A DNA stretch of 35,107 bases, taken from assembly GCA_017471365.1 (NCBI GenBank), contig JAFUUC010000015.1, positions 1 through 35,107 of the forward strand, written 5' to 3'. This DNA is from a bacterium (lineage in GTDB: Bacteria; Cyanobacteriota; Vampirovibrionia; Gastranaerophilales; Gastranaerophilaceae). This document shows, in pieces, positions 1 through 35,107 of the stretch. A model generated the notes under the pieces. The model did no database searches, had not been told where the DNA came from, and saw only the letters and a program-made list of their open reading frames with translations. A program made the translations under genes and the position numbers. Position 1 is the stretch's first letter; every line of letters begins with the position of its first letter.

Positions 1-337
1 CTACTGGGTAGGAGCTATGGTTGAGTGTAAAAATCAAGGTGGCAGATTACCAAAAGCGAGTGAACTTGCAAATATAGCTAAGGCAATATACAACGACAAT
101 TCAATCAGCGAGTCAGAAGATCACAACAATACAGACCCAACAGCAAACAATTGGGACACAAGCGTAACAGCAAAACTAGGTATAGAAGACTCCGCTTCGT
201 GGTTCTACCTTTGGGGTGACCTCGAGTACGACTCGCTCGATGCGTGGGGCCGCATCTTCGGCAGTTCGTACACGGAGTGGGACGGCTACGGCTACCGCGG
301 TTACGACCGTATCCGCGTTGTTTGCGTAGGAGGCTAG
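1..337 (+). CDS. Prepilin-type/C-type-lectin-like protein, 3' end (5' truncated by window)
   Basis: The reading frame is open from the first base (codons in phase from base 2) and ends at TAG 335-337, so the apparent ATG at 17 is internal. The peptide begins YWVGAMVEC and continues with a GGRLP motif. It matches the C-terminal part of the complete prepilin-like gene at 30757-31845, which has YWVGAMVEC then GGHLP, so the missing N-terminus is probably a type IV pilin-like signal. The GGRLP turn, the WFYLW strand and the terminal VVCV strand resemble the C-type-lectin/FGE-like fold of DGR target proteins (known family pattern; fold assignment is inference). From about base 190 composition changes abruptly to GC-rich, adenine-poor codons. 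A surface-exposed, possibly diversified pilin or secreted binding protein is the best guess; ligand unknown. Confidence 0.8.
   Translation, partial: YWVGAMVECKNQGGRLPKASELANIAKAIYNDNSISESEDHNNTDPTANNWDTSVTAKLGIEDSASWFYLWGDLEYDSLDAWGRIFGSSYTEWDGYGYRGYDRIRVVCVGG
200..334 (+). other. Candidate DGR variable region (VR) at the 3' end of the gene
   Basis: Bases 241-300 are 68% GC with 8 adenines, whereas bases 61-120 of the same gene are 37% GC with 26 adenines (counted by eye). In the tail, codons such as TAC, GAC, GGC, CGC, GGT, GAT, AGT and CGT alternate. All can be reached from AAC/AAT by changing only adenines. In DGRs, adenines of the template repeat are randomised during reverse transcription, so Asn codons become NNC/NNT. 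The scaffold positions (Trp, Ile, Phe, Val, Cys) stay constant. The tail sits at the C-terminal end of a lectin-like domain, where VRs normally lie. No template repeat or reverse transcriptase was found in the window. Confidence 0.62.
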
Positions 338-362
338 ATTATTTTGAAATATTATAAAAAAA

Positions 363-395
363 GGCGGGCTTAAAAAGTCCGCCATTATTTTTCTT
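363..395. terminator. Bidirectional intrinsic terminator
   Basis: GGCGGGCT (363-370) pairs with AGTCCGCC (376-383) around the loop TAAAA, with one G-T pair. The plus strand continues with a T-rich run (ATTATTTTTCTT). On the minus strand the stem is followed by seven T. It lies between the stop codons of convergent genes (337 and 428) and can serve both. Confidence 0.85.
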
Positions 396-427
396 CAAAC
401 TATCTCTCTTCTCATACCAAAATCATT

Positions 428-943
428 CTATTGCAGAGCTGTTCCCCACAATGAATCATTAAACTTGTTCTGTTGAGCTACTGCAATATCAGCACTCAAT
501 GTTACGTTGCTTGGAGCAAATACAAATACCAAATCTCCAACTTTCTTAGGTTGACCGTTCAATGCCTGAGAAGCACCACACACAAAGTCGATTGTTCTTT
601 GCATTTGTTCTTTATCAAGAAGGTGCAAATTCAACATTACGATCTTTCTGTCTTTCAAATATTGAACTATAGTAGCAGCATCGTCAAATGAACGAGGTTC
701 AACGACTACAACTTCGTTTCCGCCTCTATTGAAGCTCGGGTGATTTAGAACTTTTGTTTCCTGTTTAGGTGCAACCGGTGCATAAACAGGTTCCGGAGCT
801 CTTAGAGCGTTACCGTCTTCAACATATTCATCTTCATAATCATCATATTCATCATTTATATCTGAAAAAGGATTTCCACCGCTGAATCCATCCATTACGA
901 AATCTACAACTTTTTTCAAACTATCAGTTATTGCTGCCACCAA
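428..943 (-). CDS. sepF: Cell division protein SepF
   Basis: 171 aa. SepF polymerises at the septum, binds FtsZ and membrane, and tethers the Z-ring in Gram-positives and cyanobacteria. An N-terminal amphipathic stretch (about residues 1-20, ITDSLKKVVDFV) is the expected membrane anchor. It is followed by an acidic, low-complexity linker (about 25-60) and the globular SepF/DUF552 domain (about 68-165). That domain contains VVVVEPRSFDDA, YLKDRKIVMLNLHLLD and an F(V)CGASQALNG-like segment. The start is TTG at 943, with GGAGG five bases upstream. It lies 18 bp downstream of yggS on the same strand, the ylmE/yggS-sepF arrangement seen in cyanobacteria and Firmicutes. The bidirectional hairpin at 363-395 terminates it. 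Confidence 0.94.
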   Translation of the reverse strand: MVAAITDSLKKVVDFVMDGFSGGNPFSDINDEYDDYEDEYVEDGNALRAPEPVYAPVAPKQETKVLNHPSFNRGGNEVVVVEPRSFDDAATIVQYLKDRKIVMLNLHLLDKEQMQRTIDFVCGASQALNGQPKKVGDLVFVFAPSNVTLSADIAVAQQNKFNDSLWGTALQ

Positions 944-961
944 TTTGTCCTCCGTTTATCT

Positions 962-1627
962 CTACTTAAATAATTTTCTACCTATTCTCAACATTGTCGC
1001 CCCCGTCTGAGCCGCAATTTTATAATCCTGACTCATACCCATTGAAATTTCTTCCAATTTGCAGCCAAACTCTCTTTCCAGTTCATCTCTAATCTTTACA
1101 ATCTCTGAAAACAAACCCCTGATTACGTCTTCTGAAGCATCCAATGGTGCCATGTTCATAACACCAACAACTTTCAAACCATTCAATCCGAGTAACTGAC
1201 CAAAATTCTCAAAAACCCCCTGTTTAGAAAAACCGAATTTCTGTTCTTCATTAGCATTGTTAATCTGAACAAGTATATTCTGAATTTTGCCAATTTCCAA
1301 AGAATGTTGTGAAATACTCTGTGCAAGCTTCAAACTGTCAACAGAATGAATGTAATCAAAAATTTTGACCGCCTGTTTAACTTTATTAGTCTGCAAGTGA
1401 CCAATAAAATGAAATGAAGAATTTTCTCTCACTTCCTGCGGCAAGTTTTGGATTTTTTCACCGGCTTCAAGAACTCTTGATTCACCAAAATCTCTTAACC
1501 CCGCATCATAAGCAGCACAGATAGCTTCCTGCGTAAAATACTTTGTAACTGCAATTATTCTAGGTTGACAAGGTGCTATTTCTTCTTGTATCAGCAGAAG
1601 ATTTCGCTTAACCGTTTCGTACATCAT
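962..1627 (-). CDS. yggS: YggS/PLPBP family pyridoxal-phosphate homeostasis protein
   Basis: 221 aa, normal for the family. The fold is the alanine-racemase-like TIM barrel, with the PLP lysine in AVTKYF near residue 28. The family signature FHFIGHLQTNK and the C-terminal MGMSQDYKIAAQTGATMLRIG phosphate-binding region (written here as hallmark segments) are intact. Members bind PLP without a known catalytic turnover and keep free PLP and amino/keto acid pools in balance. Two ATGs start the frame; either is possible, since GAGGTG lies only two bases before the first. It heads a probable operon with sepF. A promoter matching TTGGAC-17-TACAAT lies at 1671-1699 on the same strand. Confidence 0.93.
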   Translation of the reverse strand: MMYETVKRNLLLIQEEIAPCQPRIIAVTKYFTQEAICAAYDAGLRDFGESRVLEAGEKIQNLPQEVRENSSFHFIGHLQTNKVKQAVKIFDYIHSVDSLKLAQSISQHSLEIGKIQNILVQINNANEEQKFGFSKQGVFENFGQLLGLNGLKVVGVMNMAPLDASEDVIRGLFSEIVKIRDELEREFGCKLEEISMGMSQDYKIAAQTGATMLRIGRKLFK

Positions 1628-1670
1628 TCACCTCTACAAGAAAACCCGCTCAAAACTTGAGCATATTCAA

Positions 1671-1699
1671 ATTGTACCTTAAGTTTTGACGATGTCCAA
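1671..1699 (-). promoter_or_regulatory. Promoter of yggS-sepF
   Basis: On the minus strand, -35 TTGGAC (1694-1699) and -10 TACAAT (1671-1676) are separated by 17 bp. The predicted start near 1664 falls at the edge of the inverted repeat 1648-1662, which could be an operator or a 5'-end hairpin. Confidence 0.6.
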
Positions 1700-1925
1700 A
1701 ATATTTTTCCGCAAAATTTTAACAAAAAAAACAATTTGCCCGAAACCATGTCTCTGACATGATTTCAGCCTATTAACAAAAATCCGCGAAAGCTTAATAT
1801 ATCTTAACATATGTTTGAGAGTATAAGTCCAAAAAGCCTGTTTTTACTAAAAAGCATGCCAAAAGGATTGAAATTCATCAATCTACTATCAAAAAGTAAA
1901 TATTTGTAAAAATTAAAAATTTTTG

Positions 1926-1934
1926 TGATAACAT
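1926..1934 (+). promoter_or_regulatory. Extended -10 of zupT, close to start codon
   Basis: TGA followed by TAACAT, then nine bases to the ATG at 1944. There is no Shine-Dalgarno sequence before this ATG, so the transcript may be leaderless or have a leader of only a few bases. Confidence 0.45.
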
Positions 1935-1943
1935 GAGTTTGTT

Positions 1944-2744
1944 ATGAATTTACCCGCAAATTTAGGAATTGCATTTAGCCTTACGATGCTTGCCGGATTA
2001 ACTACGGCTGTCGGTGGTGTTGTCGCTTTTATGACAAAGAAAAATGATTTGAAAACACTATCTTTAGGGCTAGGTTTTAGTGCAGGTGTAATGATTTTTA
2101 TTTCGCTTGTAGATATAATTCCGGGTGCTAAAGAAATGTTGAAAACAAATTTTCCCAACAGGTTTGAGTGGCTTGTTTTTGGGGGGTTTGTTGCGGGGCT
2201 TTTGCTTTCGGTATTAATAGATTATTTTTTACCGGATCACGTTGATACACAAGAGCTTTTACATCCGGATTATCAAGATCCGCACAGTCATTATAAACTT
2301 AAACGTGCCGGGATGCTCACTGCAATTGCTATTTGCGTGCATAATTTTCCGGAAGGAATGGCAACTTTTTTGACCACAACACAGGATATCACATTAGGGG
2401 TGTCGGTAGCTTTGGCAATTGCAATACATAATATTCCGGAAGGAATTGCTGTTGCATTGCCGATTTATCACGTTACAGGCAAAAAACGTTATGCAATGCT
2501 TTATGCCGCATTGTCAGGAATTACAGAGCCTATTGGGGCATTATTCGGAATGCTTATTTTCGGATTATTTTTACCGCAAATTATGGTAGGTTTTTTGATG
2601 GCAGCAGTTGCGGGAATTATGACATACATTTCTTTTGATACTCTTTTACCTTTGGCTAAAGAGTACGGAAATTGGCACCTTTCCATAGTAGGAATTATGT
2701 CAGGGATAATATTTATTTGGATGAGTTTAATAATGCTGGGGTAA
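1944..2744 (+). CDS. zupT: ZIP-family divalent metal (zinc) transporter ZupT
   Basis: 266 aa inner-membrane protein with about eight hydrophobic segments. The two ZIP metal-binding signatures are present: HNFPEG (His133, Glu137) in the fourth transmembrane helix and HNIPEG (His162, Glu166) in the fifth. A His-containing cytoplasmic loop (PHSHYK, about 113-118) lies between helices III and IV. ZupT imports Zn2+ and with lower preference Fe2+, Mn2+ and Co2+. It is monocistronic: divergent from yggS and followed by its own gap before rplI. No Zur-like operator was recognised. The start has no SD sequence but a -10-like box nearby. Confidence 0.93.
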   Translation: MNLPANLGIAFSLTMLAGLTTAVGGVVAFMTKKNDLKTLSLGLGFSAGVMIFISLVDIIPGAKEMLKTNFPNRFEWLVFGGFVAGLLLSVLIDYFLPDHVDTQELLHPDYQDPHSHYKLKRAGMLTAIAICVHNFPEGMATFLTTTQDITLGVSVALAIAIHNIPEGIAVALPIYHVTGKKRYAMLYAALSGITEPIGALFGMLIFGLFLPQIMVGFLMAAVAGIMTYISFDTLLPLAKEYGNWHLSIVGIMSGIIFIWMSLIMLG

Positions 2745-2841
2745 AACTTAACATTTTTACAAAACCCCTCGACAATTACTTATGTTTGTTATATGGTGTG
2801 TCTACATGTTAGAAATATAAATAGAAAAGGAGAATTTAAGA

Positions 2842-3339
2842 ATGCAAGTTATATTAAAAAAAGACGTTCAAAATTTAGGTGAAGCAGGCGATATTATTAC
2901 GGTTAAAGATGGTTATGCAAGAAACTTTCTTTTACCTCAAAATGTAGCTGAAGCTGCCACAAAAGGTGCTTTGGAAAATAGAGAAAAGAATATCGCAAGA
3001 ATTAAGGCTAAACAAGAAAAATTACATCAAGAAGCCTTAGCTAAAGCTGAAACTTTAGAAAAATCCGGAACTTTAGAATTGTCTGCAAAAGCAGGTGAAT
3101 CCGGTAAATTGTTCGGTACAATAACAACCAAAAAACTTGCTGAAGAATTGGCTGCTAAAACGGGTATCGAAGTTGATAGAAAGACTATTTCATTGAATGC
3201 TCCGATTAACAAAATCGGTAACTACACAATGTTAATTAAATTAACTTCAAAAGTTAAATGTGAATTAACTGTATCAGTTACAGCATCTGAAGTAGTTAAA
3301 GAGGCTATTGAAGAAGAAACTGAAGAAGTTGCAGAATAA
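2842..3339 (+). CDS. rplI: 50S ribosomal protein L9
   Basis: 165 aa. The N-terminal RNA-binding signature (MQVILKKDVQNLGEAGDIITVKDGYARNFLLP region, residues 1-33) is complete. It is followed by the long connecting helix (about 40-75) and the C-terminal domain ending near residue 150. A Glu-rich tail (EEETEEVAE) extends it beyond the usual ~150 aa. L9 binds 23S rRNA domain V and restrains ribosome slippage. An SD (AAGGAG) precedes the ATG. An extended -10 (TGT TATATG, ending at 2795) lies 46 bp upstream. The MetE-like gene starts inside or at its 3' end, so the two are co-transcribed. Confidence 0.97.
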   Translation: MQVILKKDVQNLGEAGDIITVKDGYARNFLLPQNVAEAATKGALENREKNIARIKAKQEKLHQEALAKAETLEKSGTLELSAKAGESGKLFGTITTKKLAEELAAKTGIEVDRKTISLNAPINKIGNYTMLIKLTSKVKCELTVSVTASEVVKEAIEEETEEVAE

Positions 3340-4408
3340 TTCATTAAAACTACAACCAATAGCAATAGGTTCGCTTCCGTATTCAAATACACAAGAAGCA
3401 ATGAAGCTTGTGGCAAAGGATTTTTCAAATATTCCATTTTTTCCACAGCTTGCCAAAGTTAGTAAAAACGAAGACATGATTATTCAATTTTTGGAAGGCA
3501 TGCCTTCGTTTTTTGGTTCAAAAGCAGAAAATTTCTATTTTGATAGTGAAGACGATAAATTTTGGCTTGATGTCGAAGATCTTTTTACAGATTACGAAGA
3601 AATTATTACAGGATCTAATTTTGAAAAATTAGATAAATATGCTATAAGCGATAATTTTTCATCAACTTTTTCTTTATTCGAAAAACAGATAAAAACAACC
3701 AAACCACCTTACGCAAAAGGACAAATAATAGGTCCTTTTACATTAGGGGTATCTTTAACAGATAAAGATGGCAAGTGTGCAATTTATGATGAGACTTTAA
3801 AAGATATTATTGTAAAATTGTTGAGTTTAAAAGCAGTATGGCAAATTAATAGAATTAAACAAGCAAATCCGCAAACTATTCCGATAATTTTTTTAGATGA
3901 ACCTTGTATTTCACAGCTTGGAACTTCTGCATATATGACAATACCGAATGAAGAAGTTATTCAAATGCTCAATGAAGTAGCAATGTTGATCAAATATTTT
4001 GGTGGAATTTGCGGAGTTCATTGTTGCGGAAAGTGTGACTGGTCAATTCCAATAAGTGCAGGTTTTGACATAATAAATCCCGATGCATTTAATTATGCAC
4101 AAAATTTCAGTATTTATTCTTCAAAAATAAACAAATTTTTAAATAGCGGAGGGAAAATTGCCTGGGGAATAATTCCAACATTAAATATTCAAGCTCTGGA
4201 AACTCTTACTACTAATGACCTCGCCGAAATTTTTGAAAAGTCCGTAAAATATTTGACTAAAAAAGGAATTGATGAGAAACTCATAAAAGACAATTCATTG
4301 ATAACATCATCTTGTGGAGCGGGTTCTTTGTCTGTTGAACAAGCAAAGCGGGCAATGGATTTTATAAATGAATTGGCGGGACTTTTGAAAGAAAGGTACA
4401 AAATTTGA
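3329..4408 (+). CDS. MetE C-terminal/uroporphyrinogen-decarboxylase-superfamily methyltransferase-like protein
   Basis: About 359 aa. The family is the TIM-barrel methyltransferases related to the catalytic half of cobalamin-independent methionine synthase and to MtaA/CmuA corrinoid methyltransferases. Seen: IAIGSLPYSN near the N-terminus (matching the substrate-facing start of the barrel), a QIIGPFTLG segment, FLDEPCIS, a cysteine/histidine cluster GVHCCGKCDW suitable for Zn, and a late SSCGAGSLS, which resembles the second zinc-site strand. Zinc would activate a thiol acceptor; actual substrate unknown. Initiation is uncertain: TTG at 3329 (11 bp overlap with rplI) or TTG at 3308. It overlaps the downstream CooC-like gene by 4 bp (TTGA), so the two products probably work together. 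Confidence 0.72.
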   Translation: MQNNSLKLQPIAIGSLPYSNTQEAMKLVAKDFSNIPFFPQLAKVSKNEDMIIQFLEGMPSFFGSKAENFYFDSEDDKFWLDVEDLFTDYEEIITGSNFEKLDKYAISDNFSSTFSLFEKQIKTTKPPYAKGQIIGPFTLGVSLTDKDGKCAIYDETLKDIIVKLLSLKAVWQINRIKQANPQTIPIIFLDEPCISQLGTSAYMTIPNEEVIQMLNEVAMLIKYFGGICGVHCCGKCDWSIPISAGFDIINPDAFNYAQNFSIYSSKINKFLNSGGKIAWGIIPTLNIQALETLTTNDLAEIFEKSVKYLTKKGIDEKLIKDNSLITSSCGAGSLSVEQAKRAMDFINELAGLLKERYKI

Positions 4409-5154
4409 CGATAAAATTAGCAATTACAGGCAAAGGCGGAAGCGGTAAAACGACCATAGTTAAAGCCTTTATGCATATTTTTAAACAGATGTATCCTGAT
4501 AAGTCAATATTGCTTTTTGATAATGATTTAACAAGTGAACTTGCACACAGTTTCGGTTTAGATATAAGAAATACTATTTACGGTATCAGAAGCGGAAAGC
4601 ACGAATATAAAACAGGAATCCCTGAAGATATGTCTAAACAAGAATTTATCGAATGGGCTATGGAAGATATCCTTGTTTCGATTGATGATAATGTTGATAT
4701 TATTGAATCTTGGTTTGTAGGATCAAAAGATTGCAGATGTCCTATTACAAAACTTATAAACGATGCTGTTGAAAAACTGATTAACCGCTATGATTTTGTT
4801 ATTTTTGATTGCGAATTTGACCTTAAGTATCTCAATCAGCTTGTAGATATTGAAGTTGATACAACAATCATCGTCGCAAATCCTTCTGAAGAATCAGCAC
4901 ACCTGGCTCAACGTATAAAAGAATTTAGTTCAAAACACAGTGCCGGTAACCAACTGGGTGTAGTAATAAACAAAGTTGATAACAGCAAATTATCTACTTT
5001 ATCAGAGCTATTGCATAAATACGATTTAGACATTCTTGGCGTTATACCTTATGATGAAGAATTGACAAGAAATCCAATTGCAAGAGAATCGGTAATGGTT
5101 CAAGATGCTATTAAATCATTCTATTCAAGACTAAACCTTCCACAGGGAGGATAA
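4405..5154 (+). CDS. CooC-like P-loop maturation ATPase (MinD/SIMIBI family)
   Basis: 249 aa. A deviant Walker A, GKGGSGKTT (residues 9-17), marks the MinD/ArsA/NifH superfamily. A Cys-X-Cys pair (Cys110, Cys112, in KDCRCP) sits where CooC1 binds Ni/Zn across its dimer interface. DFVIFDCEFDL is the Walker B/switch region, and VVINKVD contributes nucleotide contacts. CooC proteins load nickel into CO dehydrogenase, and relatives act on other metallo- or corrinoid enzymes. No CODH gene is nearby; instead it is translationally coupled (TTGA overlap) to a MetE-like methyltransferase and followed by folD. A role in one-carbon or corrinoid enzyme activation is inference from context. Start TTG. Confidence 0.78.
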   Translation: MTIKLAITGKGGSGKTTIVKAFMHIFKQMYPDKSILLFDNDLTSELAHSFGLDIRNTIYGIRSGKHEYKTGIPEDMSKQEFIEWAMEDILVSIDDNVDIIESWFVGSKDCRCPITKLINDAVEKLINRYDFVIFDCEFDLKYLNQLVDIEVDTTIIVANPSEESAHLAQRIKEFSSKHSAGNQLGVVINKVDNSKLSTLSELLHKYDLDILGVIPYDEELTRNPIARESVMVQDAIKSFYSRLNLPQGG

Positions 5155-5220
5155 AGCTATTGTCCGACATCTTGAAATAAATTCAGGGTGGCAGCAAAAT
5201 AGATATAATAAGGAAACAAC

Positions 5221-6057
5221 ATGGCAACAATACTAGATGGTAAAAATTTAAGAGAAAAAATTTTATCAGATTTGAAGAACAGAATTGAAAGTTTTGAAAC
5301 CAAACCAACTCTCGTTGTCATACTTGTAGGCGAAAATCCGGCAAGTAAAATCTACGTAAATAACAAGAAAAAAGTAGCAGAAAAAATCGGAATAAACTCG
5401 CAAATTATCAATTATCCTGAAAATATTTCTGAACAAGAATTGATTAAAAAAATTAATGAACTTAATGAAAATAAAAATGTTCACGCAATTTTAGTTCAAT
5501 TGCCTTTGCCTGATGGGATTTCCAAATCAAACGTTATTAATGCAATTTCTCCTGAAAAAGATGTTGACGGTTTTACACCTTATAATATCGGTAAATTATT
5601 TTCCGGTGAAAAACCTAAAGTTTACCCTTGCACACCAAAAGGTATTTTACTTTTATTAGATGAATATAATATTGAACTAGAAGGCAAACATGCTGTTGTT
5701 GTAGGACGTTCAGGCATTGTAGGCAGACCTATGGCTCAAATGCTTTTGGATAGAAATGCAACTGTGACAATATGTCACAGTCATACAAAAAATCTTGAAA
5801 AAATAATAAAAACCGCAGATATTTTAATATCGGCGGTTGGGAAAAATATTATAAAAGGGGAAATGTTAAAACCTGGTTGTGTGGTGGTTGATGTCGGAAT
5901 TTTTAAAGATGAAAACGGTAAAACACGTGGAGATGTGGATTTTGAATCATCTTTGAAAGTGGCATCATACATATCACCTGTTCCGGGCGGCGTTGGACCA
6001 ATGACAATAACTTCATTGATGTTAAACACCGTAGAACTTTTTATGAATAATTCATAA
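5221..6057 (+). CDS. folD: Methylenetetrahydrofolate dehydrogenase/cyclohydrolase FolD
   Basis: 278 aa, the usual size. FolD oxidises 5,10-methylene-THF to methenyl-THF and hydrolyses it to 10-formyl-THF, supplying purine and fMet synthesis. Seen: VGENPASKIYVNNKKK (active-site Tyr and Lys), VQLPLPDG, the PEKDVDGF motif, PCTPKGI, a Rossmann VVGRSGIVGRPMA and the C-terminal PVPGGVGPMT. SD AAGGAAA lies a few bases before the ATG. It follows the CooC-like gene by 66 bp in the same direction, so the three one-carbon-type genes may form one unit. Its stop codon lies in an inverted repeat shared with the convergent gene. Confidence 0.97.
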   Translation: MATILDGKNLREKILSDLKNRIESFETKPTLVVILVGENPASKIYVNNKKKVAEKIGINSQIINYPENISEQELIKKINELNENKNVHAILVQLPLPDGISKSNVINAISPEKDVDGFTPYNIGKLFSGEKPKVYPCTPKGILLLLDEYNIELEGKHAVVVGRSGIVGRPMAQMLLDRNATVTICHSHTKNLEKIIKTADILISAVGKNIIKGEMLKPGCVVVDVGIFKDENGKTRGDVDFESSLKVASYISPVPGGVGPMTITSLMLNTVELFMNNS

Positions 6058-6071
6058 TCAGTTATTATGAA
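6051..6071. repeat. Inverted repeat spanning two convergent stop codons
   Basis: TTCATAAT (6051-6058) and ATTATGAA (6064-6071) are perfectly complementary around CAGTT. The repeat contains the folD stop (6055-6057) and the stop of the opposing gene (from 6065). It lacks a T-run, so it is at best a weak terminator or RNA-end-stabilising hairpin. Confidence 0.5.
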
Positions 6072-6385
6072 CCACCGGAAATGTTTAATTGACAACTTGA
6101 CTTGATACTGTTATTTACAAGTGTTTTCAAGCTGGAAATTTCGGCTTCTATTGCAGTAAGTTGGTTCTCTATAGACTCTTTTTCAGTATCCAACTCCTCA
6201 TCCATCGCATTGTACATTATCCACTGTGAATTAGTATCATAACCATCAGGATCAGCTGTTTCAATAGCTCTCGCCAATTCTTGATAATATCGACTTTCAT
6301 TCAAATTGGAAACAAGTTGCAATTGGTAAAAGTTTTTTTGCAAAGTCAATACACTCTTTTGACTTGCTAATGCTAAAAATGCCAT
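6065..6385 (-). CDS. Small helical protein of unknown function
   Basis: 106 aa, not recognised. It begins MAFLALASQKSVLTLQ, then an ESRYYQELARAIE stretch. The last 45 residues (EELDTEKESIENQLTAIEAEISSLKTLV) have heptad spacing typical of a coiled coil. No signal peptide or membrane helix. A good SD (AAGGAG) precedes the ATG. It stands alone between folD (convergent, 7 bp away) and the serine hydrolase (divergent), and the operator-like repeat at 6464-6488 lies upstream of both divergent genes. Coding is supported by the SD, codon use like its neighbours and a clean frame. Function unknown; a self-assembling structural or secretion-related protein is only a guess. Confidence 0.7.
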   Translation of the reverse strand: MAFLALASQKSVLTLQKNFYQLQLVSNLNESRYYQELARAIETADPDGYDTNSQWIMYNAMDEELDTEKESIENQLTAIEAEISSLKTLVNNSIKSSCQLNISGGS

Positions 6386-6463
6386 ATCTGCTCTCCTTAT
6401 TTTAAACTGCTCTCAATGCTATAAAGTTTTTTTTTATTCTCAAATTTCAACAGAGGAATTTTT

Positions 6464-6488
6464 TGTAACATTTGTTTACAATGTTACA
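6464..6488. promoter_or_regulatory. 25-bp operator-like inverted repeat
   Basis: TGTAACATT, seven bases (TGTTTAC), then AATGTTACA: a perfect 9-bp dyad. It lies in the divergent region between the small helical protein and the serine hydrolase, directly upstream of the latter's -35. Its size and symmetry fit a dimeric repressor/activator site. Only one copy was noticed. Confidence 0.55.
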
Positions 6489-6491
6489 TAC

Positions 6492-6521
6492 TTGCCAAGT
6501 TGAGATAAGTTAAACTAGAAT
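6492..6521 (+). promoter_or_regulatory. Promoter of serine hydrolase-ldpA
   Basis: TTGCCA (6492-6497), 18 bp, TAGAAT (6516-6521). Transcription would start near 6528, just before the SD GGGAGG and the TTG start. The -35 abuts the inverted repeat at 6464-6488, so a bound regulator could act here. Confidence 0.5.
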
Positions 6522-6542
6522 ATAGTTGGGAGGAAAGCAGAT

Positions 6543-7694
6543 TTGCCGAAATTAGCAAGAAAGGAATATGAATACATTCCGGAGTATCATTATGGTGATA
6601 ATGTTCGGTACATGCACTTACGTGAGCAAAATCGACCTAAAAAGCGTTTACGTAAAAAAATAAATCCATTACAGGTGCTTATCAGTGCTTCTGTTTTATT
6701 GTTTACATTGTTTTGTGCAATGCCGTTTGCATTCAATAATATTACAAAGGCAATGTTTGTTCCTACACCTTATGCAAGTATAAAAACTGATTTATATAAA
6801 CTGGCTTTCCCTACTTATGATTATATTTCAAATGCGTGGTTTATGGGGCAGAGGGATTTTAGATTTGCAGCAGAAGGTAAAAAGGCCCAAATGCTTCCCA
6901 TAAAAGAGAATGTTAATATGCCGCTTTTGGAAGCACAATTAAATGATTTATCAAAACTTTATCCAACTGTGCATCCTTCAGTTTATGTTTGGGATTATGA
7001 AACTCAGAATTATGCCGATGTTAACGCTTCAGAAATTTATTCTGCGGCAAGTATAATAAAAATTCCGGTGTTAATCGATTTATTTCAATCAATTGAAGCT
7101 GGTCAGGTCTCTCTCGATGAAGATATGCCTTTGACAGAGTATTACAGAACAGAAGGCTCGGGGAATTTACAATTTAAAGCAAGGGATTCAAAATATACGA
7201 TTGATAAACTTGCGAAATTAATGATTACAGATTCTGATAATTCTGCAACAAATATGATTATGTCTCGTGTCGGATCTATGACGGACGTTAACCAGGCTAT
7301 AAGAAATTGGGGGTTGAGTGATACTGAATTACATACATGGCTTCCTGATTTAAAAGGTACAAACCATACAACGTCAAAAGATCTTGCCAGAATGCTTTAT
7401 AACATCGATGATAATGAAAAATTTCTCACAGAATCATCAAAACAAAAAATTTTTGAATATATGGGGCAGGTTAAAAATAACCGTTTAATTCAAGCCGGAC
7501 TCGGGTCAGGTGCAAAATTTTTACACAAAACAGGTGATATCGGTACAATGCTTGGAGACGCGGGAATTGTTATTGCACCCGGCGGCAAAAAGTATATAGT
7601 CGTAATTCTTGCAAACCGACCGCACAATGCTGTGGAAGGAAAAGATTTTATTGTCCACGCATCTGATATTATTTACAAATATATGGTGAAATAG
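6543..7694 (+). CDS. Membrane-anchored class A beta-lactamase-fold serine hydrolase
   Basis: 383 aa. A basic cytoplasmic head (about 1-42) precedes one transmembrane helix (about 43-65, VLISASVLLFTLFCAMPFAF); the catalytic domain (about 120-380) is outside. The penicillin-binding triad is present: S170-I-I-K173 (SxxK), S231-D-N and K329-T-G. The segment corresponding to the class A omega loop reads TWLPDL (266-270). The deacylating Glu of WEPEL is therefore replaced by Leu267, which argues against efficient beta-lactamase turnover. A peptidoglycan peptidase-like or penicillin-binding role is more likely (inference). Start TTG with SD GGGAGG. It overlaps ldpA by one base. Confidence 0.82.
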   Translation: MPKLARKEYEYIPEYHYGDNVRYMHLREQNRPKKRLRKKINPLQVLISASVLLFTLFCAMPFAFNNITKAMFVPTPYASIKTDLYKLAFPTYDYISNAWFMGQRDFRFAAEGKKAQMLPIKENVNMPLLEAQLNDLSKLYPTVHPSVYVWDYETQNYADVNASEIYSAASIIKIPVLIDLFQSIEAGQVSLDEDMPLTEYYRTEGSGNLQFKARDSKYTIDKLAKLMITDSDNSATNMIMSRVGSMTDVNQAIRNWGLSDTELHTWLPDLKGTNHTTSKDLARMLYNIDDNEKFLTESSKQKIFEYMGQVKNNRLIQAGLGSGAKFLHKTGDIGTMLGDAGIVIAPGGKKYIVVILANRPHNAVEGKDFIVHASDIIYKYMVK

Positions 7695-8638
7695 TGTTAG
7701 AAAATCTTTTAAAAAGAGGGAATTGCTTCAAACTTGTTTGCGGGGCAGGAAATGAAGAAATAGAAGAAGTTAAGCGTCTTGTTTATATTTATGCGTTAGC
7801 AGGGTGCAGATTTTTCGACCTTTCTGCGAATAAAGATGTTATACTCGCAGCAAAAGAGGCACTAAAAGAAACAAATATCAATGATGCATATTTATGTGTA
7901 AGTGTAGGGATTAAAGGAGATCCTCATTCAAATAAAGCTGTAATAAATTATGATAGGTGTGTAAATTGTGCCTCTTGCGAAAGCATATGTCCACAAAATG
8001 CCATACATTATGCAAAAGTTAAAAAAAACAAATGTATAGGCTGTGGAAGATGCTGGAAAGTTTGTCCTCGCAGTGCAATTTCTTACGTTTCTGAAGAAAA
8101 AAAACTCGATGAAGTTTTACCTGAAATAATCAAAGAAGGGATTGATTGTATTGAATTTCACGTTGTGGGTCAAGATGAAAACGAAATTTTTTCCAAATGG
8201 CACTACATAAAAGAAAATTTTGACGGGCTTTTAAGTATTTGTATCTGCCGTACAAAACTGAGTGACGAAGCACTCATTGACAGAATTAGCCGCATGACAA
8301 AAGATAGACAACCATATTCTACAATAATTCAAGCTGACGGATTTCCAATGAGCGGAGGAAAAGATGATTTCCAATCCACTTTGCAGGCAGTTGCAACTTC
8401 ACAAATAGTCAATAATGCCAATTTACCAATATATTTGTTAATTTCCGGAGGCACAAATTCCAAAACTTCCGAACTTGCAAAAATGTGCCAAATACCTTAT
8501 CATGGGATTGCAATAGGATCTTATGCAAGAAAAATTGTTCGCAAATATATTGATAGACCTGATTTTTGGACAAATTCTTATATAATTGATGAAGCTATTG
8601 AAATTGTAAAGCCTCTGATAGAGAGTGTTAGTGTGTAA
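7694..8638 (+). CDS. ldpA: LdpA-like iron-sulfur protein
   Basis: 314 aa. The N-terminus FKLVCGAGNEE, followed by YALAGCRFFDLSANKDV, matches my recollection of cyanobacterial LdpA, a redox-sensing Fe-S protein that feeds light/metabolic state into the circadian clock. Two 4Fe-4S ferredoxin motifs follow: Cys89/92/95/99 and Cys114/117/120/124. The C-terminal ~180 residues (after 135) correspond to the LdpA_C barrel-like domain. No clock genes are seen here, and the organism is inferred to be non-photosynthetic, so the ancestral function must be something else, perhaps redox regulation or an electron-carrying enzyme. Start GTG overlaps the upstream stop (translational coupling). Alternative: an unassigned ferredoxin-barrel oxidoreductase. 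Confidence 0.75.
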   Translation: MLENLLKRGNCFKLVCGAGNEEIEEVKRLVYIYALAGCRFFDLSANKDVILAAKEALKETNINDAYLCVSVGIKGDPHSNKAVINYDRCVNCASCESICPQNAIHYAKVKKNKCIGCGRCWKVCPRSAISYVSEEKKLDEVLPEIIKEGIDCIEFHVVGQDENEIFSKWHYIKENFDGLLSICICRTKLSDEALIDRISRMTKDRQPYSTIIQADGFPMSGGKDDFQSTLQAVATSQIVNNANLPIYLLISGGTNSKTSELAKMCQIPYHGIAIGSYARKIVRKYIDRPDFWTNSYIIDEAIEIVKPLIESVSV

Positions 8639-8679
8639 GTTGGGGTTTGTGCTTCAACATAAAGGGAGAAAAAAATTAA

Positions 8680-9960
8680 ATGAATATAAAAGCCGTAATT
8701 TTAGCCGCAGGTAAAGGTACGAGAATGAAGTCCGAAACAACCCCCAAAGTTTTACACAAAATCATGGGAAAAACTTTACTTGGTTATGTTCTTGATAATG
8801 TAAAAAGAATTACAGATGAACAATTTATTATTGTAGGTCATCAAGCAGATGATGTTAAAAATTTCATAGATAAAAATTATGCAAACGCAAAAACCGTACT
8901 TCAATCACCACAGCTTGGTACAGGTCATGCTGTTTCTATGGTTTGCCCTTCTCTTGAAAACTACAACGATTTAGTTTTAATTCTTTGTGGCGATACTCCT
9001 TTAATTAAAGAAGAAACTTTGACAAAATTTGTGGAGTTTCACAGATCTAATAATTCAGACATTACTGTTATGAGTACAATTTTTGAAAATCCGACAAATT
9101 ATGGCAGAATTGTTCGAGAAAACGACAACTCTTTAAAATGTATTGTAGAAGAAAAGGATGCATCGCCGGATCAAAAATTGATCAAAGAAGTTAACGCCGG
9201 AATTTATTGTCTTGATTGGAGCAAAGTTAAGTCTGCTTTTAGTCAATTAAAAAGTAACAACGCACAGGGTGAATATTATCTTACAGATATAATTTCTTGG
9301 GGCAAGACTAAAAATTTGAGTGTCAACGCATATATTTTGGAAAATAGTGACGAAATTTACGGAATAAACTCACGTTCAAATCTTGCCACGGCAACAGCGA
9401 TAATGAACAAACGAAACCTCGAAAAATACATGGAACAAGGGGTTACAATTGTCGATCCTAATTCGACTTGGATAAGTGAAGATACAGAAATTGGTCAAGA
9501 CACTGTAATTTACCCTTCAACTTATATTGAGGGTAAAAATAAAATCGGCAAAAATTGTAAGATCGGACCGTTTGCACATCTTCGCGGCGAGGTTGAAGTT
9601 TGTGACAATATTAAAATCGGTAATTATGTAGAAGTGAAGAAATCAAAAATTTCTTCAAACACTAATGTCGGACATCTTTCTTATATAGGCGATAGTGAAC
9701 TCGGGGAACGTGTAAATATCGGAGCCGGAACGATTACGGCAAATTATGATCCGTTATCTAAAACAAAATCAAAAACTGTTTTAGGTAATGATGTAAAAAT
9801 AGGTTCAAATACTGTTCTTGTGGCACCTGTGAAGGTTGAAGAAGGTGCTAATATTGGAGCAGGCTCGGTTGTAACAAAGAATATTCCGGCTTGGTCACTC
9901 GGAATCACCCGCTCTCCGCTGAAAATTTTAGAAAACTGGGTTAAAAATAAATTAGGGTAG
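8680..9960 (+). CDS. glmU: Bifunctional GlmU (UDP-GlcNAc pyrophosphorylase / GlcN-1-P acetyltransferase)
   Basis: 426 aa, about 25 shorter than usual at the C-terminus. The N-terminal uridyltransferase domain (1-~225) has LAAGKGTRMKSETTPKVLHK, the LGTGHAV segment and CGDTPL. The C-terminal left-handed beta-helix (about 245-420) shows hexapeptide repeats (IGQDTVIYPS, IGKNCKIGPF, IGAGTITANYD) and the acetyltransferase region with NVGHLSYIGDS. It acetylates glucosamine-1-phosphate and joins UTP to make UDP-GlcNAc for peptidoglycan and envelope glycans. SD GGGAG precedes the ATG. It follows ldpA by 41 bp and may be the last gene of that transcript. Confidence 0.97.
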   Translation: MNIKAVILAAGKGTRMKSETTPKVLHKIMGKTLLGYVLDNVKRITDEQFIIVGHQADDVKNFIDKNYANAKTVLQSPQLGTGHAVSMVCPSLENYNDLVLILCGDTPLIKEETLTKFVEFHRSNNSDITVMSTIFENPTNYGRIVRENDNSLKCIVEEKDASPDQKLIKEVNAGIYCLDWSKVKSAFSQLKSNNAQGEYYLTDIISWGKTKNLSVNAYILENSDEIYGINSRSNLATATAIMNKRNLEKYMEQGVTIVDPNSTWISEDTEIGQDTVIYPSTYIEGKNKIGKNCKIGPFAHLRGEVEVCDNIKIGNYVEVKKSKISSNTNVGHLSYIGDSELGERVNIGAGTITANYDPLSKTKSKTVLGNDVKIGSNTVLVAPVKVEEGANIGAGSVVTKNIPAWSLGITRSPLKILENWVKNKLG

Positions 9961-9980
9961 AGTTATCATATTAAATATAC

Positions 9981-10205
9981 TTACCGATCCATAAAATTTA
10001 ACAAATTACTAATATCTGTATTCAAAAATTTTGATAAATCCAATATTTTTCCAAGAGACATGTTTTCTTTGCCGGTTTCGATACAAGCAACATAATTTTG
10101 ACTTACACCCATAATCTCAGCTAATTGCCCCTGAGTGAAATCATTTTTTACCCTTTCAATCTTGACATTCTTCCCAAAACGCTTCAATAGCTGAGCCTTA
10201 TCCAT
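9981..10205 (-). CDS. Small XRE-family HTH regulator
   Basis: 74 aa, a single Cro/C1-type helix-turn-helix domain with no partner domain. FTQGQLAEIMGVSQNYVACIETGKENMS gives helices 2-3, and ILDLSKFLNTDISNLL closes the five-helix bundle. There is no SD; TAGAAT lies seven bases before the ATG (10213-10218), suggesting a leaderless message. It is divergent from hydG, so it could control hydG or itself (inference). It is similar in layout to the gene at 31968-32189. Confidence 0.85.
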   Translation of the reverse strand: MDKAQLLKRFGKNVKIERVKNDFTQGQLAEIMGVSQNYVACIETGKENMSLGKILDLSKFLNTDISNLLNFMDR

Positions 10206-10329
10206 AGTTATAATTCTATAAAAATTGACTTTAAAGTCAAATTATATTATTTTCATATTTGGTACAAATAGATCATCTCTTTACATTTCTTCTTGAAGGT
10301 TTATCATTTTGTTGATAGGGAGAAGAATT

Positions 10330-11745
10330 ATGTATGACGTCAAATCACCCCACGCTACTGAGTTTATAAGTGACGAAGAAGTCCTTGCAACTTTAGATTA
10401 CGCTGAAAAAAATAAAAATAATATCGAAATTATAGATAAAATTTTAGAAAAAGCCAAGCTCGGTAACGGACTTTCACATCGTGAAGCTTCTGTCCTTCTG
10501 GCTTGCGAAGTACCGGAAAAAAACGATGAAATTTTTTCACTCGCAAAGAAAATTAAAGAGGAATATTACGGAAACAGAATAGTTCTTTTTGCACCGTTGT
10601 ACCTATCAAATTACTGTGTAAACGGCTGTGTATATTGCCCTTATCACGCTAAAAACAAACACATTCCACGCAAAAAAATGACTCAAGACGAAATTCGAGA
10701 AGAAGTTATAGCACTGCAAGATATGGGACACAAACGTCTTGCTCTCGAAACAGGCGAAGATCCTGTGAATAACCCGATAGAATACGTTCTTGAATCAATT
10801 AAAACAATATATTCTATTCATAATAAAAACGGTGCTATCCGTCGCGTAAACGTTAATATTGCAGCTACAACCGTCGAAAACTATAAAAAACTGAAAGAAG
10901 CCGGGATTGGAACATATATTCTTTTCCAAGAGACTTATAATAAAGAACGCTACGAAAAGCTTCATCCTACCGGTCCAAAACATAATTATGACTACCATAC
11001 GGAAGCAATGGATAGAGCTATGCAAGGCGGCATAGATGATGTTGGAATGGGTGTGCTGTTTGGCCTTTCGACATATAAGTATGAATTTGCAGCCCTTTTA
11101 ATGCACGCTGAACATTTAGAAGCCGTTTTTGGTGTCGGACCTCATACGATCTCTGTTCCACGTATAAGAAAAGCTGACGATATTGACCCGAATACTTTTG
11201 AAAACGGAATAAATGATGATACTTTTGCAAAAATTGTTGCTTGCATAAGAATTTCTGTTCCATATACGGGAATGATAATTTCTACTCGAGAATCTCAAAA
11301 ATGCCGTGAAAGAGTTTTAGAATTGGGAATTTCACAAATCAGTGGTGGATCTAAAACAAGTGTTGGCGGCTACGCTCACCCTGAGAATGAATCAGAAGAA
11401 GATACTGCTCAATTCGATGTCGAAGATAGAAGAACTCTTGACGATGTAATCAAATGGCTTATGCAACTTGGTTATGTACCTAGTTTTTGTACGGCTTGCT
11501 ACCGTGAAGGACGTGTTGGCGACAGATTTATGGAAATTTGCAAAGACAAACAAATTCACAATTTCTGCCATCCGAATGCACTTTTAACTCTAAAAGAATT
11601 TTTGCAAGATTACGCTTCTGAAGAAACCCAAAAAGTCGGTAATGCATTAATAGAAAAAGAACTCGCAACACTCGGACGTTCTCAGGCAAAAACAGAAGAA
11701 TATCTTGAAAAAATTGAACAAGGTGAACGCGATTTTAGATTTTAA
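10330..11745 (+). CDS. hydG: [FeFe]-hydrogenase maturase HydG (radical SAM tyrosine lyase)
   Basis: 471 aa from the ATG at 10330, preceded by AGGGAG; the upstream TTG at 10309 would overlap this SD. The radical-SAM cluster motif CX3CX2C (Cys96, Cys100, Cys103) lies in NYCVNGCVYCPYH. The C-terminal auxiliary-cluster motif CX2CX22C begins in FCTACYREG and ends in NFCHPNAL. HydG cleaves tyrosine to make the CO and CN- ligands of the H-cluster, working with HydE and HydF. Those partners and the hydrogenase are not in the window, so they must be elsewhere for the pathway to work. Its presence implies H2 metabolism in an anaerobe. Its stop overlaps that of mtnA by the palindrome TTAA. Confidence 0.97.
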   Translation: MYDVKSPHATEFISDEEVLATLDYAEKNKNNIEIIDKILEKAKLGNGLSHREASVLLACEVPEKNDEIFSLAKKIKEEYYGNRIVLFAPLYLSNYCVNGCVYCPYHAKNKHIPRKKMTQDEIREEVIALQDMGHKRLALETGEDPVNNPIEYVLESIKTIYSIHNKNGAIRRVNVNIAATTVENYKKLKEAGIGTYILFQETYNKERYEKLHPTGPKHNYDYHTEAMDRAMQGGIDDVGMGVLFGLSTYKYEFAALLMHAEHLEAVFGVGPHTISVPRIRKADDIDPNTFENGINDDTFAKIVACIRISVPYTGMIISTRESQKCRERVLELGISQISGGSKTSVGGYAHPENESEEDTAQFDVEDRRTLDDVIKWLMQLGYVPSFCTACYREGRVGDRFMEICKDKQIHNFCHPNALLTLKEFLQDYASEETQKVGNALIEKELATLGRSQAKTEEYLEKIEQGERDFRF

Positions 11746-12797
11746 GATTTGAAAGCATTCGCTATAGAAACTTTATAATCAGGTTTTAAAATACCTTTTT
11801 CAGTAATGATTCCGGTTATAAGTTCATGCGGTGTAACATCAAAACCCGGGTTTATAACATTTACGCCTTCAGCACAAATCGTTTTGCCGTTTATCATAGT
11901 AACTTCTTCGTGTGAACGTTCTTCAATTATTATTTCATCTCCGGATTCAATACTCGTATCAATTGTTGAAAGAGGGGCAGCTACATAAAAAGGTATATTA
12001 TGATATTTAGCAGCAATTGCAACGGTATAGGTTCCGATTTTGTTTGCAGCATCACCATTTGCGGCGATTCTATCAGCACCAACAACAACCATGTCAATCA
12101 TGCCTTTTTTCATAAAATATGAACACATACCATCAGTGATCAGTGTTACAGGAATCCCGTCCATAACAAGTTCAAGAGTTGTAATTCTCGCACCTTGCTG
12201 GCGTGGTCTTGTTTCATCTGCAAAAACCTGTATAGTAGGATCATTTGCAAAAGCAGAACGCACAACTCCCAATGCAGTTCCGTATCCGCCGGTAGCCAAA
12301 GCTCCTGCATTACAATGTGTCAAAATAGTAGCACCTTTAGGTACTACCATAGCTCCGTAGTCGCCGATTTTTTTGTTTATGGCTATATCATCAAGTTCAA
12401 TTTTTTTGCCATTCATTTTTAGTTCTTCAATAATTTCATTAATATCGTGACCATTACGAATAATTTCTTTTTGTTGTTCAACCGCCCAATATAAATTTAC
12501 CGCAGTCGGTCTTGAACTAACTAGGTAATCCGATTTTTCTAATAATTCTTTTTTGAAATCATCCAATGACAAATCTTTATCAAAAATCTCTTGAGCATAC
12601 AGAGTGACCCCATGGGCACCGGCAATTCCAATGGCAGGAGCCCCCCTAACGATCATTGTTTTAATAGCATCAAACATCTGCTGTCCTGTTGTAATCTTCA
12701 CATACTCATAATGCTCAGGAAATTTTGTCTGATCCACCATTTTTGAATAATTATCAACCCATTCAATTGTTCTTATTTTTGATTTAAATTCTGCCAT
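11742..12797 (-). CDS. mtnA: S-methyl-5-thioribose-1-phosphate isomerase MtnA
   Basis: 351 aa from the ATG at 12797, which has AAAGGAAG seven bases upstream; a longer frame to 12830 adds 11 residues without an SD. The eIF2B-related isomerase fold is shown by TMIVRGAPAIGIAGAHG, THCNAGALATGGYGTALG, ADETRPRQQGARIT, the VVGADRIAANGDAANKIGT segment and the APLSTID motif. It converts methylthioribose-1-P to methylthioribulose-1-P in methionine salvage. Other salvage genes are absent here, and relatives isomerise 5-deoxyribose-1-P or ribose-1,5-bisphosphate, so the exact substrate is a family-level call. It overlaps the upstream membrane-protein gene by 14 bp. Confidence 0.93.
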   Translation of the reverse strand: MAEFKSKIRTIEWVDNYSKMVDQTKFPEHYEYVKITTGQQMFDAIKTMIVRGAPAIGIAGAHGVTLYAQEIFDKDLSLDDFKKELLEKSDYLVSSRPTAVNLYWAVEQQKEIIRNGHDINEIIEELKMNGKKIELDDIAINKKIGDYGAMVVPKGATILTHCNAGALATGGYGTALGVVRSAFANDPTIQVFADETRPRQQGARITTLELVMDGIPVTLITDGMCSYFMKKGMIDMVVVGADRIAANGDAANKIGTYTVAIAAKYHNIPFYVAAPLSTIDTSIESGDEIIIEERSHEEVTMINGKTICAEGVNVINPGFDVTPHELITGIITEKGILKPDYKVSIANAFKS

Positions 12798-13248
12798 TAC
12801 CGGACTTCCTTTCATACATATCTCTAACAAAATCTATTAAATAATAAGTTAAAAAACCTGAAAAAGAATTAGTTGCAGCCACCAAAAAACCGACAAATAT
12901 TATATTAATAAAAAGCAGCCAAATTGGTGAATTTACTATAACAGCACTTAAAAACAAATTTTGTATATAACCAAAAGCTGCCATTACAGCAATAATTACA
13001 GAAAACGTACCGGAAAAAGTTAAATTCGCACAAAAACCTGCTGCTGCACCGTGAATTATACTATCTTTCGGAGTAGTTAAATCCAACTTGCCATCCATAA
13101 TTAAATAAATAATAGTTAAAGGTGCTACAAGTAACATAACACTACAAAGCGAAAAAATTCCCACAAACGGAATAGCCGCCAAAATACCAAATATAAAACC
13201 AATTATCAAACTTACAACAGCAATATTTTTTAAAGTGAACTTATTCAT
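12784..13248 (-). CDS. Integral membrane protein of unknown function
   Basis: 154 aa with about four transmembrane segments: residues ~8-28 (VVSLIIGFIFGILAAIPFVG), ~30-50, ~68-92 and ~105-130. No signature was recognised. The C-terminus (FVRDMYERKSGNGRI) is basic and probably cytoplasmic. It lies between ruvC (20 bp upstream) and mtnA (14 bp overlap) on one strand. A -10 box TGC TAGAAT (13256-13264) lies in the 20-bp gap, seven bases before the ATG and without an SD, so it seems to have its own near-leaderless promoter. Function unknown. Confidence 0.82.
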   Translation of the reverse strand: MNKFTLKNIAVVSLIIGFIFGILAAIPFVGIFSLCSVMLLVAPLTIIYLIMDGKLDLTTPKDSIIHGAAAGFCANLTFSGTFSVIIAVMAAFGYIQNLFLSAVIVNSPIWLLFINIIFVGFLVAATNSFSGFLTYYLIDFVRDMYERKSGNGRI

Positions 13249-13255
13249 ATAATTA

Positions 13256-13264
13256 ATTCTAGCA
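13256..13264 (-). promoter_or_regulatory. Extended -10 of the membrane-protein gene
   Basis: Minus-strand TGC then TAGAAT, seven bases from the ATG at 13248, squeezed between that start and the ruvC stop (13269). No SD is present, so the message is probably leaderless. Confidence 0.5.
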
Positions 13265-13268
13265 TAAA

Positions 13269-13763
13269 CTATTGATTTTTAATACGATTTAAAATTCCCT
13301 CATTCCTTGTGTAAGAAATAGCAATTGCAATAGAATCAACCGTATCATCAAGTTTTGGGAGTTCATCACATTCGAGGCTGATTTTTACCATTTGCTCAAC
13401 CTCCTTTTTAGAAGCCCTTCCATATCCGGTCAAAGTTTTTTTAACTTCAATAGGTGTATATTCAAAAATCTGTACACCATATTTTTCTAAAACGGTTAAA
13501 ATTACTCCACGAGCATGTGCAACAGGCATAACCGTTGTGTAATTTCTAAAGAAAAATAATTTTTCTATAGCACAAACATCCGGCTTGTATTTTTCTACAA
13601 TAACATTCATATCGTTGAAGATTTCCAGCAATCTGGCGGATTCTTTTTGTCCCTTAGAAGTCTGTATTGATCCTGAATGTTCAAGTTTTAAATTCTTCCC
13701 GTCAAAATCTAAAATACAATAACCAACAATCGCCATACCCGGATCTATACCCAAAATTTTCAT
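13269..13763 (-). CDS. ruvC: Holliday junction resolvase RuvC
   Basis: 164 aa, the usual size. The RNase H-like fold has the four acidic catalytic residues: Asp7 (GIDPGMAIVG), Glu67 (AIEKLFF), Asp140 and Asp143 (LDDTVDSIAIA). RuvC cuts four-way junctions symmetrically together with RuvAB. The FFRNYTTVMPVAHARG segment and the K/R-rich KKTLTGYGRASKKEV loop are as expected. The ATG has no SD; an extended -10 (TGC TAAAAT) lies exactly six bases upstream. The gene follows a strong terminator, so it is transcribed from that promoter. Confidence 0.96.
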   Translation of the reverse strand: MKILGIDPGMAIVGYCILDFDGKNLKLEHSGSIQTSKGQKESARLLEIFNDMNVIVEKYKPDVCAIEKLFFFRNYTTVMPVAHARGVILTVLEKYGVQIFEYTPIEVKKTLTGYGRASKKEVEQMVKISLECDELPKLDDTVDSIAIAISYTRNEGILNRIKNQ

Positions 13764-13769
13764 AAGAAC

Positions 13770-13778
13770 ATTTTAGCA
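13770..13778 (-). promoter_or_regulatory. Extended -10 of ruvC
   Basis: Minus-strand TGC-TAAAAT, followed by six bases and the ATG at 13763. The -35 region falls inside the terminator hairpin at 13781-13810, so promoter function probably rests on the extended -10. Confidence 0.6.
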
Positions 13779-13780
13779 TA

Positions 13781-13810
13781 AAAGGCGTGAATTTAAAAAT
13801 TCACGCCTTT
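13781..13810 (-). terminator. Intrinsic terminator of the Hsp20-like gene
   Basis: A perfect 14-bp stem (13781-13794 with 13797-13810, core GGCGTGAATT/AATTCACGCC) begins 5 bp after the stop at 13815. On the minus strand the stem ends in a short T run and then the ruvC -10. It separates the upstream gene from ruvC. Confidence 0.8.
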
Positions 13811-13814
13811 CAAC

Positions 13815-14387
13815 TCAGTCATCATTATCATTTTCACTATCATTATCAATAGGTATAGTTATGACAAGATTGTTACCTTCGGTTTCTTTCGTCATATCAT
13901 GCAATTTAACATTATTTCCAAACATATAATTTTGTTGAAATTCTGAAATGTGTTCATCGTGTTTGGATTTTCGCACGGAACGACCGTTTATAGTTAAAAT
14001 ATTTCCATTTGCCAACACCTGAACATTATTTTCGTTATTATCAAACGCCCTCAAATCTATTATAACTTTATAATTTTCGTCACCCTTTTCCATGCGAATA
14101 ACACCAATTTGTTTTGCGGCAAGAATTTTACGATCTTTTAAAATATTATTCATAGAACGAATATCCCGCTGCATTTCCTTGTCTAACTTGCGTGTATCCT
14201 GAATAAAATCTCTTGGTAACATAGACTTCATATGCCAGTCAATAACCACATAAGTTGCACAAAATGCCCCTAAAAAAATTAATAAAGCAATCAGAAGTCC
14301 TCTTAAAATTGGACTGTCATAACACGGTGTGCATTCATTTTTTACCTTAACAGTCTGATTTTCACATTCATTTGTATTTTCGTCCAT
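13815..14387 (-). CDS. Single-pass membrane protein with Hsp20/alpha-crystallin-like C-terminal domain
   Basis: 190 aa. An acidic, Cys-containing N-terminus (1-27) precedes one transmembrane helix (about 28-50, LRGLLIALLIFLGAFCATYVV). A short helical linker follows (about 55-85, KLDKEMQRDIRSMNNILK). Residues ~95-182 read like an alpha-crystallin domain: IIDLRAFDNNENNVQVLANGN, ILTINGRS and GNNLVITIPI, matching the A-x-x-x-n-G-v-L-x-I-x-x-P pattern. The acidic tail is DNDSENDNDD. SD AAAGGAG lies before the ATG. A membrane-tethered small heat-shock-like chaperone is inferred; normal sHSPs are soluble. It is followed by its own terminator. Confidence 0.7.
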   Translation of the reverse strand: MDENTNECENQTVKVKNECTPCYDSPILRGLLIALLIFLGAFCATYVVIDWHMKSMLPRDFIQDTRKLDKEMQRDIRSMNNILKDRKILAAKQIGVIRMEKGDENYKVIIDLRAFDNNENNVQVLANGNILTINGRSVRKSKHDEHISEFQQNYMFGNNVKLHDMTKETEGNNLVITIPIDNDSENDNDD

Positions 14388-14455
14388 ACTAACTCCTTTC
14401 GCTTTTATATTATATTTTTAACCCCGATTTTCAATAGCACAATACGGCAATTCAC

Positions 14456-14484
14456 TTGATAAAAAAATTGTCATGTGGTATAAT
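14456..14484 (+). promoter_or_regulatory. Promoter of the RHH gene
   Basis: TTGATA (14456-14461), 17 bp, TATAAT (14479-14484); transcription should start near 14491. The SD GAGAGGG (14496-14502) follows, seven bases before the ATG at 14510. This placement rules out the longer frame that starts at 14456. Confidence 0.8.
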
Positions 14485-14509
14485 GTCTGGCAAAAGAGAG
14501 GGTTTATAT

Positions 14510-14698
14510 ATGGCTAAAGTTTTGGTTACAATGCCTGATGAGTTTTTAAGCAAAGTTGACGGACTTGCTGATTCTGAACGTTGTTCAAGAAGTGAATTAA
14601 TTAGAGAAGCACTGAAAAACTACATGCGTAGACTTTCTAAAAACCAGATCGAATCAGCCTCTCGCAATGCAAAGATTTTAGATGAAATTTTGAGTTAG
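14510..14698 (+). CDS. Ribbon-helix-helix (CopG/Arc-type) DNA-binding protein
   Basis: 62 aa. The strand AKVLVTMPDEFLSKVD (residues 2-17) is the DNA-contacting ribbon. SRSELIREALKNYMRRL forms the second helix with the conserved Ser-Arg-Ser-Glu turn. Such proteins act as dimeric repressors or as antitoxins. The C-terminal tail (ESASRNAKILDEILS) might bind a partner, but no toxin gene follows. A near-consensus promoter and SD precede it. Immediately downstream lies a degenerate HTH coding sequence, so the neighbourhood may be a decayed two-gene regulatory unit. Confidence 0.85.
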   Translation: MAKVLVTMPDEFLSKVDGLADSERCSRSELIREALKNYMRRLSKNQIESASRNAKILDEILS

Positions 14699-14703
14699 GG
14701 GTA

Positions 14704-14850
14704 AGTGAACACCAAAATCTGGAACGATTAGGTGAAAAACTTAAATTGTTAAGGTTGGACAAGGGATTGACACAAGAAGCACTTGCTGAAAAAGTTAATA
14801 TACATCCGACTTATGTGGGTAAAATTGAAAGCGGTAAATTTAACCATTAA
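14704..14850 (+). pseudogene. XRE-type HTH gene remnant
   Basis: Reading from 14704 gives 48 codons ending at TAA 14848-14850. The peptide contains RLGEKLKLLRLDKGLTQEAL and VNIHPTYVGKIESGK, helices 1-4 of a Cro/C1 HTH domain. It stops before helix 5, where related genes (for example 31968-32189) continue with about 25 residues. No ATG, GTG or TTG lies in frame before the domain begins. It follows the RHH stop by 5 bp in a different frame, and its last 11 bp overlap the convergent response-regulator gene. It looks broken at both ends. A fused product would require frameshifting, for which no clear slippery site is seen. Confidence 0.65.
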
Positions 14851-16138
14851 ACTCTTTCACCAGATTATCTACCCAGCGAATTAAATTTGATATTTCATAA
14901 GGTTTTGGAAGATATAAGTCTGCACCGGTGTTCAAAACAAGTTCTTTGTCGTGAATGACAGATGTAACAATAACTTTTGTATCCTTAAATTCCGGGGATT
15001 GTTTAATTTTATAACACAAATTCAAACCGTTTTTCTTTTCCAAATCACCGGCATCTATAATTATCAATGCCGGCACAACATCCATTTCAGGAATTTCAAA
15101 TGTCTCTATAGCCTGTGTTTTATAACCTTGTAAATCTAAAATAGTATTCAACAAAAGACGCAAAGCTTCATCTGCTTCAAAAATTAAAACTCTATTATTG
15201 TAAAAACGTTCTTGAATACTACCTTCACCAACAATTTTGGCTCTTTCTACAAGATAATTCGATCTGTTTGGCAATTTTGCCATATCACAAATTTGAGTAA
15301 GTGAATTTAAAACTTGCATACTATCTTGATATTCACCAACTTCATTTGTAACAACACCTATTGTAGAATGAACAAAATCAGACCTTTTTCCTGCAAATTC
15401 ATCACCCTGCAAAATCATATAACCACGAGATAAATCATGTTCTGCATAAAATTTGCAAGCAACAGATTCAAATGCCATTGTCAAAAATCTTGCAATCCGT
15501 TCAGATTTCAAAGTATTTGTAATTACAATAAAAACATCTTCTTCTAATTGACCAACATAATCATTTTCATCAACCGTTGCCTTAATTATTGCACTGTATG
15601 TTTGTAACAATTTATCAGATGCAAGCTCGGTATATGCTTCCTTATAAGATGAAAAATTATCAATACGAATGTAAAGAATTGCCCAGTCTGATTTGTCAAG
15701 TTTTCGCTTTATAGCTCTTAAAGTGTAGTTTTTATTAGGCAAAATTAATTTTGAATCGAAGTTTGACTCAAATTCTCTGCGTAAATGTGCTTTCATACGA
15801 ACTTTAAATTCTTCAGGATTTACAGGTTCGGATAAAAAATCATCTGCACCGCTATTCAAAACATTTATTCTATCGTTAAAATCCGCCGATTTTGATAAAG
15901 CCACAATGACAGGACGCATTTCATAAGTCAAAGCCCTTACCTGCTTACAAAAATCAGATAATTCACTATCAAAACTATCAGAAATAATAATCAAATCAGG
16001 CTCTTTGTCTTTTATAATTTTCATCGCTCCGAGCAAATCACCGGAAACTATGACCATATTTGAATCGAAAGAAAGTAATTTTTTATATTTTGTAGAAAGT
16101 TCAAGTCTTTTATCAATAATAAGAGTTACTGATTGCAT
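14840..16138 (-). CDS. Response regulator with REC, degenerate GGDEF and second REC domains
   Basis: 432 aa. The first receiver (about 1-120) has the phosphorylatable-type Asp54 (IIISDSFD), but the conserved Lys-Pro is replaced by Glu104-Pro (FLSEPVNPEE), so it may not signal normally. The middle (about 130-310) has the length and pattern of a GGDEF domain, but GGDEF is degraded to QLEED (197-201), so diguanylate cyclase activity is unlikely. The second receiver (about 316-432) keeps IIIDAGD and the LPKPY Lys-Pro. There is no DNA-binding output domain. It overlaps the upstream histidine kinase gene by 13 bp, so that kinase is the probable partner. Output unknown. Confidence 0.82.
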   Translation of the reverse strand: MQSVTLIIDKRLELSTKYKKLLSFDSNMVIVSGDLLGAMKIIKDKEPDLIIISDSFDSELSDFCKQVRALTYEMRPVIVALSKSADFNDRINVLNSGADDFLSEPVNPEEFKVRMKAHLRREFESNFDSKLILPNKNYTLRAIKRKLDKSDWAILYIRIDNFSSYKEAYTELASDKLLQTYSAIIKATVDENDYVGQLEEDVFIVITNTLKSERIARFLTMAFESVACKFYAEHDLSRGYMILQGDEFAGKRSDFVHSTIGVVTNEVGEYQDSMQVLNSLTQICDMAKLPNRSNYLVERAKIVGEGSIQERFYNNRVLIFEADEALRLLLNTILDLQGYKTQAIETFEIPEMDVVPALIIIDAGDLEKKNGLNLCYKIKQSPEFKDTKVIVTSVIHDKELVLNTGADLYLPKPYEISNLIRWVDNLVKEFNG

Positions 16139-16869
16139 TTAATCCTCGTTTCCTCCTCAATACTTTTTAGCGGGATGGTAATTATAAAAGTTATTTTTGC
16201 GTAATCAGAATTTTCAACAGATTCAGATTTTACACAAATCTTTCCACCCATTTTTTCGACCAAATTTTTTGTAATATAAAGCCCTAAACCACTTCCTTGA
16301 ACTTTTCTAGTCAAAGGATTGTCTATGCGTGCAAATTTAGTAAAAATTTTTTCATAATCTTTTTCGTTTAATGCTAAACCACTATTAGATATCTTAATAA
16401 CAACATTATTACCTTGATTTTCTGTAGAAACCATTGTTACATTGTCCCCTACAGAATATTTCGCACTATTCTCTATAACATTCGTCAAAACTTGCTGAAA
16501 TTTATCTTTATCAACAAATACATTAACCGGATTTTTGGAAGAGTTAAATTTGAAATTTTGATTAGGATATTGAGATTTTACAATCGTTATTGTTTGGTCT
16601 ATTAGCGAATTTAACGAAATTTCATTATAAACAAACCGATTATTACCGGAAGTTAATTTTGTCACCGACAACATATTTTCTACAAGATGAATTAGCCTAT
16701 TTGACTGTTCTTCAATAATTTTTATAAATTTTTTTTTATTATCATCATCAAGCTTGTCCCAAGAAGTAAGCATTGTTTGTGAAAACCCTCTAATTGAAGT
16801 CAAGGGTGTACGCAATTCATGACTGACCGTTGAAATAAAATCTTCATAATTTTGTTCAATGCTGTCCAT
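16126..16869 (-). CDS. Soluble sensor-less histidine kinase
   Basis: 247 aa made only of a HisKA dimerisation domain with His17 (STVSHELRTPLTSIRGF) and a HATPase_c domain. The N box is VLTNVIENSAKYS and the G box QGSGLGLYITKNLVEKMGG. No transmembrane helix or PAS/GAF input domain is present, so the input probably comes through protein contacts or a partner. It is translationally coupled (13 bp overlap) to the REC-GGDEF-REC gene. The start has no SD. TGT TATAAT, a perfect extended -10, lies exactly six bases upstream, so the mRNA should be leaderless. Confidence 0.92.
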   Translation of the reverse strand: MDSIEQNYEDFISTVSHELRTPLTSIRGFSQTMLTSWDKLDDDNKKKFIKIIEEQSNRLIHLVENMLSVTKLTSGNNRFVYNEISLNSLIDQTITIVKSQYPNQNFKFNSSKNPVNVFVDKDKFQQVLTNVIENSAKYSVGDNVTMVSTENQGNNVVIKISNSGLALNEKDYEKIFTKFARIDNPLTRKVQGSGLGLYITKNLVEKMGGKICVKSESVENSDYAKITFIITIPLKSIEEETRIKCNQ

Positions 16870-16875
16870 AAAATT

Positions 16876-16884
16876 ATTATAACA
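16876..16884 (-). promoter_or_regulatory. Extended -10 of the histidine kinase operon
   Basis: Minus-strand TGT-TATAAT with six bases (AATTTT) to the ATG at 16869. With the usual 6-7 bp from -10 to start site, transcription begins at or next to the A of ATG. Confidence 0.7.
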
Positions 16885-16996
16885 AAATTTGATACTTCTA
16901 CAATCATAAATTTTATTAAATCCGCAAAATATTAAATAAATTTCACTTTAATTAATTTTAACTTTAATATTATAATTTAACTTTTCATTATGTCCG

Positions 16997-17005
16997 TGTT
17001 AGCAT
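16997..17005 (+). promoter_or_regulatory. Extended -10 of der
   Basis: TGT-TAGCAT with six bases (AGATTT) before the ATG at 17012 and no SD. It has the same geometry as the ruvC and histidine-kinase starts. Confidence 0.6.
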
Positions 17006-17011
17006 AGATTT

Positions 17012-18340
17012 ATGGAAAGAAAACCCATAATAGCAATCGTAGGAAGACCAAATGTCGGAAAATCAACTTTCGTAAACCGTCTGATCGGTAAACGAAATTC
17101 AATTGTTGACGACATGCCGGGTGTAACACGAGATAGAATCTATTTTGATGTAGAGTGGCAAAATAAAATCTTTACGGTAATAGATACTGGGGGAATAATT
17201 CCTGACAATGACGATGATATTATGGTTTCTATTTTTTCACAGGCAAAATTGGCTTGCGAAGAAGCTGACAAAATAATTTTTGTTGTAGACGGTAAAGAAG
17301 GTATAAATCCTATAGATTATGACATAGCTAATATTTTACGCCAAGCCGGTAAGCCTGTCTATTTAGCCGTAAACAAATGTGATAATCCGGAATCACTGAT
17401 TATGGTAAGTGATTTTTATTCTCTTTCTATTGGGGATCCTATAGGAATTTCAGCACTCCACGGTTCAGGTGGAGTTGGTGATTTACTGGATATTGTTACG
17501 GAGGACTTCATAATTTCGGAGGAAATCGAAAATGATAACCGTATAAAAATTGCAATAGTGGGAAGACCAAATGCCGGAAAATCTTCCATTGTTAATGCTC
17601 TTTTGAATACAAAAAGAGTTATCGTATCAGATGTTTCCGGAACAACACGAGACAGTATTGACAGTTTAATTAATTATAACAACACAGAATTTACCATAGT
17701 TGACACTGCCGGCATAAGAAAAAAATCCAAGGTAGATTACGGAGTAGAGAAATTTGCAGTGGATAGAGCAATACGTTCAATTCGAGAATGCGATGTTGCA
17801 CTTCTTGTAATCGATGCAACTCAAGGTATTTCAGATCAGGATAAAAAAATATCTTCTATAATAACAGAAGCCGGAAAAGGAATTATTGTTGCCGTTAATA
17901 AATGGGATCTCGTTGAAAATAAGGAATCAAATACCATAAATAAATTTGAAAAAAAATTATCCGCAGAAATTCCTTTTCTAAACTACGCAACAAAAATATT
18001 TATAAGTGCTGTAACAAAACAACGTTTAACTCAAATTTTTGATGAAAGTTTAAAAGCCTATGAACAAAGTACAAAAAGAATATCAACAGGTCTTTTAAAC
18101 AAAGTCATAAATGAGGCTTATGCACTTAATCCTCCGACCAGTTATAAAGGGAAACGTCTTAAAATTTATTACACTACACAAGCAGCAGTACAACCGCCAA
18201 CATTTATATTTTTTGTGAATAACGAAGAACTTATCAAGGATTCATACAAAAAATATTTAGAAAACAAACTCAGAGAAGCTTTTGGATTTTTTGGCACCCC
18301 GATAAGAATATCTGTTCGAGAAAGAAAAGAAAAAAAATAA
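17012..18340 (+). CDS. der: GTPase Der (EngA), ribosome assembly
   Basis: 442 aa. Two tandem GTPase domains: the first starts at IAIVGRPNVGKSTFVNRL with DTGGII and NKCD; the second (from about 182) has IAIVGRPNAGKSSIVNALL, DTAGIRKK and NKWD. A KH-like C-terminal domain (about 355-435, PPTFIFFVNNEELI) ends in a basic tail (RERKEKK). Der is essential for 50S subunit maturation. Normal length and all G motifs present. Transcription appears leaderless from the box at 16997-17005. It ends 3 bp from the stop of the convergent WYL gene. Confidence 0.97.
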   Translation: MERKPIIAIVGRPNVGKSTFVNRLIGKRNSIVDDMPGVTRDRIYFDVEWQNKIFTVIDTGGIIPDNDDDIMVSIFSQAKLACEEADKIIFVVDGKEGINPIDYDIANILRQAGKPVYLAVNKCDNPESLIMVSDFYSLSIGDPIGISALHGSGGVGDLLDIVTEDFIISEEIENDNRIKIAIVGRPNAGKSSIVNALLNTKRVIVSDVSGTTRDSIDSLINYNNTEFTIVDTAGIRKKSKVDYGVEKFAVDRAIRSIRECDVALLVIDATQGISDQDKKISSIITEAGKGIIVAVNKWDLVENKESNTINKFEKKLSAEIPFLNYATKIFISAVTKQRLTQIFDESLKAYEQSTKRISTGLLNKVINEAYALNPPTSYKGKRLKIYYTTQAAVQPPTFIFFVNNEELIKDSYKKYLENKLREAFGFFGTPIRISVRERKEKK

Positions 18341-18343
18341 TTT

Positions 18344-19264
18344 CTACTCATTATAATTATCCAAAGTTTCATTTATGAGTTCAATCATTCTGTTACGTAA
18401 GGTTTTTGGATTAATAATTTCGCAGCTATAAGAATAACGCATAAGTCTGTCAAGCAATTGGTCAAATGCTTCTCCTTTGTTTACAACTATTATACTTCCG
18501 TCTTCATTGTAATCTCTTATGTATTCGTTATCTTTAGGTTTATAAGATTTTGCGAGCCTGTTTTTAAGCTTATATACAACGGTGGATGTGGCTTCTTTAG
18601 GAGAAGAACTGCATGGTAATGGCATCATAGAAAGAATATTATTTAGTGCGATAATTATCTTTTCATTTTTTATTGTTTCACAAACCTCTAAATACGCCAT
18701 CTTAGAATCATAAATAACATCCTTTGGACTACATTTAACCCGAATTTCTTTACCTTTATTTTTGTAAACAATATCTAAAGGATGATTTTGCTTGCAATAT
18801 TTTTTACATTCTTCAATTTGTTTTTTCAAACTTGCATGATAAAACGAAAAATCATAATTACTGTTGTAATTATCAAAAGCGGTCCTATCATCACTATCCA
18901 TCCTTAATAAAATATTGTGAATAACTTCTTTTAGATCAGATGCAACTTCATCATCCGGGAAATTTTTAGCCGAATCATTTAGTATGCTCAATGATTTTAA
19001 ATCGTCAGGAGTAAACTTGATTGAATAAATGCTGCTGTCAAGCCTAAACTTATTACCTTCTTTTTTAACCTTTATACCAAAAACTCTCAATGCATTAAGT
19101 GTTTTATTCAGCACAACTTGAAGATGATTAACAGTTTTTTCATCAACTTCATCTTTAAAAATTTCAACTACATCTTCGTAATATGCTTTGTCTTCATATA
19201 AAAGATTAAGCATTTTGAAAATTTTCATACATCCATTATTCAATTTAGTTTTATTACTTTTCAA
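18344..19264 (-). CDS. WYL-domain transcriptional regulator, second of a tandem pair
   Basis: 306 aa. An N-terminal helical, winged-helix-like region (about 10-75) is followed by a linker and a WYL-type domain (about 140-225: LDIVYKNKGKEIRVKCSPKD, DSKMAYLEVCE). A WCX-like C-terminal domain ends FDQLLDRLMRYSYSCEIINP. WYL proteins sense ligands, often nucleotides or DNA-damage products, and regulate transcription; PafB/PafC of actinobacteria are a tandem pair. Its start overlaps the upstream paralogue by 11 bp, so the two are probably made together and may form a heterodimer (inference). No SD is needed if coupled. Target genes unknown. Confidence 0.75.
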   Translation of the reverse strand: MKSNKTKLNNGCMKIFKMLNLLYEDKAYYEDVVEIFKDEVDEKTVNHLQVVLNKTLNALRVFGIKVKKEGNKFRLDSSIYSIKFTPDDLKSLSILNDSAKNFPDDEVASDLKEVIHNILLRMDSDDRTAFDNYNSNYDFSFYHASLKKQIEECKKYCKQNHPLDIVYKNKGKEIRVKCSPKDVIYDSKMAYLEVCETIKNEKIIIALNNILSMMPLPCSSSPKEATSTVVYKLKNRLAKSYKPKDNEYIRDYNEDGSIIVVNKGEAFDQLLDRLMRYSYSCEIINPKTLRNRMIELINETLDNYNE

Positions 19265-20189
19265 AATAACCCTCTTTCATTTGTTTTAGACAAGCAATAA
19301 CTTCCTTTTGAAACTCCGGAGAAATCACTTTACATTTACTGGTATGTGACATTATACGCTGCATTATATCAAATTTATTTTTTGATTTTATTTCAACAAC
19401 CAGTTTATCGTGAGTTTTTTCAATAATTCTTTCACATGCCAAAGGTTCAAAATTTTCAATATCATTTTTTAATTCATACAAAACAGTCAATTCCGGAACA
19501 GTTAATTTAGATTTTTGCAAATTAACACTAACAATTTTGATTATTTTAGAAACAAGAAAACTTGAATAATTATTATATTCTGAATTTATTCCGTAAACAT
19601 ATAATTTATTATTTGAAATACCCAATCTGTCAGTAAGAATTGTTATATTTTTCTTGCCTGAATTTGGTGAATTATAAAGTACAGTTATTTCTGTATTATT
19701 TTTAGCATACTTTAATAAATCTTTAATTATTGACGAATCAATATTATTTAAAGGAGAAATATTTTCAAATTTATTTTTCAAATCTTCATTTGTAATATAT
19801 CGTGCAAACTTTTCAAAAAATGACTGTAGTGCGATAAAATCAGTTAATGTAATTGATTTTGCAATAGCTTTGTAAACTTTTAAAACACTTTTAGCCTGTT
19901 CATCAGTAATTTTCAATTCAAAAGGCTGAGATTTAATATAATATTTTGCAACGCGATTTGTTGTAGTTTTTTCAACATTGCATCCCATCGCCTTCAGGGT
20001 ATTTATATAAATTCTTAAAGTATCAATAGAAACTGTTTCATGGAGATATTGATGTTCACTTATGGCTTTTTGTAAATCATAATAAGACTTTGGACCTTCA
20101 AGGAGCATAGTAAAAATAAGTAAAGACTTAAACCCGGTGAAAGACATCAGGTTATAAGTAATAGTATTATCTTTCATAAACTGTTTCAT
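19254..20189 (-). CDS. WYL-domain transcriptional regulator, first of a tandem pair
   Basis: 311 aa. The N-terminal winged-helix region (about 15-85: LMSFTGFKSLLIFTMLLEGPKSYYDLQ) is followed by a helical linker and a WYL domain (about 160-225). The KLYVYGINSEYNNYSSFLVSKI strand pair of that domain is a degenerate W-Y-L motif. A C-terminal WCX-like segment (MQRIMSHTSKCKVISPE) ends the protein. SD GGGGAG precedes the ATG. It lies upstream of, and overlaps, a paralogue of the same layout. The upstream region (20266-20322) has direct and inverted repeats spaced by a whole number of helical turns, plausible binding sites for the pair. Confidence 0.75.
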   Translation of the reverse strand: MKQFMKDNTITYNLMSFTGFKSLLIFTMLLEGPKSYYDLQKAISEHQYLHETVSIDTLRIYINTLKAMGCNVEKTTTNRVAKYYIKSQPFELKITDEQAKSVLKVYKAIAKSITLTDFIALQSFFEKFARYITNEDLKNKFENISPLNNIDSSIIKDLLKYAKNNTEITVLYNSPNSGKKNITILTDRLGISNNKLYVYGINSEYNNYSSFLVSKIIKIVSVNLQKSKLTVPELTVLYELKNDIENFEPLACERIIEKTHDKLVVEIKSKNKFDIMQRIMSHTSKCKVISPEFQKEVIACLKQMKEGYFEK

Positions 20190-20265
20190 GCTATGTTCTC
20201 CCCAACCTACAGTCTATCATAAAATTTACTAAATTTCTAATATTTAACATGCCATGCTTAAAAAA

Positions 20266-20322
20266 TTTTACGTGATTTTATAATGTCAAATAAAAAATCA
20301 TAAAATTTTTACATGATTTCAT
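20266..20322. repeat. Direct and inverted repeats upstream of the WYL genes
   Basis: TTTTACGTGATTTTAT (20266-20281) and TTTTACATGATTTCAT (20307-20322) match at 14 of 16 bases and are 41 bp apart, about four helical turns. AAATCAT (20295-20301) and ATGATTT (20313-20319) form a perfect dyad overlapping the second copy. They lie in the control region of the WYL pair and around a plus-strand TATAAT. Confidence 0.5.
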
Positions 20323-20748
20323 TAAATTTTCTTCATTAAGATTTACTAACACGAATTTTTTCTTACGGAATTAAGGGGCATGGTCAAATGTAAATAAATA
20401 ATAATTTTTTTTAGCTTGTATTCCAAAAAATTTAGCCATAGAGTAAGAACATAAGGAAAGCCGAATTGATGAATAAAGGCTACCGGACAGAAGGAAGGGC
20501 TGCAACCAGGCAGTCAGAGCATAAGAATAACGGACAGTATGAAATAGAGGTGATGGCAATTTAGTCCGAAAGGGAAAAAAGAGATTATTGAGGTTCAGAT
20601 AGGAAAACTGTGAGATTAGGGATATATGTTTTACATCTTATAGTTAATATATAGTGTACCAGGGAGTTAAAGTAAAAACTTTAAGAAGAGAGTAAATTGG
20701 ATAGTTGTAAACTTATAGGCTTGCACTTGAATAAGTGCAGGCTTTTTT
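20291..20748 (+). ncRNA. Candidate structured noncoding RNA, class unknown
   Basis: A strong intrinsic terminator (20719-20748) on the plus strand has no coding sequence upstream of it for more than 500 bp. This implies an untranslated transcript. A plausible -10 is TATAAT at 20279-20284; the exact 5' end is unclear. Possible pairings seen: TTCTTAC (20350-20356) with GTAAGAA (20442-20448), and inside it GGAAT with ATTCC. AGCC/GGCT (around 20459-20481), CTGC/GCAG (around 20500-20513) and CGGAC (20531-20535) with GTCCG (20563-20567) also pair. I compared it from memory with RNase P RNA, tmRNA, 6S and SRP RNA and found no convincing match. Alternatively it is the long 5' leader of anmK, although the terminator would then be an attenuator. 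Confidence 0.45.
20719..20748 (+). terminator. Intrinsic terminator 13 bp before anmK
   Basis: GCTTGCACTT (20719-20728) pairs with AAGTGCAGGC (20733-20742) around GAAT, with one G-T pair, followed by six T. A TAAAAT box (20750-20755) begins right after and lies six bases from the anmK ATG. Confidence 0.85.
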
Positions 20749-20761
20749 ATAAAATAATAGT

Positions 20762-21886
20762 ATGGAATTAGAGCCAAAACGAGTAATAGCTTTGATGTCC
20801 GGTACTTCATGCGACAGTATTGATGCAGGTTTATGTGAAGTTTTTCCGAATATGAGTGTAAAGTTAATCAAAGGAATAAATTATTCATATCCGGATCATA
20901 TAAAATCAAAAATTTTTCAAATATTTCACGGGGAAACTACAGTCAAAGATATTTGCCAGATGAACTTTGCAATTGGAGAGTGCTTTGCAAATGCTTGTAA
21001 AGTTTTAATTGAAGAATTTGGCAAACCTGATTTTATATCAAGTCATGGTCAAACTATTTATCATTATCCATTTGATGAATCACTTGATAACATTAGTTTA
21101 AAAAGTACTCTGCAAATAGGTGAAAGTTCTGTCATATCCCAAAAAACCGGCTGCATGACTATTTCAAATTTTCGCGAGGCAGATATTGCTGCCGGTGGTC
21201 AGGGAGCTCCTTTGGTATGTTTCGCAGATGAAAAATGGTGGAAACATAAGGGTAAAAATTTTGCAATCCAAAACATTGGAGGAATATCAAATGTAACAGT
21301 TGTGTCAAAAGATTTTGACACCTTTGGATTTGATACCGGTCTTGGTAATATAATGATCGATTATTGTACCCAAAAATATTTTTCACTTCCTTATGATAAA
21401 GATGGCGAAATTGCACATAGTGGGGTAGTTTCTGAGACTTGGCTTAACTGTCTTATGCAAGATGAATATTATTTTCTCGAACCGCCAAAATCAACCGGTA
21501 GAGAATATTTTTCATCGGAATACATTGAAAATGCTTTAAAATATGCACCACAAGAACCAAAGGATATCATTGCTACGGTTACCGCACTTACTGCAAAAAG
21601 TATTGCAACAGCTTATGAAAGATTTATATATCCTAATGTTGGCATTCACGAAGCAATAATCTGCGGTGGAGGAGCATACAACAAAACTTTAATGAATATG
21701 CTTAGAACATATCTTCCCGACTATATAGATCTCACGACATGCGAAAAATATAATATTTCAATCAACTTTAAAGAAATCATGGCATTTGCCCTATTAGGCT
21801 ACTGTACTTACTACGGAATCCCAAATAATTTGCCTTCTTGTACCGGTGCAAAAAAACGTGTCGTAATGGGGAAAATAATTTACTAA
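20762..21886 (+). CDS. anmK: Anhydro-N-acetylmuramic acid kinase AnmK
   Basis: 374 aa, family length. The N-terminal phosphate motif ALMSGTSCDSIDAG is complete. HGQTIYHYP, STLQIGESSVIS, the catalytic-site stretch NFREADIAAGGQGAPLV and NIGGISNVTVV (sugar and ATP contacts), and GFDTGLGNIMID follow. The enzyme opens and phosphorylates 1,6-anhydroMurNAc to MurNAc-6-P for peptidoglycan recycling. MurQ and other recycling genes are not in the window. The ATG has no SD; TAAAAT lies six bases upstream (20750-20755), so it is a probable leaderless start directly behind a terminator. Confidence 0.96.
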   Translation: MELEPKRVIALMSGTSCDSIDAGLCEVFPNMSVKLIKGINYSYPDHIKSKIFQIFHGETTVKDICQMNFAIGECFANACKVLIEEFGKPDFISSHGQTIYHYPFDESLDNISLKSTLQIGESSVISQKTGCMTISNFREADIAAGGQGAPLVCFADEKWWKHKGKNFAIQNIGGISNVTVVSKDFDTFGFDTGLGNIMIDYCTQKYFSLPYDKDGEIAHSGVVSETWLNCLMQDEYYFLEPPKSTGREYFSSEYIENALKYAPQEPKDIIATVTALTAKSIATAYERFIYPNVGIHEAIICGGGAYNKTLMNMLRTYLPDYIDLTTCEKYNISINFKEIMAFALLGYCTYYGIPNNLPSCTGAKKRVVMGKIIY

Positions 21887-21988
21887 CAAAATTGTGTTAA
21901 CTTTTGTAACAAATCCAAAACCATGTGAAATTGCGGCTTTCGACATGTTTTTATGTATACGAAGAGTAAAAAATGAGAGAGCAGAACA

Positions 21989-23263
21989 ATGGGCTACGCG
22001 GTTAATTTAAATTTGAATAAATTCGCACAGTCGGCACGTTCCGTAGGCACAGGTGAAACAAACGGATCGAGCAAGACGTCCAAGTCTGCTGCTGCGAATC
22101 TGAAGAAAACAAACAGATCAACAGTAAATAAACATTTTACGCTCAATACGTCTACGGGAGGTATAGCAGCAAGGCGTTCTGTGACCGCACATACCTACGG
22201 ACGAGCGAATTATAATAATTATAGAGCATCCAATATAGGCTTGTCGGCTGATACTGTTATTAGCATGCCAAGTTATTCTCCACCTGTTGTAACTCAAACA
22301 ACAGAGGTAAAAACAGAATGGTGGGAAGATTTATTAAAAGGCGGATTTGCTCTTGCCAACACATTTTTGACAGCCAAGACTAATTCAGCAAAACTTGATG
22401 CTGCAACCGGAGCATTATCTTCTGGGGACATTCCTAGTCTTGATTCCGGACCGGCAAGCGATGCCATAGATGAAATGAATGGTGCAACCGATTCCAGCAG
22501 CTTGAGTTCTGCAATACAAAGTGCAAACGGTCAACTTCAAGCAATGAATAATAATACGCAAAAAGTTGCAGAGGCTAAGCAAAAAGCGACACAACAACAA
22601 ACAGCAGTTAATAAACAGCTTGGAGAGGCTACAAATCAATATAATTTAGCAACCCAGGAACAAGCTACAGCAAAACAAAGTATGCAGAGTGCAACAACAG
22701 CCCGAGATGCAGCATTGCAGCAAATGGAAGAAGATAATAGTGCCTGGGTACAAAGTAAACAAGCTCACAATGCAGCCCACGCCGCTACACAAAGACAAGA
22801 AGGAGTTGTAGCAAACCTTGAAGCACAATTAAGCAATACTCCAAAACAAATTCCTGACGGAAACGGCGGAATGAAAAGCAATCCGGCTTATACGCAACTG
22901 AAACAAAAACTTGAACAAGCAAAGACAGAGCTAAAAAATCTTCAAGCTAAAGAAAAAGAAGCTAAAGCCGCAATGGAAAAAGCTGAAACTACTTTAGATA
23001 AATCGAAACAAAGCTACAAAGATAACGTTGATGCATTAAATAAAGCTGAAAAGAACTTATCAAAAGCAGAAAAACAAGCTAAAACCGCTCAAGAAAATCT
23101 TGGTAAAGCAAAAGCAGCTCAAGATGAATGTAACCGTCAATTGCAAGAAATAAATCAAACAATTAGCCAGTGTAACCAATATAATACACAAAAAGCTGCT
23201 TTAGAAAAATCTATACAAGACAATCAAGCTAGACTAAAACAAATGCAGTCAGATGGTAATTAA
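21989..23263 (+). CDS. Coiled-coil protein of unknown function, Ala/Gln/Lys-rich
   Basis: 424 aa. The first ~110 residues are low-complexity and Ser/Thr/Asn-rich with many Arg (SARSVGTGETNGSSKTSKS, then RASNIGL). TEWWEDLLKGGFALANTFL (about 109-128) could be an amphipathic or membrane-contacting helix. From about 170 to 424 it is almost entirely heptad-patterned (LEQAKTELKNLQAKEKEAK, ALNKAEKNLSKAEKQAKTA), a long coiled coil. No signal peptide was recognised. A weak purine-rich SD (GAGAGAG) lies upstream. The gene stands alone between anmK and rimP. A filament, scaffold or secreted effector/adhesin are all possible; I do not recognise a family. Confidence 0.8.
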   Translation: MGYAVNLNLNKFAQSARSVGTGETNGSSKTSKSAAANLKKTNRSTVNKHFTLNTSTGGIAARRSVTAHTYGRANYNNYRASNIGLSADTVISMPSYSPPVVTQTTEVKTEWWEDLLKGGFALANTFLTAKTNSAKLDAATGALSSGDIPSLDSGPASDAIDEMNGATDSSSLSSAIQSANGQLQAMNNNTQKVAEAKQKATQQQTAVNKQLGEATNQYNLATQEQATAKQSMQSATTARDAALQQMEEDNSAWVQSKQAHNAAHAATQRQEGVVANLEAQLSNTPKQIPDGNGGMKSNPAYTQLKQKLEQAKTELKNLQAKEKEAKAAMEKAETTLDKSKQSYKDNVDALNKAEKNLSKAEKQAKTAQENLGKAKAAQDECNRQLQEINQTISQCNQYNTQKAALEKSIQDNQARLKQMQSDGN

Positions 23264-23310
23264 AAAAATATTACATAAATATTTACAAATACTTTACTTT
23301 CAAAAATATG

Positions 23311-23316
23311 TATAAT
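23311..23316 (+). promoter_or_regulatory. -10 box of rimP-nusA
   Basis: TATAAT preceded by TG; start expected near 23323. No clear -35 was found. It gives an ~80-nt leader that contains the hairpin at 23351-23377 before rimP. Confidence 0.55.
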
Positions 23317-23350
23317 AGAATTAAGTCATAAAAGCAGTATTGCTAGTCAA

Positions 23351-23377
23351 AAAAGAACGGCTTCGCCGTTCTTTTTT
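23351..23377 (+). terminator. Intrinsic terminator in the rimP-nusA leader
   Basis: AAAAGAACGG and its complement flank CTTCG and end in a run of six T. The stem is perfect and GC-capped. It lies about 30 nt after the predicted start site and 29 bp before the rimP ATG at 23406, with the SD AGGAAGG after it. It could end the upstream coiled-coil gene's transcript or act as an attenuator of the nusA operon. Confidence 0.8.
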
Positions 23378-23405
23378 CATTAAAGTTAGGAAGGTCGGTG
23401 ATCAA

Positions 23406-23888
23406 ATGAAACAAGATATTAATAGATTGGAAATATTGGAAACAATTACACCGTTAATAGAAAACACGGCTATGCGTTACAATTTAATTCCAATTGAAAT
23501 TGATTTTTCAAAAGAGAATCACCGCTGGTTTTTGAGGATATTTTTATATTCAAAAGAACGAGAAATTACCCTTGATGACTGTGAAAACGTAACAAGAAGC
23601 CTTGAAAACTTTTTAGACGAGTTAATCCCTGTCAAATATTATTTAGAAGTTTCATCTCCGGGTTTGGAACGAAAATTCAAATCTGAAAAAGAATTTATAA
23701 TATTTAAAGGAAGAAGAATAAGTCTAAAACTTAGAGAACCACTTGAAGGAGAAAGCGAAAAAATTTTTAAAGGAGAAATCCTTGACTATGATTTAAATGA
23801 GGGTTTAACGTTCCTTCGATTTGAAGATGGTTCTGAACTTCAAATACCACGTGAAAATATTCAATCAGCAAAATTATATATTGATTAA
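23406..23888 (+). CDS. rimP: Ribosome maturation factor RimP
   Basis: 160 aa from the ATG at 23406, which has AGGAAGG upstream; a longer frame (23340) would read through the terminator hairpin. Two-domain RimP: the N-terminal alpha/beta domain includes LRIFLYSKEREITLDDCENVTRSL and the YYLEVSSPGLER motif, and a C-terminal Sm-like barrel follows (RRISLKLREPL, GEILDYD, QIPRENIQSAKL). RimP binds the 30S subunit during assembly. It is followed 23 bp later by nusA, the widely conserved rimP-nusA order. infB and ylxR, which usually follow, are absent here. Confidence 0.96.
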   Translation: MKQDINRLEILETITPLIENTAMRYNLIPIEIDFSKENHRWFLRIFLYSKEREITLDDCENVTRSLENFLDELIPVKYYLEVSSPGLERKFKSEKEFIIFKGRRISLKLREPLEGESEKIFKGEILDYDLNEGLTFLRFEDGSELQIPRENIQSAKLYID

Positions 23889-23911
23889 AAGCAAGATAAG
23901 GAGAAAATAAA

Positions 23912-25165
23912 ATGATTAAAATTGGAGCAGGAAATTTAAATGAAGTTTTCGAAGAATTGGAAAAAGAAAAAGGTATATCCAGAGAAGTAATTGTGTCTTC
24001 TCTTTGTGATGCAATGGTTGCAGCATATAAAAAACACCTTAGAGTTAAAGAATTAACAAATGTTGAAGCAATTTTAGACGAACAATCAGGTGAAATCGGG
24101 ATTTTCAAAGGCAAGGTTGTTGTTGATTCTGTTGAAGATGAAGAAAATGAAATTTCGCTTGCAGAAGCAAAAGAAATTGATGAGGATGTTGAGCTTGGTG
24201 ATGAAGTAAGACTTGAAGTTACACCTGATCAATTCGGAAGAATTGCAGCTCAAGCTGCTAACCAGGTTCTTACTCAAAGAATAAGAGAAGCAGAAAGAAA
24301 CCTTGTACTTAATGAATTTTTAGATAAAAAAGGTACACTCATAACCGGCATCATTCAAAAGGTTGACGATAGGAGAAATGTTATTGTTAACATTGGAAAA
24401 ATTGATGCTATAATGCCAAAACGTGAACAAATTCCTGGAGAATATTACAAACCCGGAAACAGAATAAGAGTATTTGTATTAAACGTAAAAGAAACAACAA
24501 GACTTCCACAGGTAATCGTTTCTCATGCACATCCTGAGATAGTTAGAGAATTGTTTGAACTCGAAGTTCCTGAAATTGAGGACGGAATTGTTGAAATCAA
24601 ATCAATTTCACGTGAAGCTGGATACCGAACAAAAATTGCTGTTTGGTCAAATGATCCTGAAGTTGATTCAGTTGGTGCTTGCATAGGACCAAGAGGAAGT
24701 CGTATTCAGACTATAGTTTCCGAACTTAAGAATGAAAAAATTGATATAGTAAGATATTCTTTAGATCCGGTTGAATATATCGTTAATGCACTTTCTCCTG
24801 CAAGAGTTGTATCTGTTGACATTATGGCAGATGATGAATTTGCTCACGAAGCACTTGTTGTTGTACCGGATGATCAATTGAGTCTTGCTATTGGACGTGA
24901 AGGACAAAATGTAAGACTTGCTCACAAATTGACAAATTGGAAAATAGACATCAAATCAGCTTCTCAAATGGAACAGGCTGAAAGTCAAGCAATTGAACAA
25001 TCTTCAGAATATCAAGATGAAGCAATTTATGAAGAAGCAGTTGAAAATGTTGTTGACGAAGACGAACTTCAACAAGAAATTGAAGAAGAAATGAACCAAA
25101 GTGCAATCGATGAAGAAGATTTGCAGGTTGAAGATGAAATAGAAGAAGTTGCAGAAGAAGAATAA
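23912..25165 (+). CDS. nusA: Transcription termination/antitermination factor NusA
   Basis: 417 aa. The N-terminal RNA polymerase-binding domain (about 1-125) is followed by an S1 domain (about 130-195: GTLITGIIQKVDDRRNVIV, then KIDAIMPKREQIPGE). Two KH domains come next, with GACIGPRGSRIQTIVSEL (KH1) and LAIGREGQNVRLAHKLTNW (KH2). A long Glu-rich acidic tail (about 350-417) replaces the C-terminal acidic repeats found in proteobacteria. NusA modulates pausing, intrinsic termination and antitermination. SD AAGGAG precedes the ATG. It may regulate its own operon through the leader terminator (see findings). It ends 7 bp from a convergent gene. Confidence 0.97.
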   Translation: MIKIGAGNLNEVFEELEKEKGISREVIVSSLCDAMVAAYKKHLRVKELTNVEAILDEQSGEIGIFKGKVVVDSVEDEENEISLAEAKEIDEDVELGDEVRLEVTPDQFGRIAAQAANQVLTQRIREAERNLVLNEFLDKKGTLITGIIQKVDDRRNVIVNIGKIDAIMPKREQIPGEYYKPGNRIRVFVLNVKETTRLPQVIVSHAHPEIVRELFELEVPEIEDGIVEIKSISREAGYRTKIAVWSNDPEVDSVGACIGPRGSRIQTIVSELKNEKIDIVRYSLDPVEYIVNALSPARVVSVDIMADDEFAHEALVVVPDDQLSLAIGREGQNVRLAHKLTNWKIDIKSASQMEQAESQAIEQSSEYQDEAIYEEAVENVVDEDELQQEIEEEMNQSAIDEEDLQVEDEIEEVAEEE

Positions 25166-25172
25166 ACTTTTT

Positions 25173-25841
25173 CTATACCAAACCTTCTTTTATAGCCTTA
25201 ACAGCGGCTTGGGTTCTATCATCAACAAGTAATTTTTGTATAATATTACAGACATGAGCTTTAGCTGTATGCGACGAGATAGTCAGTTCTTCTGCTATCT
25301 CGTTGTTTGATTTCCCGTCTACAACAAGCTTTAGAACTTCATATTCTCGCTGAGTAAGATCAGCATGCTGCTGCCTAAACATAGCACGCGACATTTGACG
25401 TTGAGGAACAAGACCCTTATTTTTTTCTCTTAATATTGGCACTGCAAGAGGATCAATCCACATTGCACCTTGCTGTATTGTGGTAATAATCATTTTCAGG
25501 ATATCAGTGTTTATATCTTTCATTACATAAGCACAGGCTCCGGATTCCAAAGCTTCAATTACTTCTTGTTCACTTAAATGAGATGTTAGCATTATAATTT
25601 TTGCATTAGAATTAAGTTCAAGAATTTTTTTTGCAGCTTCTATACCACTGATATCCGGAAGTCCTATATCCATAAGTATTACATCCGGATGAGTTGATTT
25701 AAATTTTTCAATAGCATCTTTACCGTTCTGGGCTTCTGATGTAACTTCTAAACCATCTTGTTCTTCAAATAATGATTTAAGACCAACTCTCATTAATTTA
25801 TGATCTTCAACCAAAAGTAATTTTATATCAGAATTTATCAT
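25173..25841 (-). CDS. NarL/LuxR-family response regulator
   Basis: 222 aa. An intact receiver (about 6-122) has the acidic pair in LLLVEDHKLM, phospho-acceptor Asp58 (VILMDIGLPD), the Thr switch (IIMLTSH) and Lys near 108 (AYVMKDI). A short linker follows (PQRQMSRAMFRQQ). The C-terminal LuxR-type HTH (about 158-222) has LTQREYEVLKLVVDGKSNNE and ISSHTAKAHVCNIIQKLLV. It should be a phosphorylation-activated transcription regulator. No histidine kinase is adjacent. SD AAAGGAG precedes the ATG. The gene is convergent with nusA and divergent from nadB; control of nadB-nadC is possible but unproven. Confidence 0.94.
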   Translation of the reverse strand: MINSDIKLLLVEDHKLMRVGLKSLFEEQDGLEVTSEAQNGKDAIEKFKSTHPDVILMDIGLPDISGIEAAKKILELNSNAKIIMLTSHLSEQEVIEALESGACAYVMKDINTDILKMIITTIQQGAMWIDPLAVPILREKNKGLVPQRQMSRAMFRQQHADLTQREYEVLKLVVDGKSNNEIAEELTISSHTAKAHVCNIIQKLLVDDRTQAAVKAIKEGLV

Positions 25842-26001
25842 ATCTGCTCCTTTAGTCGTTTTATTATAGTTTTTTTTTCTTTACGAAAAAAAGCAAGTTA
25901 TGTTTATTTTTAAGAGTAATTATTTTGTTTAATTGTTTTTAAATTTTAATTTTAATAAAAATTTAATAGCTAAACCAATCTGTTTGTTATATCTTGTTTT
26001 T

Positions 26002-27594
26002 ATGAAGACCTCCAAATATTCAGCAGTTATTATAGGAAGCGGAATTGCAGGATTATATTCTGCTTTAAAAATTGCTCAACAATCGGATTTGAAAGGCAGA
26101 ATATTAATAATAACCAAGTCGCAATTACAGGACAGTAATTCTTATTATGCACAGGGAGGAATGGTTGCTGTTCTAAAAGAAAATATTAAGGATTCCGTTG
26201 AATCGCATATTTCTGACACTTTGAAGGCTGGTGCTGGATTAAGTGAATTAAATACTGTTAAATTTATAAGTGAAAATTCAGATTCGGTTGTACGTGATTT
26301 ACTAAATTTTGGGGTGAATTTTGACAAAGATGAAAACGGAAATTTTACTTTAACAAAAGAAGCAGCTCACAGTGTTAATCGAATTTTACATTCTGGGGGA
26401 GATGCTACAGGCAGGGAAATAGAAATTGCTCTTTGTCATTCTGTTAAAAAAGATCAAAATATAGATATTTATGAAAACACCATGGCTGTTGAATTACTTG
26501 TAAATAAAAGTAATGAATGTGGTGGTGTAATTGTTTTCAATACAATCACGGGCAAATATGAAACAATTTATGCAAATGCGGTAATACTTGCAACCGGTGG
26601 AATTGGTCAATTGTATAAATACACCACAAACCCTGTCGGAGCAACAGGTGATGGACTCGCAATTGCGTATAGAGCCGGTGCGAAACTTAGAGATATGGAA
26701 TTTGTACAGTTTCACCCTACGGCACTTGCAATTGACGATCCGCAAAATCATAACAGATTTTTAATCAGTGAAGCGGTACGAGGAGAAGGTGCAAAGCTAT
26801 GTAATGAACTTGGCATAGAATTTATGCAAAAATATGACGAACGCAAAGAACTCGCACCCAGAGATATTGTCGCAAGATCAATATTCAAACAAATGCAAGA
26901 AACTGATTCATCAAATGTATATTTAAATGCAACTGTTATAGGGAAAGAAAAAGTTTTAAATCGATTTCCTACAATTGCAAAAAAATGTTTAAGCTGTGGA
27001 ATTGATATAACAAAGGACTTTATACCTGTTGCTCCGGCGGCACATTATTTTATGGGAGGTGTTGAAACAAATTTGAAAGGAGAAACTTCTATAAAATATC
27101 TTTATGCTATCGGAGAAGTATCCTCGACAGGCTTGCACGGAGCCAACAGATTAGCAAGCAACTCTTTACTTGAATGTGTTGTTTGTGCATACCAGACAGC
27201 AAAAGCTATTGATTTGTCAAATGAAATTTCCGGTGATTTTGAAAACATAATTTCTAAGTATAAATTCGACAATTCATTTTCAATTCAAGATTTGACCGAA
27301 TTAAAAACGAGATTAAAAAATCTTATGTGGGAAAACGTTGGTATTTTTCGTTCAGATGAAACATTGCATAATGCTTTAAAAGTTTTAACACAGATTCGGC
27401 AGGATTTTATTGAACAGTATAATTCAAAAGAAGAATATGAATTTCAGAATATGCTTACAGTTGCAGAATTAATAATTCGCAGTGCATTGAAAAGAAAAGA
27501 ATCTCGCGGAGCTCATTATCGTCTGGATTATCTGGGGAAAAATGAAAAAGCATTACATAGTTATGTACAAAAAGAAGGAGAATTGTTGTGCTAA
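26002..27594 (+). CDS. nadB: L-aspartate oxidase NadB
   Basis: 530 aa from the ATG at 26002; the frame continues upstream to 25933 but those residues are hydrophobic filler before the FAD motif. The FAD-binding IIGSGIAGLYSAL (residues 10-22), SYYAQGGMVAVL, HSGGDATGREIE, the MEFVQFHPTAL substrate loop, RDIVARSIF, HYFMGGVETN and HGANRLASNSLLECVV identify the succinate dehydrogenase/NadB flavoprotein family. It oxidises aspartate to iminoaspartate, the first step of de novo NAD synthesis; in anaerobes fumarate can be the acceptor. nadC overlaps by 7 bp; nadA is not in the window. An extended -10 (TGT TATATC) lies eight bases upstream and no SD is seen. Confidence 0.96.
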   Translation: MKTSKYSAVIIGSGIAGLYSALKIAQQSDLKGRILIITKSQLQDSNSYYAQGGMVAVLKENIKDSVESHISDTLKAGAGLSELNTVKFISENSDSVVRDLLNFGVNFDKDENGNFTLTKEAAHSVNRILHSGGDATGREIEIALCHSVKKDQNIDIYENTMAVELLVNKSNECGGVIVFNTITGKYETIYANAVILATGGIGQLYKYTTNPVGATGDGLAIAYRAGAKLRDMEFVQFHPTALAIDDPQNHNRFLISEAVRGEGAKLCNELGIEFMQKYDERKELAPRDIVARSIFKQMQETDSSNVYLNATVIGKEKVLNRFPTIAKKCLSCGIDITKDFIPVAPAAHYFMGGVETNLKGETSIKYLYAIGEVSSTGLHGANRLASNSLLECVVCAYQTAKAIDLSNEISGDFENIISKYKFDNSFSIQDLTELKTRLKNLMWENVGIFRSDETLHNALKVLTQIRQDFIEQYNSKEEYEFQNMLTVAELIIRSALKRKESRGAHYRLDYLGKNEKALHSYVQKEGELLC

Positions 27595-28418
27595 CAAATT
27601 TTTATATAGAAGATCACATAAAATCCGCATTGCAAGAAGATATAGGTTTTGGTGATGTCACAACTGAAAGCATTGTTACAGAAAATAAAATATTTAATGC
27701 AAAGTTAACATCACGTTGTAATGGTGTTATTTGTGGTTTAGAAGTTTTTAAAACTGTATTCAAAATTTTGTCAGACAAAGTTAATGTTGAACTTTTATTC
27801 AGAGATGGCGATGAAATAAAAAAAGGTGACGTTTTGGCAAAGCTTTCAGGTCCGGGGAAATATTTACTTTTAGGAGAAAGAGTTGCACTTAACTATATCC
27901 AACGTATGAGCGGAATTGCAACAGAAACTCGCAAATATAAAAATGCAATTGGAAATTTACCTTGCAAAATTGTAGATACCCGAAAAACAACTCCCAACTT
28001 TAGAGCGTTTGAAAAATATGCTGTAAAAATAGGAGGAGGAGCTATACACAGATTTAATCTTTCTGATTGTGCAATGATTAAGGACAATCATATTCAGGTT
28101 GCTGGTTCTGTTACAAATGCAATTAAATTGGTCAAGGCAAATCTTTCGCACGCACACAAAGTTGAACTTGAATGTGATACTATCGAACAAATAAAAGAAG
28201 CTTTGCCTCTTGGCGTAGATATTATTATGCTTGATAATATGACTTTTGAACAAATGAAAGAAGCAGTTCAACTTATTGACCATAGAGCCATTGTTGAAGC
28301 AAGCGGTAATGTAACTCTTGATACCGTAAAACAAATTGCCGAATGCGGTGTAGATATAATTTCATCAAGTGCAATTGTTGCAAAAGCTCCTACTCTTGAT
28401 CTTGGTCTTGATATGTAA
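27588..28418 (+). CDS. nadC: Quinolinate phosphoribosyltransferase NadC
   Basis: 276 aa, start GTG within the nadB 3' end (7 bp overlap; GGAG upstream inside nadB). Motifs: LQEDIGFGDVTTESI at the N-terminus, ERVALNYIQRMSGIAT, DTRKTTPNFR (active-site Arg/Lys; the usual TPGLR is varied to TPNFR), KYAVKIGGGAIHRFNLSD, MIKDNHI, VELECD, MLDNM and EASGNVTLDT. It converts quinolinate and PRPP to nicotinate mononucleotide with CO2 release. It forms an operon with nadB. It ends 2 bp from the stop of the convergent GH57 gene. Confidence 0.96.
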   Translation: MLTNFYIEDHIKSALQEDIGFGDVTTESIVTENKIFNAKLTSRCNGVICGLEVFKTVFKILSDKVNVELLFRDGDEIKKGDVLAKLSGPGKYLLLGERVALNYIQRMSGIATETRKYKNAIGNLPCKIVDTRKTTPNFRAFEKYAVKIGGGAIHRFNLSDCAMIKDNHIQVAGSVTNAIKLVKANLSHAHKVELECDTIEQIKEALPLGVDIIMLDNMTFEQMKEAVQLIDHRAIVEASGNVTLDTVKQIAECGVDIISSSAIVAKAPTLDLGLDM

Positions 28419-28420
28419 AA

Positions 28421-30682
28421 TTATTTCAACACCGGAACAGGACGGGTTATTGAAAGAAGCATTTCGTTAGGGATGTAAAAGTCTGTCATACCAAAATTAG
28501 CATTTATAAACAGAAATTCTAACGTTTCTCCACTCTCAATTTCTAAAATATCAAAAGGAATTTTTAGATCTAGAACATCTTTATATGCTGTTTGAATTGT
28601 TTTCGGACTTTCAAGAACCCACATATCACCCGGAATTGCTTTTACTATACGCATAAACCTCAATTCGTCGTCCCTTATTGCAACTTGAATTTCATTATGG
28701 AATTTTTCCAAAGCAATCGGAGTAACATTTTGTGTCTTATTAATTAGACGAACCGGAGAAAGAGGTTGAGTATGACCATATTTTCTTAAATAAATATACA
28801 TTTGAAAAGTACGTTGTCTCATACTTAAGTCATTTTTAATATATTTATTGAGATGAAATTTTAAATACAAATTATCATTATCATATCCAAAACGGATTTT
28901 TTCAAACAACTTTGACTCTCTCAAAACAGGTCCATCAGGAATTTCAATACATCCTGCATCATTCCATACACTATCACCTTCACTAACATCCAAACCGTCC
29001 AGTATCGGAGAAATCATATCTCTAGGATAATTTGAAGGCTGAGAAGGCGAAATATTTGTTAAAGGTTCTTCCAAATAATCCGGAACATCCAAATCTAAAT
29101 ACTTATAAATGTTTTGCAAATGAGTTCTAAAAATAAAATCAAAAAGATTATCCCGTCCGGAGTAATTTGGTTCACCATACCACCAAAACCAGTCACTACC
29201 TTCACAAATAAACAATTCTCTGCGGGCAAGTTCAATGTTAGGATTTAATGGCTCCCTTTTTACAAACTCAGAAAAATCATGACGAACACGTTTCAGGTAT
29301 GTCCAAGCAAGATCTTTAACCGGTTCATTTATCCAGAGTTTAAAATTTCGATTTGAACTTGATGCCATTGATACCTTATTCAAATTCTTATGCTCATCAA
29401 TTTTTTCAAGGTAATCACTAATCAAAACTGTTTCCAATGTTTCATCGTTAGTTATAAGTTGGTATAAAGTCTCCAAAAAGAGATTTCCATCATCTTGATA
29501 ATTTTCCCAACAATTCTCCCCATCCATTGCAATAGTAAGCAAATGATCTTTATCAGGAGAAGATAAAATCTTACTTTGTATAACTTTTATCCTGTCATAC
29601 AAATCATTAGCAGTAGCAACAGGATCATGATGAGAATATTCAAAACTTATCAAGTTATGAATTGTCGAATCGCGGAAAATCAACTTAACACCGGAATTTT
29701 TATCCTTATATGATTTTAAAAGATGATAAGGATCCTCTAAATAACCTTTAAAATCATGAATAAATTCAAAGTTAATTGAATTTGAAAGAACTGTCTCGTC
29801 AGAAATTGACCATTCAACTCCGAGACTTGCAAACATATTTAGCGTTTTAGGACTCACACACTGTTCAGAAGCCCAAACACCTTTGGGACGCTTTCCAAAA
29901 ATTTCTTCTACACGATCCAAAGCTTCTTTTGTTTGAATTTTTGCATCAAGTTCGGTTTTCAAACTTTGAAGTTCATCTTCTGGAGAGGCATTCTTCCTAA
30001 TACTTTTATAATCAAGTAAAACAGGTAAAATCGGATGATAATATGGGCTTGTTGTTACTTCAATTTTATTTGCTTTAACAAATTTTTTAATAGTAGGAAT
30101 GATTTTTTTTATGATTTCGCGATGAATTTCAATAATTCTTATTCTATCTTCAAGAGAATAGTGCTTCCCCTGTTTAACAAGACGTTTCAAATCTCGGTTT
30201 GAACCTCTAAACGACGGATCAATCCATGCCAAATTGAACAAAGCCATAATATCCGAATATTCCTGATTAGAGAATATATCCGTATTTTCTGTACCTTCCT
30301 CCTGAACAATTCTATATAAACGATGATATTCAGGATTTGGCAAAATCATTGTCTGATAATTCGCATCAAAAAAGTTGTTTAAGATAAATATTTTATCTTC
30401 GTGACTAAGATTTTCTTCAGGAGTAACCGTCAAACGAGAATGGATATCATGTGCGTTGTTATCTGCATAATTTATAATTGAATCCAATAAAACCGGAACA
30501 AAATCAAAATTAAGTTTCAGCCGGTCAAATTTTTTAACCCAAAGTACCATATCAAGATAATCTTTTACCGAATGCAATCTTACCCACGGCATAAGATAAT
30601 CACTGTTAGGCGTAAGCTTGTACACCGGTTGGTGCATGTGCCAGTAGAATGCTATCGAGAGTTTTTTAGTTTGACTCATCAT
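28421..30682 (-). CDS. Glycoside hydrolase family 57 amylase/glucanotransferase-type enzyme
   Basis: 753 aa. The catalytic barrel has the GH57 conserved regions: HMHQPVY (His15, His17), a GVWASEQCVS region holding the nucleophile Glu273, WSISDET, and AMDGENCWE with acid Asp387. The C-terminal third (about 560-750: WNDAGCIEIPDG, RFGYDNDNLYLKFHL) resembles a beta-sandwich carbohydrate-binding or DOMON-like domain found on GH57 amylopullulanase-type proteins. No signal peptide, so action on intracellular glycogen or maltodextrins is likely. Substrate specificity (alpha-amylase, amylopullulanase, 4-alpha-glucanotransferase) cannot be told by eye. SD AAAGGAG lies 12 bases before the first ATG. Confidence 0.9.
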   Translation of the reverse strand: MMSQTKKLSIAFYWHMHQPVYKLTPNSDYLMPWVRLHSVKDYLDMVLWVKKFDRLKLNFDFVPVLLDSIINYADNNAHDIHSRLTVTPEENLSHEDKIFILNNFFDANYQTMILPNPEYHRLYRIVQEEGTENTDIFSNQEYSDIMALFNLAWIDPSFRGSNRDLKRLVKQGKHYSLEDRIRIIEIHREIIKKIIPTIKKFVKANKIEVTTSPYYHPILPVLLDYKSIRKNASPEDELQSLKTELDAKIQTKEALDRVEEIFGKRPKGVWASEQCVSPKTLNMFASLGVEWSISDETVLSNSINFEFIHDFKGYLEDPYHLLKSYKDKNSGVKLIFRDSTIHNLISFEYSHHDPVATANDLYDRIKVIQSKILSSPDKDHLLTIAMDGENCWENYQDDGNLFLETLYQLITNDETLETVLISDYLEKIDEHKNLNKVSMASSSNRNFKLWINEPVKDLAWTYLKRVRHDFSEFVKREPLNPNIELARRELFICEGSDWFWWYGEPNYSGRDNLFDFIFRTHLQNIYKYLDLDVPDYLEEPLTNISPSQPSNYPRDMISPILDGLDVSEGDSVWNDAGCIEIPDGPVLRESKLFEKIRFGYDNDNLYLKFHLNKYIKNDLSMRQRTFQMYIYLRKYGHTQPLSPVRLINKTQNVTPIALEKFHNEIQVAIRDDELRFMRIVKAIPGDMWVLESPKTIQTAYKDVLDLKIPFDILEIESGETLEFLFINANFGMTDFYIPNEMLLSITRPVPVLK

Positions 30683-30756
30683 GCTAAAACTTAACTCCTT
30701 TACGATAACATCCTACCACAAATGTGCAATTATTTCACTTTATCAACTATAATACT

Positions 30757-31845
30757 TTAATTTGCTATACAAATAAATAAAAATAATGAAGAATCTCTAT
30801 TATTATAACCAGCATAAGGAGTATCTGGTTGATCATATTGAATCCATGGACCACCGTAACTTGAACTGGTATTTATGATATGTGCTAAACTAAATGCAGC
30901 ATGATCTTCTCGGCTACTCCACAAATAATACCAATCGGATCCTGTCAAACCAAGTTTGTTCATATTTATTTCATTAAAACTACCATTTACAAGCAACTCA
31001 TTTGCAATACTCCTCATTTCACTTGCACTAGGCAAATGCCCGCCTTGGCTGTTACATTCAACCATTGCTCCTACCCAGTAGTCATTATTGTTATTGAAGT
31101 AGCAATCATTAATGTTATAACCGGGTTGACCTTTGTAGTCACTACAACTAACACCTGTAGGAACTTTTGCCTGGCTGATTATTTTAACTCCGCCTATCTC
31201 TATATAAGAATCTTCAAGTTTTGCTCCATTAAATGAAATAAGGTCATTTCTTGTATGTTCATCGCCACCATACAAGTTTGGCTTTCTGGAACCGTTGAAA
31301 TCATATATACCGGCTATACAACTATGGATTTGTTTATTATCTACCTTTACACTATCAGGATCTGAGATACATTTTTTATCATAAGATAGAATAATCGGTG
31401 TACCGTCTCCTAATACTATTGCAACAGGGTTCATAAAATCCTTCTCTCCGCCGGTTGGAAGATTAAGTGAACTTGCTGAATTTATTTTAGATAATTCAAT
31501 AGATTTTTGTTCACCGTTTTGAATATAGTTTAATTCACTATACGGTAAACATTCTGTAAATGCTTTTGTAGATCCGTCACATACGGCTGTAATCTTCATG
31601 TATTTACTTAATTCTTCTACAAATTCAGCAGTAGAAGAATAGGTATCATTCATACCTCCGTGCAGATCTAACATGTTTAGTCCTTGGATAAGTTTAGCTT
31701 CGATTACAGCTTTTTGGTTTGAGTCAGCTTTTTCGTTGATCTTTGCAATCAAAGTTGGCAGGGTCATTGCTGCAACTACGCCGATGACTGCCAGGGTGAT
31801 TAGGACTTCTGCTAGTGTGAACGCTGGTACTGCAAATTTCTTCAT
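30757..31845 (-). CDS. Prepilin-type protein with C-type-lectin-like C-terminus
   Basis: 362 aa. A type IV prepilin leader is followed by FTLAEVLITLAVIGVVAAM with the conserved Glu5. The residue before the cleavage site is Ala (VPA/FTLAE) rather than the usual Gly. The middle (about 40-230) is a large extracellular region with paired Cys. The C-terminus has YWVGAMVECNSQGGHLPSAS, WYYLWSS and a final FICIA strand, the same lectin-like frame as the gene at 1-337. Its tail uses the AT-rich codons of the genome, with no NNC bias, so it does not look DGR-diversified. SD AAGGAG and a TTGACT-17-TATTGT promoter. Probably displayed on a pilus or pseudopilus, or released; ligand unknown. Confidence 0.88.
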   Translation of the reverse strand: MKKFAVPAFTLAEVLITLAVIGVVAAMTLPTLIAKINEKADSNQKAVIEAKLIQGLNMLDLHGGMNDTYSSTAEFVEELSKYMKITAVCDGSTKAFTECLPYSELNYIQNGEQKSIELSKINSASSLNLPTGGEKDFMNPVAIVLGDGTPIILSYDKKCISDPDSVKVDNKQIHSCIAGIYDFNGSRKPNLYGGDEHTRNDLISFNGAKLEDSYIEIGGVKIISQAKVPTGVSCSDYKGQPGYNINDCYFNNNNDYWVGAMVECNSQGGHLPSASEMRSIANELLVNGSFNEINMNKLGLTGSDWYYLWSSREDHAAFSLAHIINTSSSYGGPWIQYDQPDTPYAGYNNRDSSLFLFICIAN

Positions 31846-31871
31846 AAATTCTTCTCCTTTTTTTTAAAGAC

Positions 31872-31900
31872 ACAATATCAAATTTATTATTTTAAGTCAA
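31872..31900 (-). promoter_or_regulatory. Promoter of the complete prepilin-like gene
   Basis: Minus strand TTGACT (31895-31900), 17 bp, TATTGT (31872-31877); start near 31865, shortly before the SD AAGGAG. Confidence 0.55.
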
Positions 31901-31967
31901 TATATAATACTACATTAAGATTATTATATATGGTTACTATCTTTATATATATATACATAATTAGTAT

Positions 31968-32189
31968 ATGAGTGAGGAGGAAATTTTAAAAAAAATTGCT
32001 TTCAATATAAAAGTTGAAAGAATGAGAAACAATTTGACACAATTTCGTCTTGCAGAAATGATAAATGTGCATGAAAAATACATCGGGCAAATTGAATCGG
32101 GAAGACAAAATGTGACTATAAAAACGCTTATTAAAATTTCACAGGCTCTTGGTGTTGATTTAGCTAAATTAGTTAATACAAAAAATTAA
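31968..32189 (+). CDS. Small XRE-family HTH regulator
   Basis: 73 aa, one Cro/C1-type domain. LTQFRLAEMINVHEKYIGQI provides helices 2-3, ESGRQNVTIKTLIKISQAL helices 4-5. It is similar in length and sequence to 9981-10205 and to the remnant at 14704-14850. The ATG has no clear SD; CATAAT lies six bases upstream (31956-31961). It is divergent from the prepilin-like gene, and their control regions overlap within 122 bp of very AT-rich DNA, so it might regulate that gene (inference). Confidence 0.85.
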   Translation: MSEEEILKKIAFNIKVERMRNNLTQFRLAEMINVHEKYIGQIESGRQNVTIKTLIKISQALGVDLAKLVNTKN

Positions 32190-32247
32190 AATACATTTGT
32201 AAATTTTTAACCTTTTGTAAAGATTATTATTATAATTTTCATGTTTT

Positions 32248-32256
32248 TGCTATACT
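32248..32256 (+). promoter_or_regulatory. Extended -10 of the AGCS symporter gene
   Basis: TGC-TATACT, start near 32263, giving a ~58-nt leader. The leader contains AGTTAG and CTAACT, a 6-bp dyad followed by TTTT, possibly a weak attenuator. SD GAAAGGAT precedes the ATG at 32321. Confidence 0.55.
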
Positions 32257-32320
32257 TTTAGTAGTTAGCGGGTTATGTTAGACTAACTTTTTCACATAGG
32301 CTGAAAGGATAAATAGTAAA

Positions 32321-33847
32321 ATGAAGAAAATTTTAACCACATTGTTTATGTTATTTTTTAGCACATTGCAATCAGCAAGTGCCATGAGTGTCGATGCTTT
32401 TATGGATAAACATATTGCACCGGTATCGGATGCTGTGGCTAAAATTATTTTTTATCCTATAAACTTTTTTGGCAATGATGTACCATTAATTATTTTTTGG
32501 ATACTGTTTGCCGGAATATTTTTTACTTTTTATTTTAAAGGAATTGCTATTTGGGGATTTAAACATGCACTTGAATTAATCGCTAAACCTCAAAAAGGAT
32601 CAGGGGAAGGCGAGGTTTCTTCTTTTCAGGCTCTGGCGACAGCTTTATCAGGAACAATAGGTATAGGAAGTATTGCAGGGGTTGCAATTTCCATTTCCAT
32701 TGGCGGGCCGGGTGCAGCATTTTGGATATTCTTTGGTGCAATTTTAGGAATGTCAATTAAGTTTGTAGAAGCAACACTTGCCGTAAAATATAGACGTTTT
32801 AACCTTGACGGATCAATTTCCGGAGGTCCTATGCATTATATTGCACATGGTTTAACAAGAAAAAATATGCGTTGGTTAGGTCAACCGCTTTCTGTAATTT
32901 TTGCAATTCTTTGTATTGGTGGTGGCATAACAGGCGGAAATATGATTCAAATCAATCAAACTGCTCACCAAATAATATTTATAACAGGTGGTGAACACAG
33001 TATATTCCAAGGGTTTACATGGGTAATCGGTTTAATAGCAGCCATTTTAATCGGGCTTGTTGTTGTCGGAGGTATTAAAAGTATTGCAAAAGTAACAACC
33101 ATTTTAACTCCAACAATGTGTGCTTTATATATAATTTCGGGTTTAATTGTAATCGGTTACCATTTTATGGATATTCCGGCCGGAATTGCCCTAATTGTAA
33201 AAGAGGCATTTCATCCAAGTGCCGTTGCAGGGGGCGTTTTTGGAACAATAATTATAGGTTTGAGACGTTCTGTTCAATCTAACGAAGCAGGAACCGGTGC
33301 AGCAGCAATTGTTTATGCGACTGCTCAAACTAAAGAACCCGTTTCACAAGGTTTTGTCGCATTGTTAGAAACATTTTTAACCGGTGTGTTGTGCTTATTT
33401 ACATCTTGTGCAATTGTATTTTCCGGAGTTCTTAATAATACAACCATTGGGGAAATTTCCGGTATTGAACTTGCCTCAAATGCATTTCAGTCAGTAATTC
33501 CATTTTTCCCGATAATTCTTTCTATAATAGCTGTTTTATTTGCAATGTCAACATTGATTTCGTGGGCATATTACGGACAAAAAGCTTGGACTTTCTTGTT
33601 TGGTGAAGGTAAAAAACGTGTTTTGTCGTTCAATATTATATATTGCCTATTTATTATCATAGGATCTTGTATGAATGTTAAATCAATAATTGATATTACA
33701 GATGCAATGATGATTGCAATGTGCGTACCAAATATTATTGTTCTTTACATATTATGTAAAGATGTTAAAGCAGATTTAAGAGATTATTGTGTTAGAAATC
33801 AAGTTGGTAGATTTTTCCGCCGCAAATGGTTTGCCGATGCAAAATAA
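32321..33847 (+). CDS. Alanine/glycine:cation symporter (AGCS family)
   Basis: 508 aa polytopic membrane protein with about 10-11 helices. The AGCS signature region reads FQALATALSGTIGIGSIAGVA, followed by GGPGAAFWIFFGAILGMSIK, EATLAVKYR, and later RRSVQSNEAGTGAAAIVYA. Members import alanine or glycine with Na+ or H+. The N-terminus (MKKILTTLFMLFFSTLQSASA) looks like a cleavable signal peptide before the first helix, an extension found in some family members. A small ACT-domain gene follows 18 bp later on the same strand, suggesting amino-acid-responsive control. Substrate not resolvable by eye. Confidence 0.94.
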   Translation: MKKILTTLFMLFFSTLQSASAMSVDAFMDKHIAPVSDAVAKIIFYPINFFGNDVPLIIFWILFAGIFFTFYFKGIAIWGFKHALELIAKPQKGSGEGEVSSFQALATALSGTIGIGSIAGVAISISIGGPGAAFWIFFGAILGMSIKFVEATLAVKYRRFNLDGSISGGPMHYIAHGLTRKNMRWLGQPLSVIFAILCIGGGITGGNMIQINQTAHQIIFITGGEHSIFQGFTWVIGLIAAILIGLVVVGGIKSIAKVTTILTPTMCALYIISGLIVIGYHFMDIPAGIALIVKEAFHPSAVAGGVFGTIIIGLRRSVQSNEAGTGAAAIVYATAQTKEPVSQGFVALLETFLTGVLCLFTSCAIVFSGVLNNTTIGEISGIELASNAFQSVIPFFPIILSIIAVLFAMSTLISWAYYGQKAWTFLFGEGKKRVLSFNIIYCLFIIIGSCMNVKSIIDITDAMMIAMCVPNIIVLYILCKDVKADLRDYCVRNQVGRFFRRKWFADAK

Positions 33848-33865
33848 ATTTCAAAGGAAAATATT

Positions 33866-34141
33866 ATGTCAGATCAAATATTAGTAACAGTTTCAGGTGT
33901 AGACAAAATCGGTATTGTAGCAAAAGTGACAGCAACTCTTGCAAAATATGAAGTTAACATCGAAGATATTAAACAAACACTTATGCAAGGACACTTTGTA
34001 ATGTTTATGCTTTGCAATATAGAAAATTCAAAAGGAACATTTAAAGAAATCAAAGAAGCCATAACAAGTATCGGCACAGAAATGGGAATGGAAATTTGGG
34101 TTCAAAAAAAAGAAATTTTTGACAATATGCACAGAATTTAA
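33866..34141 (+). CDS. ACT-domain protein (UPF0237-type)
   Basis: 91 aa, a single ACT domain. The beta-alpha-beta-beta-alpha-beta pattern is shown by ILVTVSGVDKIGIVAKVTAT, VNIEDIKQTLMQGHFVMFML and MGMEIWVQKKEIFDNMHRI. The D-K-I-G-I-V-A loop is the usual ligand/dimer site. Stand-alone ACT proteins bind amino acids and regulate enzymes or transport. SD AAAGGAAA precedes the ATG. Being co-directional with and 18 bp after the AGCS symporter, it may sense the transported amino acid (inference). Its stop directly abuts the stop of the opposing gene at 34142. Confidence 0.9.
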   Translation: MSDQILVTVSGVDKIGIVAKVTATLAKYEVNIEDIKQTLMQGHFVMFMLCNIENSKGTFKEIKEAITSIGTEMGMEIWVQKKEIFDNMHRI

Positions 34142-34381
34142 CTAAGCCGACTTACCCTTGTCACGAAAAATGATCTCATAACCAAGAATTTCTGCAATAT
34201 CAGAAATTTCTGAAAATTTTATGGTTTCTTTTTTAAGTTTGGAGTAAAAGTTTGAATAACAATCACTGGAATTTTTTATTTCAGCAATTTTTGCTACTAA
34301 TTTTCTTAAAGACACCCCTTTGTAAACCGCCAAAGTCTTAATAAAATCAATTATTTTAATGTCTTCAAACCTGTAATCCAT
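34142..34381 (-). CDS. Small HTH-like protein
   Basis: 79 aa. IIDFIKTLAVYKGVSLRKLVAKI, a short spacer, then YSNFYSKLKKETIKFSEISD and IAEILGYEIIF follow the pattern of compact XRE-like domains found in gut bacterial mobile and regulatory genes. Recognition helix assignment is uncertain. No SD; TACTAT lies exactly six bases before the ATG (34388-34393), so transcription may be leaderless. It is divergent from the third prepilin-like gene, across 106 bp. Confidence 0.65.
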   Translation of the reverse strand: MDYRFEDIKIIDFIKTLAVYKGVSLRKLVAKIAEIKNSSDCYSNFYSKLKKETIKFSEISDIAEILGYEIIFRDKGKSA

Positions 34382-34421
34382 AGCAACATAGTACTTTTAG
34401 ATGATTTTTTAAACAAGGAAT

Positions 34422-34450
34422 TTGACAAATTATAGCTATATACATATAAT
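34422..34450 (+). promoter_or_regulatory. Consensus promoter of the third prepilin-like gene
   Basis: TTGACA (34422-34427), exactly 17 bp, TATAAT (34445-34450): a full sigma-70 consensus. Start expected near 34457. SD GGAG (34478-34481) lies six bases before the ATG at 34488. Confidence 0.85.
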
Positions 34451-34487
34451 TATCATGTTTTTAGATATAATTTATTTGGAGTTAACT

Positions 34488-35107
34488 ATGAGAAAAAAAA
34501 TTAAATTCAAAAGAAAAGATGCAGGCTTTACTTTGGCAGAAGTCCTGATCACCCTTGCAATTATCGGCGTAGTCGCAGCATTGACTCTGCCAACTTTGAT
34601 TGCAAAAGTAAACGAAAAAGTCGACGGCAATCAAAAAAAAGTCACCGAAGCAAAACTTATTCAAGGCTTGAATATGCTTGACTTGCATGGCGGAATCAAC
34701 AATACTTATTCTTCAACCGCAGAATTTGCAGAAGAACTATCTAAATACATGAAGATCACAAAGATCTGCGACGGTACTAATACAGCATTTAGTGAATGTA
34801 TTCCGTATAGTGAAATAACATACAACAACGGAACAGAAGATAAAACTGTTGAAATTACTAAATTAAACACTGCGGATTCTTTAGGACTTGGAACAGTAAC
34901 TGTTGAAAAAGAATTTATTGCTCCGGTTGCATTAACTTTAGCTGAAGGGACACCTATGTTTCTTAATTATAATAAAAAATGTATTTCAGATCCTGATAGT
35001 ATAAAGTCTGATAACAAGAAAATACACTCATGTGTAGACGGATTGTATGATCTAAATGGCAGCCGCATGCCAAATAGAGTGGGAAAAGATTTGACTGCTA
35101 TGAACAA
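34488..35107 (+). CDS. Prepilin-type protein, 5' part (3' end outside window)
   Basis: 206 codons are in the window and the frame is still open at the end. The leader (MRKKIKFKRKDAG) is followed by FTLAEVLITLAIIGVVAAL, a canonical type III signal with Gly at -1 and Glu5. The rest follows the gene at 30757-31845 closely: KLIQGLNMLDLHGGINNTYS, LSKYMKITKICDGT, and CISDPDSIKSDNKKIHSCV. It is therefore a paralogue in opposite orientation 2.6 kb away, and presumably ends in the same lectin-like module. A perfect consensus promoter drives it, in contrast to the weaker promoter of the other copy. Whether its tail is DGR-like cannot be seen. Confidence 0.9.
   Translation, partial: MRKKIKFKRKDAGFTLAEVLITLAIIGVVAALTLPTLIAKVNEKVDGNQKKVTEAKLIQGLNMLDLHGGINNTYSSTAEFAEELSKYMKITKICDGTNTAFSECIPYSEITYNNGTEDKTVEITKLNTADSLGLGTVTVEKEFIAPVALTLAEGTPMFLNYNKKCISDPDSIKSDNKKIHSCVDGLYDLNGSRMPNRVGKDLTAMN

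Follow-up and report, generated by a model that had tools for sequence, protein, structure and literature searches.

Diversity-generating retroelements (DGRs) are usually described as one locus of reverse transcriptase (RT) and template repeat (TR) with one or few targets. The Bordetella phage BPP-1 system (bRT, Avd, TR, mtd) is confined to a single cis locus, in which a structured spacer follows the TR on its 3' side, and work on this DGR has described slippage in steps of three as well as a reverse-transcription stop motif at the 3' end of avd (PMC12875486). Systems with more targets have also been reported. Treponema denticola has a multi-target DGR with 2–7 targets per isolate (PMC4891356), Thiohalocapsa PB-PSB1 has 9 loci and 15 targets (PMC10907252), Trichodesmium erythraeum has 18 loci with homology between TR and variable region (VR) (PMC8867640), and in Pseudomonas costantinii 91 TR-VR pairs merge into 21 VRs inside a single adhesin gene (PMC6642488).

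The window analyzed here, a stretch of 35,107 nucleotides, is the entire contig C10 of a Gastranaerophilaceae assembly (1.8 Mb, 109 contigs, 96.9% complete; G000 in the coordinates below). We consider it very likely, with a probability of about 0.9, that positions 190–330 of the window are the VR of a DGR acting in trans on a large prepilin-like family. The system resembles that of BPP-1 in its adenine-specific TR-to-VR change, its Avd, its 3'-terminal VR in the target, its AAC-rich template and its 3-nt indels in AAC repeats, but differs in having stand-alone TRs, a structured element 5' rather than 3' of the TR, no adjacent RT and ~71 targets. Remote paralogous surface-protein targets are shared with T. 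denticola, in which strains keeping targets without RT and TR are known; that system differs in having one TR and one RT, at most seven targets, and lipoproteins in place of prepilins. Several TRs and remote targets are likewise found in PB-PSB1 and T. erythraeum, where trans action was inferred from perfect matches at non-adenine positions, but both have fewer targets and far larger genomes (PB-PSB1: 7.95 Mb), and PB-PSB1 has a complete locus with RT for each class. The VR itself is an ordinary DGR product, and what is unusual is the scale, the two template loci without RT and the 5' element. The ~70 targets are roughly fourfold the highest number of distinct target genes in the literature checked, with subscription papers and preprints outside the search, and no paper joining DGRs with Melainabacteria or Gastranaerophilales was found in the open-access literature searched. 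The relevant features of the window are as follows.

2..337, + strand: target gene of the prepilin family, 3' part only; open frame with the 5' end lost at the contig start
190..330, + strand: VR, copy of TR1 (G000:C36:508-645)
311..330, + strand: constant 3' terminus of the VR, with CGCGTTGTTTGCGTA at its end; no difference from TR1 and hardly any variation among TR1-type VRs
363..383, + strand: GGCGGGCT/AGTCCGCC hairpin with T-rich DNA after it, just 3' of the tail gene; read from sequence
30757..31845, − strand: prepilin paralogue without a template-derived tail; IV_pilin_GFxxxE above cutoff, N-methylation motif below cutoff (E=0.001)
34488..35107, + strand: another prepilin family gene, 5' part (MRKKIKFKRKDAGFTLAEVLITLAIIGVVAALTLPTLI...), cut by the contig end before the tail

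The first-pass annotation, made from sequence alone, had read the tail of the gene at 2..337 as a DGR VR on the basis of a composition flip within the gene and of its codon pattern. Both observations held, and the base composition figures were reproduced as 36.7% GC and ~43% A at bases 61–120 and 68.3% GC and ~13% A at bases 241–300. The reading itself also held, since the template was found in the genome and all substitutions in the VR at 190–330 fall on template adenines; 23 of the 41 adenines of TR1 are changed there, and none of its 97 other bases (Fisher p = 2e-15). The VR additionally carries one 3-nt insertion relative to TR1, within an AAC-repeat stretch. The annotation had proposed searching for a further copy of the tail carrying A wherever the two differ, and for a DGR RT nearby; the copy is TR1, but the RT was not found in the assembly, an absence that had been counted as refuting. 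This absence does not refute the VR status of the tail, given the template in the genome, because in congeners the layout is split in the same way, the RT lying on a separate contig next to a VR-bearing prepilin gene. The statement that the paralogue at 30757–31845 lacks a DGR tail held as well; it is a relative at the protein level, yet it is not among the 31 DNA hits of the window tail within its own genome, where the tail has ~30 DNA-level and the tail gene 96 protein-level matches. That the window's last gene, from 34488, belongs to this family too had not been visible to the annotation. By analogy with BPP-1, from which the role is inferred, positions 311–330 are where an initiation-of-mutagenic-homing (IMH) site might lie. 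The hairpin at 363–383 may be a transcription terminator, a VR stem-loop or both, an inference that rests on the sequence only; hairpins within 130 nt of VRs are enriched across the genome (37 of 60, as compared with 9 in shuffles).

A codon alignment of 22 paralogous tails shows variable NNC/NNT codons alternating with constant codons, such that every base occurs at positions 1 and 2 of the variable codons, with no movement at position 3 or in the constant codons. Writing AAC or AAT at each variable codon gave a blind prediction of the template, and this prediction matches G000:C36:515-643 at 127 of 129 bases. A second, related A-rich repeat, TR2, is the template for the other major set of tails. 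After it comes avd, whose product is 59% identical to the Avd of the relative G122 (G122:C12). The two TRs, the RNA element 5' of each and avd are all intact, at the following positions.

G000:C36:508-645: TR1, intergenic, upstream of rpoB
G000:C36:282-431, + strand: RNA element 5' of TR1 (locus L077)
Reverse complement of L079:10226-10370 (G000:C101): TR2, beside secA, then avd
G000:C101:30453-30559, − strand: RNA element 5' of TR2 (locus L079)
L079:9838-10176, − strand: avd (phrog_3206, 9e-23; Pfam bAvd above cutoff)

GC-rich dispersed repeats (CACCCACCCTAACCCTCCCT and others like it) lie around the template loci (L079:11300-11700, L077:1-130) and downstream of several targets, and it is possible that they too break the assembly.

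An 80-nt block, shared at 95% identity, stands 5' of each TR, and a related block precedes TRs across the family. The consensus fold of this element contains 20 pairs, 13 of which show pair-keeping changes on both sides, so that covariation is shown, with the caveat that the fold was derived from the same sequences and the count therefore leans towards the fold. A covariance model finds the element in 27 of 383 family genomes, 26 of which bear avd, and twice in the present genome; no Rfam family matched it among the nine loci scanned. In several relatives the element lies at the 3' end of avd, and a role shared with the BPP-1 stop motif is conceivable, though this is a guess by analogy.

A scan in which template adenines were treated as wildcards identified 71 VR loci at a score of at least 60, 24 matching TR1 and 47 matching TR2 with no locus counted under both, and 50 in total at the stricter score of at least 140. 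Reversed or codon-shuffled templates score no higher than 36, and the count may be wrong by a few loci among the weakest TR2 matches. Strain variants were considered as a source of inflation and rejected, as the downstream flanks are distinct at every locus checked; they share only dispersed repeats, and no pair is alike across the full 400 nt. The VRs occupy the 3' ends of genes, most of them ending 3–8 nt before the stop codon, and their variable codons (NNC/NNT) are in a frame that cannot yield stops. Most target genes with an intact 5' end carry the prepilin signal AFTLAEVLITLAxIGVVAAxTLPT, so the earlier description of the family as pilin-like held for its complete members; in the window gene, truncated at its 5' end, the prepilin N-terminus is not visible. 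The lectin fold, which the annotation had named for DGR targets in general, has only weak support here, from below-cutoff matches to Lcl_C, Lectin_C and an intimin C-terminus (E 0.06–0.12), and a structure model of the tail is unreliable (pLDDT 46, with only two window sequences aligned) and too poor for a fold search. Both this fold and a role in adhesion or recognition are inferred. Three tails are mosaic (L026, L028 and L039, on G000:C93, C98 and C17), with a TR1-like 5' part and the rest AT-rich and unrelated at the DNA level, which may reflect gene conversion or partial replacement.

The adenine bias of the TR-to-VR differences extends beyond the window. In the freshest VRs, template A is changed in 49–51% of cases and C, G or T in 0.7–3%. 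Non-adenine positions of these VRs differ by 3–4% between genes and the 100 bases preceding them by 16–17%, and in 101 of 105 TR1 pairs and 76 of 78 TR2 pairs the non-adenine positions show less divergence than the upstream gene. The rationale for treating this as a sign of rewriting is that VRs repeatedly copied from one template would remain alike at these positions, which simple duplication does not explain. The suggestion that the VR was recently active thereby gains indirect support (4% vs 16% upstream), and ongoing homing remains an inference made without population reads. Seven VRs carry no non-adenine change and 29 well-scoring VRs carry at most four. Several TR2-type VRs hold 10–21 such changes and one VR lies in a pseudogene, which indicates that upkeep does not extend to every target. 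The latter case, a frameshifted target pseudogene with a decayed VR (L042, G000:C105:6171-6458; 24 of 96 non-adenines changed), provides an internal standard for a target whose upkeep has ceased.

Where, then, is the RT? None was found in the 97%-complete, 109-contig assembly with Pfam RVT_1, nor with a profile aligned from the DGR RTs of the genus, even at E<=10, and of the 46 genomes in the family that bear avd, 43 yielded an RT with the same profile. Avd without RT also occurs in G064 and G114, which leaves room for the possibility that RT loss does happen or that another RT serves; G114, 99% complete, retains both avd and the RNA element (locus L145, G114:C14). In two congeners, G020 and G024, the RT is on a different contig from TR-avd. 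It adjoins a prepilin gene close to the end of its contig, and in G020 this gene has a readable VR tail. The 13 VRs scored in the two genomes show A-biased differences, and VRs located on other contigs differ from the TR chiefly at adenines. G024 has one TR and ~13 VRs. The RT neighbors differ between G020 and G024, with no conserved synteny, so no expected RT site can be defined here. Contig ends truncate the majority of the 71 VR genes, and the prepilin family itself therefore probably fragments the assembly. Since congener RTs sit beside VR-bearing prepilin genes, exactly where the present assembly breaks, we infer that the RT is more likely missing from the assembly than lost from the cell, probably in an assembly gap beside such a gene. 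An RT on a short fragment between two prepilin genes could have escaped the bin, the shortest contig examined being 3.2 kb. The present genome probably represents an extreme case of the split layout of its congeners.

In the proposed mechanism, two stand-alone loci would make the template RNAs, TR1 near rpoB and TR2 near secA followed by avd, each RNA carrying the structured 5' element. The RT together with Avd would copy the TR while misreading adenines, and the cDNA would replace the matching 3' ends of ~24 (TR1) or ~47 (TR2) scattered target genes, such that surface residues of pilin-like proteins would be randomized in NNY codons that never give stops. A bolder hypothesis, towards which we lean, is that RT-uncoupled template-RNA genes with a structured 5' domain repeatedly rewrite ~70 prepilin-like genes and so give each cell a large randomized repertoire of pilin-like surface tips.

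The alternative that survives best, though we judge it unlikely, is a fossil DGR in which the RT has been lost and the VRs are frozen remains of past mutagenesis, as reported for T. denticola strains. In its favor are the lack of an RT in the assembly, the 10–21 non-adenine changes in several TR2-type VRs, the decayed pseudogene and the state of G114. However, VRs with no or few non-adenine changes persist despite ~16% upstream divergence, the TRs, RNA element and avd are intact, and the position of congener RTs near contig ends, taken with the truncation of most VR genes here, offers another account of the missing RT. A second alternative, ordinary duplication with diversifying selection and gene conversion among paralogues and no retroelement, can draw on the mosaic tails but is all but ruled out, as changes are confined to the A positions of two non-coding template copies, synonymous sites of constant codons hardly vary, and avd lies after TR2. 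Horizontal acquisition of a GC-rich C-terminal domain in the recent past, suggested by the rise from 37% to 68% GC inside one gene, can be virtually dismissed because the tail maps to a resident template, owes its GC richness to that template (constant GCG, TCG and CGC codons plus A-to-G/C/T changes) and is common to ~70 genes and to congener TRs.

If the window tail belongs to a trans-acting DGR, as we favor, then one small host genome gives dozens of loci to such a system, and its templates are uncoupled from the enzyme. Two questions become directly testable: by what means a single RT can serve so many scattered targets, and whether populations maintain pilin-like proteins as a repertoire comparable to that of antibodies. 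The covarying 5' element provides a search model for template RNAs missed by RT-centered surveys. The RT clade of the congeners is common in phages; the prepilin tail family was absent from the viral contigs searched. Another congener, G005 (C75, C7; L212, L063, L070), holds three DGR-type RTs that belong to this clade, one within a compact avd-element-TR-RT locus.
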